From Shimia aestuarii (GTDB taxonomy: Bacteria; Pseudomonadota; Alphaproteobacteria; Rhodobacterales; Rhodobacteraceae): DNA of 64,000 nucleotides. Below, in pieces: positions 1-64,000 of this stretch; position 1 is the stretch's first letter, and every line of letters starts with the position of its first letter. A model generated the notes under the pieces. That model made no database searches and was not told the origin of the DNA. It saw only the letters and a list, made by a program, of their open reading frames with translations. The stretch is from positions 248,001 to 312,000 of the forward strand of contig NZ_FOTQ01000002.1 of the NCBI RefSeq assembly GCF_900114635.1, given 5' to 3'. The translations under genes and the position numbers were made by a program.

Positions 1-402
1 TTCGTTCACGCGCCCAAGGACACCATTCTGTTCATGAATCATGCGCGGCAACTTCAAGAGCCACGCTGCTCCAAGCGCGGGAATGCTCGGATAGCCGCCA
101 AAACCGACCACGACCTCGGGACGATCCTTGCGGAATTTCAACACACTCGACAGCACGCCGCCAAGAATGCGGAACGGCACCGCCAGCTTGGCCAATGCGC
201 CGCCGCGCGCGAAGGTCGCACTTGAGACTTCCTCGATTTCGACCGTATGCGGAAAGCCACCCGTGTAGCGCGCGCCGCGCGCATCCGTGCTCAGCTTGAC
301 CCGCCAACCCTTGCGCAGCATGACCTCTGCCAGCGCCTGCGCGGGGAACATATGCCCCCCGGTGCCGCCGGCTGCAATCACCAGCAATGGCTGCTTGTTC
401 AT
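1..402 (-). CDS. murG: MurG, UDP-GlcNAc:lipid I glycosyltransferase (N-terminal part)
   Basis: MurG makes lipid II by adding GlcNAc to lipid I on the inner face of the membrane. Only the first 134 codons are present and the gene runs off the left edge. The Gly-rich donor/acceptor loop GGTGGH is at residues 12-17, and a [10 protein letters not shown]-type second strand lies further on. The start ATG overlaps the ftsW stop codon in an ATGA tetranucleotide, so it is translationally coupled to ftsW. It is the last dcw gene visible here. Confidence 0.95.
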
Positions 403-1565
403 CTCACGTGTCCCCGCAGAATTTCACCGATCTCGCCCTGAGGCCGGGTGCGGGTAAACGCCAAAATCATGCCGACTGCAATCCCCCCCGCGATCAGCGA
501 AGAGCCCCCGTAGCTGACGAAGGGCAAGGTCATGCCCTTGGAGGGCAGAAGGCGCACGGCTACACCCATGTTGACCATCGCCTGCACCCCGAAAATCGAC
601 ACGAGGCCGGTGCCAGCGAGGCGGATAAAGGGGTCCCGTTCGCGCATCAAGCGGAAATAGCTGCGCAGCACGATCGTGGCGTAAAGCGCGATGATCACCA
701 TCACCAGGATCAACCCATATTCCTCTGCAGCAACGGAAATAATGAAATCCGTGTGGGCGTCCGGCAGGCTCCATTTCACCTGTCCCTCGCCCACACCGAC
801 GCCAAAAAGCCCGCCTTCACGAATGGCGTTGGTGGCGTAACCGATCTGGGTTGTCGGATCGAGCGACCGGTCAAGAAAGCCGTCAATCCGGCGGGCGAAA
901 TGTTCGGAGTTCGAATAGGCGAACTGTGCCGCAGGGTAGATCGCCAGCAAGATCCCGCCGATCAGCACCATTGGCGCGCCGGAAACGAAGTACATGACGC
1001 TCCAACCAAACAAGATCAGACAGGCCTGCCCGAAATCCGGCTGCAGCGCCAGCATGACCACGATGGTGATCATCAAGAGGAAAGACCACATGCGACCGGG
1101 TGGCCCGTTGATCTCTTCATTGGCCGCCATCAGCCACGCGGCCACGACCACGAAGCCGGGTTTGAGAAATTCGGAGGGCTGGAGCGAGCCGAACCCGAGC
1201 GAATACCAGCGCACCGCCCCCTTGCCGAAATCGGTTCCGAAAAACGGAAGCATCGCGGTAGCCAGAAGGGTGACGATGAACCCAATCACCGCAAGGCGCC
1301 GCACGAGGATGGGTGACATCATCGAGGTGAGCAGCATCGCGACCATCGCGGCACCGCCGAAAATCACCTGTTTCTTTACATAATGAAAGGCTTCGAAGCC
1401 GTTCTTTGCCGCCAGCGGTGGTGAGGCCGCCATGCCCAGCAGGATGCCGATTCCGAACAGCAAAAGAATGGACGTCATCGTCCATTTGTCCAGCGTCTGC
1501 CACCACTTGGGAAGCACTGGTTCGCGCTCCTGTACAGGAAGCGCGCCATAAACCATCTCTGTCAT
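399..1565 (-). CDS. ftsW: FtsW, septal peptidoglycan polymerase (SEDS family)
   Basis: FtsW is the polytopic SEDS glycosyltransferase that polymerises lipid II at the division septum with FtsI. The 388-residue protein has about ten hydrophobic segments. The family signature is near the C-terminus ([14 protein letters not shown]). The first ATG (1565) and a second at codon 4 are both possible starts. Because the gene upstream is on the opposite strand, ftsW-murG must be transcribed from a promoter in the 133-bp gap 1566-1698 rather than only by read-through from murD. Confidence 0.95.
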
Positions 1566-1698
1566 CGGGACCCGCCGATATCTGCCTCAAAACGCCCGTT
1601 TTCCGGGTCTGAGTGAGAGCATAGCATCGAAGCCCTGCCTTGGGAACCCACACTGCCCCCACTTGACCGAAAGCGCGGCATCAGGCAGGGGCGGTGCA

Positions 1699-2892
1699 AT
1701 GCAGTACGACACGATCATTCTGGGGGCCGGCGCAGCCGGCATGATGTGCGCCACGCAATGTGGCGGCAAAACACTTGTGCTGGACCACGCCAAGGCCCCG
1801 GGCGAAAAGATCCGCATATCCGGCGGCGGGCGCTGCAATTTCACCAACATGTATGCCGGACCGGAGAACTTTCTGTCGCAGAACCCGCATTTCTGCAAAT
1901 CCGCGCTCAGCCGGTACACCCAATGGGATTTCATTGACCTCGTAGCCCGTAACGGCATCGCCTATCACGAAAAGACTCTGGGTCAGCTGTTTTGCGACGA
2001 CAGCGCGCGCGACATCATCGGGATGCTGCGCACCGAAATGGACCGGACCGGGGCCGAACTTCGGCTGAACACGCAGATTGTCAGCGTGTCCCACGACGGC
2101 ACGGGGTTCGGCGTGGAGACCGAGACCCACGGCCAGCGCGCAACGCTGCGCTGCCAGAACCTCGTTCTTGCGACGGGGGGCAAATCCATTCCCAAGATGG
2201 GTGCCACTGGGCTTGCCTATGACATCGCCCGCCAATTTGGGCTTTCCGTCACCGAAACCCGGCCTGCCCTTGTGCCTTTCACCTTCTCGGACAATCCCTT
2301 CAAGGCGCTGTCGGGTACCGCGCTGCCGGTTCGTGCCGAAGCCGGGTCGACCCGTTTCGACGAAGCCATGCTGTTTACTCATCGCGGCCTGTCCGGTCCG
2401 GCCATGCTGCAGATCAGCTCGTTCTGGCGCGAAGGGGACGACATCACCATCAATCTGCTTCCCGAACACGATCCGTTTGAAACCCTGCGCGCACGCCGCC
2501 AAAGCGACGGGCGCCGCAACCTTTCGACGATCCTGGCGCAGATGTTGCCTGCGAAGCTGGCCGATCATCTCTCGTCCGACTGGCGGCTTTCGGGCAATAT
2601 CGGAGATCAGAGCGACGCGTCGCTGCGCGCCCTGTCCGAGCGCCTGACCCACTGGACCCTTCGGCCGACCGGGACCGAAGGCTATCGCACCGCCGAAGTC
2701 ACCTTGGGCGGAATCGACACGGATCACCTGTCCTCACGCACAATGGAGGCCAAAACCGTGCCGGGGCTTTACGTGATCGGAGAAGCCGTTGACGTAACCG
2801 GCTGGCTGGGCGGGTTCAATTTCCAATGGGCGTGGTCTTCGGGCTGGGCCGCCGGACAGGCGATCCGTACAAATCTCATCCCGGCGACCTAG
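1699..2892 (+). CDS. HI0933/YhiN-family FAD-dependent oxidoreductase
   Basis: This is a flavoprotein of the HI0933 family (397 residues); its substrate is unknown. The FAD Rossmann loop is LGAGAAG at residues 8-14. The family block [15 protein letters not shown] follows at 36-50, and the C-terminal FAD motif is around [20 protein letters not shown] prefer the ATG at 1699 over an in-frame TTG at 1663 because the flavin fold begins directly after it and a purine-rich stretch precedes it. It lies on the opposite strand between murD and ftsW. Its stop overlaps the murD stop in a shared CTAG. Confidence 0.85.
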
Positions 2893-4292
2893 AACCCAAG
2901 CGCGCGCTTCACCTCGGCGCCGAAATCCTCGCCGCGTTTTTCAAAGCTGTCATACTGGTCAAAACTCGCCGCCGCCGGGGCCAAAAGCACCGTATCCCCG
3001 GCCTCGGCCTCGGCGACAGCCTGGCGCACGGCCTCGGCCATCGTGTTGCAAACCACGGCCTCGACCCCTTTGAGCTGCATGGCAAAACCAGCTGCCTCGC
3101 GCCCGATGACATAGGCCTTGCGCACCGCCCCCGTTGCCTCGGCCAGATCACCAAGCCCGCCTTCCTTTTCCAGCCCGCCGCAAATCCAGCGGATGTTGTC
3201 AAAGGCGCCCAGTGCCTTTTTTGCAGCATCCACATTGGTGGCCTTGGAATCGTTCACATAGGTCACGCCATCCCGTTCGGCGATGATCTGGCTGCGGTGC
3301 GGAAGGCCGCCAAAGCTGGCAAATCCCTTTTCGATCACCTTCGGCGCAAGGCCCAGAGTGCGCGCCACCGCATAGGCGGCACAGGCATTCTGATGGTTGT
3401 GCGTGCCCGGCAGCCCCCGGATCGGACGCAGGTCGATCGACCCCACTTGCCGTCCCTTGCGCCACTCGCTCAGGAAGCCCTTGCGTGCAAAAACCTGCCA
3501 GCCCGGCCCCGAGAGCTTTTCCGCCACTGACACGCGGATCACCCGGTCATCACCTGGGCCTTCGGACAGCTGGTCGGCCAGAAACAGCCCCTCGGCCTCA
3601 TCCACGCCGATCACCGCGCGATCCGGGCCACCTTCTGCGAAAAGGCGACGCTTGGCTGCGAAATAGCCGCCCATGCCTCCATGGCGGTCAAGGTGATCCG
3701 GCGAAAGATTGGTAAAGACAGCAACGTCCGTGGTCAGCGCGCGGGCAAGGTCGGTCTGGTAGCTGGACAGCTCCAACACGATCACGTCCCCGTCCACGGC
3801 CGGGTCCAGATCAAGCACCCCGCGCCCGATATTGCCTGCCAGCTGCGTGCCCCGCCCGGCCTGCTCCAACACGTGATGGATCAGGGCCGATGTGGTCGAT
3901 TTGCCGTTTGATCCCGTAACCGCCACGACTTTGGGGGCGATGTCGAAATTCTGCCATTCAGCCGTGGCGAAAGAGCGAAAGAACAGTCCGATATCGTTGT
4001 CGACGGGCACCCCGGCCCGGAGCGCTGCTAAAACCACCGGATTGGGTTTCGGATAGAGATGCGGAATCCCGGGGCTGACAATGAGCCCGGATACGTTTTC
4101 GAATGCGCCCGGCCGGGTCAGGTCGGCACAGGTGAAGCCTTCGCTTTCAGCAACGTCCCGCGCCGCCGGATTGTCATCCCAACACAGCGCCTCTGCCCCC
4201 CCGGCGCGAAGCGCGCGCGCGCTTGCCAACCCCGAGCGGCCAAGGCCCAGCACGGCCACGGTTGCGCCTTCAAAACCCTGTACCGGAATCAT
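2889..4292 (-). CDS. murD: MurD, UDP-MurNAc-L-Ala:D-Glu ligase
   Basis: MurD adds D-glutamate to UDP-MurNAc-L-alanine in the cytoplasm using ATP. The 467-residue protein has the Mur-ligase P-loop GSNGKST at 127-133 and the N-terminal Rossmann start VLGLGRSG. The start at 4292 is chosen because it follows a good Shine-Dalgarno (GGAAGGGAAC) and matches the family N-terminus; an upstream in-frame ATG at 4349 would add a non-conserved leader. A 145-bp gap separates it from mraY. Confidence 0.95.
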
Positions 4293-4437
4293 CTCAAGTT
4301 CCCTTCCGCCGATTTCCCCGACAGTGCCTGTCTCGTCCCGCCGGGACAAGTGGTCCCGTCGGGTGCCTCCGGAGGTGGTGTTTCCGGAAAAAGAAAGATC
4401 GGGAGGCTCCGAGCGCGTCCGGCATGTGCCAGACGCC

Positions 4438-5520
4438 TTAGCGGATTTTCAGCGTGGCGAGACCGATCATGGCGAGGATCAACGAGACGATCCAGAAACG
4501 GATCACGATCTGCGGTTCGCTCCAGCCCTTCTTCTCGTAATGGTGATGGATTGGTGCCATGAGGAACACGCGTTTACCGGTGCGCTTGAAATAGAGCACC
4601 TGAATAATGACGGAAAGCGCCTCGACCACGAACAGGCCGCCGACGATCCCCAGCACCAGTTCATGCTTGGTGGCCACCGCGATCGCGCCAAGCGCGCCGC
4701 CAAGGGCCAGCGAGCCCGTATCGCCCATGAAGACGGCCGCGGGCGGCGCGTTGTACCACAGGAAACCCAGTCCGCCGCCCGCGATACCGGCGGTAAAGAT
4801 CAGGATTTCTCCCGTTCCAGGAACGTAATGCAGGTCAAGATACTCGGTAAAGTCGACGCGCCCCACCGCGTAGGCGATGATGCCCAGCGTTCCAGCAGCA
4901 ATCATCACCGGCATGATGGCCAAACCGTCCAGACCGTCTGTTAGGTTCACAGCATTCGCCGCCCCCACGATCACGATCATCGCGAAGGGGACGAAGAAGA
5001 AACTGAGATTGAGCAGGACATCCTTGAAGAAGGGCAGCGCCAAATGCATCTGCATCGCTTCGGGTTGCAGGAAGGTCGCCCACCAAGCGGCAATCGCGGC
5101 AATGACAAATCCCAGCAGCAGACGGATCTTGCCTGACACACCGTCGGTGTTCTGTTTGGAAACCTTGGCATAATCGTCGGCAAACCCGATTAGCCCATAC
5201 GCCAGCGTCACGAACAGCACCAGCCAGACGAACCCGTTGTCCAGCCTTGCCCAAAGCAAGGTGGACGTCATCAGAGCCCCCACGATCAACAATCCGCCCA
5301 TCGTTGGCGTGCCTGCCTTGACGAAATGCCCCTCGGGACCGTCGTCGCGGATCGGTTGGCCCTTGCCCTGCTTGCGCCGCAATACGTCGATCAGCGGGCG
5401 CCCGAACAGGAACCCGAACAGCAATGCCGTCAGGAACGCCCCACCGGCGCGGAAGGTAATGTAGCGGAACAGGTTGAAAATATCCCCGCCATCCGACAGC
5501 TCGGTGAGCCAGTAGAGCAT
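4438..5520 (-). CDS. mraY: MraY, phospho-MurNAc-pentapeptide translocase
   Basis: MraY transfers phospho-MurNAc-pentapeptide to undecaprenyl phosphate, giving lipid I. It is an integral membrane protein of 360 residues with ten predicted helices. The catalytic and family blocks are present: [21 protein letters not shown] and the cytoplasmic loop [11 protein letters not shown]. Its ATG begins directly after the murF stop (TGA ATG with no gap). Confidence 0.96.
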
Positions 5521-6963
5521 TCAGGAGTCCTCGTCATTTGATTGCGGGGCGGGATGGCCCAGTTTGCGTACCGCGTCAACCACCTTGGCCAGGCCCATGG
5601 ACAAAGACCCCTTGACCAGCAAACAATCGCCTGCATCCACCAGATGCCGTATCTCGGCCGCCATTTCCGCGCTGGTTTCGGTCCACATACCACGTTTCTC
5701 GGGTGGGAGTGCTGCATAGAGGTTCTGCATTAGTGGGCCGATGCAGTGCACCTTGTCGATACTAGCCATCGCCGGATGGTCGGCGAGCGCGGCATGCATC
5801 TTTGCCTCTTGCGGTCCCAGCTCCTTCATGTCCCCGACAAAGGCGGTCCGACGGCCACGCCCAATGCGCCCGACACCGTCAACCGGGTTGGCAGCAGCCA
5901 GAACATCCAGCGCAGCGCCCAGCGACGTCGGGTTGGCGTTATAGGCATCATCAATCAGATCAAGGGTGCGATCCGTTTCCACCGGATCAAGCCAGATCGT
6001 CTCGCGAACGCCGCGCCCTGCATAGGGTTTCCAACGCCCAAGATCGCCGGTCGCCATCGCGAGGTCGCCTCCAAGCGCCTGCACGGCAGCCAAGGCCCCC
6101 AGGGCATTCATCGCGAAATGCGCCCCGGCGCTGTTGATCTTGTAAACCGTCTTTTCTCCGTCGACCCGCGCCCGCGCCACGGTGATATCTCCGGTCAGTG
6201 TCACATCGAGAAGCGTCCAGTCCGGCGCTTGCCGGCCAAAATCGATGCGCGCCACCGCCAAATCGTCCGCGTGTTCACGCAACACATCCGCCGTGTCGAT
6301 ATCAGTGTTGACGATGGCCATGCCCCCCGGCTCCAGCCCATCGAAGATCGCCGCTTTCTCCGCGGCGATCCCGGCGACATTCTCGAAGGCTTCGAGATGT
6401 ACGGCGGCCACGGTTGTGACCAAGGCCACATGCGGGCGCGCCATCCGCGCCAGCGGCGCGATCTCTCCGGGATGGTTCATGCCGATCTCGATCACGGCAA
6501 AGTCGGTCTCTTGAGGCATGCGTGCCAGCGTCAGCGGCACCCCCCAATGGTTGTTGTAGCTCGCGACGCTGGCATGGGTTTTTCCCTGCCCCGACAGCAT
6601 CGCACGCAGCATTTCCTTGGTGGAGGTCTTGCCCACCGATCCGGTCACGGCCACCACGCGCGCCTGTGTCCGTGCACGCGCAGTGCGACCCAAGGCCTCC
6701 AGCCCGGATAGCACATCCTCGACAATAAGGAGCGGCGCATTTTCGGCTACCCCTTCGGGAATACGCGAAACCAGCGCCGCAGCTGCCCCGGCCTCCAGCG
6801 CCTGTGCAACAAAATCATGCCCGTCACGCGCCGCCGTCAGGGCCACGAACAAGTCTCCGGGTTCGAGCGTGCGTGTATCGATCGAAACGCCGGTGCACGT
6901 CCAGTCACAGGTTGTGCGGCCACCGGTTGCCTCGGCTGCCGCCGCAGAAGTCCAAAGGCTCAT
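5521..6963 (-). CDS. murF: MurF, UDP-MurNAc-tripeptide:D-Ala-D-Ala ligase
   Basis: MurF completes the pentapeptide by adding D-Ala-D-Ala. The 480-residue protein carries the Mur-ligase P-loop GSVGKTSTK. The start at 6963 (MSLWTS) overlaps the murE stop as ATGA; an upstream in-frame codon at 7011 lies inside murE and lacks conservation. The two ligases are therefore translationally coupled. Confidence 0.95.
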   Translation of the reverse strand: MSLWTSAAAAEATGGRTTCDWTCTGVSIDTRTLEPGDLFVALTAARDGHDFVAQALEAGAAAALVSRIPEGVAENAPLLIVEDVLSGLEALGRTARARTQARVVAVTGSVGKTSTKEMLRAMLSGQGKTHASVASYNNHWGVPLTLARMPQETDFAVIEIGMNHPGEIAPLARMARPHVALVTTVAAVHLEAFENVAGIAAEKAAIFDGLEPGGMAIVNTDIDTADVLREHADDLAVARIDFGRQAPDWTLLDVTLTGDITVARARVDGEKTVYKINSAGAHFAMNALGALAAVQALGGDLAMATGDLGRWKPYAGRGVRETIWLDPVETDRTLDLIDDAYNANPTSLGAALDVLAAANPVDGVGRIGRGRRTAFVGDMKELGPQEAKMHAALADHPAMASIDKVHCIGPLMQNLYAALPPEKRGMWTETSAEMAAEIRHLVDAGDCLLVKGSLSMGLAKVVDAVRKLGHPAPQSNDEDS

Positions 6964-8441
6964 GCCATTCCCCCATCCAAGGCCGCCACAGCCACGCTGG
7001 CCTGCTCGCAATCATCAAAGGGCAACACGTCATCCCCGACGATCTGCCCGGTTTCATGCCCCTTGCCCGCAATCAGCAACGCATCACCGGCCTGCAACGC
7101 ATCCACCGCACGCAGGATTGCTTCGGCGCGGTCACCCACTTCGGTTGCCTCGGGGGCGCCCTCCATCACCATGGTCCGGATCGCTGCCGGATCTTCGCTG
7201 CGGGGATTGTCATCCGTCACAAAAACCACATCGGCATTGCGCGCAGCGGCCTGTCCCATCAGCGGGCGCTTGCCCATATCGCGGTCCCCCCCAGCGCCGA
7301 CCACAGCCACAAGGCGCCCCATCACATGCGGGCGCATCGCTTGGAGTGCCGTTTCCACCGCATCGGGCGTATGGGCATAGTCCACGAAAACAGCCGCACC
7401 GTTGGCGCGCGTCGCGGCCAGTTGCATGCGCCCGCGCACGGTCTTCAACTCTTGCAGGACTTCGAAAACCCGCTCGGGCTCGGCTCCGCAGGCAATGGCC
7501 AGCCCCGAGGCCAACAAAACGTTTTCCGCCTGAAACCCGCCAATCAGGTTGAGCCGCGCCAAGTAGGCCCGCCCGCGAAAGGTAAACCGGATATCCTGCC
7601 CGGTTGCGTCAAACCGCTGCGTTGTGAGCTCAAGATCGGCCCCTGACCGGCCCACGGTGATCACCTCCTGCCCACGCGCACGGGCAATCGCCGCCATATC
7701 CACGCCGCGCGGGTCGTCGATATTGATCACGGCGCCCCCTTCCTCCGGCAGGACACGGGCAAACAACCCGGCCTTGGCGTCGAAATACTCTTCGAAACTG
7801 TCGTGGTAGTCGAGGTGATCCTGCGTGAAATTCGTAAACCCGGCAGCGCGCAAATGCACTCCGTCAAGCCGCCGCTGGGCCAAACCGTGGCTGGACGCTT
7901 CCATGGCTGCAAACTGCACACCAGCGGCGCTGCACTCTGCCAGCACCCGGTGCAGGGTAATCGGTTCTGGCGTGGTGTGCTTCAAAGGGGCCTGATAATC
8001 GCCCTCCACCCCTGTCGTGCCAAGATTGACCGCTTCGAGCCCCAATTCCTGCCAGATCTGGCGCAGGAAAGTGGACACCGATGTCTTGCCGTTGGTGCCT
8101 GTCACCGCCGCCATGACGCCGGGCTGTTCGCCGAACCAGAGAGCGGCGGTATAGGCCAGCGTCTGGCGTGGGTCTTCGCAGACAACAAGGGCCGCCTCTG
8201 AAGCCGCCAGTTCCGCGGCAGCGATTTCAGCGCCTTCGGCGTCCGTCAGGATCGCAGACGCGCCCATACGCAAGGCGAATTGAATGAACTCCCCGCCGTG
8301 CACCCGCGTGCCCGGGAGCGCCGCGAAAAGAAAGCCGTCCTTCACGTCACGGCTGTCCACTGCCAACCCGGTAATAACGGGGTTGGCTCCTTTCGCGGCC
8401 GTCAGCCCCAGTTGTGAAAGCTGTCGTGCCATGCCTGCCAT
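6960..8441 (-). CDS. murE: MurE, UDP-MurNAc-dipeptide:meso-diaminopimelate ligase
   Basis: MurE adds the third amino acid of the stem peptide. The 493-residue protein has the P-loop GTNGKT at 115-120. The DNPR motif (in TDDNPRSEDP) is diagnostic for meso-diaminopimelate specificity. Codon 1 or codon 4 (both ATG) could be the start. It lies 21 bp downstream of ftsI. Confidence 0.95.
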   Translation of the reverse strand: MAGMARQLSQLGLTAAKGANPVITGLAVDSRDVKDGFLFAALPGTRVHGGEFIQFALRMGASAILTDAEGAEIAAAELAASEAALVVCEDPRQTLAYTAALWFGEQPGVMAAVTGTNGKTSVSTFLRQIWQELGLEAVNLGTTGVEGDYQAPLKHTTPEPITLHRVLAECSAAGVQFAAMEASSHGLAQRRLDGVHLRAAGFTNFTQDHLDYHDSFEEYFDAKAGLFARVLPEEGGAVINIDDPRGVDMAAIARARGQEVITVGRSGADLELTTQRFDATGQDIRFTFRGRAYLARLNLIGGFQAENVLLASGLAIACGAEPERVFEVLQELKTVRGRMQLAATRANGAAVFVDYAHTPDAVETALQAMRPHVMGRLVAVVGAGGDRDMGKRPLMGQAAARNADVVFVTDDNPRSEDPAAIRTMVMEGAPEATEVGDRAEAILRAVDALQAGDALLIAGKGHETGQIVGDDVLPFDDCEQASVAVAALDGGMA

Positions 8442-8462
8442 CTGCCCTGCCCTTGATCTGGC

Positions 8463-10247
8463 TTAATTCGATGTCAGCGTTATATCAGCCAGAAGCCCGG
8501 GTTCAATGTCGGGCCGCAGCCCCAAAAGCGGTGCCACGCGGGTGATCATTTCGGCAGCCACGGGCACTGCTGTCCAGCCAGCCGTCCGGCGCGGTTTCGG
8601 ACCCGAGGTCTCGACCGGCTCGTCCAGCGACACGATCAGCACGTATTTGGGATCATGCGCCGGAAACATCGAGGCAAAGGTGGCAATCACCTTGTCCTCG
8701 TAGTATCCGCCGCCATTTTCCTTGGGCTTGTCTGCGGTTCCTGTCTTGCCGCCCACGGCATAGCCGGGCACATCGCCAAAGCTGGCCGTGCCTTCGGTCA
8801 CGACGAGCCGCAACATCCGCCGCGCCGCCGCCGCGCTGTCTTCGGTCATGATACGCGGCCCGTCCTGCGCGGCATTTCGCTTGAGCAGGGTCGGCAACAC
8901 ACGTTTTCCGCCATTAGCAATCGCCGCGTATCCAGCGGCCAGGTGCAGTGGGCTGGCCGACAGGCCATGCCCGTAGGAAATCGTCATGGTCGAAAGCTCG
9001 GACCAGTTTTTGGGCAACAGGGGCTGTGCGCCACGCGCCTCGACCAACTCCACGGGTGTCGGTTCAAAAAAGCCCAGGTCACGCAGGAACCCTTGCTGGC
9101 GCACCGCCCCGATCAACTGCGCCATACGCGCCGTTCCGATGTTGGAAGATTTTACGATCACCTTGGTCAAGGTCAGCTGCGGTCCGTAATTGTGAAAATC
9201 ACGGATCTTGAACTTACCCCACCGCAACGGCCCGGCTGTCTTGATCAACGTGGCCGGGTTGGCGAGCCCCAGTTCCATCGCCTGAGCTGCTGTGAAAATC
9301 TTGAAGGTCGATCCAAGCTCATACAGGCCCTGCACCGCGCGGTTGAACAGCGGACTGTCGCTGGCATGGCCCTTGGTAGGCGGGCGTGGACGATCATTCG
9401 GATCAAAATCCGGAAGGCTGACCAACGAGATGATCTCACCCGTATGCACGTCCATGAGCACTGCTGCGGCACCCTTGGCATTCATCAGCTTCATGCCCCC
9501 ATAGAGCACGCGCTCAGTCGCGGCCTGCACCGTCAGGTCCAGCGACAGGGTCAACGCCTTGCCGCCATTCGCCGGATCGCGCAGCGCTTCGTCAAACTGT
9601 TTTTCGACACCGGCAACGCCGATCACCTCGGCGGCATGCACGTCTTCCTTGCCAAAACTCGCGCCACCCAGAATGTGCGCCGCTAGGCGACCATTGGGGT
9701 ACAGACGCATCTCGCGTGCGCCGAACTGCAGGCCCGGATCACCGATATCATGCACGGCCTGCTTTTGTTCGGGACTGATTTTCTTCTTGATCCACAGGAA
9801 TTTGCGCTTGCCCGTGAAATCTTTGACAAGCCGTTCTTCCTCAAGGTCTGGGAAAATGTCGACCAATTCCTTGGCGACCCGCTCCTTGTCAATCATGTGT
9901 TGTGGCTGAGCATAGAGCGAATGGGTTTCCAGGTTGGTCGCCAGAATGCGCCCCTTGCGGTCCACGATGTCAGCGCGCTGCGCAACGATCCGGTTGGCCG
10001 AATAGTTGGCGCGCGGCTCGACAGCCTCGGAATAGCTTACGATTCCCATGCGCGCGCCAACGGTGATGAAGGCGCCCAGAAACAGGATCGACATGATGAA
10101 CAGGCGCCCCTCGGCGCGCGCGCGGCCCTTGTCACGCATCTCTTCATGGCGCTGGCGGATGTTTTCGCGCTCGATCACATCGGGGTTCTCCCCGGCGTCG
10201 CGCGCACGAAGGATCGAGGCCAGCGGGCGAAGCGGTTTGCGGATCAT
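8463..10247 (-). CDS. ftsI: FtsI/PBP3, septal transpeptidase
   Basis: FtsI cross-links septal peptidoglycan in the periplasm. The 594-residue protein has a cytoplasmic basic head, one membrane anchor at about 49-70, a dimerisation domain and the penicillin-binding fold. Active-site motifs are STFK (Ser about 313), SSN (in VKSSNIG) and KTG (in GGKTGTA). Its start overlaps the ftsL stop by 4 bp. Confidence 0.95.
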   Translation of the reverse strand: MIRKPLRPLASILRARDAGENPDVIERENIRQRHEEMRDKGRARAEGRLFIMSILFLGAFITVGARMGIVSYSEAVEPRANYSANRIVAQRADIVDRKGRILATNLETHSLYAQPQHMIDKERVAKELVDIFPDLEEERLVKDFTGKRKFLWIKKKISPEQKQAVHDIGDPGLQFGAREMRLYPNGRLAAHILGGASFGKEDVHAAEVIGVAGVEKQFDEALRDPANGGKALTLSLDLTVQAATERVLYGGMKLMNAKGAAAVLMDVHTGEIISLVSLPDFDPNDRPRPPTKGHASDSPLFNRAVQGLYELGSTFKIFTAAQAMELGLANPATLIKTAGPLRWGKFKIRDFHNYGPQLTLTKVIVKSSNIGTARMAQLIGAVRQQGFLRDLGFFEPTPVELVEARGAQPLLPKNWSELSTMTISYGHGLSASPLHLAAGYAAIANGGKRVLPTLLKRNAAQDGPRIMTEDSAAAARRMLRLVVTEGTASFGDVPGYAVGGKTGTADKPKENGGGYYEDKVIATFASMFPAHDPKYVLIVSLDEPVETSGPKPRRTAGWTAVPVAAEMITRVAPLLGLRPDIEPGLLADITLTSN

Positions 10248-10591
10248 GGGCGCTCTCCTTCGCTGGACACATCCACGGCGCCGTCCAGATCAAATTGCAA
10301 CCCACTCGGCGGATAGGCGACCTGATCGACCTTGCCGAATTGGTCGGGACGCAAGGGAAGAAGCTGCAGATCGTCATAGTTGATCTCGGCCAGATCCCGC
10401 AGGCGCTCAGGGCGGTTAAGATAGGCCCACTCGGCATTCAACACGGACAGCCGGGCGCGTGCCTCGCCGATCTGGCGCTGCAACTGGTGGGTTTCGGCAA
10501 TCGCGTTCTGGGTACGGTAGTTTTCCTGATACGCCCAGACCGCCAGCCCGATTACCGCCAGCGCGGTCACGACAAACAAGATTGCCCGCAT
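10244..10591 (-). CDS. ftsL: FtsL-like cell division protein
   Basis: This small bitopic protein (115 residues) has one N-terminal membrane helix (about 3-21) followed by a heptad-like segment (about 25-65), which is the layout of FtsL. Sequence conservation in this family is low, so the call rests mainly on topology, size and position between rsmH and ftsI. It overlaps rsmH by 1 bp and ftsI by 4 bp. Confidence 0.85.
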   Translation of the reverse strand: MRAILFVVTALAVIGLAVWAYQENYRTQNAIAETHQLQRQIGEARARLSVLNAEWAYLNRPERLRDLAEINYDDLQLLPLRPDQFGKVDQVAYPPSGLQFDLDGAVDVSSEGERP

Positions 10592-11565
10592 CAGTTTCGC
10601 CCCCCAAGTGTCGGCATTCCAATGTCTTTTCCTGAAATCTCACCTGCAGGCGCATCGGTGCGCCGTGCCACGCGCAGCTTGGCGGACCGGGCGCGCGGGT
10701 TGCGGTCCAGCTCTGCCTCATCCGGCCCAACGGCCTTGCGCGTGATCAATTCAAAGGCCGGCGCTTCGCGCTCTACCTCAGGCGCATAGCGATTCACATT
10801 GCCTTTACGCCCCGCGCGGGCCTGCAGGAACCACTTGACCATGCGGTCCTCGATCGAATGGAACGTCACAACAGCCAGCAACCCGCCCGGCTTCAGGGCG
10901 CGCTCTGCCGCCATCATACCCCGGAACAACTCGCCATATTCATCATTGACCGCGATCCGCAGCCCCTGAAAGCTGCGTGTCGCCGGGTGGCTCTGCCCCG
11001 GTTTGGCGCGTGGCAGGCACCCTTCGACAATGTCGGCCAGCTCCAATGTCGTGGTAATTGGCTGCGCCGTCCGCGCCCGCACAATCGCGCGCGCAATGCG
11101 TCGGCTGGCCCGTTCCTCGCCGTAATGGAACAGGATATCGGCAAGCTCCGCCTCGCTTGCTTCATTGACAAGATCCGCTGCTGAAGGCCCGTCCTGGCTC
11201 ATTCGCATGTCCAGTGGGCCGTCCTTCATGAAGGAAAACCCACGCTCGGCCAAATCCAGCTGCATCGAACTCACCCCGAGATCGAGCACCACCCCGTCAA
11301 GGTCGGACGCATATTCATCCAGCCGGGAGAAAACCCCCTCGACCAGCGAAATCCGATCACCGTATTCGCCTACCCAGGGCGCCGCCATTTCGAAGGCCAG
11401 CGGATCGCGATCGACGCCGGTGACATGTTCCGCCCCCGCCTCAAGCAGCGCGCGTGTATAGCCACCGGCCCCGAACGTCCCATCCAGCCATCGCCCTTCG
11501 ATGGGCGCACAGTGTTTCAGGATTGCGTCGATAAGCACCGGGATATGTGCTTTGTCCGACCCCAT
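10591..11565 (-). CDS. rsmH: RsmH, 16S rRNA (cytosine-1402-N4)-methyltransferase
   Basis: RsmH (MraW) methylates N4 of C1402 in the decoding centre of 16S rRNA using S-adenosylmethionine. The 324-residue protein has the SAM-binding loop [13 protein letters not shown] near residue 30 and the family blocks [12 protein letters not shown] and [13 protein letters not shown]. It starts 1 bp after mraZ ends, as in most dcw clusters. Confidence 0.96.
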
Positions 11566-11566
11566 C

Positions 11567-12058
11567 TCAGTCCAGATCTCCGTCTAGATAGACCGACGGA
11601 TCGACATCCGGATCAAAACCCTCTTCGTCCAGCGCATCGATCGACGCGTCATAGGCTTCGGGTTTCCAGACTTCGAACGTGTCGCCCGAGGCGACAAACC
11701 GTGCCATACCATCAAGGCCGATCTTTTCGCGCAGCTTGGCCGGAAGCACGATCCGGCCCGTATCATCCACCACGATCTCGACGGATTGCGCCGAATACAG
11801 GCGCTCCATTGCCTTACGCTTGGCGGATCCGCGGGGGAACTTGGAAATCTTGTCGTCGACCTCGTCCATGGCTTCGATGGTAAAGCCTTCGAGGAACTCA
11901 CGCGTCGCGCCGCCATAGACAAGGATCAGGCGCGGCGGCAAACCTTCGGTCCAGTCGGGATCACAGCTTTCGATGACACGGCGAAACGAGGCCGGGATTG
12001 ACACCCTGCCCTTGCTGTCGACCTTGTGGTCGCTTTCGCCTCTGAACCTGCGTGCCAC
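11567..12058 (-). CDS. mraZ: MraZ, dcw operon transcriptional regulator
   Basis: MraZ is a SpoVT/AbrB-fold DNA-binding protein that in E. coli represses its own operon through TGGGN repeats. The 163-residue protein has the two expected swapped-hairpin half-domains: [15 protein letters not shown] near residue 12 and [17 protein letters not shown] near residue 80. It is the first dcw gene. A terminator-like hairpin and several TGGGA-type boxes lie upstream, described separately. Confidence 0.95.
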
Positions 12059-12107
12059 GGCTTGCCGGTCCCCTCTTCACTGTCGCCCCGATGTCTGCCG
12101 GAGCCTT

Positions 12108-12152
12108 GAAACGAAACGGCGGATTGATCTGCTGCCACTGATCAATCCGCCG
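12108..12152 (-). terminator. Rho-independent terminator/attenuator in the dcw leader
   Basis: A perfect 13-bp stem (12117-12129 with 12140-12152, arm CGGCGGATTGATC) closes a 10-nt loop. On the minus strand it is followed by TTTCGTTT. It lies between the presumed dcw promoter and mraZ, ending about 59 nt upstream of the mraZ start, so it would terminate part of the leader transcript. Confidence 0.8.
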
Positions 12153-12320
12153 CCCTCGTCCCGCTCTAGCGGGTGTCCAGCTGCGCGCGCCACCTGGGGG
12201 GATGTCTGCTCGCCCGCGCGCCGGATCTCTCTATTCCGATGAAGGCGGATGCCTGTATGAAACCTGACTTGGGATTTTCTCATGGGGTCTTTAGCGCCCC
12301 TTTGTTCCCGTCCTCATCGT
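12108..12320 (-). ncRNA. UpsM-like small RNA from the mraZ 5' leader
   Basis: In Rhodobacter sphaeroides the dcw transcript has a leader of about 268 nt. A Rho-independent terminator within it releases the sRNA UpsM, and the arrangement is reported as conserved in Rhodobacteraceae. Here a strong terminator hairpin sits 59 nt before mraZ, and an AT-rich candidate -10 lies about 260-270 nt before mraZ. A terminated RNA would be roughly 200 nt. The call is by position and structure; the 5' end is a guess. Confidence 0.55.
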
Positions 12321-12326
12321 ATTATT

Positions 12327-12371
12327 AGGGATGACATGGGAATTCATGGAAATCAACAGGAAATTTTGGGC
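12327..12371 (+). promoter_or_regulatory. Candidate MraZ box array A (10-bp period)
   Basis: Five pentamers start exactly 10 bp apart: AGGGA (12327), TGGGA (12337), TGGAA (12347), CAGGA (12357) and TGGGC (12367), each separated by a 5-bp spacer. E. coli MraZ binds TGGGN repeats with 5-nt spacers upstream of mraZ. The array overlaps the likely dcw promoter but is on the strand opposite to mraZ. The fourth pentamer is a poor match. Confidence 0.45.
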
Positions 12372-12507
12372 AAGAACACAATATTTGGTTCCAAGGATCC
12401 CTGAAAAACAAGATGATGTGGCAAAATTTACGCGAATAGGCACAACATATAGACGATCTAATTAAAAACAAAACAACATACAGCGAAACTTCAGCCATTC
12501 TTCTTTG

Positions 12508-12522
12508 TCCCGCGTATTCCCA
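12508..12522 (-). promoter_or_regulatory. Candidate MraZ box pair B
   Basis: On the minus strand TGGGA and CGGGA are spaced 10 bp apart (plus-strand TCCC at 12508 and 12518), the geometry of MraZ repeats and in the coding orientation of mraZ. With only two boxes, chance is a real alternative. Confidence 0.3.
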
Positions 12523-12639
12523 GAAATTTTTCACAGACCCTTCGACGAACACTCCGAAATTCAACCCTTCTTACCTTTTGCACACAGGTTTTTCAGGGAC
12601 ACCACCCGCGATTCGGCAAGCACCCGTCCAGCAAGACAC

Positions 12640-12686
12640 TCCCGTCCCACGATTTCCCATACGCGTTCCCATTTGGTCCCATCCCT
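12640..12686 (-). promoter_or_regulatory. Candidate MraZ box array C
   Basis: Four exact TGGGA boxes on the minus strand (plus-strand TCCCA at 12645, 12655, 12667, 12677) are spaced 10, 12 and 10 bp. They are flanked by variant TCCCG (12640) and TCCCT (12682). The array lies about 590-630 bp upstream of mraZ and about 100-140 bp upstream of the divergent NUDIX gene, so it could act on either. Confidence 0.4.
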
Positions 12687-12782
12687 CGGTGGTGCCAACC
12701 TCATGTGCAAGGAATCATTGGTGAAACCGCACAGCCTTGATAATCTTGCTTACGAGCAGACGACACAGCGCGGAGGCCCCCA

Positions 12783-13256
12783 ATGGGCATGCAGCAACCC
12801 GCCAACATCGCCGCGATGGTCAAAGCGGCCACCAAGAACGGACACGCACTGCAATACGGCGCGTTGGTCTATCGCATCATCAATGACAAGACACAGGTCC
12901 TGCTGATCACCTCGCGCCGGTCCCAACGCTGGATCACGCCAAAGGGCTGGGGTATTCCGGGACTGAAACCCCATCAGACCGCGGCCCAGGAAGCTTGGGA
13001 AGAAGCTGGCGTGCGCGGGCGCGTCTCCAAGCATTGCATCGGTGTGTATTCCTACGAGAAGCCAGACAAGGACAGCAGACTGCAAACCCGGTCCGTAATG
13101 CTGTTCCCGCTCGAAATGCGCAAACTGAGCAACCGCTTTCCCGAACGCGATGAACGCCGCCGCAAATGGCTGAGCTCGAAAAAGGCCGCCCTGCGGATCG
13201 ACAATCACGAACTGGCGAGGCTCATAAAGAAATTCGATGCCCGACTGCTGCGATAG
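12783..13256 (+). CDS. NUDIX hydrolase
   Basis: This is a 157-residue NUDIX-fold phosphohydrolase with unknown substrate. The Nudix helix core QEAWEEAGV (about residues 70-78) gives the REUXEEXGU element with Gln in place of Arg. The upstream acidic residue of the GX5E part appears replaced by Leu. The TPKGWGIPG loop resembles the diphosphoinositol-polyphosphate phosphohydrolase-like subgroup. It is transcribed divergently from the dcw cluster. Confidence 0.85.
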   Translation: MGMQQPANIAAMVKAATKNGHALQYGALVYRIINDKTQVLLITSRRSQRWITPKGWGIPGLKPHQTAAQEAWEEAGVRGRVSKHCIGVYSYEKPDKDSRLQTRSVMLFPLEMRKLSNRFPERDERRRKWLSSKKAALRIDNHELARLIKKFDARLLR

Positions 13257-13331
13257 CGCGGCTTGAACGTTCCCATGACGCCAATTATGTTTTGATCAGG
13301 GACAAGACGACCCTGAAAGCACCGACGAGCC

Positions 13332-13778
13332 ATGATCAACTACACGCTGAAATGCGCCAACGAACACCGCTTTGACAGCTGGTTCCAGTCTGCAGACGCC
13401 TTTGAGAAACTGAAGGAGGCCAGGATGGTGTCCTGTGCCATTTGCGGCGACAGCCACGTTGAAAAAGCGATGATGGCGCCGCGGGTTCGTCCGGCGCGCT
13501 CGACTTCGGAAACACAGCAAGGCGAGGCGCCCGAACGCGCCTTGTCAACCCCCGCCAGCCCTGCCGAACAGGCGCTGGCCGAACTCAAGCGGCATATCGA
13601 GAAGAACTCGGACTATGTCGGCAGCAAGTTTGCCTCCGAAGCCCGCGCCATGCACGAAGGCAGCGCGCCGGAGCGCGCAATCTATGGCGAAGCGCGCCCG
13701 GAAGAGGCCAAGGCGCTGATCGAAGACGGCGTGCCGGTAGCGCCCCTGCCCTTCAACATCACACGCAAGACCAACTGA
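13332..13778 (+). CDS. DUF1178 family protein
   Basis: This 148-residue protein of unknown function begins with the DUF1178 block (INYTLKCANEHRFDSWF) followed by a CxxC pair (VSCAICG) that may bind a metal. The C-terminal half is charged, probably helical. It is followed closely by the SDR gene. Confidence 0.85.
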   Translation: MINYTLKCANEHRFDSWFQSADAFEKLKEARMVSCAICGDSHVEKAMMAPRVRPARSTSETQQGEAPERALSTPASPAEQALAELKRHIEKNSDYVGSKFASEARAMHEGSAPERAIYGEARPEEAKALIEDGVPVAPLPFNITRKTN

Positions 13779-13810
13779 CCGCACGAAACCAAGGTATAAG
13801 GGAGACGCCC

Positions 13811-14455
13811 ATGCATGTCGTGATCACAGGCGCCAATCGCGGCATCGGGCAGGCACTCGACAGAACCTTGCGCTCTCAAGGGCACGACGTCACGGGTACG
13901 TCCCGTGCCGGAGGAGAGTTCGAACCGCTGGACGTCACCGACAGCGCCAGCACACGCGCCCTGTCCCATCGATTGGATTCGCGCCCCGTCGACCTTCTGG
14001 TGTGCAATGCCGGCGTTTACCTCGACAAACACGAGAATCTTGCCGATGGCTACCCGGCCGAGATGTGGGCGCAAACATTCGCCGCCAACGTGACCGGTGT
14101 TTTCCTGACCGTTCAGGCGCTTCTGCCCAACCTGCAGCTTTCTCGCACCCCCAAGATCGCCATCATTTCCTCGCAAATGGCCTCTCAGGAACGCGCACCC
14201 GGCGGAAGTTACATCTATCGCGCATCCAAGGCCGCCGCGCTTAACCTCGGACGCAACCTCGCCACCGATCTGCACCATATCGGCATTGCAGTCGGAATCT
14301 ACCATCCCGGATGGGTGCGCACCGATATGGGGGGAGTCTCCGCCGAAATCTCCGCCGAGGAGTCAGCCCGCGGTCTCGCCACGCGTTTCGCGGAACTTTC
14401 GCTCGAGACAACCGGCTGCTTTCAGACCTGGGACGGACGTCCCCACCCGTTCTGA
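13811..14455 (+). CDS. Short-chain dehydrogenase/reductase
   Basis: This is an NAD(P)-dependent SDR of 214 residues. The cofactor loop TGANRGIG is at about residues 6-13, the NAG motif is in LLVCNAGVY, and the catalytic YxxxK is in YIYRASKAAA. The substrate is unknown; short SDRs like this resemble the CsgA/YciK-type group. A purine-rich RBS (AAGGGAGA) precedes the ATG. Confidence 0.85.
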   Translation: MHVVITGANRGIGQALDRTLRSQGHDVTGTSRAGGEFEPLDVTDSASTRALSHRLDSRPVDLLVCNAGVYLDKHENLADGYPAEMWAQTFAANVTGVFLTVQALLPNLQLSRTPKIAIISSQMASQERAPGGSYIYRASKAAALNLGRNLATDLHHIGIAVGIYHPGWVRTDMGGVSAEISAEESARGLATRFAELSLETTGCFQTWDGRPHPF

Positions 14456-14500
14456 CCGATACCCCTGCGGCGGTGGGGGCAGCGCTCCCTCTCCCTTTCA
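14456..14500 (-). repeat. Possible degenerate copy of composite intergenic repeat
   Basis: On the minus strand GGGAGCGCTGCCCCC is followed after seven bases by CAGGGGTAT. This resembles the hairpin-plus-GGGTATTT element found at 32200, 40608, 42851 and 49553, but the A-rich tail is missing. Confidence 0.35.
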
Positions 14501-14597
14501 TACATTCGAATAGACGAAAGCGACGCAACGCCCGTTGCACCTGCGCGCGCGTGCCCCTAACACTGTTGCCAACATTGTCTCAGGGAGGTTTTTCCGA

Positions 14598-15890
14598 ATG
14601 TCCGACGCACCCACACATGGTTTTGACACGCTGCAAATTCACGCGGGCGCACGCCCCGATCCGGCCACCGGCGCACGCCAGACGCCGATCTACCAAACCA
14701 CGGCCTACGTGTTCCGCGATGCCGAACATGCCGCCGCCCTCTTCAATCTACAGGAAGTCGGCTTCATCTATTCCCGCCTGACCAACCCCACGGTGGCGGT
14801 GCTGCAGGAGCGCATTGCCACCCTGGAAGGCGGCGTGGGCGCGGTTTGCTGCTCTTCGGGCCACGCTGCCCAGATCATGGCACTGTTCCCGCTGATGGGT
14901 CCGGGCTGCAACGTGGTGGCCTCGACCCGTCTTTATGGCGGCACCGTCACCCAGTTCAGTCAGACCATCAAGCGCTTCGGCTGGTCGGCCAAGTTCGTGG
15001 ACACGGACGATCTCGACGCGGTGCGTGATGCCATCGATGAAAACACCCGTGCGGTTTTCTGTGAATCCATCGCCAACCCCGGCGGCTACATCTCGGATAT
15101 CGAAGCACTCGCGGGGGTCGCGGATGCCGCCGGTGTGCCGCTGATCGTGGACAACACCTCGGCCACGCCCTACCTCTGCAACCCGATCAGCCTTGGCGCG
15201 ACGCTGGTGGTGCACTCCACCACCAAGTACCTGACTGGCAACGGCACCGTCACCGGCGGCTGCATCGTGGATTCGGGCAAATTCGACTGGTCGGCTTCGG
15301 ACAAGTTCCCGTCGCTGTCCCAACCCGAACCCGCGTATCACGGGCTCAAGTTCCACGAAACCTTCGGCCCGCTGGCCTTCACCTTCCACGGCATCGCCAT
15401 CGGGTTGCGTGATCTGGGCATGACGATGAACCCACAGGCAGCGCATTACACGCTCATGGGTATCGAAACCCTGTCGCTGCGCATGGAACGCCATGTTGAA
15501 AACGCCAAGACAGTTGCCGGCTGGCTGGAACAGCATGACCTTGTGGACTATGTGACCTATGCAGGCCTTCCCTCCTCGCCCTATCATGATCGCGTAGAAC
15601 GCATCTGCCCCAAGGGCGCCGGCGGCCTGTTCACCGTGGCTCTCAAGGGCGGCTATGACGCCTGCGTCAAGTTCGTCGACAGCCTCGAGATTTTCAGCCA
15701 CGTTGCCAACCTCGGCGATACCCGTTCGCTGGTGATCCATTCGGCCTCGACCACGCACCGCCAGCTCACCCCGGAACAACAGGAAGCCGCCGGTGCAGGC
15801 CCGAACGTGGTGCGCATTTCGATCGGGATCGAAACGGCTGCGGACCTGATTGCCGATCTTGATCAGGCGCTGGCCAAGGCTCACGCCTGA
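14598..15890 (+). CDS. metY: O-acetylhomoserine aminocarboxypropyltransferase/sulfhydrylase
   Basis: This PLP enzyme of the Cys/Met metabolism family makes homocysteine from O-acetylhomoserine and sulfide. The 430-residue protein has the PLP lysine in HSTTKYLTGNG and the family segments FDTLQIHAG and YSRLTNPT. The start at 14598 follows a strong Shine-Dalgarno (CAGGGAGG), and the Gly-His-Ala block GHAAQIMA is as in MetY rather than MetB/MetZ. A terminator follows. Confidence 0.9.
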   Translation: MSDAPTHGFDTLQIHAGARPDPATGARQTPIYQTTAYVFRDAEHAAALFNLQEVGFIYSRLTNPTVAVLQERIATLEGGVGAVCCSSGHAAQIMALFPLMGPGCNVVASTRLYGGTVTQFSQTIKRFGWSAKFVDTDDLDAVRDAIDENTRAVFCESIANPGGYISDIEALAGVADAAGVPLIVDNTSATPYLCNPISLGATLVVHSTTKYLTGNGTVTGGCIVDSGKFDWSASDKFPSLSQPEPAYHGLKFHETFGPLAFTFHGIAIGLRDLGMTMNPQAAHYTLMGIETLSLRMERHVENAKTVAGWLEQHDLVDYVTYAGLPSSPYHDRVERICPKGAGGLFTVALKGGYDACVKFVDSLEIFSHVANLGDTRSLVIHSASTTHRQLTPEQQEAAGAGPNVVRISIGIETAADLIADLDQALAKAHA

Positions 15891-15908
15891 TCCACTTCCC
15901 CAAAAGTG

Positions 15909-15942
15909 AGGCGCGCCAACTGAAAACGGCGCGCCTTTTTTG
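15909..15942 (+). terminator. Rho-independent terminator of metY
   Basis: A 9-bp stem AGGCGCGCC/GGCGCGCCT (15909-15917 with 15928-15936) has a 10-nt loop and runs into six T. It lies 19 bp after the metY stop. Confidence 0.9.
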
Positions 15943-16130
15943 TTGAAGGACATTCGCAGAGCGCCCCGGGATCGGCTCCTGACCGCTGCCACCCCATCAT
16001 CTAGTGGTCCACGCGCGACAACCCACAGGTGGCGCGGCTTTTTCTTCCCCTTTGGCAATAACTTGCTATAAATCCTTGAACTCCTCGCTGAGGACTCCTT
16101 TCTGCCCATTTCGGATGCTAGACCCGATAC

Positions 16131-18542
16131 ATGAAACCGGATTTCGCTCTATCGCTTTCATTTGAAGGGATCGGCCTGCTCACACGGCGTGCCGGGGGCT
16201 GGCATTTGCTGGGCGAAGTAACGCTGGATACCGAAGATCTCGCGGGAGATCTTGAGAAGCTACGCGCCAAGGGCGAGGCGGTTGCCAAGGGGCCGTTCGT
16301 CACGGCGGTGATACTGCCCAACGATCAGATCAAATACCTGTCCCTGGATACCGGGCGGGCCCGCGACGCCAAGCGACGAGATGCTGCACTTGTGGCGCTG
16401 GAAGAATCGACGCCCTACCGAGCAGACCAACTTGCCTTCGACATTCACGCAGTTGGCCGGAACACCCAAGTCGCCGCTGTTGCGCGGGAAACGTTGGAAG
16501 AGGCCGAAGCTTTCGCCACGGAACACGCATTCAACCCGGTCTGTTTTACCGCGATGCCGCCGGAAGACAATTTTGATGCGGCGCCAGATTTCGGCCCGAC
16601 CAAGGCTGCGCCGGCTCTCCTGAAGAGCGCACAGCTCAAGCCGGAGCCTAATCCGATCCGCATCGTCTCCAGTGGAGACCTGCCTGACCCGGAACCCGCA
16701 CCGCTTTCAAGCCCGCCCGTCAAGACGGAAGCCAGTGCTCGTGAAGTCGCTGAACCCGAAGCAAGCGCTTCGTTCGACAGTGCAACCACGCCAGCATCGA
16801 ACGATATATCCGACGCCCCCCCTGCAAAAGCCGAGGAACAGTCGAAAGACTCAGCCCCCCCGGTCGCCTTTGCGTCGATCCGCGCACATCGAGAGACACA
16901 AGAGACGGCCTCGAAAACCACATTGGGGGGCGCGAGCCGCACCGCACAGGGCACCAACGCACCCGGCATACCCGGAGACTCCGGTCCCACCGCGAGCCGC
17001 AGCCTGCGGTTTGATCCGGCCAAGGTCATTGCCGGGCTGAAGGCAGACTCCGCTCAAACCGAGCCTCACGGCAAAGAAGAGACCGCAGAAGATGACGGCG
17101 GGTTTGTTAGCCGCCGTCAAAGGACCAAGATTGCGCCCAAGCCCAGGAAAAGGCCCGCTCCGCCTGTACATCACAGTGAGACGCAGGGCACTCAAAACAC
17201 CGACAGCGAACAACAGCGACTGACTGTCTTTGGGGCACGCACCGGCCAGTCCGTGGGGGGCAAGCCCAAGTACCTCGGCCTGATCATGACCGCCGTGCTT
17301 TTGCTGTTCCTCGCCGCAGTCGCGCTTTGGGCCGCCCTGTTTCTGGAAGACGGGGTCGCCGGGTTGTTTGGCCGCGGCGACCGAAACCAGATCGTGCTAC
17401 TTGATCCCGAAGCATCGGTGATCGCGGATGAAGACACTGCCCCGGTTCAGGGTACTGGGCCCTTGCAAACGCCCGCTGAAGAAAGCGTGGCGGGGACTGA
17501 CACCAGTCCGCTGGTTTCTGATGCCCTCGCCACGGACATCCTGACGCCGGCCGCCCCGGACAGCATCACTGACAGCGCCGAAATTGAAGCGATGGAGGAC
17601 AGCGTTCACCCGACGGCGCTGAGCGAAAACGAGGCTGAGGCCCGCTATGCCGTCACTGGCATCTGGGAACGTGCGCCGCAACCACCGGAGACCCCCACGG
17701 CTGGAAGCACGGATGACCTTTATGCCACCTCCATTGATCGGGTCCTGATCGCACAGGACGCCGTGGCTCTTCCCGACCCGAAAGGGTTTCTTGTGGACCA
17801 GCCGCTGAATGCACAGTTGAACCCGGTTGGGCCAGGCACCCGGTTTGATCTGGACGAGCGGGGCCTCGTAGTAGCCAGCGCGCAAGGAACGCTGAACCCG
17901 GATGGCGTCATGGTCTATCTGGGCCGCCCGCCTGTTCTGCCTGCGAGCCTGCCCAACCGCGCCGAAGCTGACGGGCGCGCCCTGTCACGTGAAGATGAGC
18001 AACGCCTCGCCTCGATCCGCCCGCGTTTCCGCCCCGGCGATCTCGTGGAGAGCAACGAGCGGGCAACACTTGGTGGGCGATCGCGTGCAGAGCTTGGGCG
18101 CATTCGCCCCAAACCGCGCCCGAGCACCGAGAAAGACGCTGCGGAAAACGACAACACCCCGACCGCGCTGGCGGTAGCCTCGTCGCTGCGTCCGCGTCAG
18201 CGGCCAAGCAACATCGCCCAACTGGCGCAGCGCAGCAAACCGACCGAAGCGGTTGTCGCCACGCCTGCAGCTGCCACCATCACCCCCAAGATTCCGACCA
18301 CCGCGTCAGTTGCCCGTCAGGCCACGATCCAAAACGCGATCAACCTGAACAAGATCAACCTGATCGGCGTCTATGGAACAAGCAACAACCGCCGCGCGCT
18401 GGTGCGACTGGCGAATGGCCGTTATCGCAAGGTTCAGGTGGGAGACCGGATCGACGGCGGCAAAGTCGCCGCAATCGGTGAACAGGAACTGCGCTACGTC
18501 AAATCCGGTCGCAATATCGTTCTGAAAATGCCCAAGGGCTAG
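16131..18542 (+). CDS. Single-pass membrane protein with GspL/PilM-like and GspC/PilP-like ends
   Basis: This 803-residue protein has no firm family name that I recognise. The N-terminal ~150 residues resemble the cytoplasmic actin-like domain of GspL/PilM (LPNDQIKYLSL, EESTPYRADQLAFDI, AVARETLEEAEAFA). A long Pro/Ala/acidic low-complexity linker follows, then one membrane helix at about 380-405. After a second disordered stretch rich in R-P-R-P repeats comes a C-terminal domain (about 741-803) like the PilP/GspC homology region (GVYGTSNNRRALVRL, VQVGDRIDGGKVAAI). No other secretion or pilus gene is adjacent. A role in an envelope machine is inference. Confidence 0.7.
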   Translation: MKPDFALSLSFEGIGLLTRRAGGWHLLGEVTLDTEDLAGDLEKLRAKGEAVAKGPFVTAVILPNDQIKYLSLDTGRARDAKRRDAALVALEESTPYRADQLAFDIHAVGRNTQVAAVARETLEEAEAFATEHAFNPVCFTAMPPEDNFDAAPDFGPTKAAPALLKSAQLKPEPNPIRIVSSGDLPDPEPAPLSSPPVKTEASAREVAEPEASASFDSATTPASNDISDAPPAKAEEQSKDSAPPVAFASIRAHRETQETASKTTLGGASRTAQGTNAPGIPGDSGPTASRSLRFDPAKVIAGLKADSAQTEPHGKEETAEDDGGFVSRRQRTKIAPKPRKRPAPPVHHSETQGTQNTDSEQQRLTVFGARTGQSVGGKPKYLGLIMTAVLLLFLAAVALWAALFLEDGVAGLFGRGDRNQIVLLDPEASVIADEDTAPVQGTGPLQTPAEESVAGTDTSPLVSDALATDILTPAAPDSITDSAEIEAMEDSVHPTALSENEAEARYAVTGIWERAPQPPETPTAGSTDDLYATSIDRVLIAQDAVALPDPKGFLVDQPLNAQLNPVGPGTRFDLDERGLVVASAQGTLNPDGVMVYLGRPPVLPASLPNRAEADGRALSREDEQRLASIRPRFRPGDLVESNERATLGGRSRAELGRIRPKPRPSTEKDAAENDNTPTALAVASSLRPRQRPSNIAQLAQRSKPTEAVVATPAAATITPKIPTTASVARQATIQNAINLNKINLIGVYGTSNNRRALVRLANGRYRKVQVGDRIDGGKVAAIGEQELRYVKSGRNIVLKMPKG

Positions 18543-18648
18543 GGACCCGCATATTGGGGGATGCAGGCACGCAAACCGCCGTGCTAGTTTGCGCAGACCA
18601 CATTGGAACGACGGCACGACCTTGGCACAACAGAAGCCCCCTTCCCCG

Positions 18649-19503
18649 ATGGACGAACTCTTGCGCACGCGCTTGCGCCTGTCCCAAGGTGCCAACCTGC
18701 GGATCAAGGCGCTTCGGGTGCTCATGAGCGTGGTCGACATCGGCAACCGGGCCTTTACCGGCCAGGCTTTCTTTGCCCTGCGCGAAACTGAACAAACCCT
18801 GATCGCACTCGATGGGCGTGTCGGCACCGATCTGGTCTGGGCGCTTCTTGAAATGAAAGGGGGGACAACCATCAGGGCCCATGGCCTCCACCATGTTCCG
18901 CGCACGGGCCGCGTGGTCATCGGGGCCACCCATCCCGTCGGGACATTCGATTTCATTGCCCATGCCGGAGCCTTGCTGAAACACCGCCCCGATCTCAAAG
19001 TCGTTGCCAATCGCGAGGCCGAGCGATTTCTTGGTCCGGACCTGCTGATCCCTGTCGACCTGGATCGCAACAACAACGCGCTTTCCGCGCGTACAACACG
19101 CGCCGCCATGAAAGCCCATGTGGAGAACGAAGGCGCATTGCTGATCTTCGGGTCGGGGCGGGTGCCGGACATGCGCGACGGTCTGCTGGTAGAACCGGCA
19201 TGGCGGATGGGTGTTACCCGCATGTCGCAGGACACAGGCGCTCCAATCATCCCTGCCTCAGCTGATTTGCGCAACTCGCGCCACTATTACCGCACACGTC
19301 GTCTTGGCCGGGTGCTCAGCGGCGGCAATGATGCCTTCGGGCGCGAGGTCGCATCGCTGCGTTACGTGTCCGAGCTGCTGTCCAAACTGGGCGGCGCCTA
19401 TTCTGTCCATTATGGCGCGCCCCTTGCGCCCGGCACAGCCCCGGAAACGATCAAGGCGACTGCCGAAGGGCTGGTGCCCGGTCTCTATTGCCCCGTGCGC
19501 TGA
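18649..19503 (+). CDS. Lysophospholipid acyltransferase family protein
   Basis: This PlsC-fold acyltransferase probably transfers an acyl chain to a lyso- or ornithine-type lipid. The catalytic block is THPVGTFD, the HPxGxxD form seen in OlsB and hemolysin-like acyltransferases. The ATG at 18649 gives 284 residues; in-frame TTG codons at 18589 and 18622 would extend it and cannot be excluded. It lies about 100 bp downstream of the 803-residue protein on the same strand. Confidence 0.75.
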   Translation: MDELLRTRLRLSQGANLRIKALRVLMSVVDIGNRAFTGQAFFALRETEQTLIALDGRVGTDLVWALLEMKGGTTIRAHGLHHVPRTGRVVIGATHPVGTFDFIAHAGALLKHRPDLKVVANREAERFLGPDLLIPVDLDRNNNALSARTTRAAMKAHVENEGALLIFGSGRVPDMRDGLLVEPAWRMGVTRMSQDTGAPIIPASADLRNSRHYYRTRRLGRVLSGGNDAFGREVASLRYVSELLSKLGGAYSVHYGAPLAPGTAPETIKATAEGLVPGLYCPVR

Positions 19504-19516
19504 CGCTGAACCGCAT

Positions 19517-19550
19517 AAAAAAAACGCCGCCCACCTCTCGGTGGACGACG
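19517..19550 (-). terminator. Rho-independent terminator of hppD
   Basis: On the minus strand an 11-bp stem with some G-U pairs and loop GAGA (within 19525-19550) is followed by eight T (19517-19524). It sits just past the hppD stop. Confidence 0.85.
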
Positions 19551-19576
19551 CTCCCCTCCCTCCGGTTGGACCGGAT

Positions 19577-20674
19577 TTATTCCGCGGCTTTAATCTCGCC
19601 GGATTCGATCTGTTCACGCTCGATCGACTCGAACAGTGCCTTGAAGTTGCCTTCGCCGAACCCGTCATCGCCCTTGCGCTGAATGAACTCGAAGAAGATC
19701 GGGCCGATCACCGTCTTGCTGAAAATCTGCAGCAGAATCTTTGTCTCGCCGCCATTCACAACACCTTCACCGTCGATCAGGATACCGTGTTTCATCATCC
19801 GATCCTTGGGCTCGTCGTGACCAACCACACGCTCGTAGCTGAGATCATAATAAGCCTCATTCGGGCCAGGCATGAACTTCAGACCCTTGGCCGCGATCTT
19901 GTCGGTGGCCTCGTAGATATCATCGGTTCCCACGGCGATATGCTGGATGCCTTCGCCGTTGTATTTCTTGAGGTAGGACACGATCTGACCGGTCTCGCCC
20001 CGGTCCTCGTTGATCGGAATACGGATCTTGCCGCAGGGAGAGGTCAGCGCACGTGAAAACAACCCGGTGAACTTGCCTTCAATGTCGAAGAAGCGGATTT
20101 CGCGGAAGTTGAACAGGTCGCCATAGAACTTGAACCACTTGTCCATGTTGCCCTTGAACACGTTGTGGGTCAGGTGGTCGAGGTAGTAGAACCCGTCCCC
20201 TTCCGGTTTCGACGTGGTGATCCAGTCAAACTCTTCGTTGTAGGGCGACGTGTCGAAATACTGGTCGGTGAAATAGAGCAGGCTGCCACCGATCCCCTTG
20301 ATCGCAGGCCAGTTCAGCGTCTTGTCCCCGGCGTCATAGGCTTCGGCACCCTTGGAAATCGCATGCTCATAAGCTTTCTGCGCATCGACAACACGCCAGC
20401 CCATCGACGGGGCGCAGGGGCCGTGCTCTTCCACGAAACGCGCAGCAAAGCTGCCAGGTTCGTTGTTGAGGATATAGGTCACATCGCCCTGCTGCCACAG
20501 CTCAACCGCCTTGGCCTTATGGTTGGCCACGTGCACAAAGCCCATGCGCGCAAACAACTCGCGCAACTCCTGCGGCTCCGGGTGAGCAAACTCGACAAAT
20601 TCGAACCCATCGGTTCCGGCAGGATTGAATTCGGAAATCTCGGCGCGCGGGGCGTCATGCGGGAAAGGTCCCAT
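19577..20674 (-). CDS. hppD: 4-hydroxyphenylpyruvate dioxygenase
   Basis: HPPD converts 4-hydroxyphenylpyruvate to homogentisate in tyrosine breakdown, using Fe(II). The 365-residue protein shows the 2-His-1-Glu metal ligands: DHLTHNV, GIQHIAVGT and IFFEFIQRKG. The start at 20674 is preceded by AAGGAGA; upstream in-frame starts lie in the promoter. The divergent Lrp-type gene is its likely regulator. Confidence 0.95.
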   Translation of the reverse strand: MGPFPHDAPRAEISEFNPAGTDGFEFVEFAHPEPQELRELFARMGFVHVANHKAKAVELWQQGDVTYILNNEPGSFAARFVEEHGPCAPSMGWRVVDAQKAYEHAISKGAEAYDAGDKTLNWPAIKGIGGSLLYFTDQYFDTSPYNEEFDWITTSKPEGDGFYYLDHLTHNVFKGNMDKWFKFYGDLFNFREIRFFDIEGKFTGLFSRALTSPCGKIRIPINEDRGETGQIVSYLKKYNGEGIQHIAVGTDDIYEATDKIAAKGLKFMPGPNEAYYDLSYERVVGHDEPKDRMMKHGILIDGEGVVNGGETKILLQIFSKTVIGPIFFEFIQRKGDDGFGEGNFKALFESIEREQIESGEIKAAE

Positions 20675-20782
20675 GTCGCGTCTCCTTTTGATGTGTGTCA
20701 GGGGCATGTTTGTTCGCTGATGGAAAGATACGTGCTTCTTCGCGCGGTTTCTCCGCGAAGTGACGTGCGTATTTGACATTGA

Positions 20783-20799
20783 ATGCGTAAATTACGCAT
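20783..20799. promoter_or_regulatory. Palindromic operator between hppD and lrp-type gene
   Basis: ATGCGTAA-A-TTACGCAT is a perfect 8-1-8 inverted repeat in the divergent promoter region. It is 30 bp before the Lrp-type start and 109 bp before hppD. Related sequences (GTGCGTATTT, GATGACGCATG) flank it. This is the kind of site expected for an Lrp/AsnC dimer. Confidence 0.65.
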
Positions 20800-20828
20800 A
20801 CTTTGAAAAAATAGCGCAAAGATGACGC

Positions 20829-21284
20829 ATGCTCGATCAGATAGATATCCGCCTTTTGTCCGCATTGCAGAAAAATGCGCACCTGACCGCATTGGAACTC
20901 TCCGAGCTTCTCAACCTGTCGCCCAGCCAGGCGGGGCGCCGCCGTCAGCGCCTTGAGGCCGAAGGTTATATACAGGGCTATTTCGCCAGACTGGACCCGG
21001 ACCGCGTCGGCCTGCATGTGCAGGCATTCATCCAGGTGCAATTGGGAACGCATCGCCCCGAACAAGGGCGCAGTTTTGCCACGTTGATCAGCACCCGCCC
21101 GGAGGTCGTGAGCGCATGGACATTGACGGGGGATGCGGATTATTTGCTGCGTGTCTATTGTAGCGACCTGAATGCGTTGAACAGGTTGATTCACGAAATC
21201 CTTTTGCCCCACCCGGCCGTCAGTCGCGTGCAAAGCCAGATCGTCATGGATCAACCCAAACGCGACGCCCCCCTGCCGACCTGA
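20829..21284 (+). CDS. Lrp/AsnC family transcriptional regulator
   Basis: This 151-residue regulator has an N-terminal winged helix (ALELSELLNLSPSQAGRRRQ) and a C-terminal RAM ligand-binding domain. In many alphaproteobacteria such a gene is divergent from hppD and controls it, probably sensing an aromatic amino acid or its keto acid. The shared intergenic region has a perfect inverted repeat. Confidence 0.85.
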   Translation: MLDQIDIRLLSALQKNAHLTALELSELLNLSPSQAGRRRQRLEAEGYIQGYFARLDPDRVGLHVQAFIQVQLGTHRPEQGRSFATLISTRPEVVSAWTLTGDADYLLRVYCSDLNALNRLIHEILLPHPAVSRVQSQIVMDQPKRDAPLPT

Positions 21285-21306
21285 TCGGCGCGACACAGGA
21301 CTGATT

Positions 21307-23187
21307 ATGGAAAGCGTACTCTATCAGGCGACGATCTTCCTGATGACGGCGGTCATCGCCGTGCCCATTGCGGCCCGCCTAGGGCTGGGATCCGTGCTTG
21401 GCTACCTCGCTGCCGGCATCCTGATTGGCCCGGTCTTCGGCCTCGTCGGCACACATCAGGCCGACGATCTGCTGCACTATGCGGAATTCGGCGTGGTGAT
21501 GATGCTGTTCCTGATCGGGCTTGAACTTGACCCGCGAGCGCTCTGGGCCATGCGAGACAAGCTTATCGGACTGGGCGGGCTGCAGATCGGCCTCACCGGG
21601 GGCGCTGTTGTCGTAGTGGCCATGGCGATGGGCATGACCTTCAACTCCTCGATTGCGATCGGCATGATCTTTGCCTTGTCCTCAACCGCGATCGTTCTGC
21701 AGACCCTTTCCGAAAAGGGGCTTATGCAAACGGGCGGCGGGCGATCCGCATTTTCCGTACTTCTGACACAAGATATCGCCGTTATTCCGATGCTCGCGAT
21801 CCTGCCATTGTTTGCACTGACCGAAGTCCACCAGATCGCGGCAGATGGCTCGATCATTAAACCTAGCGCAACACATGCCGAGCACGGAATGTCCCTCGTC
21901 GAAGGGCTGCCCGGCTGGGGGGTGACCCTCGTGACCATCGGGGCGGTCTCGGTGATCGTGATTGGTGGAATGTTCCTCACTCGCCCTGTGTTCCGCTTCA
22001 TCCATGCGGCCAAACTGCCCGAGATGTACACCGCACTCGCACTACTGATCGTGGTTGGCATTGCTCTCTTGATGGAACTGGTCGGCCTGTCGCCTGCGCT
22101 CGGCACCTTTCTGGCGGGGGTTCTGCTGGCGAACTCGGAGTTCCGGCACGAATTGGAAAGCGACATCGAACCTTTCAAGGGGCTCTTGCTGGGGCTGTTT
22201 TTCATCACGGTGGGCGCACAGATCGACTTTCAGGTTCTCGCCCGTTCTCCGACCCAGATCATCAGCCTTGCCGTGGGCATCATTGCTCTCAAGGCCGCAA
22301 TCCTCTTCCTGATCGGGCGCGCTTTTGGCCTACGGCGACGCGACCTCTGGCTTTTCACGCTAAGTCTCGCCCAAGCCGGGGAATTCGGCTTTGTCCTGAT
22401 CTCCTTTTCCTCGCAGCAGAACGTGTTGCCGGGCTGGGCCGCCGAAAGGCTCTTGCTGGTGGTGGCGCTGACCATGCTGATCACGCCCCTTCTCTTCATC
22501 CTCTATGACCTGCTTTCCAAGCATTTTGGCGACCATTCCGATGCCCCCGCGCCACAAGAGGACGAGATCGACGAACGCGGCCCTGTGATCATCGCTGGCA
22601 TTGGGCGTTTCGGGCAGATCGTGAACCGCCTTGTACGCTCAGCCGGGTTCCAGACCGTGGTTCTCGACCATGACATCCGGACCATCGAGAACATGCGGCG
22701 CTTCGGGGTCAAAGGGTTCTTCGGCGACCCAACCCGTCCCGAAATCTTGCATGCTGCGGGCTTGGGTGAAGCACATGTCCTTGTCGTGGCGCTCGACAAT
22801 CCCGAAGCAGCCCTGAAACTCGTGAAATATGTGCGCCGTGAACGGCCCGATATCCACATCGTCGCCCGCGCCCGCGACCGTGCGCAGGTGTTCCGCCTCT
22901 ATCAGGCCGGGGCCGATGACATCGTGCGCGAAATGTTTGACAGCTCGTTACGTGCGGGGCGTTACGTGCTCGAAAACATGGGGCTCAACGAATACGAAGC
23001 CGCCCGAGCTGAACAGATCTTCTACAAACACGACCGGTATTCGGTGCAGGAACTTGCGGAACTCTGGCGTCCCGATATCCCTTCGGCGCAGAACGCGGCC
23101 TATGTCAAACGCGCCCGCGAGCTCGAAACCGAGCTCGAGGCGCGCCTATTGGCCCAGGACGAAGAGAAAGACGAACAGCACCCCTAG
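21307..23187 (+). CDS. CPA2 monovalent cation:proton antiporter (KefB-like)
   Basis: This 626-residue membrane protein has about twelve or thirteen N-terminal helices forming the Na+/H+ exchanger fold. A cytoplasmic RCK/TrkA-N domain follows from about residue 420 (IIAGIGRFGQIVNRLV). It is probably a glutathione-gated-type K+ efflux system, but the KefF/KefG partner is not nearby. It ends 6 bp from the convergent cobT with no obvious terminator between. Confidence 0.88.
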   Translation: MESVLYQATIFLMTAVIAVPIAARLGLGSVLGYLAAGILIGPVFGLVGTHQADDLLHYAEFGVVMMLFLIGLELDPRALWAMRDKLIGLGGLQIGLTGGAVVVVAMAMGMTFNSSIAIGMIFALSSTAIVLQTLSEKGLMQTGGGRSAFSVLLTQDIAVIPMLAILPLFALTEVHQIAADGSIIKPSATHAEHGMSLVEGLPGWGVTLVTIGAVSVIVIGGMFLTRPVFRFIHAAKLPEMYTALALLIVVGIALLMELVGLSPALGTFLAGVLLANSEFRHELESDIEPFKGLLLGLFFITVGAQIDFQVLARSPTQIISLAVGIIALKAAILFLIGRAFGLRRRDLWLFTLSLAQAGEFGFVLISFSSQQNVLPGWAAERLLLVVALTMLITPLLFILYDLLSKHFGDHSDAPAPQEDEIDERGPVIIAGIGRFGQIVNRLVRSAGFQTVVLDHDIRTIENMRRFGVKGFFGDPTRPEILHAAGLGEAHVLVVALDNPEAALKLVKYVRRERPDIHIVARARDRAQVFRLYQAGADDIVREMFDSSLRAGRYVLENMGLNEYEAARAEQIFYKHDRYSVQELAELWRPDIPSAQNAAYVKRARELETELEARLLAQDEEKDEQHP

Positions 23188-23193
23188 AGGCGC

Positions 23194-24204
23194 TTAGCCG
23201 TCCGAAACGCCCGCCTCGGCGAAGGTGGCCATGCCTGAATGGCAGGCCACCGCCGCCTTCAACACATTGATCGCCACCGCCGCGCCCGAAGCTTCACCCA
23301 GACGCATGTTGAGTTGTAGAACCGGCGCCTTGCCCAGCTTTTCGAGCACGGCGCCATGCGCCGCTTCAGCGCTCGCATGACCGGCAATTGCATGGTCCAG
23401 CGCCCCCGGTACCGCAGCCTCAAGGGTCGCGGCTGCCGCCGAGCAGATGAAACCGTCAAGAATTACCGGAATACGCAGGCTGCGGGCGCGTGCAATCGCC
23501 CCTGCCATCGCCGCCAGTTCGCGCCCGCCAAGGCATCGTAGCACCTCAAGCCCTTCCTTGCCGGAGTTGGCAGCCACACCTTCACGCACCACGCGTGCCT
23601 TGTTGGCAAGCCCAGCATCGTCCACGCCGGTGCCGCGGCCAACCCAATCCTCTGCCGCCCCGCCAAAAAGCGCATGCGCAATCGCCGCCGCCGAGGTCGT
23701 GTTTCCGATCCCCATCTCACCCACGACCAGCAGGTCAGCTTTTTCGTCCACCGCGTCCCAGCCGGTGGCCAGCGCCACGACAACCTCTTCCTCACTCATC
23801 GCAGGACCTTGCGTAAAATCTGCTGTCGGTGTGTCAAGTGACAGGGCATGCACATCAAGCGACGCCCCGGCCGCCTTGCTCAGCTGGTTGATCGCCGCGC
23901 CGCCATGCTGAAAGTTCAGCACCATCTGCTCGGTTACTTCGGCAGGAAAGGCCGACACTCCTTGTGCGGTCACGCCATGGTTGCCTGCGAACACGATCAC
24001 CTGCGGCGCGTTGATCTCCGGGCGCGGATTGCCGCGCCAGCCCGCATACCAGATCGCCATGTCTTCCAGCCGCCCCAGCGCACCCGGTGGCTTGGTCAAC
24101 TGCCCATTGCGCTCTTCCGCCTCGCCCTGCGCCTTCTGGTCAATGCCCGGTGCGGCCTGAAGCAGGTCACGAAACGCGGCAAGGGTGGAAAAGTCGGCAG
24201 ACAT
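23194..24204 (-). CDS. cobT: CobT, nicotinate-nucleotide:dimethylbenzimidazole phosphoribosyltransferase
   Basis: This enzyme activates dimethylbenzimidazole for the lower ligand of cobalamin. The 336-residue protein carries [13 protein letters not shown], the CobT signature. The start at 24204 follows CAGGAGCTTTGCC; an upstream in-frame ATG (24336) lies within cobS on the other strand. It is divergent from cobS, which uses its product. Confidence 0.95.
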
Positions 24205-24286
24205 GGCAAAGCTCCTGTTGATCTCTTTGGTTCTGCGCTGTTTACCTGATTGCCAACGCCCGACAAGGCAGGAAATAGACACACCC

Positions 24287-25033
24287 ATGTCCAGACCCGA
24301 CACCACGTTCAGCGCAGGCGATATTCTCACCGCCATTGCTCTCCTGTCCCGACTGCCGGTCCGTGCCGATTTTTCGCGCGGCGCGCAGGCGGCGTGGGCC
24401 TATCCGCTGACCGGAGCTGTGGTTGCGGCCCTTGCCGCCCTGCCGACGGCGCTTGCTCTAACGCTTGGGGTGCCGCCAACGCTTGCCGCGCTGGTCTGGC
24501 TTGCCGCCAACGCCATCCTGACCGGGGCCATGCATGAAGACGGCCTTTCGGACTGCGCCGATGGGTTCTGGGGAGGCTGGGAACGCGCCCGGCGTCTCGA
24601 GATCATGAAGGATAGCCGGATCGGTGCCTATGGCGTGATCGCTCTCTGCCTGTCTCTGGCCGCACGCTGGAGTGCGGTGGCAATCGTCCTGCAGTCCGCC
24701 GACTGGGTCTGGTCACTTGTTGCCGTTGCGATGCTATCGCGTGCGGCCATGCCCGCCCTGATGACCAGCCTGCCCCATGCCCGCGAAACGGGCCTCAGCC
24801 ACGCACAGGGGCGCCCCGCCCCCCTGACCGCCCTTGCCGCCGCCCTGCTCGCCATGGGTGCCACGGTGGCTTTCGCTGGCCTCACAGCCCTTGTTCTGAT
24901 CCCGCTTGTTCTTGTGGCCGCCATTGCCTGCCGCGCAATCGCCCAGCGCAAGATAGGTGGGCAAACCGGAGATGTGTTGGGGGCAACGCAGCAAATCTGC
25001 GAAATCACCTTGCTGTTCGCTTTGGCCTCCTGA
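24287..25033 (+). CDS. cobS: CobS/CobV, adenosylcobinamide-GDP ribazoletransferase
   Basis: This integral membrane enzyme joins adenosylcobinamide-GDP and alpha-ribazole to give cobalamin. The 248-residue protein has the family motif [16 protein letters not shown] with the metal-binding acidic residues. The start at 24287 follows AAGGCAGGAAA. It shares an 82-bp divergent promoter region with cobT; I see no cobalamin riboswitch there. Confidence 0.95.
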
Positions 25034-25036
25034 CGC

Positions 25037-25810
25037 TCAGACAAGCCCATCGGTCTCTATATGAATCGTGGCCCCACAATGTTTGCAATGCACCGCGTCG
25101 GGATCGTGCTTCATCAACCCGCAGCTCGGGCATTCGCACCGTACCTTGCGCGGCTGGAAAATGGCCTGTGCCAGCCGTACGAACAGCGCAACGCCAATCG
25201 CCATCACTGCGACAGAAAACAGCTTCCCGCCCGGCGTCTGCATGGTGATATCCCCGAACCCCGTCGTGGTCAGCGTTGCAACAGTGAAATAGAGCGCATC
25301 GATATAGGGCGTCTCGGTTGCCTCAAGATCTAGGAAAAACACCAGAATCGTCGTGGTTGTCACCATGATGAACACGAACAGGTTCACCGACGCGATCACC
25401 GTTTCCTCGTGATCTCGGAAAAACCGGCTGTCCCGGCGTAGATCGTTCATCAACTGGTAGGAGTGAATTAACCTGAGCCCCCGCAACACGCGCAGGAACG
25501 CGACATTGCCCGACAGGAACGGATCGAGGAACAGCGTCACGATCACCACGAGATCGGCCAGGGTATAGAGGTGCATGAAATGCGCCTTGCGATCCTCGGC
25601 GATCCACAACCGCGCCATGAAATCGGCCAGAATGAAAAGACCGACAAACTGGCTCAACCCGATCAGCCACGGGCCATGGGGCAGATGCGCCGTACCGATG
25701 AAAAAGAATATCGTGATCGCATCAAACAGGATCAACGCATAGCGAAAGCGCACCGACACGATGCTTTCGCCAGTATATAGTTCGCAAATTCTGTCTTTGA
25801 GAGTCTCCAT
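25037..25810 (-). CDS. Voltage-gated-type potassium channel with C-terminal zinc ribbon
   Basis: This 257-residue protein has six predicted helices. The S4-like segment is FLRVLRGLRLIHSYQ and the pore filter is TLTTTGFGD. After S6 the cytoplasmic tail has four cysteines as two CxxC pairs (CPSCG and CKHCG), a zinc-ribbon-like element not usual in small bacterial channels. It converges with cobS, with 3 bp between stops. Confidence 0.85.
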   Translation of the reverse strand: METLKDRICELYTGESIVSVRFRYALILFDAITIFFFIGTAHLPHGPWLIGLSQFVGLFILADFMARLWIAEDRKAHFMHLYTLADLVVIVTLFLDPFLSGNVAFLRVLRGLRLIHSYQLMNDLRRDSRFFRDHEETVIASVNLFVFIMVTTTTILVFFLDLEATETPYIDALYFTVATLTTTGFGDITMQTPGGKLFSVAVMAIGVALFVRLAQAIFQPRKVRCECPSCGLMKHDPDAVHCKHCGATIHIETDGLV

Positions 25811-25861
25811 CAGGAAACTAAACAGGCCCGGGTCAATTCGCGCAAGTATTTGGCGGCAAAG

Positions 25862-25891
25862 AAAAAGGCCGTCCCGGTACCGGGACGGCCA
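25862..25891 (-). terminator. Rho-independent terminator of carD
   Basis: A perfect 24-bp palindrome (25867-25890, arm GGCCGTCCCGGT) is followed on the minus strand by TTTTTC. It is 23 bp past the carD stop. Confidence 0.85.
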
Positions 25892-25913
25892 AAATCTGTG
25901 GCTGCGAACGGAC

Positions 25914-26423
25914 TCAGGCCGCGCGCGAGACCAGCACTTCGTCTACCTGTTTGGCAGCGGCAACCTCGTCACCACCGGCCACGGCTGCCACTTCGCGCGT
26001 CAGACGTTCCAGCGCGGCTTCATAAAGCTGACGCTCAGAATAGCTCTGTTCACGCTGATCGTCGTTGCGGTGCAGGTCGCGCACCACTTCGGCAATCGCG
26101 ATCAGGTCGCCCGAGTTGATCTTCTGTTCATACTCCTGAGCGCGGCGCGACCACATCGCCCGCTTGACCTTGGCCTTACCCTTCAGGGTTTTCATCGCCT
26201 GGCTCACCACATCCGGAGAGCTCAGTCCGCGCATTCCGATCTCGGTCGCCTTGTTGGTGGGCACCCGCAACGTCATCTTGTCTTTCTCGAACGAGATCAC
26301 GAACAGTTCCAGCTCCATGCCGGCCACTTCCTGTTCCTCGATCGACACGATCTGACCCACACCATGGGCCGGATACACAACATAGTCATTCGGGCGGAAT
26401 TCGTTCTTCTTGGCTTTCGTCAT
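25914..26423 (-). CDS. CarD/CdnL-family RNA polymerase-binding regulator
   Basis: This 169-residue protein binds the RNA polymerase beta subunit and stabilises open complexes in related bacteria. The N-terminal Tudor-like RNAP-interaction domain reads VVYPAHGVGQIVSIEE; the rest is helical. I chose the ATG at 26423 (MTKAKK), preceded by AGGAAGG. The 290-bp upstream gap to fdxA should hold its promoter. Confidence 0.9.
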   Translation of the reverse strand: MTKAKKNEFRPNDYVVYPAHGVGQIVSIEEQEVAGMELELFVISFEKDKMTLRVPTNKATEIGMRGLSSPDVVSQAMKTLKGKAKVKRAMWSRRAQEYEQKINSGDLIAIAEVVRDLHRNDDQREQSYSERQLYEAALERLTREVAAVAGGDEVAAAKQVDEVLVSRAA

Positions 26424-26713
26424 GCTATCCTTCCTAAGATACGCACCATTCAAACCAGACAAAAATACGCGCTCGGGAAACTGGGTTTTCCGAAACGGTA
26501 TGTCCTCTGGTAATAAAAGCCACCCTTGGCAAAAGCGCAGGGATGGCTCGTAGGCAGTTATTTCCTTTGTAAAGGTAGTATAACACAAAAAACGCCCCCC
26601 TTAAAGCTTAACAGCCAAAGGAAGGGCATTATTCCATTTTTTTCAGCCTTTTAGAGGCTGTTCCGTAGTGCCAAAGGACGAGAAAAGGCGCGAATCGGTT
26701 AACTGACCTTAGG

Positions 26714-27052
26714 TCAGCCACCCTCGCCCGGCGCTTCCGAGAAGTACTTTTCCATCTTTCCGGGTTCACCATCCCGTTCATCCGCGTCAGGCAGCGGATC
26801 TTTCTTGGTGATGATCACCGGCCAGATTTCCGAATACTTGCGGTTGAACTCGACCCATTTCTCCATGTCCGGCTCGGTATCCGGGCGGATGGCGTCCGCA
26901 GGACACTCGGGTTCGCAAACACCACAGTCGATGCATTCATCAGGGTGAATCACGAGAAAGTTCTCGCCTTCATAAAAGCAATCCACCGGACAGACTTCGA
27001 CGCAGTCGGTGTATTTGCAGGCAACGCAATTTTCAGTGACGATATAGGTCAT
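26714..27052 (-). CDS. fdxA: FdxA, 7Fe ferredoxin
   Basis: FdxA carries one [3Fe-4S] and one [4Fe-4S] cluster. The 112-residue protein has cysteines in [17 protein letters not shown] and [12 protein letters not shown] plus the usual C-terminal extension. In Rhodobacterales it is commonly next to carD and the S4 protein, as here. The stop codon lies inside a short inverted repeat (26703-26717). Confidence 0.93.
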
Positions 27053-27102
27053 GGCTCAGCTCATTCCCATCTGGTTTGACAGCCTGCCTAAATCAGCCTG
27101 CC

Positions 27103-27480
27103 CTAATCTTCAAGACGCGAAGCGCGCAAAGAAACAAGACTGCGACGATCTCGCTTGGTTGGGCGCCCTTTTTCCCCTGCACCCGGCGCGCGCGGAACGC
27201 TTTCCTGTTCCGGCGTCAAATCTTCATACAGGGTTTGCGCCTCGCTCGCGGGGCCACGCCGTTCTCCAAGCGCCAAAACCCGGATCACACGCACACGTCT
27301 GGCTTGGGGAAAGGTCAGCACGTCGCCAGCCATGACACCATGGCTGGCCTTGGAGACCTTGGCGCTATTGACCCTCACATGTCCGCCCGTCACCAGCTTG
27401 GCTGACAGGCTGCGGGTTTTGAAGAACCGGGCCTGCCAGAGCCACTTGTCAAGGCGTTGCTTCGGACTCGGCGCGCTCAC
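27103..27480 (-). CDS. S4-domain RNA-binding protein (Hsp15-like)
   Basis: This 125-residue protein has one S4 RNA-binding domain at the N-terminus (QRLDKWLWQARFFKTRSLS) and a basic, disordered C-terminal part. By similarity to HslR it may bind stalled 50S subunits. It starts 3 bp after the helicase stop, so the two are probably cotranscribed. Confidence 0.85.
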   Translation of the reverse strand: MSAPSPKQRLDKWLWQARFFKTRSLSAKLVTGGHVRVNSAKVSKASHGVMAGDVLTFPQARRVRVIRVLALGERRGPASEAQTLYEDLTPEQESVPRAPGAGEKGRPTKRDRRSLVSLRASRLED

Positions 27481-27483
27481 GCC

Positions 27484-30279
27484 TCAGTCCTTGGACTTCA
27501 GCCCCATCAGCGCTGCGGCAAAGGGGTTGTTCGGGTCGATCTTGTCCTGCTTTGGCGGACGCGCCTGATACTGCTTTGTCCCGCCATCACGGCGCGGCCC
27601 CTTGCCCTTGGCGTTGCCACCCTTGGCCTGTGGTTTACCGCCTTTGCCACGCGGCGCACCTCCCTGGTCACGGCGCCCCTGACCACCGCGGCGCGGGCCA
27701 CGGGTGCTCTGGCGGCCTGCCCAGGTGAAGGTGTAGTAAACCTCAATCTCTGGTACTTCCGGCTCTGCGGCTTCCACTTCGGGCGCGGCTTCTACAACCG
27801 CCACCTCGGCCGCTGTGTCTTCGGCGACCTCTGCCTCAGGGGCCGCTTCTGCCGAGACATCTTCTGTCTTTTCGGCCTCGGGCGCAGCTTCGGCCAAGAT
27901 CTTGACCTTCTCGCGCTCACCCTTCTCGGCCTTGTAACCCAGCCCCTGCATCAGGTCGGCGAACTGTTCCAGCGTCATGCCGGTGATCGACAGCATGTCG
28001 GCCTTGGCCTCGAACCCGCCACGGCTGTCTTCAACCCGCAGCATGTCTGCAAGGCGTTCCAACATGTCGATACGGATCGCCCGCTCACCTGCTGCACGAT
28101 AGCCCGACATTGCGTGATAGCCACGTGGCAGGCCCTGCCCAGACGGCACCGTCACCAGACCCGGGGGCGGCGCTTCGGGGAATTCCTGCAGGCCGTTGGC
28201 CAGCGACCACAGCACCAGACGCAAACGCGTTGGGGCGGGTTTCAGCAGCAGAGGCATAAAGATCGTGAACTGACCAAAGCGGATGCCATGCTTGCGCAGC
28301 GCGCCGCGCGCATCCTGATCCAGCTCCTTGACCTCATCGGCCACGTCCCCACGCGGGATGATCCCGAGGTTTTCAACCATGCGGAAGGCAAAACCCCGCG
28401 CCAGCCCGGTCAGCTCTTCGTCCCGGCTCAGGTTCAACAGCGGCTCGAACAGTGCGGCGACCTTGCGGTCGATGAAATGTTGCAGGCGGCGCTGCACCTT
28501 CTGCGCAACATCGACCCCGGCTTCCTCGTCGACAAACACATCGACCATCGGCTTCATCGGCTCTGCGCCCGCAACCAGCTTGCCGACGGCATGCTCGCCC
28601 CACATCAGGCCACCCTGCTCGGTAAAGTCGATTTCGGTATCGGGCGCGTTATAGAACCGGTCTGCCCGCAAATGGAATTGCGGCACCAGCGCCTGTAGCG
28701 CTGCCTGGCGCAGCGTCTTGGCCTCCTGCCCGGTTTCTGCCTTGTCCGCGCTGAAACGGAACCCCTCGAGCCGTCCGACGAATTCGCCCTCGACGGTCAC
28801 TTCACCCTTGTCGTTTACCTCGGCCAAAAGGGCCTCCTTCTGTTTGAGCCGGCGCAGCAACACAGATGTGCGCCGGTCCACAAATCTTTGAGTCAGACGC
28901 TCATGTAACGCATCCGACAGGCGGTCTTCTACAGCGCGAGTCTCGCCGCGCCAATGGTTTTCGTCATTTACCCAGCCTTTGCGCTGCGCGACATATGTCC
29001 ACGTGCGGATAAACGCCAATCTTTTCGACAACGTGTCAATGTCGCCATCTGTCCGGTCCAATCGCCGCACCTGCCGCGCCATCCAGTCATCCGGCACCCG
29101 GCCCCGTTCATGCAGATCACAAAAGATATTCTCAATCATGCTGGCATGTTCCGCATGGCTGATGCCCCGGAAATCGGGAATCCGGCACATGTCCCACAAC
29201 AGTTTGACCGAAGCTCCGTCACTGGCCCGTGCGCGGATCTCCGCCTGTTTCTCCAGCGATTTGAGCGCCATCAGGTCATCTGCCTCACGCGCCCTCATCA
29301 AAAGCATGTCGTCCGACGACACCTCCAGCGACGAAATCAGCGCATCAATACTCCCGAAATCCAGCCGCGCATTGCGCCAGTTCAGCTTGCGGATGGGTGT
29401 GAAGCGGTGCTCCATGATCGCCTCGGCCACCTCATCGGGCAAAGCCGGTGCCTCTCCGGTCACACCAAAGGTGCCGTGGCTCATGCCGCGCCCCGCGCGC
29501 CCGGCGATCTGGGCCAACTCATTGGGCGCAAGCGGGCGCATACGCCGCCCGTCAAACTTGCTCAGCGACGAAAACGCGACATGATCAATATCAAGGTTCA
29601 GCCCCATGCCAATGGCATCAGTCGCGACAAGGAAATCAACATCCCCGTTTTGATACATTTCGACCTGCGCGTTGCGCGTACGCGGGCTAAGCGCGCCCAT
29701 CACCACAGCCGCGCCGCCTTTCTGGCGTCTGATCAGCTCGGCGATGGCATAGACATTGTCGACCGAGAAGCCGACGATGGCCGAACGCGGCTGCATCCGC
29801 GAAATCTTGCGCGGCCCCGAATAGCTCAGCGTCGACATCCGCTCGCGCCGCACGAATTGCACCCCGGGCACCAGTTCTGCAATCACGCCGCGCATCGTAT
29901 CCGAGCCAAGGAACAGCGTTTCCTGCGTTCCCCGCGCTCGCAACAGGCGATCCGTGAAGACATGACCGCGCTCTGGGTCGGCGCAAAGCTGGATCTCGTC
30001 GATGGCAAGGAAATCCGGGCCGATCCCCTCTGGCATCGCCTCGACGGTACAGACCCAGTATTGCGTGCGCGGCGGCACGATCCGCTCTTCACCCGTCACC
30101 AGAGCGACCACCGACGGGCCTCGCACGGCGACAATGCGGTCATACACCTCGCGCGCCAAAAGCCGCAGCGGCAGGCCGATCACCCCGGTCCGATATCCCA
30201 GCATCCGCTCGATGGCGTAATGCGTCTTGCCCGTATTGGTCGGACCCAGCACCGCCGTGATTTGCCGTTCGCCGGCCAT
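27484..30279 (-). CDS. Suv3-like DEAD/DEAH RNA helicase
   Basis: This 931-residue superfamily 2 helicase resembles mitochondrial SUV3. Walker A is GPTNTGKT near residue 12, the DExH box is AIDEIQLC, and motif VI is QIAGRAGRG. A C-terminal Ala/Glu-rich acidic segment is followed by a strongly basic Gly/Arg/Lys tail (about 870-915) that may bind RNA. It probably works in RNA turnover or rRNA maturation; this is inference from SUV3. Confidence 0.88.
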   Translation of the reverse strand: MAGERQITAVLGPTNTGKTHYAIERMLGYRTGVIGLPLRLLAREVYDRIVAVRGPSVVALVTGEERIVPPRTQYWVCTVEAMPEGIGPDFLAIDEIQLCADPERGHVFTDRLLRARGTQETLFLGSDTMRGVIAELVPGVQFVRRERMSTLSYSGPRKISRMQPRSAIVGFSVDNVYAIAELIRRQKGGAAVVMGALSPRTRNAQVEMYQNGDVDFLVATDAIGMGLNLDIDHVAFSSLSKFDGRRMRPLAPNELAQIAGRAGRGMSHGTFGVTGEAPALPDEVAEAIMEHRFTPIRKLNWRNARLDFGSIDALISSLEVSSDDMLLMRAREADDLMALKSLEKQAEIRARASDGASVKLLWDMCRIPDFRGISHAEHASMIENIFCDLHERGRVPDDWMARQVRRLDRTDGDIDTLSKRLAFIRTWTYVAQRKGWVNDENHWRGETRAVEDRLSDALHERLTQRFVDRRTSVLLRRLKQKEALLAEVNDKGEVTVEGEFVGRLEGFRFSADKAETGQEAKTLRQAALQALVPQFHLRADRFYNAPDTEIDFTEQGGLMWGEHAVGKLVAGAEPMKPMVDVFVDEEAGVDVAQKVQRRLQHFIDRKVAALFEPLLNLSRDEELTGLARGFAFRMVENLGIIPRGDVADEVKELDQDARGALRKHGIRFGQFTIFMPLLLKPAPTRLRLVLWSLANGLQEFPEAPPPGLVTVPSGQGLPRGYHAMSGYRAAGERAIRIDMLERLADMLRVEDSRGGFEAKADMLSITGMTLEQFADLMQGLGYKAEKGEREKVKILAEAAPEAEKTEDVSAEAAPEAEVAEDTAAEVAVVEAAPEVEAAEPEVPEIEVYYTFTWAGRQSTRGPRRGGQGRRDQGGAPRGKGGKPQAKGGNAKGKGPRRDGGTKQYQARPPKQDKIDPNNPFAAALMGLKSKD

Positions 30280-30310
30280 GATCTGCTGCCTGTTCTGGTC
30301 GTTGCGCGTC

Positions 30311-30892
30311 TTAGAGCTCGCTGCCCCGAACCAGCGGCTCGAGTCGCGTCAGGGCCTCTGTTAGGCCCGGTTGATGGGGATGTATAGCCTTGACCTGCAG
30401 GTACGCTTCATAGGCATCCGCGTTGCGCCCCATGGAATCAAGGATCACCGCCAACCCCATGATCGACTCGAAGTGATCCGGGTTGAGCGCCAGCGCCTGT
30501 TCCAAATCCCCCACGGCCGGACCGTATAGGTCGAGCGCGAAATAGGCCCGCGCCCGTTCTGCCCAGCCCTGCGCGAACCCGGGGGCATGATCGACAAGCG
30601 CCGTGAAATGCTCAACCGCAGTTGCAGCATCCCCCAGCTCCATCGCTTTGCGCCCGCGTCGCAGAAGATAGTCCGCCGATGCCGACCCCGACAGGCTCCA
30701 CGCCCGGCGCACCCGCTCGGCAATGGTTTCCGCCTGCCCCGGCTCGGCATCACGCAGTTGAAGCAACAACGCCGGAACATCCTCGTCCACAAGCGCGCCT
30801 TGCTGCGAAAAAACAACCGAGGGTTGCAAAAATATTGCGGACAGGCTACATGCCGTGACGACAGGTTTGAGATAACGCATTAAGTTGACCAT
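30311..30892 (-). CDS. Secreted TPR-repeat protein
   Basis: This 193-residue protein has an N-terminal signal sequence (hydrophobic core about 10-22) followed by tetratricopeptide-type helices (DAATAVEHFTALVDHAPG, AVGDLEQALALNPDH, ADAYEAYLQVKAIHP). It is probably periplasmic. Start codons at 30892 and 30880 are both plausible. It is divergent from the SCP2-domain gene. Confidence 0.8.
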   Translation of the reverse strand: MVNLMRYLKPVVTACSLSAIFLQPSVVFSQQGALVDEDVPALLLQLRDAEPGQAETIAERVRRAWSLSGSASADYLLRRGRKAMELGDAATAVEHFTALVDHAPGFAQGWAERARAYFALDLYGPAVGDLEQALALNPDHFESIMGLAVILDSMGRNADAYEAYLQVKAIHPHQPGLTEALTRLEPLVRGSEL

Positions 30893-30962
30893 AACGTAAA
30901 TCATTGTAGCCTGTGCACGCATGAAACCCAAGATGTGCACGACAAAGTGAAGGATCAAGCAC

Positions 30963-31253
30963 ATGAGCGATATCGTATCGGCCGCCGTGGCCGCCCTGCA
31001 AGAAAAACTGAGCGGTGACGCGTTCGACGGCTCCGCCAAGTTCGAGATTGAAGGCGAAGGCGCCATCGTGATCGACTCGGACGGCGTGCGCGCCTCGGAT
31101 GAAGACACCGACGTGACCCTGTCGGCCGACGTCGAAACATTCCAGTCGATTCTTGACGGCGAACTGAACCCCACCGCCGCCTTCATGTCCGGCAAGCTGA
31201 CCGTCGACGGCGACATGGGCGCCGCCATGCGTCTGGGCTCGGTTCTCGCCTGA
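30963..31253 (+). CDS. SCP2 sterol-binding domain protein
   Basis: This 96-residue protein consists of a single SCP2-like lipid-binding domain (GAIVIDSDGV, DVTLSADVETFQSILDGELNP, FMSGKLTVDGDM). The ligand is unknown. Its stop overlaps the start of the hydrolase gene by 1 bp (TGATG), so they are coupled and may act on the same lipid. Confidence 0.88.
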   Translation: MSDIVSAAVAALQEKLSGDAFDGSAKFEIEGEGAIVIDSDGVRASDEDTDVTLSADVETFQSILDGELNPTAAFMSGKLTVDGDMGAAMRLGSVLA

Positions 31254-32191
31254 TGCACCTGCGCGACGCCCCCTTCTATCATGACGTCGCCGACGGCCCC
31301 GAAGCACGGGCCTGGTGGTTGCATTGCGAAGATGGCGTGCGCATTCGCATGGCCTATTGGGCCAATGAAGATGCGCGGGGGACAGTCTTCCTGTTCCCCG
31401 GTCGCACCGAATATATCGAGAAATACGGACGCTCCGCACAGGATCTTGCCACCCGCGGATACGCGCAGGTATCGGTCGACTGGCGCGGGCAGGGTCTGGC
31501 AGACCGCCTGATCGATGACCGCCGCTCCGGCTATGTCCAGAACTTCACCGACTACCAACAGGACGTGGCCGCAATTCTCGAAGCCGCCGAACAGTTGGAC
31601 TGCCCCAAACCGTGGTATGTCGTGGCCCATTCCATGGGCGGCTGCATCGGCTTGCGCGCGCTGATGGAAGGCATGCCGGTCAATGCTGCCGCCTTTTCCG
31701 GGCCGATGTTCGGCATTCAGCTATCCGCCCTCATGCGCCCCGCCGCCTGGGCCATGTCTTGGGCAAGTTCCCGCACGGGTCAGGGACATCGCTATGCGCC
31801 CGGTACCAGCGCTCAAACCTATGTGCTCGATGCCCCTTTCGAGGGCAACACCCTGACCACCGATCCCGATATGTATCGCTACATGCAGGATCAGATGCAC
31901 GCCTATCCCGACCTCGCGCTTGGCGGACCCAGCCTGCACTGGCTGCACGAGGCGCTGCGGGAAACCAAGACCCTGCGCACACAGCCCTCTCCGGACTATC
32001 CCTGCATCACCTTCCTGGGAGACGCCGAAAAGATCGTCGATTCCGCCGCCGTTCACGACCGCATGCAGCGCTGGCCCAACGGACGTCTCGAGCTCGTCCC
32101 CGGCGGCGAACATGAAGTGCTGATGGAAACGCAGGCCAAGCGCGATGTCATTTTCGACCAGATCCGCGACCTGTTTGACGCCCACAGCTGA
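31253..32191 (+). CDS. Alpha/beta hydrolase (lysophospholipase-like)
   Basis: This 312-residue serine hydrolase resembles PldB/monoacylglycerol lipase. The nucleophile elbow is AHSMGG. The oxyanion region FLFPGRTEYIEKYG and the late catalytic His in PGGEHEVLME are visible. It is coupled to the upstream SCP2 gene. Confidence 0.85.
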   Translation: MHLRDAPFYHDVADGPEARAWWLHCEDGVRIRMAYWANEDARGTVFLFPGRTEYIEKYGRSAQDLATRGYAQVSVDWRGQGLADRLIDDRRSGYVQNFTDYQQDVAAILEAAEQLDCPKPWYVVAHSMGGCIGLRALMEGMPVNAAAFSGPMFGIQLSALMRPAAWAMSWASSRTGQGHRYAPGTSAQTYVLDAPFEGNTLTTDPDMYRYMQDQMHAYPDLALGGPSLHWLHEALRETKTLRTQPSPDYPCITFLGDAEKIVDSAAVHDRMQRWPNGRLELVPGGEHEVLMETQAKRDVIFDQIRDLFDAHS

Positions 32192-32199
32192 TCCCGGCT

Positions 32200-32265
32200 T
32201 ACTTTTTCCCCAAATACCCTGGGGGAGTCGCAGTTTGTCAGTGACGGGGGCAACGCTCCCTTGCC
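32200..32265 (-). repeat. Composite intergenic repeat, copy 1
   Basis: On the minus strand GGGAGCGTTGCCCCC is followed by CTCCCCCAGGGTATTT and then an A-rich tail (GGGGAAAAAGTAA). The same order occurs at 40608, 42851 and 49553. It lies between the hydrolase and pepF. Confidence 0.6.
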
Positions 32266-32329
32266 CCTTGAACCTACCGCGCCCCTCTGCCTATCTGTCA
32301 CGAAACAGTTGCCTGAACAGGAGCCCTTC

Positions 32330-34150
32330 ATGCTGCACCTTCCCTTCCCCGTCCGTGACGCCAACCCGACCAGCGGTTCGGAGGGACTGGGCAACCTGCC
32401 CGAATGGAACCTGAGCGACCTCTACAACGGCGACGACGCGCCCGAGCTTCTGGCCGATCTCGAGTGGCTCGAATCCGAATGCGCCGCCTTTGCCGCCGAC
32501 TACGAAGGCAAGCTGGCCGAACTCTCCGCGGCCGATCTTTTGACCTGCGTGCAGCGCAACGAGAAGATTTCGCAGGTTTCGGGGCGCATCATGTCCTATG
32601 CGGGCCTGCGTTATTACCAGCTCACCACCGATGCCGAACGCGCGCAATTCATGGCCAACTGTCAGGAAAAACTGACGAATTTCTCGACGCCATTGGTGTT
32701 TTTCACACTCGAACTCAATCGGCTCGAAGACGAAAAACTCAGCGCGGCATTTGCGGAAAACGCCGGTCTCGCCCGGTATGAACCAGTCTTCCGCCGCATC
32801 CGCGCCATGAAGCCCTATCAGCTTTCGGACGAGCTTGAACGATTCTTGCACGACCTCGGAGTGGTTGGCGACGCGTGGGAGCGTCTGTTTGACGAAACCA
32901 TCGCCGGGCTGACCTTCGAAGTGGAAGGCGAGGAATACAATATCGAAGGCACGCTCAACTTCCTCACCGATCCCAACCGCGACAAACGTGAAGCAGCGGC
33001 CCATGAACTGGCGCGCGTCTTCAGCGACAACATCAAGATCTTCTCCCGCGTGCACAACACTGCCGCCAAGGAAAAGGAGGTCGTCGACCGCTGGCGCAAC
33101 ATGCCGACTGCCCAAACCGGGCGCCACTTGTCCAATGACGTCGAGCCCGAGGTGGTTGAGGCCCTGCGCGACGCCGTGGTCGCCGCCTACCCCAAGCTTT
33201 CGCACCGCTATTACGAGCTGAAACGCAAATGGCTGGGTCTGGACCGCATGCAGGTCTGGGACCGCAACGCCCCCTTGCCGATGGAAGACCCGCGCACAAT
33301 CTCGTGGGACGAGGCGCGCAAGATGGTCATGGACGCCTACACAGCCTTTGACCCGCGCATGGGTGAATTGGCCGAGCCCTTCTTTGACAAGGGCTGGATC
33401 GACGCCGCCGTGAAACCTGGCAAGGCCCCCGGTGCCTTTGCCCACCCGACCGTGACCAATGTCCACCCCTACGTGATGCTGAATTACCTCGGCAAACCGC
33501 GCGACGTGATGACTCTCGCACACGAACTGGGCCATGGCGTGCACCAGGTCCTTGCTGCCGAGCAAGGCGAGATGCTGTCGTCCACCCCGCTGACGCTGGC
33601 CGAAACCGCGTCCGTGTTCGGTGAGATGCTGACCTTCCGCAAGATGCTGGAGACTGCTGAAACCACCGAACAGCGCAAGGTTATGTTGGCGGGCAAGGTC
33701 GAGGACATGATCAACACCGTGGTGCGCCAGATCGCGTTCTATGATTTCGAATGCAAACTGCACGCCGCGCGCCGCGAAAGCGAACTGACCCCGGACGACA
33801 TCAACGCGCTCTGGATGTCGGTTCAGGCCGAAAGCCTCGGTGAAGCCTTCGATTTCATGGAAGGCTATGAAACTTTCTGGGCCTATATCCCGCATTTCGT
33901 GCACTCGCCCTTCTACGTCTACGCCTATGCCTTTGGCGACGGGCTGGTGAACGCGCTCTATGCTGTCTACGCAGAGGGGGGCGAAGGCTTTGAAGACAAG
34001 TATTTCGACATGCTCAAGGCAGGAGGCTCCAAGCACCACAAGGAATTGCTGGCCCCCTTCGGCCTCGACGCCTCCGATCCTAAATTCTGGGACAAGGGCC
34101 TGTCGATGATCTCGGATATGATCGACGAATTGGAAGCGATGGAAGCCTAA
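32330..34150 (+). CDS. pepF: M3-family oligoendopeptidase F
   Basis: This is a cytoplasmic zinc oligopeptidase of 606 residues. The active site is HELGHGVHQ (HEXXH), with a downstream Glu in TASVFGEML. The start at 32330 is preceded by CAGGAG; in-frame codons further upstream lie in a repeat. A terminator follows. Confidence 0.93.
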   Translation: MLHLPFPVRDANPTSGSEGLGNLPEWNLSDLYNGDDAPELLADLEWLESECAAFAADYEGKLAELSAADLLTCVQRNEKISQVSGRIMSYAGLRYYQLTTDAERAQFMANCQEKLTNFSTPLVFFTLELNRLEDEKLSAAFAENAGLARYEPVFRRIRAMKPYQLSDELERFLHDLGVVGDAWERLFDETIAGLTFEVEGEEYNIEGTLNFLTDPNRDKREAAAHELARVFSDNIKIFSRVHNTAAKEKEVVDRWRNMPTAQTGRHLSNDVEPEVVEALRDAVVAAYPKLSHRYYELKRKWLGLDRMQVWDRNAPLPMEDPRTISWDEARKMVMDAYTAFDPRMGELAEPFFDKGWIDAAVKPGKAPGAFAHPTVTNVHPYVMLNYLGKPRDVMTLAHELGHGVHQVLAAEQGEMLSSTPLTLAETASVFGEMLTFRKMLETAETTEQRKVMLAGKVEDMINTVVRQIAFYDFECKLHAARRESELTPDDINALWMSVQAESLGEAFDFMEGYETFWAYIPHFVHSPFYVYAYAFGDGLVNALYAVYAEGGEGFEDKYFDMLKAGGSKHHKELLAPFGLDASDPKFWDKGLSMISDMIDELEAMEA

Positions 34151-34210
34151 GACTCCAATCGCATATGCCTGGTGGCAAGTGCATTGCACAAATTGACCGA
34201 AATTGTCATG

Positions 34211-34241
34211 CCGGACAGGTTGAAATACCTGTCCGGTTTTT
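34211..34241 (+). terminator. Rho-independent terminator of pepF
   Basis: A perfect 10-bp stem CCGGACAGGT/ACCTGTCCGG (34211-34220 with 34227-34236) with a 6-nt loop is followed by TTTTT. Confidence 0.9.
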
Positions 34242-34431
34242 GCTTAATGACCGTCGCTTCTGAAAATGCCGCACCCTCTTCATTTTGAACCCATTCCGCT
34301 CTTTCCTCATCTGGCTTCTGGCCCCTTTGCCCCGCCTTCACGGCGCCCCTCTTCGCTTTCGAAAAAAACTCGACGCCCGCCATCACGGCACAGATTACTA
34401 CGCCGGAACCATCACCACGGCGGACAAGCTC

Positions 34432-35211
34432 ATGTCGAGCGAGCGCACTCCGCTGCCCGCACTCGTCTACCATGATTTTCGATTCACCTGGAAAGGTCAG
34501 GAGTATCGCCTCTACTGGAACGATCGTTTAAGAGCCCACGCACCGCGCCACCTTGCTCACCCCTACCCGGTCTGGATCGATCCGTGGGACCTCTCCACGG
34601 TCTGGTTCCTGACCAGTGAATGCAAAGTGACCCCTGTGCGCCAGGAGGAGGAAGAGGATGAGCCCGAAGAAGGTCCACTGGTGGCCATCGACGTGCACTA
34701 TGACGGCGACAAGAGCGCCACCGCCGCCGCGGTTCTCTTCACGCATTGGCAAGCGGAGACCGCTTTCGACACAATTACGACAACTGTCTCGCCCATCGCT
34801 CCTTACGAACCGGGCGCTTTTTACAAACGCGAACTGCCTTGCATCCTCGCTCTTCTCGAAAAGATGGAAACGCCGCCCTGCGTTGTCGTTATCGATGGCT
34901 ATGTCACCCTCGGACCCAACGCAGTCGATGGCCTCGGCATGCACCTCTACCGGGCATTGAATGAGGAAATTCCTGTCATCGGTGTCGCCAAAAACCGGTT
35001 CAAGGACACGCCTCAAGATGCGGAATTGCGACGCGGGGAAAGCAAACATCCGCTCTACGTGACAGCTGTTGGCGTCTCACAAGACAGCGCCAAGACCTTC
35101 ATACGCTGGATGCACGGGGCGCACCGGATGCCCACCCTTCTTACGGCTGTTGATCGTCTGTGTCGCGACGGGACTACTTCAACTGGCTGTCCTTCGACCC
35201 CCGCCGATTGA
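34432..35211 (+). CDS. Endonuclease V-like nuclease with unusual N-terminal domain
   Basis: The C-terminal ~175 residues match endonuclease V. VAIDVHYDG supplies the first catalytic Asp, FYKRELPCILALLE the Glu, VVVIDGYV the second Asp, and PVIGVAKNRF the conserved Lys block. The family's usual N-terminal helix is replaced by ~80 residues (TWKGQEYRLYWND ... PVWIDPWDLSTVW) that resemble the C-terminal beta-barrel of Mu/TnsB-type transposases, then an acidic linker. The HPR motif is absent (LGPNA instead). The start is uncertain: ATG 34432 or a TTG at 34285. Its last 38 bp overlap the convergent zinc-finger gene. Confidence 0.6.
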   Translation: MSSERTPLPALVYHDFRFTWKGQEYRLYWNDRLRAHAPRHLAHPYPVWIDPWDLSTVWFLTSECKVTPVRQEEEEDEPEEGPLVAIDVHYDGDKSATAAAVLFTHWQAETAFDTITTTVSPIAPYEPGAFYKRELPCILALLEKMETPPCVVVIDGYVTLGPNAVDGLGMHLYRALNEEIPVIGVAKNRFKDTPQDAELRRGESKHPLYVTAVGVSQDSAKTFIRWMHGAHRMPTLLTAVDRLCRDGTTSTGCPSTPAD

Positions 35212-35443
35212 TCCCGCCCCGTGCCTTGAACGCGTTGTCGCGCTCCTGCATGCAGTCGATGCACAGCTTCACGCCGGGGATGGCCTTGCGCCGTGCCTCG
35301 GGGATTTCCTCTTCACATTCGGCACAATGGGTCAGGCTCTCGCCCACGGGCGCCTTGCGCGTCTTCATCCGCGCCAACTCGTCGTTGATCGATGCCTCGA
35401 TCTGCTCACTCACCGCGCCATCGCGCGCCCAGCCTCCGGCCAT
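35174..35443 (-). CDS. DksA/TraR-family C4 zinc finger protein
   Basis: This 89-residue protein has the four-cysteine zinc finger CAECEEEIPEARR ... CIDC of the DksA/TraR family, after a short helical N-terminus. It lacks the long coiled coil of true DksA, so it is like the short TraR/YbiI type. Its 3' end overlaps the endonuclease V-like gene. Confidence 0.85.
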   Translation of the reverse strand: MAGGWARDGAVSEQIEASINDELARMKTRKAPVGESLTHCAECEEEIPEARRKAIPGVKLCIDCMQERDNAFKARGGINRRGSKDSQLK

Positions 35444-35542
35444 GACGGTCTCCCTTCAGGATAAAAGGTAGTGCGCAGCCGGGGTTTGGGCAACGGGGTG
35501 GGCGGGCGGGCGTTGGCCAAACCCGGCACCGACACCGAATTT

Positions 35543-36514
35543 TTACACTGCCGTCGCCAGCACGTCGTCAATCATCGCCTGCGTGCCGCGCGCCTGCTCA
35601 AGCGTCCAGTCGAACGGCACCCCGTCCAATAAGGTCCGAACAAAGGCCTCGACCTGCAGAACATACTGATTCACCCCCGGGAACCGTTCGATCACGACAC
35701 TCTTGTCATTCCGCGCAAGGCGCAGTTCCGCCTGATCGAACACCCCGGCATTGAACGGACATGTCAGGCTCAACACCGCCTTGTCCCCATGGAAGTGCAC
35801 CTCCTGGCGCGGGGCCATTCGGGTCGAGACATAGCCCTGAAACCCGAATCCCGGAAACCGGAACGCCATCTCGGCAACAAGGTCGATCCCCCCCTGCATC
35901 GAAAGCCGTGCGTGATCCAGCTGCTCCGGTTCCTGCCCGGTCGCAAAGCGTGTCCCGCCCAGAATGTAGACACCGATATCGCGCAGCCCCCCACCCCCGG
36001 CAGTGGCCTGGTTGCGGATATTGCCTGCGTCGTCATTGAAATAACTGAACACCGCGTTGACCTGAATCAGCTCGCCGACTGCGCCCTCTGCCAGCAAGTG
36101 CTGCGCGCGTTTCCACTGCGGATGATGCACGATCATGAACGCTTCGGCCGCCAGCATCCCCGTCCGATCCCGTACAGCGATCAGCCGGTCGATCTCGTGC
36201 ACTTCCATGCCAACGGGCTTTTCGCACAACACCGCCTTTCCTGCCTCCAGAGCCCGGATCGACCACTCCACATGAAGGTGGTTCGGCAGCGGAATGTAAA
36301 CCGCATCAATCTCGGGATCGGCCAGCAAAGCCTCATAGCTCTCATGCACCCGCAGCCCCGGCGCGAAAGCCTGAAACCCTTTCGCCTTGTCGCTGTTCCG
36401 GGTCGCCAGCGCCGCAAGCTCTGCCCCCTTGGCCGCGTGAATGGCCGGTGCCATGTGATTCAGGGCAAATTGCGCGGCCCCAAGGACGCCCCACCGCACG
36501 ATATCTTTTGACAT
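35543..36514 (-). CDS. Gfo/Idh/MocA-family oxidoreductase
   Basis: This NAD(P)-dependent sugar-type dehydrogenase has 323 residues. The Rossmann start is RWGVLGAAQFA, and the family EKPVG motif is in LCEKPVGMEV. The substrate is unknown. The preceding capsule-type glycosyltransferase, 8 bp upstream on the same strand, suggests a shared role in surface-sugar synthesis; this is inference. Confidence 0.87.
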   Translation of the reverse strand: MSKDIVRWGVLGAAQFALNHMAPAIHAAKGAELAALATRNSDKAKGFQAFAPGLRVHESYEALLADPEIDAVYIPLPNHLHVEWSIRALEAGKAVLCEKPVGMEVHEIDRLIAVRDRTGMLAAEAFMIVHHPQWKRAQHLLAEGAVGELIQVNAVFSYFNDDAGNIRNQATAGGGGLRDIGVYILGGTRFATGQEPEQLDHARLSMQGGIDLVAEMAFRFPGFGFQGYVSTRMAPRQEVHFHGDKAVLSLTCPFNAGVFDQAELRLARNDKSVVIERFPGVNQYVLQVEAFVRTLLDGVPFDWTLEQARGTQAMIDDVLATAV

Positions 36515-36522
36515 GTCCTCGC

Positions 36523-37479
36523 CTATCCCCCGTTGCCGCGCACCAGTTCAAACCCGGTCGCTTCGATCCGCCGCACAGCCTGACCGGCCACATCCGCACG
36601 TCCCGCATCGACGCAATTCCGGCAAAAATACCAATAAAGATACTTGGCATAGACCCGTCCCGCCGGGGCCTTGCCCAAGAGGGCGATCAATTCGTCAGGT
36701 GCGCGCGCCGTGTCCGCAATGTGGTGGAAATCCGTCTGTCCACACAGGATCACCGGCTTGCGATGCATGTAGGCTTCGATCCCCACGGCCGAGTTGATGG
36801 TCACGACCCGCACGCAGGCCGAAAGAATGTCGTGAATGTTGCCCTGGCTGATCACCAGCCGGGGGTGACGCGCCTGAACCTCAAGCAAGCGGACAAAAAC
36901 CGCCTCCTCCATCTCGCGCGGATGCGGTTTCACGACAACGGGCCCGGGCCATCCAAGCAGCGTGGCCTCCAGCATCTGCCAGCGATCCATGAAACAGGTC
37001 TCGTCAACGCCGCGATGCCCCTCGCTCTGAAAGAACACCGCGACGGCATTCTCCGGTATGTCCTCGCGGTCCTCGGGCTGCGCATAGCGCGACTGGCGCT
37101 GTTCGGCCCATCGGCCACGAAGCTTGCCCAAAAACGCCCTCGCCTTGTCGCCATCCACCTTATGCGCGCGGAACGGCATGTCCGCGATCGAGGAATGAGC
37201 CCGGATGCCCTGCGGATCAAGGTTCCAGAACGGATAGACATATGCCACGCCCGCATTGAGCGCCCTCGGATGCACGACGCGGCGATGATTGAAGATATGA
37301 AAATCCCGGTCCCCGGCAATCCGGGACTGCGGGTCGGACGCATCCACCTCTTCCAGCGTACACCGGATTCCCAGTTCCTCGAACCCATGTTGCAGCTTGT
37401 GATAAAACGGCGGCATCTCGCTGCGATCAAGCAGCCAGCCTTCCGGCAAGTGCAAAACCACCCCGCCGCTATTCATCAC
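36523..37479 (-). CDS. Capsule-type (Kps-like) glycosyltransferase
   Basis: This 318-residue protein has a GT-B-like C-terminal half with VVVKPHPRE and TINSAVGIEAYMHRKPVIL, the pattern of capsular Kdo transferases and related polysaccharide synthesis proteins. It has no signal peptide or membrane helix. It probably forms a two-gene unit with the downstream oxidoreductase. The true acceptor is unknown. Confidence 0.65.
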   Translation of the reverse strand: MMNSGGVVLHLPEGWLLDRSEMPPFYHKLQHGFEELGIRCTLEEVDASDPQSRIAGDRDFHIFNHRRVVHPRALNAGVAYVYPFWNLDPQGIRAHSSIADMPFRAHKVDGDKARAFLGKLRGRWAEQRQSRYAQPEDREDIPENAVAVFFQSEGHRGVDETCFMDRWQMLEATLLGWPGPVVVKPHPREMEEAVFVRLLEVQARHPRLVISQGNIHDILSACVRVVTINSAVGIEAYMHRKPVILCGQTDFHHIADTARAPDELIALLGKAPAGRVYAKYLYWYFCRNCVDAGRADVAGQAVRRIEATGFELVRGNGG

Positions 37480-37502
37480 CGACCTCGCAATCCCACGCCA
37501 AC

Positions 37503-37536
37503 AAAAAGCCTCTCCCGCCCGTTGCGGAAGAGGCTA
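37503..37536 (-). terminator. Rho-independent terminator of rpoH
   Basis: On the minus strand AGCCTCTTCCGC pairs across a short loop with GCGGGAGAGGCT and runs into TTTTTG. It lies about 27 bp past the rpoH stop. Confidence 0.85.
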
Positions 37537-37563
37537 TGTGTTTTCGAACAAGCTGCCAAGCCG

Positions 37564-38460
37564 TCAGGCCGAGGTCAGCATCCCGCGCGACGCCGCCAGT
37601 TCGCGCATCCGCTTCTGCAGCTTCTCGAAAGCGCGCACTTCGATCTGGCGAATACGCTCGCGGCTCACGTCGTACTGACCACTCAGCTCTTCAAGGGTCA
37701 CGGCATTGTCCATCAGGCGGCGCTGAGTAAGGATGTCCTTTTCACGGTCGTTAAGTACTTCCATTGCCTCGGCCAGCAACTCGCGCCGCGCGGCAAGCTC
37801 GTCGCGCGCCTCGTAGTCCGACGCCTGGTCTGCGCTTTCATCCTCAAGCCAGTCCTGCCATTCCATCGAGCCTTCGCCGTCGCTGCCGACCTGGGCATTG
37901 AGCGACGCATCCCCGCCCGACATGCGACGGTTCATCGACACGACTTCGTCTTCGGTGACCCCAAGGTCGTGGGCGATCCGCGCCACGTTGTCGGGGTGCA
38001 AATCACCCTCTTCCAGCGCGCCGATCCGGGCCTTGGCCTTGCGCAAGTTGAAGAAAAGCTTCTTCTGCGCGCTGGTTGTGCCCAGCTTTACCAATGACCA
38101 CGACCGCAGGATGTACTCCTGAATGCTCGCGCGGATCCACCACATGGCATAGGTTGCAAGCCGGAAGCCCTTTTCCGGATCGAACCTCTTGACCGCCTGC
38201 ATCAGGCCTACGTTTGCCTCCGAGATCACCTCAGCCTGCGGCAGGCCATAGCCGCGATAGCCCATGGCGATCTTGGCGGCCAACCGCAGGTGGGAGGTGA
38301 CCATCTTATGCGCCGACGCTGCGTCCTGTTCCTCGACCCAGCGCTTGGCCAGCATGTATTCTTCTTCCGGTTCCAGCAGGGGGAACTTGCGGATTTCCTG
38401 AAGGTACCGATTAAGCCCGCCCTCTGGTGTCGGAGCGGGAAGATTCGCATAGTTGCTCAA
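37564..38460 (-). CDS. rpoH: RpoH, heat-shock sigma factor (sigma-32)
   Basis: This alternative sigma factor for heat-shock promoters has 298 residues. Region 2 reads KGFRLATYAMWWIRASIQEY, the RpoH box is QKKLFFNLRKAK, and region 4.2 is [19 protein letters not shown]. Rhodobacterales often have two RpoH; I cannot tell which this is. The 303-bp upstream gap contains a perfect CtrA-type site. Confidence 0.95.
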   Translation of the reverse strand: MSNYANLPAPTPEGGLNRYLQEIRKFPLLEPEEEYMLAKRWVEEQDAASAHKMVTSHLRLAAKIAMGYRGYGLPQAEVISEANVGLMQAVKRFDPEKGFRLATYAMWWIRASIQEYILRSWSLVKLGTTSAQKKLFFNLRKAKARIGALEEGDLHPDNVARIAHDLGVTEDEVVSMNRRMSGGDASLNAQVGSDGEGSMEWQDWLEDESADQASDYEARDELAARRELLAEAMEVLNDREKDILTQRRLMDNAVTLEELSGQYDVSRERIRQIEVRAFEKLQKRMRELAASRGMLTSA

Positions 38461-38535
38461 AGCTCTCGGCCTCCCAATGTTTATTCCCTTAACATGGATT
38501 TAGTGAGCGCTAACGCCCATTCAAGTCGTCTTGCG

Positions 38536-38550
38536 TTAATTTCCTGTTAA
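38536..38550. promoter_or_regulatory. CtrA-type binding site upstream of rpoH
   Basis: TTAA-TTTCCTG-TTAA matches the alphaproteobacterial CtrA consensus TTAA-N7-TTAA exactly. It is 76 bp upstream of rpoH and 214 bp upstream of the divergent beta-barrel gene, in an otherwise unremarkable gap of 303 bp. Confidence 0.5.
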
Positions 38551-38763
38551 TTCTATCGCCGGATTGCTCTCTCCCCCACACCCCAAGAGAAAAATCACGC
38601 ACTTGTGTAAGAGCTGACGCATCATGGGCCCGGTATTGCCAAAATGCTACCCTTCCGCTGCCCTTTTGGTGTTGCAGGTATTTCTTCGGGTTCACGGGCG
38701 CAAATGCGCCTTTGATAAGGTCAAAACAGCGGCCAAAGCGCCGATCTCGGGCAGGAGACAGAC

Positions 38764-39255
38764 ATGAAACCCCATTTGGGCGCCCTTCTGGGGCTTTTGA
38801 TTGCATCCAGCGCAGCCGCCGAAGGGTTGGGACCGGATCGAATCTACATTCCGCTGGCGTCGCATCATTACAATCTCACACCGCCCAATCCCGGACAGAA
38901 CAGCTGGAATGAATTCAATCCGGGGCTCGTTTTCACATGGGAAAACCGCTTTGTCACGCTTGACTACAGCGTGGGCGCCTATCTCAACAGCTACGAAAAG
39001 ATTTCTCCCATGGTATCCGTGGGCAAGTTCTGGGACGTCGGAAAAGTCGCTTTTGGCGGAGTACTGAGTTTCGTCGACTACGGCAGCAATGCCCGCCATT
39101 TCGACGTCACGCTGGGCAACAGCAATATCACCATCCTGCCCGCCATCCAGATCAACTACAAAAACGCCTTCCTTCAGGTCGTTCCGGCTCCGCAATTCCA
39201 GGGTGAATCCGGCGCCGTGTTCGGCGTCGGGGCGACTTTTGCCCTCGGGCAATAA
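38764..39255 (+). CDS. Outer-membrane beta-barrel protein, uncharacterised
   Basis: This 163-residue protein has a signal peptide (cleavage likely after SSAAA). Alternating hydrophobic strands follow and the C-terminus (GVGATFALGQ) looks like a barrel strand. The layout, with NEFNPGLVFTWEN and GAYLNSYEKISP, resembles PagP/PagL-like small barrels and phage homologues, but I cannot assign catalytic residues. Confidence 0.6.
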   Translation: MKPHLGALLGLLIASSAAAEGLGPDRIYIPLASHHYNLTPPNPGQNSWNEFNPGLVFTWENRFVTLDYSVGAYLNSYEKISPMVSVGKFWDVGKVAFGGVLSFVDYGSNARHFDVTLGNSNITILPAIQINYKNAFLQVVPAPQFQGESGAVFGVGATFALGQ

Positions 39256-39278
39256 CGCGCCCCGCACCCGGAAACGCC

Positions 39279-40316
39279 TCAGCGACCCCGCTCACCCCCA
39301 AGCGCAACAAGCAGGTCCGACATGTCTTGCGGCATCGGCGCTTCGAAACGCAACGACTCGCCCGTGACAGGATGCTCGAACCCGAGAACAGCCGCGTGCA
39401 GCGCCTGGCGCGCAAAGCTGCGCGCCGCCAGCGCACCACCTGTCCCGATCGCCTTTTCCGCCAGCTTGCGCCGCCGGCCATAGACCGGATCCCCGATCAA
39501 CCCGTGTCCGGCATGAGCCATATGCACCCGGATCTGGTGCGTGCGTCCGGTTTCCAGCCAGCATTCCACCAGCGCGGCCACCGCCGGTTGCCCCAGCGGC
39601 TCCACGATCCGCACCCGCGTCACCGCATGCCGCCCGCCCTCGAACAGAACCGCCTGCCGCTGACGGTCGGTCTTGTGGCGAGCAAGGTGCGTGTTGATGC
39701 GCATGATATTACCGGGTTCGAAACTCACGCCCCGCACCCCCCGCAGGCGCGGATCGTTGGCGTCGGGCACACCGTAACAGATCGCCCGGTAATAGCGCTC
39801 GACACTGTGCGCCTCGAACTGCGCTGCAAGCCCCTGATGCGCCGGGTCGGACTTCGCCACCACCAGAAGGCCGCTGGTGTCCTTGTCGATACGGTGCACG
39901 ATACCCGGACGTTTCATGCCACCCACGCCCGAAAGTTTGTCGCCGCAATGATGCATGAGAGCATTGACCAGCGTGCCATTCGGCGTACCGGGTGCCGGAT
40001 GCACGACCATGCCCGCAGGTTTGTTGATGACGATCAGGTCGTCATCCTCGAACACCACATTCAAAGCGATATCCTCGGGGCCGATGTGGCTCTCCTCAGC
40101 CTGCGGCACCGAGATTTCCACTGTGTCGCCCTCCGTAATCCCGGCCTTGGGATTACTGATAACCACCCCATTCACGCGCACCGCCCCCTCCGCGATCAAC
40201 CGCGCCAGCCGCGTCCGGGACAGGGACGCCGCCTCTGGCACATCGCGCGAAAGCGCCTTATCAAGGCGCTTGGGCGGGTTCTCCGCAATCTCGAAAGATA
40301 CAAGGGCATCGGACAT
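39279..40316 (-). CDS. rluD: RluA-family pseudouridine synthase (RluD-like)
   Basis: This 345-residue protein isomerises uridine in 23S rRNA. It has an N-terminal S4 domain and the catalytic block VHRIDKDTSGLLVV with the Asp nucleophile. Placement in the RluD group is by length and S4 domain. Its start codon overlaps, base for base, the ATG of the divergent small membrane gene (CATG). Confidence 0.9.
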   Translation of the reverse strand: MSDALVSFEIAENPPKRLDKALSRDVPEAASLSRTRLARLIAEGAVRVNGVVISNPKAGITEGDTVEISVPQAEESHIGPEDIALNVVFEDDDLIVINKPAGMVVHPAPGTPNGTLVNALMHHCGDKLSGVGGMKRPGIVHRIDKDTSGLLVVAKSDPAHQGLAAQFEAHSVERYYRAICYGVPDANDPRLRGVRGVSFEPGNIMRINTHLARHKTDRQRQAVLFEGGRHAVTRVRIVEPLGQPAVAALVECWLETGRTHQIRVHMAHAGHGLIGDPVYGRRRKLAEKAIGTGGALAARSFARQALHAAVLGFEHPVTGESLRFEAPMPQDMSDLLVALGGERGR

Positions 40317-40608
40317 GGATCAGTCTCCGGAACCGGTCGAACCGGCCAATCTGAAGGTCCTGCGCCTCATGGTGACGGGGCTGACAGGGGTGATGATTGT
40401 CGGGCTTGTAGTGGTGGTTGCCCTGATTGTCATCCGTTTCCGTGACAGCGGCCCGGTCCTTCCCGAAGACATCACCCTGCCTGACGGCGCACGCGCCCAC
40501 GCGGTCACGGCGGCCGAAGGGTGGTTTGCGGTGGTGACGGATGATGACCGCATCCTGATCTTTGACCGCATCACCGGCGCACTTCGACAGGAAATCGAGG
40601 TGAAATAG
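40315..40608 (+). CDS. Small single-pass membrane protein (DUF6476-like)
   Basis: This 97-residue protein has one membrane helix (about 20-42) and a soluble C-terminal part (GWFAVVTDDDRILIFDRITG) resembling one blade-like strand pair. It is a Rhodobacterales family of unknown function, probably DUF6476. Its ATG overlaps the rluD start by two bases in the opposite direction, so its ribosome-binding site must lie inside rluD coding DNA. Confidence 0.75.
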   Translation: MDQSPEPVEPANLKVLRLMVTGLTGVMIVGLVVVVALIVIRFRDSGPVLPEDITLPDGARAHAVTAAEGWFAVVTDDDRILIFDRITGALRQEIEVK

Positions 40609-40669
40609 GGGCGCTGTCCCATCGCGGCAAGACCGCGATTCCCCGAGATATTTTTAAGTAAAGAAAGAC
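40608..40669 (+). repeat. Composite intergenic repeat, copy 2
   Basis: In order: GGGGCGCTGTCCC, a perfect 7-bp hairpin ATCGCGG/CCGCGAT (40621-40627 with 40633-40639), TCCCCGAGATATTT, and an A-rich tail AAAGAAAG. It begins at the stop codon of the small membrane gene and could terminate it. Confidence 0.65.
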
Positions 40670-40695
40670 AGGAGCCTGAATACGGCTTCTGTGCC

Positions 40696-41322
40696 TCAGC
40701 CGTGAAAATCAGCCAGATAGATGGGCACAGGATTGGTGTATCCTTTGATACTCCATGGGGGGATGTTCACTGATGGCAAGATCGGCATCCGCCAGGTCCG
40801 ACGTCGCGCGATCCACCAGAACCTGCCAAGGTCCCGCCTTGCCGCAAAGTCGCGTGGCAAGGTTTACCGTAGATCACAACACCGAATAATCCATCCGCGA
40901 GCGCGCTCCCATCGCCCCCAGAACCACGTGGCCCAAGGCTTTGCTCCCCACGGCCAGCTTCTGGCAAAACCCTGATCCGAAACCAGCATCGGAATATCCG
41001 AGTCTTCGAGGCTGAGTTGCAACGCCACGACCCCTTCAAGCTGCTCCATTCCCAGCGTCAGAAGCGGCACTTTCTGAGCCATGTCGAGATCAGGATTATC
41101 GACCCCCGACCGGATCACCATCAATGGCAACGCCAGCGCCCCTGATAATAGCTGCCAAACACGCCCCGCGCCTCGGCCGCACCCCCGGTGAGGTCCTCTT
41201 TGGCTGCGCTTTTTCAACTGGTCCCGGGTAATCTGGACAAGGTTATGACCAACCTGCGACAGCGGCACCACTGCCACCAGTGCAGCGAACAGGAAGAACT
41301 TGAGCGGAAGTGAAAAGCGCAT
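40696..41322 (-). pseudogene. Degraded class III nucleotide cyclase
   Basis: The start MRFSLPLKFFLFAALVAVVP is a membrane-anchored N-terminus. The other end reads, across frames, LAVGSKALGHVVLGAMGARSR, MDYSVL-stop-STVNLATRLCGKAG and TNPVPIYLADFHG, which is the tail of an adenylate/guanylate cyclase catalytic domain. At least two frameshifts and one nonsense codon are visible (a Gly codon appears changed to TGA after MDYSVL, and one extra A sits before TNPVP). The catalytic core is deleted near 40975-40985. It was coupled to the upstream PKD gene (TGATG). Confidence 0.75.
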
Positions 41323-41746
41323 CAGTTTTGAGACAGCTGCCGGAAGCGCGCGATGATCCGCGCCGTATCCGTGGCCACACCACAGGCCAGCCCCGTACTG
41401 TCGCGCGCCGCCACCGTAACGGATTACTCTCCGGCGCTGGCAAAGCGACGCCGCGCCACCGCACCGGCAACATTGGTCAGATCACCGAAATCCCAGCTGA
41501 TCAACAGGCCCTGCCCGTCCGGGTCGCGTGCGGCGCTGGCGTCAAAGCGCAGAATGACATGTGCCGCCCCGACCGGGGTTTCCCTGTCCGGCCCTGCATC
41601 CACCGCGGGCGCGCATCCAGCCCTGCTGCCGCACTGCCGATCAGCACCGGCACCGCGATCAAGCCCACTACACTGGCCGCGCGCCCTATTCGTTTTCCAG
41701 TCGCAGGGCCAAACGTTCCTGCACTCCCGCCAAAATGCGTGTTCAA
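41322..41746 (-). pseudogene. Degraded PKD-domain membrane/secreted protein
   Basis: In one frame there is a basic N-terminus and a hydrophobic segment (ASVVGLIAVPVLIGSAAAG). In another, ILRFDASAARDPDGQG and LLISWDFGDLTNVAGA match a PKD domain. A TAA then interrupts before SVTVAARDSTGLACGVATDT and a natural-looking stop. One frameshift and one nonsense mutation are thus needed to restore it. Confidence 0.65.
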
Positions 41747-41966
41747 AAAGCTTTTAAGGTTTTCATCCGCTAGCTTGCATCGTTCGGCAAATGCGACAAT
41801 TTGGTAAGTTTTTCACGACTGCCGCTTCTCGAGAAACATTGACGAAAACAAAAGCCCAAGGCTCGGACCATTGGGTCAGAATTGGAAAAAAACTCCGCAA
41901 AAACCTGCACTTTATCAAAGCACAGATGTCGTCCCGACGGGGTGGCTGTTCCGCATTTTGTAGGAA

Positions 41967-42043
41967 TGGTACCGCCTCCCCGGCTTGAACGGGGGACCTC
42001 TGGATCCACAATCCAGCGCTCTAACCAACTGAGCTAAGGCGGC
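41967..42043 (-). tRNA. tRNA-His (GTG)
   Basis: The 77-nt minus-strand sequence folds as a tRNA with encoded CCA. The acceptor stem is GCCGCCT with AGGCGGT, the D arm contains AGCTCAGTTGGTTAGAGC, the anticodon loop has GTG, and the T loop is TTCAAGC. Position 73 is A, position 1 pairs as G-U, and the base before G1 would not pair. This fits the alphaproteobacterial tRNA-His type that lacks the G-1 identity element. Confidence 0.95.
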
Positions 42044-42087
42044 ACTGTTCGGGCGATTTATCGCCCCCCGCGCGCGAATGCAAGCAC

Positions 42088-42579
42088 CTAAAATGCGATT
42101 TCCCAAGTTTGTTCGACCAGATCGACCCCGAAAGAGCGCACCGGCTTTGAAGACGTCACTTGCCAACCGTGCCCGGCATAAAGCGCACAGGCCGCGCGAT
42201 GACTTTCATGCGTCCAGAGCCGCATGCCGCGATACCCTTTGTCTCGGGCAAACGCCATGCAGGTGCTCAGAAGCTTACGCCCCAACCCCAGCCCACGCGC
42301 TTCTGGCAACACAAGAAACAGGCGCAGCTTGGCTTGCCCCGACTGCGGCCCTCGGACACAGAAAACACTGCCCAGCCGTGCGCCCGCACGCTCGGCAATC
42401 CAGCTGCTTTCGCACGCCGGGTCATGCGATTGCAGATAGTCCTGCAGGATATCGCGCACCAGCGGACCGAAGGTTTCATCAAACCCCTCGTCCTGCGCAT
42501 AAAGCCGGGCATGGGCCTCGACCAGCCATTCCAGATCTCCCGCTTCAAACGGGCGCAACACGATATCGCTCTCGGACAT
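42088..42579 (-). CDS. GNAT-family N-acetyltransferase
   Basis: This 163-residue acetyl-CoA-dependent transferase has the pyrophosphate-binding loop EARGLGLGRKLL (R/Q-x-x-G-x-G/A) and the motif B segment ALYAGHGWQV. The substrate is unknown. It lies just downstream of tRNA-His on the opposite side of a non-coding gap. Confidence 0.87.
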   Translation of the reverse strand: MSESDIVLRPFEAGDLEWLVEAHARLYAQDEGFDETFGPLVRDILQDYLQSHDPACESSWIAERAGARLGSVFCVRGPQSGQAKLRLFLVLPEARGLGLGRKLLSTCMAFARDKGYRGMRLWTHESHRAACALYAGHGWQVTSSKPVRSFGVDLVEQTWEIAF

Positions 42580-42648
42580 GACACTTCCGCACTTCTTGCC
42601 AATCCCACGCTTTCACGCTACCCGAAAGTCAGTCACAGGAGAACCGTT

Positions 42649-42837
42649 ATGGGCATCAACACCGAACGCGATATCGAGGCCAATCTTCAGATCGGACCGA
42701 CCGACCAGGGGTTCGTGCGGATCTTTGTCGAAGCGGACGGGATCGAGATCCCCATGGATTTCGACCCTGACGAAGCCCGCGAAATCGCCGAAGAAATCCT
42801 CGCCGCGATTGCCGCCGCCGAAAAAGTCGGGATGTAA
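42649..42837 (+). CDS. Small acidic protein (DUF6324-like)
   Basis: This 62-residue protein (MGINTERDIEANLQIGP...) has an acidic helical C-terminus (DPDEAREIAEEILAAIAAA). A good RBS (CAGGAGAAC) supports the start. It is a short family found in Rhodobacterales with no known function. Confidence 0.75.
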   Translation: MGINTERDIEANLQIGPTDQGFVRIFVEADGIEIPMDFDPDEAREIAEEILAAIAAAEKVGM

Positions 42838-42850
42838 AACCACCGGACTC

Positions 42851-42912
42851 GGGGCGCTGCCCCAACGCGGCGCGGCCGCGATTCCCCGGGATATTTCTGG
42901 CAAAAGGAAAAC
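42851..42912 (+). repeat. Composite intergenic repeat, copy 3
   Basis: GGGGCGCTGCCCC, then the hairpin CGCGGC-GCG-GCCGCG, then TCCCCGGGATATTT and an A-rich tail. It starts 13 bp after the DUF6324-like stop, same orientation and order as copy 2. Confidence 0.65.
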
Positions 42913-42921
42913 AAGGGCGCG

Positions 42922-43374
42922 TTACGCGTCATCCGGCAGAGCTGGCAGTCTGGGATCGCGGAACCGATGCAAGCGGCGGGCCGCGTCCATGGCAAATTTT
43001 TGAATCAGTTTCTTGCGCCGCGCGGTGGCCAGCTTGTCTTCGGGCCCCATGCGGATGATCTCGGCATCATAGGCATCGGCCATGATCAACCCGGTCCCTT
43101 CGGGCAAAAGATCGGTGGGAAAAGCGATATCCACCGCCCAGAAATAGCGGTCACACCACTCCAGATAGCCCTGCCATTTTGAATCCGTCTGGAAATCGGC
43201 ACGGCTGGATTTGCATTCGACCACCCATAGTTCTCCCTTTGGACCAAGCGCCATCACATCCACGCGCAATCCCCGCGCCGGAACGAATTCCTCGATCGAC
43301 ACAAAGCCGTGGCTGCGCAGGTGGCGGCTGACACCGCGCGCCAGAAGCTGTCCGGGTTGCAAGTCCTGATCCAT
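42922..43374 (-). CDS. mmcB: MmcB-family DNA repair protein
   Basis: This 150-residue protein has a PD-(D/E)xK nuclease-like core (LRVDVMALGPKGELWVVECK). Caulobacter MmcB is induced by the SOS response and protects against mitomycin C. A LexA-type box lies 12 bp upstream of its start. Confidence 0.88.
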   Translation of the reverse strand: MDQDLQPGQLLARGVSRHLRSHGFVSIEEFVPARGLRVDVMALGPKGELWVVECKSSRADFQTDSKWQGYLEWCDRYFWAVDIAFPTDLLPEGTGLIMADAYDAEIIRMGPEDKLATARRKKLIQKFAMDAARRLHRFRDPRLPALPDDA

Positions 43375-43385
43375 TTCCCATTGGT

Positions 43386-43400
43386 GAACAATTCATGAAC
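43386..43400. promoter_or_regulatory. LexA SOS box
   Basis: GAAC-AATTCAT-GAAC matches the alphaproteobacterial SOS box exactly (GAAC-N7-GAAC, read as GTTC-N7-GTTC on the minus strand). It is 12 bp before mmcB and 84 bp before the divergent methyltransferase. Confidence 0.85.
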
Positions 43401-43483
43401 AAAAGGCAAGCCCCGCATGTCGCAAACGGGCCAGAAACACGTGCCGGACGGCCTAGGCTGGTGCTGTTCAGACAGGAGACACC

Positions 43484-44995
43484 ATGGCCCGCCGCCCTCG
43501 TCGCCAGCCAACGCCGCTTGTTCAGGATCGCCCTGAGTGGCGGCAGCTGCGTCACCCGTTTGCACCGCATGCACTGTTTTCGGATGACGAGATCGCCGGA
43601 ATCCACGCCATGGCGTTGCGCCTTTTGGAAGAGCTGGGGCTGTCGATCCTGCTGAAAGAGGCGCGCGATATCCTTGCAATAGGTGGCGCGAGTGTCGAAG
43701 AAGATATGGTTTTCATCGGGCGCGACATGGTCGAGGCCGCCATAGCCTCGGCCCCCGCGTCTTTCCGTCTGTGTTGTGCCAATCCCCTGCGAGATCTCCA
43801 AATGGAAAACGGCGCGCTTCTGTTCGGCCCCGGCTCGGGCTGTCCAAACGCCTCGGACCGTATCCATGGCAGGCGTCCCGGCACCCAGGCCGATTTCGAA
43901 AACGCGGTGCGCCTAACCCAGAGCCTTGACGTTTTGCACACGCTTGGCCCTTGCTGCGAACCCCAGGACATCCCCGTGCATCTGCGCCACTATGTGCTGA
44001 TGCAGTCCCAGCTGACCCTGTCAGACAAGTTCCCCTTCATCTACGGGCGCGGGCGCGCGCAGGTCGAGGACGGGTTCGCGATGATCCGCACCGCGTTGGA
44101 CCTTGATGAAGAGACCTTCCTCAACAACGCATGGGTCGAGACCGTGGTGAACACCAATTCGCCCCGCCTGATCGACAGGCCCATGGCGCAGGCGCTGATC
44201 GACTTTGCCCGCGCGGGACAGGTGGTGGTGATCACGCCCTTCTGCCTTTCCGGCGCCATGGCCCCTATCACCGTCGCCGGAGCCCTCGTCCTGCAACATG
44301 CCGAAGCGCTTGGCGCTCTTGTGTTGAACCAGCTGGCCTGCCCCGGCGCCCCTGCTGTAATCGGCGGTTTCGGGTCCAACGTGGACATGAAATCGGGTGC
44401 CCCGGCCTTTGGCACGCCGGAACATGTGCAAATGTCGATTGGAACCGGGCAACTCGCCCGACATGTCGGCCTCCCGTGGCGCGGCGCGGCCGGAGCGGCC
44501 AGCAACACCGCCGACATGCAGGCCGCCGGCGAGACCCACATGTCGCTCTGGGGCAATCTGATGGCCAATGCCGGCATGGTCAAACATGCTGCGGGCTGGC
44601 TCGAAGGCGGGCTGACATTCGGCTTTGAGAAGTTCATCAACGATGTCGAGGCGCTGCAAACAATTGCCACGCTCTGCACCCAACCTGACACCAGCGCCGA
44701 CTCACTCGGCTGGGACGCGCTGAACGAGGTCGCACCGGGCGGCCACTTCTTTGCAACAGCCCAAACCATGAACCGCTATGAAACCGCCTTTTACCAGCCG
44801 CTTGTTGCGGATCTCTCCAACCACGGCGCATGGGAAAAGAATGGCAGCCTGCGCTCGGACGAGCGCGCCACCGCAATCTGGCAACAGATACTCAAGGATT
44901 TCACCCCCCCACCGGGAAGCACCGAACGCGCCGCACGGCTGGAGCCATTCATCGCCCGGCGTCGCGCCGAGGGGGGCGCGCCGATTCTCGACTGA
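43484..44995 (+). CDS. MttB-superfamily (non-pyrrolysine) methyltransferase
   Basis: This 503-residue protein belongs to the trimethylamine methyltransferase superfamily. It has no in-frame amber codon, so it is of the non-pyrrolysine kind, which in characterised cases demethylates glycine betaine or related quaternary amines via a corrinoid protein. No corrinoid protein or reductive activase is adjacent, so the substrate is open. RBS CAGGAGACACC precedes the ATG. Confidence 0.82.
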   Translation: MARRPRRQPTPLVQDRPEWRQLRHPFAPHALFSDDEIAGIHAMALRLLEELGLSILLKEARDILAIGGASVEEDMVFIGRDMVEAAIASAPASFRLCCANPLRDLQMENGALLFGPGSGCPNASDRIHGRRPGTQADFENAVRLTQSLDVLHTLGPCCEPQDIPVHLRHYVLMQSQLTLSDKFPFIYGRGRAQVEDGFAMIRTALDLDEETFLNNAWVETVVNTNSPRLIDRPMAQALIDFARAGQVVVITPFCLSGAMAPITVAGALVLQHAEALGALVLNQLACPGAPAVIGGFGSNVDMKSGAPAFGTPEHVQMSIGTGQLARHVGLPWRGAAGAASNTADMQAAGETHMSLWGNLMANAGMVKHAAGWLEGGLTFGFEKFINDVEALQTIATLCTQPDTSADSLGWDALNEVAPGGHFFATAQTMNRYETAFYQPLVADLSNHGAWEKNGSLRSDERATAIWQQILKDFTPPPGSTERAARLEPFIARRRAEGGAPILD

Positions 44996-45139
44996 CGCCC
45001 CTTGTGCGGCGCACGCACCCCGACTAGATAAGTCTTTGGCGGGTTCTGCCCTTCTCGTGATACGGTTGCATTCCGGTGGCCTTAAGCAATTCCGAGGGAG
45101 CTGGCTCTGTTCAGGTCCTGGCCTGATTACCTGGCGCCC

Positions 45140-45155
45140 ACCTGTATATACAGGT
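45140..45155. promoter_or_regulatory. Perfect 16-bp palindrome of unknown function
   Basis: ACCTGTATATACAGGT is a perfect inverted repeat in the 275-bp gap between the methyltransferase and the peptidase gene, 115 bp before the latter. CAGGTCCT occurs on both sides. The rest of the gap shows nothing I recognise. It could be an operator. Confidence 0.35.
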
Positions 45156-45270
45156 CCTCGGGAATGAGATAACCCCACGGCTGCGTTTGCGGGCCCGCCA
45201 CTTCCCCTTTGCGTTTTGACGGTTGTTTTCGCTTTCGCGATGCCTAGCTTGAACAGGCAAACGCACAGAG

Positions 45271-46098
45271 ATGATCACCGTGCCCACACTTGTCTTTTTC
45301 CTGAGTCTCCTGGTTGCGATTGGCGTTGGCCAACAATTCTGGACCCGTCGCCAGCATCGAAAAAGCCTTTTCACCACCCCTCTTTCCCAGGATGCACGCG
45401 ACATCGTCGCCGCGCAGGTTCCGCTGACCCGCAAGCTTCCGCCCGACATTCGCGTCAGGTTCGAAGGCAAGATGAACGCCTTTCTGGACCAGGTAGATTT
45501 CATCGGCTGCAACGGACTGGAGGTCAGCGAGGAAATGCGCCTCTCCATCGCCGCGCAAGCCTGCCTGCTGATCGCCAATACTGACACGTGGTACCGACAC
45601 CTGACCACGATCCTGATCTACCCCGGTGCCTTCAAATCCCGCCAGGTCCGTCAACATGGCTTTGTCGTGACGGAACGCGAAATCGTGCAAACCGGGGAAA
45701 GTTGGTCACGCGGGCCGGTGGTGCTCTCTTGGGCACATACCCAGCACGGCGCGCTGGATGACACCGATGGACATAATGTGGTGCTGCACGAATTTGCCCA
45801 CCAGATCGACGACCTGTCCGGGAATACAGACGGTGTGCCCAATCTCGATCCCGCGCAAAGCTATACCGCCTGGGAGCGCGCCTTTCTCCCGGCCTACAAC
45901 GCGCATGTCAAAAAGGTGATGGCCGGACATCGCACTGTTCTTGACCCTTATGGGGCCGAGGGACACGAGGAGTTCTTTGCCGTCGCCGTTGAAGCTTTTT
46001 TTGAAACCCCGGTCACTCTCAAACAGGGCGAGCCGGACATCTACAAACAACTCTCCTTGTTGTTCCGCCTTGATCCCGCGACGTGGAACGCGCCTTGA
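45271..46098 (+). CDS. MtfA-like zinc peptidase (M90)
   Basis: This 275-residue protein has an N-terminal hydrophobic segment (about 5-20) and the zinc site HEFAH within VVLHEFAHQIDDLSG. A downstream EGHEEFFAVAVEAFFE supplies the third ligand region. In E. coli, MtfA regulates the Mlc repressor; here the partner is unknown and the membrane anchor differs from MtfA. Confidence 0.85.
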   Translation: MITVPTLVFFLSLLVAIGVGQQFWTRRQHRKSLFTTPLSQDARDIVAAQVPLTRKLPPDIRVRFEGKMNAFLDQVDFIGCNGLEVSEEMRLSIAAQACLLIANTDTWYRHLTTILIYPGAFKSRQVRQHGFVVTEREIVQTGESWSRGPVVLSWAHTQHGALDDTDGHNVVLHEFAHQIDDLSGNTDGVPNLDPAQSYTAWERAFLPAYNAHVKKVMAGHRTVLDPYGAEGHEEFFAVAVEAFFETPVTLKQGEPDIYKQLSLLFRLDPATWNAP

Positions 46099-46198
46099 GA
46101 CGCAGTCGGGTCCGCAAATCGTATTCAATCCAGCCTTGCACCTCGCCACGTTTGGGCACACGTTCTGGGCACCCCACGCCAACTGCGAGCCAAGCGAC

Positions 46199-46891
46199 AT
46201 GTTTTCCCGTGACCACCTCACCTTTGAGCCGATCCCCTTGCCCGACCACATCGACCTGAGCGATCCGGAAATGCGGGCAGCTTCCCAAGCCTTCTTCGAC
46301 ACCATGTCCAAACGCCACACGGTGCGCGATTTTGAGACGACACCCATTCCGCGTGACGTGATCGAAACCTGCATCGCTACAGCAGGCCGCGCCCCGTCTG
46401 GCGCCAATCACCAGCCATGGTCCTTTGCCGCGATTTCCAACCCCAAGCTCAAGGCGCGCATCCGTGCCGAAGCCGAAGAAGAAGAGCGCCGGTTTTACGC
46501 AGGCGGTGCAGGTGATGAATGGATCAAGGCGCTGGAACCGATCGGCACCAACGACCAGAAACCCCACCTGACCGATGCCCCGTGGTTGATCGTGGTCTTT
46601 GCCCAGCGCTATGGCGAATTCGAGGACGGCACCCGCTACAAGAACTACTACGTGCCCGAGAGCGTCGGGATTGCCTGCGGCTTCCTGATTGCGGCCCTGC
46701 ATCACGCGGGCCTTTCGGTGCTCACCCACACGCCCAATCCGATGAAATTTCTCAACGGCACGTTGGAGCGTCCGGCTTCCGAGAAACCGATCATGATCCT
46801 TGCCGTCGGGCGCGCGGCGCAACACGCGACCATCCCGACCGTGGCCAAGATCAAGAAGCCCCTGTCGGAAATCCTGTCTGTCTGGGAATGA
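46199..46891 (+). CDS. Nitroreductase-family FMN protein, iodotyrosine-deiodinase-like
   Basis: This 230-residue protein has the nitroreductase fold with the FMN phosphate-binding start SKRHTVRDF. The segments PSGANHQPW, KPHLTDAPWLI and ESVGIACGFLIAALHHAGL are strongly like iodotyrosine deiodinase. The active-lid Glu and Tyr are present in EEEERRFY. The in-frame start at 46199 follows the end of the peptidase gene; a longer frame from 45941 overlaps that gene and is not credible. Confidence 0.8.
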   Translation: MFSRDHLTFEPIPLPDHIDLSDPEMRAASQAFFDTMSKRHTVRDFETTPIPRDVIETCIATAGRAPSGANHQPWSFAAISNPKLKARIRAEAEEEERRFYAGGAGDEWIKALEPIGTNDQKPHLTDAPWLIVVFAQRYGEFEDGTRYKNYYVPESVGIACGFLIAALHHAGLSVLTHTPNPMKFLNGTLERPASEKPIMILAVGRAAQHATIPTVAKIKKPLSEILSVWE

Positions 46892-47200
46892 TCACCGCCG
46901 CTTGGCTGCTACCTTAACCGGCGCCATCTCGCGTGGCATCACCGGCAGGTCATCTCGCTTTCCGCCGCCCGGCGTGTCGTCCCCAGCCATGCGCATGATC
47001 GTGATCCCGAACTGCACCCCCGCAAAGACGATGCCGTTGAAAACCCAAAGCATCACGACCGCCACGATACCGCCCGAGGTTGTGCTCACCAGGTGCCAGA
47101 GGTTGCCCACATTGACGTAAAGCAGCAATCCCACGAACAGGGCCGACAATCCGAACCCGGCGATAACTTGCGTGATGTAAAGGCGAATGAGCTTGGGCAT
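46892..47200 (-). CDS. Small membrane protein, uncharacterised
   Basis: This 102-residue protein has two predicted membrane helices (about 9-28 and 42-66) and a basic, Pro-rich C-terminal tail. I do not recognise a named family. Its stop abuts the nitroreductase stop in a shared TGATCA. It sits downstream of nusB on the same strand, 107 bp away. Confidence 0.65.
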   Translation of the reverse strand: MPKLIRLYITQVIAGFGLSALFVGLLLYVNVGNLWHLVSTTSGGIVAVVMLWVFNGIVFAGVQFGITIMRMAGDDTPGGGKRDDLPVMPREMAPVKVAAKRR

Positions 47201-47307
47201 GACAACGACTCCGCTGGAACAGGATCAATGATATTCCAGTAGCCGCATATGGCAAGCCACTTCCGCCTGATGGCCCCATCCGCGCGGCTTCCCGCCGCGC
47301 AGATGCC

Positions 47308-47778
47308 TCAGAATGCCTCGGGCTTGGCCTCGCGTGCCATGTGATCGAGCACCGCGTTGACGAATTTCGCCTCTTTGCCCTCGGGAAAGAACGCCTGCGC
47401 AATCGAGACATATTCCACGATCACCACCTTGGGCGGCGTGTCCGACTGCAACAGCTCCGCACCGGCGGCCCGGAATAGCGCCCGCAATGTCGGGTCGATC
47501 CGGTTGATCGGCCATTTCGCCACCAGGGCCCGGTCGGTCATCTGGTCAATCGGCGCCTGAAAATTCACCGCGTCTTCCAGTGTCTTGATGAACAGCCCCT
47601 GATCGCCCTCGATCATGTCCGTGCTGTCATCCACCGCCGCGCCAAAGCGATAGTCGAGGAACTCCACCCGCACCTGGTCCACGGTCTGGCCCGAGCTTTC
47701 CATCTGGAACAGCGCCTGCACGGCATAAAGCCGTGCGGCAGATTTCATCTTGCGTTTCTGGTTGCCGGAAAGGGTCAT
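47308..47778 (-). CDS. nusB: NusB, transcription antitermination factor
   Basis: NusB binds boxA RNA with S10 during rRNA antitermination. The all-helical 156-residue protein has the family blocks RLYAVQALFQME and VIVEYVSIAQAFFPEGKEAKFVNAVLD. The ATG at 47778 overlaps the ribH stop by 4 bp. Confidence 0.93.
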   Translation of the reverse strand: MTLSGNQKRKMKSAARLYAVQALFQMESSGQTVDQVRVEFLDYRFGAAVDDSTDMIEGDQGLFIKTLEDAVNFQAPIDQMTDRALVAKWPINRIDPTLRALFRAAGAELLQSDTPPKVVIVEYVSIAQAFFPEGKEAKFVNAVLDHMAREAKPEAF

Positions 47779-48326
47779 GCGGTGGGGTTGTCCTTCAACT
47801 CGCCAGCGATCTTGTACTCTTCGGACTCGGGCAGAAAACCCACGCCCTTGCGCTGGCCGCCCCACTTACGGGCAAGCGCGATCAGATGCAAGGCCGCCGC
47901 AGCCGCCCCGCCCCCTTTGTTCTGATCTGCAGGATCAGCGCGCACTTCGGCCTGCGGACGGTTCTCCACAGTCAGGATGCCGTTGCCAATGCACAAGCCC
48001 TGCAAACCCAACATCTGGATCGCGCGGCTGCTGTCGTTACACACGGTTTCATAGTGCGTGGTCTCGCCACGAATGACACAGCCCAGCGCCACGTAACCGT
48101 CGAAATTGCTCATCCGTTCGGCAATGCCGATCGCCGTCGGAATCTCGAGCGCACCGGGCACCTGCACAACCTCATAAGTTCCGCCAGCGGCCTCGATCTC
48201 GGCCTTGGCCCCGGCGAGAAGGTTATCGGCAATGTCCTTGTAGTAAGGCGAAATCACGATGCACAGCTTGACCGGCGCATCGAACTTGGCGCGCGGCATG
48301 ATGTAATGTTTCTCTGCACCTGCCAT
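47775..48326 (-). CDS. ribH: RibH, 6,7-dimethyl-8-ribityllumazine synthase
   Basis: Lumazine synthase condenses the RibB and RibD pathway products. The 183-residue protein has VPGALEIPTAI and ALGCVIRGETTHYETVCN, the substrate-binding blocks, in the expected positions. It is followed in operon order by nusB and preceded by ribB with 3 bp between. Confidence 0.95.
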   Translation of the reverse strand: MAGAEKHYIMPRAKFDAPVKLCIVISPYYKDIADNLLAGAKAEIEAAGGTYEVVQVPGALEIPTAIGIAERMSNFDGYVALGCVIRGETTHYETVCNDSSRAIQMLGLQGLCIGNGILTVENRPQAEVRADPADQNKGGGAAAAALHLIALARKWGGQRKGVGFLPESEEYKIAGELKDNPTA

Positions 48327-48329
48327 CTC

Positions 48330-49451
48330 TTACCCTTTCGTCAGAATCGGGCGCGTGCCCACGATGCTCAGACCATAGGCATCCAACCCAAGGTACTTGG
48401 TCTGCGGCGAGTCCGTCAGCAGTACCAATGCGCTCAGCCCCATGTTCGACAACATCTGCGCACCAAGCCCGGTATGCTTGATGGTGCGCGGCCCTTCGTC
48501 CTCATCAGCATAGAGGCTATGCCGCGGTTCCCGGAACAGGCACACAACTCCGCGCCCCTCTTCCGCGATCAGGCGCATGGCCGAAGGGAGTTCATTGACC
48601 GATTTCGGCCCCAGCCCCAACACGTCGCTCGCCTCGTGCAACGCATGGGTCCGCACCAGAACCGGTTCAGGTGTGGTGATGTCGCCCTTGATCAGCACGA
48701 CATGTTCAACGCCATGGATCTGGTCGGTAAAGATCCGCATTTCCCAGTCGCCGCCATATTCCGACGTCACCGTCGTGCGCGAGGTTTCAACAACGAGGTT
48801 ATCATTGCGCGACCGGTAGGCGATCAGGTCGCTGATTGTCCCGATTTTGAGACCGTGCTTCTTGGCGATCTCCACCAGCTCCGGCAAACGCGCCATCGTG
48901 CCGTCTTCGTTCATGATCTCACAGATCACGGCACTCGGATGCAGCCCAGCAAGGCGCGAGATATCCACCGACGCCTCGGTATGCCCGGCCCGCACCAATA
49001 CCCCGCCCCGCTTGGCGCGCAGCGGGAATACATGCCCCGGCGTGGCAAGGGACGCCATGGTGTTCTGTTCGTTGATCGCCGTGGCAATGGTCAGCGCCCG
49101 GTCGCCGGCTGAGATGCCTGTCGATACGCCCTCGCGCGCCTCGATCGACACCGTAAAGGCGGTTTCATGACGCGACGAATTGTTCACCGCCATCATCGGC
49201 AGCCCCAAACGGTCGATCCGCTCCGCCGTCATCGGCAGACAGATCAGGCCGCGTCCATGGGTGGCCATGAAATTGACAGCCGCCGCATCGGCAAACTCTG
49301 CGGGAATGATGAAATCACCCTCGTTCTCGCGATCTTCGTGATCCACAAGAATATACATGCGCCCGTTGCGCGCATCCTCGATGATTTCCTCGATCGGGCT
49401 GATCGCATCGCGCAAGCTCTGCTCGACGGGGCCCGGCTTTTCAAAGGACAT
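48330..49451 (-). CDS. ribB: RibB, DHBP synthase with degenerate GTP-cyclohydrolase II domain
   Basis: The N-terminal ~200 residues are 3,4-dihydroxy-2-butanone-4-phosphate synthase ([30 protein letters not shown]). The C-terminal half is related to GTP cyclohydrolase II but lacks the three zinc cysteines: the region that should read like CRVHSEC is [13 protein letters not shown]. So only RibB activity is expected. The start at 49451 matches the family; upstream in-frame codons lie in a repeat. Confidence 0.9.
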
Positions 49452-49552
49452 ATGTGTTCTCCGGCCAGTATTGAGGCCCAGATAGCCCAAGCCCCGCGCG
49501 ATTGCCAGTCCCGGCACGGCCAAAGCGCGGCGAAACGCGACGGAACACCAGA

Positions 49553-49630
49553 CTTTCTTTTTCTGGAAATACCCCGGGGGTGAAGTTTGGAAATCCCGGA
49601 TTTTCAAACGAGGGGGCTGGCCCCCTCCCA
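49553..49630 (-). repeat. Composite intergenic repeat, copy 4
   Basis: On the minus strand: GGGAGGGGGCCAGCCCCC, then an inverted repeat (plus-strand GTTTGGAAATCC ... GGATTTTCAAAC), then CACCCCCGGGGTATTT and AGAAAAAGAAAG. Same order as the other copies. It sits between divergent ribB and the racemase gene. Confidence 0.6.
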
Positions 49631-49670
49631 GCCCCACAGCCTAAACTTTTCCCACCCAAAGGAGGTTCCG

Positions 49671-50723
49671 ATGCGCACGACCCGTCTTCTCACCACCGTC
49701 GAAGCCCACGCCGAAGGCGAACCGGGCCGTGTGATCACCGGTGGCCTGCCACATCTTCCGGGGCATACCGTATTTGACAAGATGCGTCACATGCAGACCC
49801 ACCATGACGACATTCGGCAGCTGATGCTGCGCGAACCACGCGGCCACCCAGCCCTCTGCTGCAATGCGCTGGTCCCGCCCTGTCACCCGGATGCGGACAT
49901 GGGGTTCATCATCATGGAGCAAAGCGAATACCCGCCAATGTCCGGGTCGAACACGATTTGCGTGGTCACGGTGCTGCTGGAAACCGGAATCCTGCCCATG
50001 GTCGAACCGGTCACCGAATTGACCCTCGAAGCCCCCGCCGGCCTTATCCGCGTCCACGCCACCTGCGTACATGGCAAGGTGACATCCGTCACCTTCCGCA
50101 ATGTGCCTGCCTTTGCGATCCATCTCGACGAACGCATCGACGTGCCGGGGATCGGCCCGGTGACGGTCGACATCGCGTGGGGCGGAATGTTCTTCGTTCT
50201 GGCCGAGGCCGCGCCGCTCGGCATCGACCTGGACGGCGACAATGGCGCGGAAATCCTGCGCGTCTCCGAAGCCATCCGCCACGCCGCCGCCGAGCAGCTC
50301 CCCGTCGCCCATCCCGACAACCCGGCCATCATCGGCCCGACCATCACCAACCTCTGGGGCCCACCCACCGATCCCGCCACCCACGGGCGCGGCGCCATCA
50401 CCCTGTCCACGGGGTCTTTCGACCCGGCCAGCCCGCACACCGCCTCCGGCATCCTCGACCGGTCTCCCTGTGGCACAGGGACCTGTGCGAAAATGGCTGT
50501 GCTGCACGCTCGAGGTGCACTTGGTGTCGGTCAGGATTATGTCATTGCGGGGCCGCTGGGCACCACCTTCACCGGGCGCATCGTCGAGGAAACCACCGTC
50601 GGGCCCTACAATGCCATCGTTCCCACCCTCTCAGGACAAGGCTGGATCTACGGCACATCGGGCTTCATGCTCGATCCAACCGATCCGTTTCCCAAAGGGT
50701 ACACAATTGGCGACATGTGGTGA
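49671..50723 (+). CDS. Proline racemase-superfamily protein (hydroxyproline epimerase/dehydratase-like)
   Basis: This 350-residue enzyme has the catalytic pair positions MSGSNT (Ser in place of Cys) and DRSPCGTGTC (Cys). Members act as proline racemase, 4-hydroxyproline 2-epimerase or trans-3-hydroxyproline dehydratase; the Ser/Cys pair does not fit classic proline racemase (Cys/Cys). The start at 49671 is preceded by GGAGG. It is inserted against the direction of the riboflavin genes. Confidence 0.85.
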   Translation: MRTTRLLTTVEAHAEGEPGRVITGGLPHLPGHTVFDKMRHMQTHHDDIRQLMLREPRGHPALCCNALVPPCHPDADMGFIIMEQSEYPPMSGSNTICVVTVLLETGILPMVEPVTELTLEAPAGLIRVHATCVHGKVTSVTFRNVPAFAIHLDERIDVPGIGPVTVDIAWGGMFFVLAEAAPLGIDLDGDNGAEILRVSEAIRHAAAEQLPVAHPDNPAIIGPTITNLWGPPTDPATHGRGAITLSTGSFDPASPHTASGILDRSPCGTGTCAKMAVLHARGALGVGQDYVIAGPLGTTFTGRIVEETTVGPYNAIVPTLSGQGWIYGTSGFMLDPTDPFPKGYTIGDMW

Positions 50724-50840
50724 GGTACACATCCGCACCGCACGCGTTAACCTTCGGTTCGCGCCCGAACCCGTGACCGATGCAATACCGACACGATACC
50801 GACGCAATACCGACGTGCCGTTCGGGGGCCTCAGGTCGTG

Positions 50841-51431
50841 TTAACCATTCATCTCTGCGAGCCGGGCCACGTATCGCGCCAGGGTGTCGATCTCGAGATT
50901 GACCAGATCCCCAACTCGCGCGTCACCCCAGGTTGTCATTGCCTTGGTGTGCGGGATGATGTTCACACCAAAATTGCACCCGTCCACCTCGTTTACCGTC
51001 AGGGACGTGCCGTTGAGCGCGACGGACCCCTTGGGTGCAATGAACTTTGCCAGCGCTTCAGGCGCGCGGAAGGTGAAACGCGTGCTGTCGCCTTCATCCG
51101 TCATGGCAACAATCTCGGCCACGCCATCCACATGGCCCGAGACAATATGCCCGCCCAGTTCATCTCCGACCTTCAACGCGCGCTCAAGATTGACACGCTT
51201 GCCCGCAACCCAGCCGCCGAGGTTGGTCTTCGAGACGGTTTCCGCACTGATTTCAACATCATACCAGCCATCGCCCAGCGCGATCACGGTCAGGCAAACG
51301 CCGTCACTGGCAATAGATGCCCCAAGGTCTATGCCCCCCGTGTCGTACCGCGTCGCGATCCGTGCCCGCAGATCGCCGCGCTTTTCCAAGTCGCGGATTT
51401 CTCCGATATCCGTGATAATCCCAGTGAACAC
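50841..51431 (-). CDS. ribE: RibE, riboflavin synthase alpha chain
   Basis: Riboflavin synthase dismutates two lumazines to riboflavin. The 196-residue protein has the duplicated lumazine-binding barrel, starting FTGIITDIG with a second half starting ERALKVGDELGGHIV. The start is a GTG at 51431, immediately before FTGII and preceded by GAGGGGA; an upstream in-frame start at 51506 would add a non-family leader. Confidence 0.93.
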   Translation of the reverse strand: MFTGIITDIGEIRDLEKRGDLRARIATRYDTGGIDLGASIASDGVCLTVIALGDGWYDVEISAETVSKTNLGGWVAGKRVNLERALKVGDELGGHIVSGHVDGVAEIVAMTDEGDSTRFTFRAPEALAKFIAPKGSVALNGTSLTVNEVDGCNFGVNIIPHTKAMTTWGDARVGDLVNLEIDTLARYVARLAEMNG

Positions 51432-51577
51432 AGGCCAATCCCCTCGTTTGATTGCCCAAGAACTATCCCTGCGAACGCGCCATGACAACCCGCCAGGCTC
51501 AGGCATAATGTCCCCTTAATTCTGACGCAACTTACCGCTAAGGTCCTGTCAAACCCTCATGGACAATACAGGCAACC

Positions 51578-52870
51578 ATGGCACATTCGAGTGGAGACAA
51601 CCGGGTATTTCTGTTCCTACAAGGGCCGCACGGGCCCTATTTTGCAGGACTGGCCCGCATGTTGAAACGCTCTGGCGCTACGGTCTGGCGGGTTGGTTTC
51701 AACGCCGGAGACCGTGCGTTCTGGCGCGACCGAAGCAGCTATATCGCCTTCACAGAGACACCAGAAAACTGGCCATCAACTTACGAGTCGATCCTTGCAG
51801 ACAAGGGCGTGACCGACATCGTTCTTTATGGTGACACACGTCCGATTCACGCACAGGCTGTCGCAATAGCAAAGGCCGCCGGTGTCACTGTGCATGTCTT
51901 TGAAGAGGGGTATTTGCGCCCCTACTGGGTGACATATGAGCGTGGCGGCTCGAACGGCAACTCCCGGCTGATGCGGATGACGATCCCGCAGATGGAACAG
52001 GCGCTCGAAGGGTCCGACATGGAAGCGCCCCTGCCCCCCGGACACTGGGGCGACATGCGCCAGCATGTTTTTTACGGCGCGCTCTATCACTGGTTCGTCA
52101 TGTTCGCGAACCGCACCTACCGCAATTTCCGCCCGCACCGCGCGCTTTCGGTAACGCGTGAGTTCCAGCTGTATCTGCGCCGCCTCATCTTGATGCCTGC
52201 TCAAGGGATCGAGCGCCGATTGGCCACGATGCGCATCCGCTATGGTGGGTTCCCGTATCACCTCGCACTTTTGCAGCTCGAACATGACAGCAGCTTCCAG
52301 ATGCATTCGCCGTTTGCCTCCATGACGGATTTTCTTGCGCTGGTCATCGAGCAATTTGCGGCCGGGGCCCCGCGACATCACCACCTTGTCTTCAAGGCGC
52401 ATCCGCTGGAAGACGGACGCGTCCCCCTGCGCCACGAGATCGCCCGACTTGCTCGGGAGCATGGCATAAAAGGGCGGGTCCACTACGTCCGTGGCGGAAA
52501 ACTGGCGCAACTTCTGAACGATGCCCGCACCGCCGTAACCGTGAACTCAACTGCGGCACAACAGGTTTTGTGGCGGGGTATTCCCATCAAGGTGTTCGGC
52601 AACGCAGTTTATAACCAGCCCGAATTCGTCAGCACCCAGCCTCTCAACGACTTCTTTTCCGGGGCCAGCCGACCAGACAACACCGCCTACAAAACATATC
52701 GACGTTACCTGCTCGAAACCAGCCAGGTACCCGGCGGGTTCTACTCCGCCCGCGGACGCCGACAGCTGCTTCGGCAGGTGGTCGACATGATGCTTTCGCC
52801 GCATGATCCTTATGATGCGCTGGAAACCGGAACAGCGGCTCCGAGGCAACAGTTGCGTCTGGTGAAGTAG
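51578..52870 (+). CDS. kpsS: KpsS-like capsule biosynthesis Kdo transferase
   Basis: This 430-residue protein resembles KpsS, which starts the poly-Kdo linker on phosphatidylglycerol for group 2-type capsules. It has VFLFLQGPHGPYFAGLARML at the N-terminus, HVFEEGYLRPYWVT, LVFKAHPLEDGR and VNSTAAQQVLWRGIPIKV. It is the first gene of a three-gene capsule module and diverges from ribE. Confidence 0.88.
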   Translation: MAHSSGDNRVFLFLQGPHGPYFAGLARMLKRSGATVWRVGFNAGDRAFWRDRSSYIAFTETPENWPSTYESILADKGVTDIVLYGDTRPIHAQAVAIAKAAGVTVHVFEEGYLRPYWVTYERGGSNGNSRLMRMTIPQMEQALEGSDMEAPLPPGHWGDMRQHVFYGALYHWFVMFANRTYRNFRPHRALSVTREFQLYLRRLILMPAQGIERRLATMRIRYGGFPYHLALLQLEHDSSFQMHSPFASMTDFLALVIEQFAAGAPRHHHLVFKAHPLEDGRVPLRHEIARLAREHGIKGRVHYVRGGKLAQLLNDARTAVTVNSTAAQQVLWRGIPIKVFGNAVYNQPEFVSTQPLNDFFSGASRPDNTAYKTYRRYLLETSQVPGGFYSARGRRQLLRQVVDMMLSPHDPYDALETGTAAPRQQLRLVK

Positions 52871-52966
52871 GACACACAAGGTCTAGCGCTGGATTTTTGG
52901 TTCCGATTCCGGTAACTTGTCGGGAAAACCTGAGGCAGAATAATAACAGGTCGAGGAGACCGAGCA

Positions 52967-54115
52967 GTGAAACCCTTAGAAACTCGATGGGCGAAGTGCG
53001 CCGCCATCGTGGCCTTGGCGGCCATGGTGTCTTCCTGCACTCTTGTTCCGCGTTCTGGTCCGAACAAGCGTGAAATCTATGCCGGGTCCGTGCAGCAAGA
53101 AGGCGACGCCTTTGTCGTTGCCGTCAATGACCGTGTCACGCGCGCAACCGCTGTTGTGCCGGCTTTGGGCTTCAGCCCGGAATTCCAGCGCGCCGGACAA
53201 TTGGGCTCCGACACTATTCGCCCAGGGGACATCCTGTCGCTGACCATTTGGGAAAACGTCGACAAACCACTACTCGGTCCTGAAGGACAGGTCGCCGCGA
53301 TTCTGGAAGAGGTGCAAGTTGACGGCGCCGGGTTTATCTTCGTGCCCTATGCAGGGCGCATCCGAGCTGCCGGGAACACGCCCGAGAGCATTCGCAATAT
53401 CATCTCCTCCAAACTGGAAGAGCAGACTCCTGATCCGCAGGTCGAGGTGCGCCGGGTCGCGGGCGACGGATCGACGGTATCCCTTGTCGGCGCTGTAGGC
53501 GCGCAGGGTGTCTACCCGATCGAGCGCCCCACACGCACGCTTTCCACCATGCTGGCCAATGCCGGGGGTGTGACCATCGTGCCCGAGATCGCGCAGATCA
53601 CAGTTTTGCGTGGCAAGACAACTGGCAAAATCTGGTTTCAGGACCTTTACGATCACCCCGAATTGGACATTGCACTTCGCGGCGGAGACCGCATTCTAGT
53701 CGAAGAAGATACGCGCGCCTTCACCGCTCTGGGCGCCACGGGGACACAAAGCCGCGTGAACTTCACGACCAAGGACCTCTCGGCCATCGAAGCGATTGCA
53801 CAGGTCGGCGGGCTTTTGACTACCAGCAGCGATCCAACCGGTGTTTTTGTGTTCCGGAACGAGGCCGAACCAATTGCCAATCAGGTTCTGGGCCGCTCCG
53901 ACCTTAGCGGCGCGCAGCGGATGGTTTATGTTCTGGACCTGACAAAACCAAACGGCATGTTCGTTGCCCGCGACTTCGTAGTGCGCGATGGTGACACGCT
54001 TTATGTCACCGAAGCGCCGATCACGACGTGGAACAAAACCATCGCCGCAATCACGGGTACTCTGACATCGGCAGACTCGCTGCTTAGCCTGGGTGCCATC
54101 GGTGGCGGAACCTGA
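52967..54115 (+). CDS. Polysaccharide export lipoprotein (Wza/KpsD family)
   Basis: This 382-residue outer-membrane export protein starts at a GTG with good RBS (GAGGAGACC). The signal ends in a lipobox-like MVSSC. A polysaccharide-export domain follows (IRPGDILSLTIWENV), then SLBB-type domains (VSLVGAVGAQGVYPIERP). It is the channel component for the capsule polymer. Its end is 10 bp before the preferred kpsC start. Confidence 0.9.
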   Translation: MKPLETRWAKCAAIVALAAMVSSCTLVPRSGPNKREIYAGSVQQEGDAFVVAVNDRVTRATAVVPALGFSPEFQRAGQLGSDTIRPGDILSLTIWENVDKPLLGPEGQVAAILEEVQVDGAGFIFVPYAGRIRAAGNTPESIRNIISSKLEEQTPDPQVEVRRVAGDGSTVSLVGAVGAQGVYPIERPTRTLSTMLANAGGVTIVPEIAQITVLRGKTTGKIWFQDLYDHPELDIALRGGDRILVEEDTRAFTALGATGTQSRVNFTTKDLSAIEAIAQVGGLLTTSSDPTGVFVFRNEAEPIANQVLGRSDLSGAQRMVYVLDLTKPNGMFVARDFVVRDGDTLYVTEAPITTWNKTIAAITGTLTSADSLLSLGAIGGGT

Positions 54116-54125
54116 TCTAGGCCAA

Positions 54126-56111
54126 ATGCAAACAGCCGCCGGGGATCCTTCCCCCCAGCGGCTGTTCGCCTTCAACGGCGGCTTCTATACCCAACGCCGC
54201 CTTCGCCGAATTTTGACACTTTCCGGGTACAAGCTGAGCCTGGGACGCCCGACAAGCGATGATCAGATTGCCGTCTGGGGGCAAAGCCCAACGTCGGGGC
54301 GCGGTCATGCGATGTCCCGGAAAACCGGCGCGGAGTTGTTGTTCGTCGAAGACGCGTTCCTGCGGTCCGTGCACCCGGGACGGGTCGCCAAAGAACCGCC
54401 TCTGGGTCTCTTCATAGACAACAAATCCCCCCATTTCGACCCGGGTACGCCAAGCGATCTCGAGACATTGCTTGCAACTCACCCTTTGGACGACAGTGCG
54501 CTTTTGAACCGGGCACGCGCGGCCATCGCCCGTATCCGTGAAAACCACCTGACGAAATATTCCGGGGTCGATCCCACCCTGCCCGCGCCCGATCCGGGCT
54601 ATGTCCTCGTGATCGACCAAACCCGCGGTGACGCCTCGGTCACGGCCAGCCAGGCCGATGACGCGCGTTTTCGCGAGATGCTGGTCATGGCGCAGGAAGA
54701 GCATCCCGGCTGCCCGGTCGTGATCAAGACTCACCCGGAGACAGCACACGGCCATCGCACGGGCTTTTTTGGAACCGAAGACATCTCGGAACGGGTCAGA
54801 CTGTGCACCGCGCCAATCAGCCCATGGGTTCTGTTCGAGGGCGCAGTCGGCGTTTACACGGTTTCTTCGCAAATGGGATTCGAGGCCATTTTCGCAGGCC
54901 ACAAACCCCGAATATTCGGCCAACCCTTCTATGCGGGATGGGGCCTGACGGTCGACGAGTTCCCCGTACCACGCCGCCAACGCAAGCTGACCCGCGCGCA
55001 ACTTTTCGCAGCTTCCATGATTCTCTATCCAACGTGGTACGACCCATGTCGCGATCGCCTGTGTTCACTTGAGGACGCCATCAGCCAGCTGGAAGCCCAA
55101 ACCCGATGCTGGCGCGAGGATCGCCACGGCTGGAACGCCCATGGCATGCGCCTGTGGAAACGCAAATCGCTTCAGAAGTTTTTCGGAAGCGTCAAACCCG
55201 TTGTTTTCGATAAAACCACCTCGGACCGGCCGGACATGACCTGGGCCAGCAAACCCGGCCCGAAAGGCGCCGTGCGGATCGAGGACGGATTCTTGCGGTC
55301 GCGGGGGCTTGGCGCAGAACTGGTGCCTCCCCTTTCGCTCGTCTGTGATGATCTGGGCATCTACTATGATCCCGCTCGGGAAAGCCGACTTGAACGCCTC
55401 ATTGCAATGCGGAATGAACTGCGCCCGGACCAACGGAATCGCGCCGAAGATCTCATAACCGCGATGCGCCGGGCTGGGCTCAGCAAATACAACCTAGATG
55501 GCGCCCGATTTGACCTCCCAGTTGGTCGCAAGGTTCTTGTCCCCGGTCAGGTCGAAGATGACGCCTCCATCCTCTCAGGCACGGAGACGATTACCAGCAA
55601 TCGCGCACTACTAGAAGCCACACGCGCCGCAAATCCCGATGCCGTTTTGATCTACAAGCCTCACCCGGATGTCGAGGCAGGGTTGCGCAAAGGCAATGTG
55701 CCAAACGCGGGCGATCTGGCGGATTTGGTTCTGGAGCATGCCGACATGGCTGCCCTTCTCGAACAAGTGGACGAAGTCTGGACCATGACGTCGCTCACTG
55801 GATTCGAAGCCTTGCTGCGTGAGTGCCGGGTGGTGACGCTCGGCGCCCCATTCTATGCCGGGTGGGGGTTGACCGACGACCGGGGCATCGTACCCGAGCG
55901 TCGTAAGGCCACGCCGGATCTTGCCGGGTTGGTGCACGCCACGCTGATCGACTACCCACGCTATTTCGATCCAAAGAGCGGCCTGCCCTGCCCGGTCGAA
56001 ACCGTACTTGAGCGTCTCTCAACAGGCGACATTCCGCATCCGGGTTGGATCAACCGCGTGGTATCAAAAATTCAGGGACGATTTGCCAGTTATCAATCGC
56101 TTTGGCGCTAG
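54126..56111 (+). CDS. kpsC: KpsC-like dual-module Kdo transferase
   Basis: This 661-residue protein extends the poly-Kdo linker. Two homologous modules are visible: first FVEDAFLRSVHPG with VVIKTHPETAHGHR and FGQPFYAGWGLT, then IEDGFLRSRGLGAELVPP with LIYKPHPDVEAG and LGAPFYAGWGLT. I prefer ATG 54126; a GTG at 54093 inside the export gene is also possible. Its stop overlaps the convergent ribD stop in CTAG. Confidence 0.9.
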   Translation: MQTAAGDPSPQRLFAFNGGFYTQRRLRRILTLSGYKLSLGRPTSDDQIAVWGQSPTSGRGHAMSRKTGAELLFVEDAFLRSVHPGRVAKEPPLGLFIDNKSPHFDPGTPSDLETLLATHPLDDSALLNRARAAIARIRENHLTKYSGVDPTLPAPDPGYVLVIDQTRGDASVTASQADDARFREMLVMAQEEHPGCPVVIKTHPETAHGHRTGFFGTEDISERVRLCTAPISPWVLFEGAVGVYTVSSQMGFEAIFAGHKPRIFGQPFYAGWGLTVDEFPVPRRQRKLTRAQLFAASMILYPTWYDPCRDRLCSLEDAISQLEAQTRCWREDRHGWNAHGMRLWKRKSLQKFFGSVKPVVFDKTTSDRPDMTWASKPGPKGAVRIEDGFLRSRGLGAELVPPLSLVCDDLGIYYDPARESRLERLIAMRNELRPDQRNRAEDLITAMRRAGLSKYNLDGARFDLPVGRKVLVPGQVEDDASILSGTETITSNRALLEATRAANPDAVLIYKPHPDVEAGLRKGNVPNAGDLADLVLEHADMAALLEQVDEVWTMTSLTGFEALLRECRVVTLGAPFYAGWGLTDDRGIVPERRKATPDLAGLVHATLIDYPRYFDPKSGLPCPVETVLERLSTGDIPHPGWINRVVSKIQGRFASYQSLWR

Positions 56112-57187
56112 ACGGTTTCCTGTCGGTGCCAAACCGACATAATGTCGTCGCCGATGTCCCTTTGGGACACCCTCTCGAACCGGGGCGCGGCCAGCAGGCG
56201 CTCTACCCCCATGGCGCCAATTGCAGGATAGCCCTCTGCGCCAAGAATAAGCCCGGCCGAGAAGGTTACCAATTCGTCAACCAAATCCGCCGCAAACAAC
56301 GATGCCGCCAACGCCCCGCCCCCCTCGCAGAACACGCGGGTGATTCCCCTGTCACCCAGCGCGGCAAGGACCGACGCAGGCGAAACATGTGCCCCTTCCA
56401 AAGCGCAAGGTAGCAATTCTGCCCCGAGGTCCCGCCATGTCGCACGCAGTTCCGGGCTTGCATCGGGGCCGTGGGCGATCCACACCGGAATATCTTTGGC
56501 CGTACGCGCGAGGTTGCTCATCAACGGCATGTCAAGGCGCCGTGAGACCACGACACGCACCGGTTGGTGCCGCGCCCCCAGATCACGCACGGTCAACGAC
56601 GGATCATCCGCGCGCGCAGTGCCTCCGCCGACCATGACTGCGTCGTGACGCATGCGCATCGCGTGAACTTGACGGCGCGCTTCAGGTCCGGTGATCCACT
56701 GGCTTTCGCCTGTGGCCGTCGCGATCCGGCCGTCAAGGCTACTGGCCAGCTTGAGCGTCACAAAGGGGCGACCAAGGTCGGTCTTGAGGAAGAAGCCCTG
56801 CAGATCTCGCGCGGCCTCGTCTTCCAGTACCCCAATCACGACCTCGATCCCGGCGGCCCGCAGCATCTCCAGCCCTTTGCCCGCGACGCGTGCGTCACTG
56901 TCTCTGACTGCGACGACCACGCGGGCAATCCCTGCCGCGATCAGCGCGTTCGCACACGGCGGGGTTTTTCCGTGATGTGCACAAGGTTCCAATGTCACAT
57001 AAGCCGTGGCGCCCTTGGCAGCGGTTCCTGCCTGGGCCAAGGCCTCTGTTTCCGCGTGCGGACGCCCGCCCGGTTGCGTCCAGCCGCGCCCTACGATGCG
57101 TCCTTCACGTACGACAACGCAGCCCACGGCCGGATTGGGCCAACAATGCCCTTGCCCTCGCCGCCCAAGCTGCAGGGCCAGCGCCAT
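56108..57187 (-). CDS. ribD: RibD, bifunctional pyrimidine deaminase/reductase
   Basis: RibD performs the second and third steps of riboflavin synthesis. The 359-residue protein has the deaminase zinc motif GGRPHAETEAL and TLEPCAHHGKTPPC, then the reductase domain (PFVTLKLASSLDGRIA). The first ATG (57187) is far from an RBS. An in-frame CTG at 57205, 7 nt after GAGG, would give the family-typical SDTRYMALAL start, so the true start may be CTG. Confidence 0.93.
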   Translation of the reverse strand: MALALQLGRRGQGHCWPNPAVGCVVVREGRIVGRGWTQPGGRPHAETEALAQAGTAAKGATAYVTLEPCAHHGKTPPCANALIAAGIARVVVAVRDSDARVAGKGLEMLRAAGIEVVIGVLEDEAARDLQGFFLKTDLGRPFVTLKLASSLDGRIATATGESQWITGPEARRQVHAMRMRHDAVMVGGGTARADDPSLTVRDLGARHQPVRVVVSRRLDMPLMSNLARTAKDIPVWIAHGPDASPELRATWRDLGAELLPCALEGAHVSPASVLAALGDRGITRVFCEGGGALAASLFAADLVDELVTFSAGLILGAEGYPAIGAMGVERLLAAPRFERVSQRDIGDDIMSVWHRQETV

Positions 57188-57207
57188 ATAGCGTGTGTCA
57201 GACAGAG

Positions 57208-57675
57208 TTATTCCTCGGGTTGGGTGTCCGGGCGCAGCTCGCTGACAAACTTGTCAAAGTCATCTGCCGCCTGGAAGTTCTTGTAAACACTGGCAAACCG
57301 CACATAGGCCACGGTGTCGATCCGCGCCAGCGCTTCCATGACGATCTCACCGATGGTTTTGGATTGAATGTCAGTTTCGCCCATGCTTTCCAGCCGCCGG
57401 ACGATGCCGGATATCATCTGGTCAATGCGATCCGGCTCGACCGGACGCTTCTGCATAGAGATACGAATAGAGCGTTCCAGCTTGTCCCGGTCAAAGTCCT
57501 CTCGACGCCCATTGGACTTGACGACGACAAGGTCGCGCAACTGCACCCGTTCATAGGTGGTAAAACGTCCGCCGCATGCCGGGCAGAACCGCCGCCGCCG
57601 GATCGAAACGTGATCTTCCGCGGGTCGTGAATCCTTGACCTGAGTGTCGATATTTCCGCAAAACGGGCAGCGCAT
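57208..57675 (-). CDS. nrdR: NrdR, ribonucleotide reductase repressor
   Basis: NrdR senses ATP/dATP and represses nrd genes. The 155-residue protein has the N-terminal zinc ribbon (CPFCG ... CPACGGRF) and an ATP-cone domain ([17 protein letters not shown]). It precedes ribD, as is common. A DnaA box lies 60 bp upstream of its start. Confidence 0.95.
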
Positions 57676-57734
57676 GGGCTTTCCCCCTGTCCGATAGTCT
57701 GTGTTTTCCGCCGTGATATGGGGTTTGCCCCCAC

Positions 57735-57743
57735 TTATCCACA
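57735..57743. promoter_or_regulatory. Perfect DnaA box upstream of nrdR
   Basis: TTATCCACA matches the consensus DnaA box exactly. It is in the 215-bp gap between nrdR and the YjbQ-family gene. A single 9-mer can arise by chance. The remainder of the gap shows no other feature I can name. Confidence 0.4.
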
Positions 57744-57890
57744 GGCACTATAGGACAGCTACAACTCTTTGGGTAGTGGTCAAATGGCACCGCTATATCG
57801 GCCACGAACGGTAGAAATCGCCTTGTCAGCTATTCCATTTGGGCCAAGGCGACCTATTTCAATCTCGAAGGCCATCCCAAGCCTCGCAAT

Positions 57891-58298
57891 TCATGCAGAC
57901 AGATGCGCCGCCACGGTTCGACTGTGCGGCGCATTTCTGTGTTCGAAGAGATAGATCCCTTGCCAAGTGCCCAGCGCCAATCGCCCCTTCGTGACAGGTA
58001 TGGACAGGGAAACCGGCATCATCACCGCCTTGATATGGGCAGGCATGTCGTCAGGACCTTCATAAGTGTGCGAGAGATACGACATCGCCGGGTCCGTACT
58101 GGGCGGCACCAATCGGTGGAAGAAGTTGCGCAAATCCGTTTGCACCTCGGGATCCGCGTTTTCCTGGATCAAGAGACTGCACGAGGTGTGGCGCACAAAC
58201 AGCGTAAGCAGGCCGGTTCCCAGTACCCAGCGCTGTACCTCGCGCGTAAATTCGTAAAGCCCCTGGCCGTGCGTCGATATCTGAAACTGAGTCTGCAT
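57891..58298 (-). CDS. YjbQ/UPF0047-family protein
   Basis: This 135-residue protein has the UPF0047 signature: LTLFVRHTSCSLLIQENADP and a His-rich C-terminus (GTWQGIYLFEHRN). Some members have weak thiamine-phosphate synthase activity; the physiological role is unknown. Confidence 0.9.
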   Translation of the reverse strand: MQTQFQISTHGQGLYEFTREVQRWVLGTGLLTLFVRHTSCSLLIQENADPEVQTDLRNFFHRLVPPSTDPAMSYLSHTYEGPDDMPAHIKAVMMPVSLSIPVTKGRLALGTWQGIYLFEHRNAPHSRTVAAHLSA

Positions 58299-58336
58299 TC
58301 ACACAAGGTGACGTGCTCAGCTCAGCCCCGCAAGGC

Positions 58337-58741
58337 TCAGCCGTCGATTTCAAACACGCAATATCCCGTGCCTTGCCCAACTGTCATGTTGTTGCCAACA
58401 TGAGACAAAGACAGTGTGCGCGGCCCTTTGAGCGATGCTGCAGCCTCCAGCACCGAATTCGATGGTCGGATAGAAAAGGAGACGCCATCAATACCCGGCT
58501 TTGACAGGCTCATCCCGTACCCTCGTATGACGTATATGCGTTCGGTTGCGGCGGCTCCACGACTGCGCGCGGCCCGTGCAGCGTCACACCAAATCCGCGC
58601 GGTATCGGTGCCAAGCCGATCAACCACTTCGAATCCTTTGTTTCCAGGCAGATCATAAACCGGATTGAGGAACAGCGCTTGCGCGACCGCTAGCGTTGGA
58701 AAACAGAAAACAGACAGCAGAATGAGTGACAGGCGTTTCAT
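58337..58741 (-). CDS. Small secreted protein, paralogue 1
   Basis: This 134-residue protein begins with a signal peptide (KRLSLILLSVFCFPTLAVAQ). The mature part has NPVYDLPGNKGFEVV, RIWCDAARAARSRG, ERIYVIRGYG and a terminal GYCVFEI. It shares this pattern and two cysteines with the next gene upstream. I do not recognise a named family. RBS AGGAG precedes the ATG at 58741. Confidence 0.75.
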   Translation of the reverse strand: MKRLSLILLSVFCFPTLAVAQALFLNPVYDLPGNKGFEVVDRLGTDTARIWCDAARAARSRGAAATERIYVIRGYGMSLSKPGIDGVSFSIRPSNSVLEAAASLKGPRTLSLSHVGNNMTVGQGTGYCVFEIDG

Positions 58742-58790
58742 GGCTCCTCCGCGCAATATACCAATATTACGCGGTGAGAGCGTGTTCGGA

Positions 58791-59225
58791 TCAGTAGGTG
58801 ACACCCAAATTGCAGAACCCACGTGCGTGGCCGATGCTGAGGTTGTAGCCAACTCGTTTCACCGAAACCGAGTAATTGCCCCCATCTCCGGGGCGATTAG
58901 CCTGTGCCAACACTTCCTTCGTTGGATTGATCGTGAAACCGACGCCATAGCGGTTTTTCTGACTGCGCGCCTTTCCAAGCGGGTAGAGAATATACATCCG
59001 GTCCGTCGCCCCAGCCCCCAGTCGCACCGCATAATTTCCGGCTTCGCACCAGAAGCGCTGTGGTCCGGTGCTTGGCCCTTCAATGACCTCGAAATTGCCT
59101 TTCCCCGGCAGTGGATTGACCTGAAGACGAGCGACCGCGCCAAAACCAATGCCGAACCCCTGCGCAACTACAGCGCCTGCTGCTACTGAAAAGACAGCGC
59201 CAGCAATGATCTGTTTCAAAGCCAT
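58791..59225 (-). CDS. Small secreted protein, paralogue 2
   Basis: This 144-residue protein has a signal peptide (IIAGAVFSVAAGAVVAQG) and a mature domain with VNPLPGKGNFEVI, RFWCEAGNYAVRLG, DRMYILYPLG and ARGFCNLG, parallel to the preceding gene. The two conserved Cys may form a disulfide. It sits 49 bp upstream of its paralogue, suggesting a tandem duplication. Confidence 0.75.
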   Translation of the reverse strand: MALKQIIAGAVFSVAAGAVVAQGFGIGFGAVARLQVNPLPGKGNFEVIEGPSTGPQRFWCEAGNYAVRLGAGATDRMYILYPLGKARSQKNRYGVGFTINPTKEVLAQANRPGDGGNYSVSVKRVGYNLSIGHARGFCNLGVTY

Positions 59226-59316
59226 CTCGAACCAGTCCCCTTTGAATGCCTCAGCATAGGCCCCAAGACGCGCTGCTGTCCAACCAAAGACACCCAACCA
59301 AAACATGATCGCAAAC

Positions 59317-59339
59317 GAAAAAGGGGGCCGAAGCCCCCT
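59317..59339 (-). terminator. Rho-independent terminator of rpoD
   Basis: On the minus strand GGGGGC-TTCG-GCCCCC (59323-59338) is followed by TTTTTCGTTT. It lies 6 bp past the rpoD stop. Confidence 0.9.
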
Positions 59340-59344
59340 CCCGT

Positions 59345-61321
<1,977 letters not shown>

Positions 61322-61347
61322 GCGGGTGCTCCTGCAAATTCGGGCTG

Positions 61348-61394
61348 AGGGTGATTCGCGTAGAACGAATCAATATCGCGATAGGGTGATTCGC
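61348..61394. repeat. Repeats in the rpoD leader
   Basis: AGGGTGATTCGC occurs twice as an exact 12-bp direct repeat (61348-61359 and 61383-61394). TGATTCG also pairs with CGAATCA (61352-61358 with 61366-61372) as a 7-7-7 inverted repeat. They fall between dnaG and rpoD, where an rpoD promoter would be expected. Confidence 0.55.
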
Positions 61395-61440
61395 AACCCT
61401 GTTTACCCGTATTTCTTTACCTGTTCCTCACCAAAACGCG

Positions 61441-63387
61441 CTAGCCGCGACGCGGCTTGCCCCCTCGGGTGAAATCGATTCTCTCGGTCAGTGCATCCAA
61501 TGCCGCTCTCTCATCCTTGTCGATGGGCGCTCCATTGGGCCCGACCTCGTATTCGCCGCTATCCTCCTGACGGCTGCGCAGCGCATTGTTGCGGGCTTCG
61601 GCAGCCTGCCCCAAGCGCCACGTCACGGCTTCATCAGCGACCCCGAGCAGGTCCTCTTCTGCCTCGGCGATCTCAGCAAAAAGTCCCCGTTCGGTCTTGA
61701 GCTTGGCAAACTCCTCGGTCAGCGTCATACGTGCGATATCCACGTCACCGGGATGTCTGACCGCCGGGGTGATGGCGACATAGGGGTGCCGGAGCAGCTT
61801 TTCAACAGCCTCGCCCCCCAAAGCGGCCTCAACCGCGGCGCGGGGGTCGGGATTGTTGGCGACGCGCAACAACACGTCCCGGATACGTGCATTGTCTGGA
61901 TCCAGACACTCCATGGTTTCTATTTCGTATTCGAAATCATCCAGGACTTCTGGGCTCAGCAGGGCGACACTTAACACGACCGCTTCACGCAAACGGTGTT
62001 CAACCTGACCTTCGCTGGCGGCAAGCAACGACGACTTCGTGTGCATCTGCACTTTGGGTCCTTGTGCCCATTGCCCCCGACGCTGGGGGCTGCCCCCCCT
62101 GCGCGGTCGGAACAACTCCCAGCGCATATCTTTGATGGCCTGTCCGTAATGGGCCCGGATCGAAGGGTCCTTGATCAGCTTGATCTTTTCGCGCAGTGCC
62201 TTGTCCAAAGCAGCCTTGCGCTCAGGACTGTCAAAGATTCTGCCTTCTATCTCGCGCTGCCAGAGCAAGTTGACCATAGGCATCGCCTGATCCAGAACCT
62301 TCTGAACCGCATCCGCTCCTTTTGCCCTGATCAGATCGTCGGGATCTTGCCCCTCGGGCATGATGGCAAATCGGAGGGATTTTCCCGCTTCCAACAGTGG
62401 TAGCGCCAGATCAATCACCCGCATCGCCGCGCGCAAACCGGCGGTATCGCCATCAAGAGCGATGATCGGTTCGTCAGAGATGCGCCACAAAAGCTGCAAC
62501 TGGCTTTCCGTGATCGCCGTTCCAAGCGGCGCCACCGAGGCCCCGAAGCCCGCCTCGACCAAGGCAATCACATCCATGTAGCCTTCGGCCACGATCAGGG
62601 GCTGCCCCTTCCCGGCCGCCTCGCGCGCGGGGCCGTGGTGATAGAGACTGCGTCCCTTGTCGAACAGCTCGGTTTCCGGCGAATTCAGGTATTTGGCATT
62701 GTCGCCGGGGTCCATGGCCCGGCCACCAAAAGCGATGCAGCGCCCCCGGGCATCGCGAATCGGGAACATGATCCGGTTGCGGAAGGTGTCATAAGGTTTG
62801 CCGCCCTTGTTTGACGGTTTCGCCAGTCCGGCCCCAAGGACCAGGTCGGGCGCCACCCCTTTGCCCGTCAGGTGATCCCACAGCCCCTGCCAACCCTCTG
62901 GTGCAAAACCGATCTCGAACCGACTGCGCGCCTTTTCGCCCAGACCGCGCTTTTCAAGATAGTCGCGCGCCGCCCCACCGGCCCCGGTGTTCAGCATCAG
63001 GCGGTAGTGCTGAACCGCCATTTCCATGACCTCGGCAAGCTGGGTGCGCCGATCGGCCTTTTGCTGCGCGCGCGGATCACGCTCGGGCATCTGCATGCCT
63101 GCTTCGTCGGCCAGAATGCGGATTGCTTCCATGAAACCCACGTTCTCAGTTTCCTGCACAAACTTGATCGCGTCGCCTTTGGCGTGGCAGCCAAAGCAAT
63201 AGTAATAGCCCTTGCGATCATCCACGTGAAAAGAGGCCGTTTTTTCATGATGAAACGGGCATGGCGCCCACATGTCACCCTTGCCCTGATTGGATTTGCG
63301 CGCATCCCACATGACCTTTCGCCCCACCACCTGTGTTAGGCTGGTGCGGCTGCGCAGTTCATCAAGGAAGCCGGGAGGCAGACTCAT
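61441..63387 (-). CDS. dnaG: DnaG, DNA primase
   Basis: Primase makes RNA primers at the replication fork. The 648-residue protein has the zinc-binding domain (CPFHHEKTASF ... YYCFGCHAKGD), the RNA polymerase/TOPRIM core (VAEGYMDVIAL, IALDGDTAG) and a C-terminal DnaB-binding helical domain. The ATG at 63387 (MSLPPGFLDELR) follows GGAAGG-like purines nearby; a longer in-frame start at 63465 overlaps the upstream gene. Confidence 0.95.
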   Translation of the reverse strand: MSLPPGFLDELRSRTSLTQVVGRKVMWDARKSNQGKGDMWAPCPFHHEKTASFHVDDRKGYYYCFGCHAKGDAIKFVQETENVGFMEAIRILADEAGMQMPERDPRAQQKADRRTQLAEVMEMAVQHYRLMLNTGAGGAARDYLEKRGLGEKARSRFEIGFAPEGWQGLWDHLTGKGVAPDLVLGAGLAKPSNKGGKPYDTFRNRIMFPIRDARGRCIAFGGRAMDPGDNAKYLNSPETELFDKGRSLYHHGPAREAAGKGQPLIVAEGYMDVIALVEAGFGASVAPLGTAITESQLQLLWRISDEPIIALDGDTAGLRAAMRVIDLALPLLEAGKSLRFAIMPEGQDPDDLIRAKGADAVQKVLDQAMPMVNLLWQREIEGRIFDSPERKAALDKALREKIKLIKDPSIRAHYGQAIKDMRWELFRPRRGGSPQRRGQWAQGPKVQMHTKSSLLAASEGQVEHRLREAVVLSVALLSPEVLDDFEYEIETMECLDPDNARIRDVLLRVANNPDPRAAVEAALGGEAVEKLLRHPYVAITPAVRHPGDVDIARMTLTEEFAKLKTERGLFAEIAEAEEDLLGVADEAVTWRLGQAAEARNNALRSRQEDSGEYEVGPNGAPIDKDERAALDALTERIDFTRGGKPRRG

Positions 63388-63430
63388 GGCGTTCAATATA
63401 GGAAGGGGCCGGGGACAGAGTCCAGCCGCG

Positions 63431-63736
63431 TCAGTTGTTGATACAGGTATCCAGATACGCCGCACCAGGATCCTGCTTCAGCTGCTTCCGGCTCAGCGAG
63501 TTATAGACCCAGTCAACAATGTGCGGAACTGCCGGAAGGTATTTCTCGGCAACGGCTTCATCCTCGCCCGAAGTCATGATCGCCACAGCTTTCTTTTCGC
63601 TTTTGCGCTCCATGCGCAGTTCGGCAGCACGGGTTACGATTGCCGCCTGAAGCTCGCACTCTGCTTTCTTGCCTGCAAAGGCAGGGGCCGCCGCTGAGGC
63701 GGCAGCAACAATGGCAAATGCGGTCAGAAAGCGCAT
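63431..63736 (-). CDS. Small periplasmic protein, uncharacterised
   Basis: This 101-residue protein has a clear signal peptide (FLTAFAIVAAASAAAPAFAG) followed by a helical, charged mature part with two cysteines (ECELQ and DTCINN). I do not recognise a family. It ends 43 bp before dnaG on the same strand. Confidence 0.7.
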   Translation of the reverse strand: MRFLTAFAIVAAASAAAPAFAGKKAECELQAAIVTRAAELRMERKSEKKAVAIMTSGEDEAVAEKYLPAVPHIVDWVYNSLSRKQLKQDPGAAYLDTCINN

Positions 63737-63776
63737 GGCAGAACTCCATTTCTCGGATCAGGTGATGACTTTGATG

Positions 63777-64000
63777 TCAGGATGCACGCCGCGCTGCAAC
63801 CCCTTTCATCGCAATCTCCAACTCGTGAACCAGCGTTTTGGCCATTGAGCGGAACGCCATGATCTGAAACCGGGCATCGCCGACACGGGTGATGGAGACC
63901 ATCATGTGCTGCAACTGGCTGCGTGCTGTGTGCCCCTTTTTGAAATGCTCGCGACGCAGGTCCAGTGGAACGAGCCGCGCAAGAACATCCTCAGCCCCCT
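63777..64000 (-). CDS. Uncharacterised protein (C-terminal part)
   Basis: An open frame runs in from the right edge and stops at 63777, giving at least 74 residues ending AMKGVAARRAS. Visible segments include DVLARLVPLDLRREHFKKGH and QHMMVSITRVGDARFQIMAF. The composition looks coding and helical, but no family is recognised and the start is outside the window. Confidence 0.55.
   Translation of the reverse strand, partial: GAEDVLARLVPLDLRREHFKKGHTARSQLQHMMVSITRVGDARFQIMAFRSMAKTLVHELEIAMKGVAARRAS

Follow-up and report, generated by a model that had tools for sequence, protein, structure and literature searches.

Here we describe an 803-aa protein of Shimia aestuarii in which a GspL/PilM-like lobe, a single membrane helix and a GspC/PilP-like HR domain follow one another in one chain, and which is conserved across the Rhodobacteraceae, including genomes with no match to a secretin or to a GspE/TadA-type ATPase. 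The protein does not behave like a secretion component and, because it is kept in bacteria without a detectable secretion machine, it probably does a different job from secretion. On balance, we favour a reading in which it is a single-pass inner-membrane scaffold of T2SS/type IV pilus (T4P) platform modules that has been uncoupled from secretion and tethers cytoplasmic and periplasmic partners. The gene comes from a host genome of 4.2 Mb and lies in the window (the whole 64-kb stretch of DNA that was analysed), with the following parts.

16131 to 18542, forward strand: whole gene, an ORF with an ATG start encoding 803 aa; GspL/PilM-like lobe, transmembrane (TM) helix and GspC/PilP-like HR domain of a predicted single-pass membrane protein.
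16131 to 16607, forward strand: N-terminal lobe (residues 1-159), predicted cytoplasmic, the first half of the GspL/PilM actin-like fold (AlphaFold2, Foldseek, VIA).
16608 to 17282, forward strand: cytoplasmic linker (160-384), poorly conserved and Pro/Ala-rich by eye (conservation profile).
17283 to 17345, forward strand: single transmembrane helix (385-405) with positive charge on its N-terminal side (hydropathy, flanking charge).
17346 to 17630, forward strand: periplasmic linker (406-500), poorly conserved (conservation profile).
17631 to 17945, forward strand: conserved middle block (501-605) (conservation, model).
17991 to 18221, forward strand: conserved RPxxRP-rich stretch (621-697) with short predicted helices (conservation, model).
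18270 to 18539, forward strand: C-terminal HR domain (714-803; fold 740-803) of the GspC/PilP type, the most conserved part (TIGR03021, model, VIA).

Long opposite-strand ORFs overlying the gene were judged to be spurious antisense frames of GC-rich DNA. A frameshift or assembly chimera as the source of the ORF was ruled out because the lobe-helix-HR layout recurs in orthologues. Taken alone, the window protein gives weak profile matches (PilP at 0.032; TIGR03021 at 1.7e-5, under its cut-off) and a PDB sequence search with it returned nothing. An alignment of 41 orthologues resolves five conserved parts, namely residues 1-159, the membrane segment, 501-605, 621-697 and 714-803, with poor conservation between them.

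The assignment of the N-terminal domain rests on orthologues and on structure. TIGR01709 (GspL) matches 7 of the 41 orthologue N-domains (best 4.8e-4), TIGR01175 (PilM) 3 of 41 (best 1.7e-3) and PF11104 (PilM_2) likewise 3 of 41 (best 0.066); the window's own N-domain matches none of these three models. Structure was needed to assign the fold because PDB profile searches were weak at both ends: the N-domain profile retrieved SH3BGRL3 and CENP-S (best 0.048), which were taken as chance matches, and the HR profile found GspC at 0.14. The AlphaFold2 model of residues 1-160 (pLDDT 95.5, pTM 0.88) retrieved 22 PDB chains with Foldseek at E<=0.001, the best 15 of which are GspL or PilM, at 1.1e-8 to 1.1e-5. 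These include the GspL chains 5tkw (pullulanase system, 1.1e-8), 1yf5 (6.1e-8) and 4pht, the PilM chains 5eou_B (6.5e-7) and 2ych_A (1.1e-5), and 3jc8_Ma, a chain of a T4aP machine model which we take to be PilM; FtsA and one actin-like protein without known function follow. Pairwise alignment with VIA-align gave Z 10.9 for GspL 4pht_Y (3.8 A over 147 residues), 10.7 for 1yf5 and 10.8 for PilM 5eou_B, as against 7.7-8.4 for FtsA and about 6-7 for Hsp70, a family absent from the aligner's list counting as no evidence. On the predicted model, GspL and PilM thus appear tied as the nearest structure. The conserved domain, of about 155-160 residues, corresponds to the first lobe only of the actin-like fold, and the aligned range for PilM chains 5eoy_B and 5eox_A is 10-176 of about 352 residues (the printed range for other chains is wider and gives the ends only). 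The cytoplasmic actin-like (ASKHA) domain of GspL type is therefore present as its first lobe, and the two-lobe ATP-binding ASKHA domain of PilM is not, the second lobe being missing; if the model is right, a nucleotide cleft in this lobe would have no second lobe to close it.

At the other end, all 41 orthologues match TIGR03021 (PilP; best 1.3e-7), the window's own score of 29.1 bits lying under the 34.65 cut-off, and 40 of 41 match PF04351 (PilP; best 4.7e-5). The same region matches GspC_delta in 20 of 41 orthologues and the T3SS protein SctD in 9 of 41. The model of residues 496-803 is weak as a whole (77.4, pTM 0.28) and its Foldseek E-values are modest (best 1.2e-3), probably because much of it is disordered; the HR domain itself is modelled with pLDDT 93-97 at 746-795. 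In VIA, its best structural match is the HR domain of GspC (3oss_C; Z 10.2, 1.5 A over 60 residues), with PilP next (3jc8_Pa 9.3, 2lc4 8.8, 2y4y 8.8, 2ivw 8.2) and then a Dot/Icm T4SS chain (7muc_Af, 7.6) and GspB (4wfw, 6.7). An HR-like fold is thus also found in the Dot/Icm chain and SctD. The protein carries the HR domain that characterises GspC, and lacks the N-terminal lipobox of the lipoprotein PilP: by reading, its N-end is the GspL-like lobe, with neither signal nor lipobox.

Between the two ends, the helix at 385-405 stands after the cytoplasmic domain as the single TM helix of GspL does. The flank on its N-side is the more positive in 56 of 57 orthologues, and by this charge rule the lobe is predicted to be cytoplasmic and the HR domain periplasmic. 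The weakest hydrophobic segment of the 57, in L212, has a mean hydropathy of 1.38. The cytoplasmic linker ranges from 2 to 482 residues (median 252) and the helix-to-HR distance from 235 to 626 (median 322) among the 57 orthologues; in the divergent copies L211, L212, L213, L215 and L217 the helix comes within about 25 residues after the lobe. The conservation of 501-605 and of 621-697 shows that linker does not make up the whole distance from helix to HR domain. Within the middle block the model is confident at 566-605 (pLDDT about 87-94, short strands) and low before that, except for a helix at 496-515. No consistent Pfam or NCBIfam match was obtained for 501-605 in the 41 members, nor did any profile for a PilN or GspL_C-type periplasmic domain match the whole 803-aa protein or residues 496-803 of the 41 members.

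Much of the first-pass annotation of this gene holds at this level. A GspL/PilM-like N-terminus, one membrane helix near 380-405, a PilP/GspC-like C-terminus and one polypeptide spanning cytoplasm and periplasm had been proposed; the first is borne out by the orthologue profiles and the best 15 PDB chains, the helix was placed at 385-405, the HR fold proper occupies about 740-803 and the topology agrees with the charge rule. Profile matches, on which that proposal had been made to depend, were found for both ends, the window's own N-end needing orthologues and structure. Two points are narrower than had been supposed: the actin-like domain is of the GspL/PilM type and comprises half of the fold, and of two long linkers 160-384 is indeed poorly conserved, whereas the second contains the conserved blocks.

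The protein was matched in 145 of 149 family genomes in the first search, most of these being counted from the match itself, and a divergent copy in G023 was then found with the HR profile, giving 146 of 149; among the relatives with names are Shimia, Sulfitobacter, Roseovarius, Leisingera and Phaeobacter. Three genomes gave no match: two at 74% and 76% completeness, and G030 (2.4 Mb), whose completeness is scored at 100%; because G030 has no match the protein is not indispensable. Among 288 genomes drawn from the class, the N-domain profile matched in six, four in the family and two outside it (G334 and G434). The suggestion of lineage specificity was sound. The lobe, helix and HR domain were present together in 57 of 58 orthologues examined, at a match threshold of 1e-2; the weakest N-domain match of the 57 (L215) is seen at 1e-2 and absent at 1e-3. 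The 57 comprise the window protein, 40 chosen from the first-search matches, 15 from a second set of 16 loci chosen as secretin-less or divergent, and the orthologue of a congener. In the 58th (G059, locus L219) the N-domain and the HR domain fall in separate ORFs and no helix could be found; it stands outside the count. Across 41 sequences, identity to the window protein is 38-60% (median 48%) in the N-domain and 44-87% (median 67%) in the HR domain, which is thus the more conserved; both contain invariant columns, and the cytoplasmic linker varies freely.

In the window the gene has as its neighbours a Cys/Met-metabolism PLP enzyme, an acyltransferase, HPPD, an Lrp regulator and a Na/H-exchanger/TrkA_N protein, and the usual order elsewhere is a Cys/Met-metabolism gene, a divergent SIMPL gene, the 803-aa gene and then HPPD, Lrp, KefC-like and cobT genes. 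Over 56 loci the counts are 47 for Cys/Met metabolism (45 within 2 kb), 25 for HPPD, 30 for Lrp, 34 for the KefC-like gene, 25 for cobT and 34 for a family of 334 aa without a Pfam match; this survey of 56 loci found no secretion gene and no conserved operon partner. Consistent with the original observation that no secretion gene is adjacent, tblastn with ten Tad/T2SS proteins (Tad ATPases, TadB, Tad secretin, GspD, E, F, L and M) at 1e-4 found nothing in 57 loci or in the 64-kb window, and recovered the expected genes in two control loci.

Of 55 loci, 42 have a SIMPL (DUF541) gene upstream of, and divergent from, the 803-aa gene, or 35 if a stricter distance rule is applied. The SIMPL gene was considered as a partner, but the 803-aa protein is also kept in the window genome, where no SIMPL match was found. 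The frequency of this head-to-head arrangement is what lends some credit to the idea of a trans-membrane sensor, whose periplasmic half would sense the state of the envelope, perhaps with the SIMPL protein, and whose lobe would relay the signal to a cytoplasmic partner. We consider this doubtful, given the window genome itself and the finding that profile search of the whole protein yields no catalytic or DNA-binding family.

A secretin match is present in 133 of 148 family genomes, which, together with the fact that no partner and no conserved operon partner were found, weighs against the scaffold reading. Fifteen genomes have no secretin match, and 12 of these keep the 803-aa protein (G021, G045, G056, G067, G071, G078, G090, G094, G102, G117, G125 and G136). 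Eight of the 12 (G045, G056, G078, G090, G094, G117, G125 and G136) also lack any match to a T2SSE-type (GspE/TadA) ATPase; seven of these eight genomes are at least 97% complete and G078 is 83% complete. Among the remainder, G067 has a weak match under the cut-off, G071 and G102 have one match each and G021 has two. The full lobe, helix and HR layout was found in all ten of the secretin-less genomes that were fetched (the 12 minus G021 and G102). Such genomes mean that there is no obligatory co-occurrence with a secretin or with GspE, PilB or TadA. This survey, which had been put forward at the outset as a check on the proposal, does not bear out the suggestion that the protein is part of an envelope machine.

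In the window genome there is one secretin match, which carries PF13629 and BON rather than N0, and two T2SSE matches, both beside CpaE/TadB-type genes (by eye); all three are of the Tad type. N1E was not among the families listed for the two ATPases (20 of 20 and 25 of 27). Neither N0 (PF21305) nor STN (PF07660) was matched in the window genome or in nine secretin-less genomes, these being single models that a diverged N0-like domain could escape; the same search found PF21305 once, and STN not at all, in the congener G168. The N0-bearing cognate secretin that accompanies a GspC in its own genome was accordingly not found for the 803-aa protein. For a tether of the GspB/GspAB type the TM helix and HR domain are both in place, and the 12 keeper genomes have no secretin match.

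The main rival to the scaffold reading arises from these Tad-type components. It holds that the protein supplies the alignment component which the Tad pilus lacks, its HR domain binding the N-domain of the Tad secretin and its lobe the Tad ATPase, so that one protein would do what GspL and GspC do between them. Besides the identity of the window genome's secretin and ATPases, judged by their neighbours and PF13629, and the prevalence of secretin matches in the family, it draws on the published statement that Tad systems have no GspC or PilP homologue and may require an equivalent mechanism (PMC10499894). Set against this are the 12 genomes with this protein and no secretin match (eight of them with no T2SSE match either), the finding that no Tad gene occurs in 57 loci around the 803-aa gene, and the N-terminal region of the secretin itself: the Tad secretin here has PF13629 and not N0, and in Pseudomonas RcpA a VirB9-like N-domain replaces N0, according to the same source (PMC10499894). 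We therefore regard a Tad alignment role as improbable. The eight genomes with neither match count against Tad as the only role, and leave room for a further one in genomes that have Tad.

The congener G168, of the same genus, has a T2SS cluster of GspF, E, D, C, M, L, K, J, I, H and G with a prepilin peptidase (names by reading), in which Pfam supports GspE with N1E, GspD with N0, C and M, and weakly GspL_C for L; its GspL exceeds the TIGR01709 cut-off. The G168 orthologue of the 803-aa protein lies on another contig in its usual neighbourhood and, since separate gspL and gspC genes exist beside it, is neither the GspL nor the GspC of that system. That the protein is simply part of a T2SS or T4P encoded at another site in the genome is, although both ends are homologous to platform proteins, very improbable: the window genome contradicts it with its single secretin and two T2SSE matches, all of Tad type, and in the congener the orthologue is extra to separate GspL and GspC genes.

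Outside the family, the N-domain profile matches one protein each in G334 (8.2e-8 per genome) and G434 (1.8e-5), both in T2SS-like clusters, with hhalign values of 95.6% and 94.0%. The best of these, the L242 protein of G334, matches PilN at 1.4e-12, falls just below the Pfam cut-off for PilM_2 and gives T2SSL at 0.027; it reads as a GspL/PilN-type protein with a short N-lobe. Its gene adjoins a T2SSM_b gene, with a GspK-like ORF before it (by eye), and the order continues from GspL-type gene through T2SSM_b gene to a GspC-like gene. A short way downstream of the G334 and G434 proteins, the HR profile picks up GspC-like genes at 1.5e-4 and 1.1e-4 (among the ORFs of 15 loci), and hhalign gives 55.7% for the one in G334; Pfam has no match for this L242 gene, whose name comes from the HR profile and from inspection by eye. 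In all, the N-domain profile matched two of eight GspL-type proteins (L242/L170 and L243/L171). It gave no match at E<=1 to six TIGR01709 GspL proteins, and the HR profile no match to the congener's GspC (hhalign 6.0%); these misses make the T2SS origin indirect and tell against the scaffold reading, as do the PilN and PilM_2 matches of the L242 protein, with T2SSL so weak in it, and the structural tie between GspL and PilM. The alignments A4 and A5 are poor, and the hhalign figure of 93.4% for the N-domain against A4 is not independent because A4 contains L242.

That the protein might be a functionless relic, as the lack of a partner, the split gene in G059 and the missing match in G030 could suggest, is scarcely credible for a protein matched in 146 of 149 genomes whose lobe and HR domain retain invariant columns beside a freely varying linker.

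We return to the scaffold reading and to how such a protein might have arisen and act. The most likely origin is a fusion or shuffling of T2SS parts that later became independent of the T2SS in the Rhodobacteraceae, and in the simplest version near neighbours such as the GspL-type and GspC-like genes of the G334 cluster would have fused. In the T2SS, the HR domain of GspC pairs with N0 strand to strand, and the cytoplasmic domain of GspL binds GspE (title of PDB entry 4pht). Secretin N0 is the reported ligand of the HR domains of GspC, PilP and GspB, and GspB also anchors to peptidoglycan (PMC9239104). By analogy, the N-lobe probably docks a cytoplasmic partner, while the flexible linker, the one helix and a second flexible stretch would reach into the periplasm, where the HR domain may grip a periplasmic partner as those of GspC, PilP and GspB do, that partner being without a recognisable secretin N0 domain. 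The mechanical logic would then be the same and the partners different, with the HR domain reaching a periplasmic, outer-membrane or wall component; because neither of the usual partners is detectable in several genomes, a tether with other partners is the most economical reading. We put forward more tentatively, and at somewhat less than even chances, that this is a trans-envelope tether core to the Rhodobacteraceae that works without secretin, pilus or T2SS ATPase, and that the HR ligand is not N0 and may instead be peptidoglycan, a SIMPL-type periplasmic protein or an outer-membrane protein.

Each module has known counterparts. As in GspL, a first actin-like lobe is followed by one TM helix, and two T2SS-like clusters of other alphaproteobacterial families (L242 and L243) encode GspL/PilM-type proteins whose N-lobe, ahead of the helix, is about as short. 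Unlike GspL, the 803-aa protein has a middle block, RP stretch and HR domain where no PilN/GspL_C-type periplasmic domain was found, usually a long cytoplasmic linker, a gene outside any T2SS cluster and a profile that misses canonical TIGR01709 GspL. With GspC it shares one TM helix and a periplasmic HR domain; it differs in having the HR domain at the very C-end, a large cytoplasmic domain and no N0-bearing protein found in its genome. The likeness to the type IV pilus proteins extends to the first lobe of PilM (Z 10.8) and the HR fold of PilP (Z 8-9), whereas the second PilM lobe is missing, the HR part has no N-terminal lipoprotein signal and two T4P proteins correspond to one here. GspB/OutB, too, is a tether that crosses the inner membrane once and carries its HR domain in the periplasm, and GspAB provides a precedent for a cytoplasmic domain, TM helix and HR domain in one chain; GspA, however, is an AAA+ ATPase rather than a GspL-like lobe, and GspB and GspAB act on a T2SS secretin whereas the 803-aa protein is retained without one (for the GspB systems, PMC9239104). 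A PilO-PilP fusion in Pseudomonas putida also joins platform proteins including an HR domain, with PilO rather than a PilM/GspL lobe, and is described as a T4P protein (PMC3169554). Within the partial coverage of our literature search, we found no paper on the 803-aa protein and no fusion of a GspL/PilM lobe with an HR domain. The modules are thus known ones; the search, as far as it went, did not turn up their combination, and the protein is apparently independent of the parent machine.

In the sampled genomes, the HR domain and the GspL/PilM lobe persist together where no N0 domain or GspE/TadA ATPase is detectable. If the scaffold reading is confirmed, parts of a secretion platform would have found a second use as an independent connection from cytoplasm to periplasm, and those members of the family that lack the original machine would allow a clean search for the new partners.

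The main protein, which joins a GspL/PilM-like lobe through a membrane helix to a C-terminal HR domain (a GspC/PilP-type periplasmic fold), also carries a stretch of repeated motifs, and one genome has the gene in two pieces:

window 17991-18221, within the main gene: about three conserved RPxxRP motifs, counted by eye
L219:9615-10888 (genome G059): split main gene, N-domain ORF adjoining HR ORF

Short helices are predicted in the RPxxRP stretch, for which no family was found. The G059 copy, from a genome of 2.6 Mb, is the only split one among the copies seen and no membrane helix was found in it; the split represents either fission or decay.

Two genes recur upstream of the main gene:

L034:7668-8363 and L239:8142-8825: SIMPL/DUF541 gene, head-to-head with the main gene
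L033:13790-14794 and relatives: 334-aa protein family

The SIMPL/DUF541 gene, whose product has an apparent signal peptide by eye, lies in this divergent orientation in 42 of 55 loci; a search of the window's own genome gave no SIMPL/DUF541 match. The 334-aa family (34/56 loci) has no Pfam match and by eye resembles glycosyltransferases.

Secretion genes lie elsewhere:

L238 (G168, contig C4): T2SS cluster in a congener
L074 (window's genome, contig C9, about 258000): second Tad-type ATPase gene, next to genes that look CpaE- and TadB-like by eye

Unlike this congener, the window's genome shows no T2SS cluster, and T2SS distribution is thus patchy even inside one genus. The single secretin match in the window's genome sits beside the other Tad-type ATPase gene.

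Two matches to the HR profile occur in 40 of 148 genomes, and ten of the second matches were looked at (L032, L222-L230):

L032:9427-9702 (window's contig, about 116427-116702): free-standing HR-domain gene, with further copies in L222-L230

purF and an SDR gene flank it in all ten loci, purF not always being adjacent. The ten products are 81-112 aa long, and hydropathy revealed no membrane helix in them. If the free-standing protein is cytoplasmic, this would be an unusual location for an HR domain.
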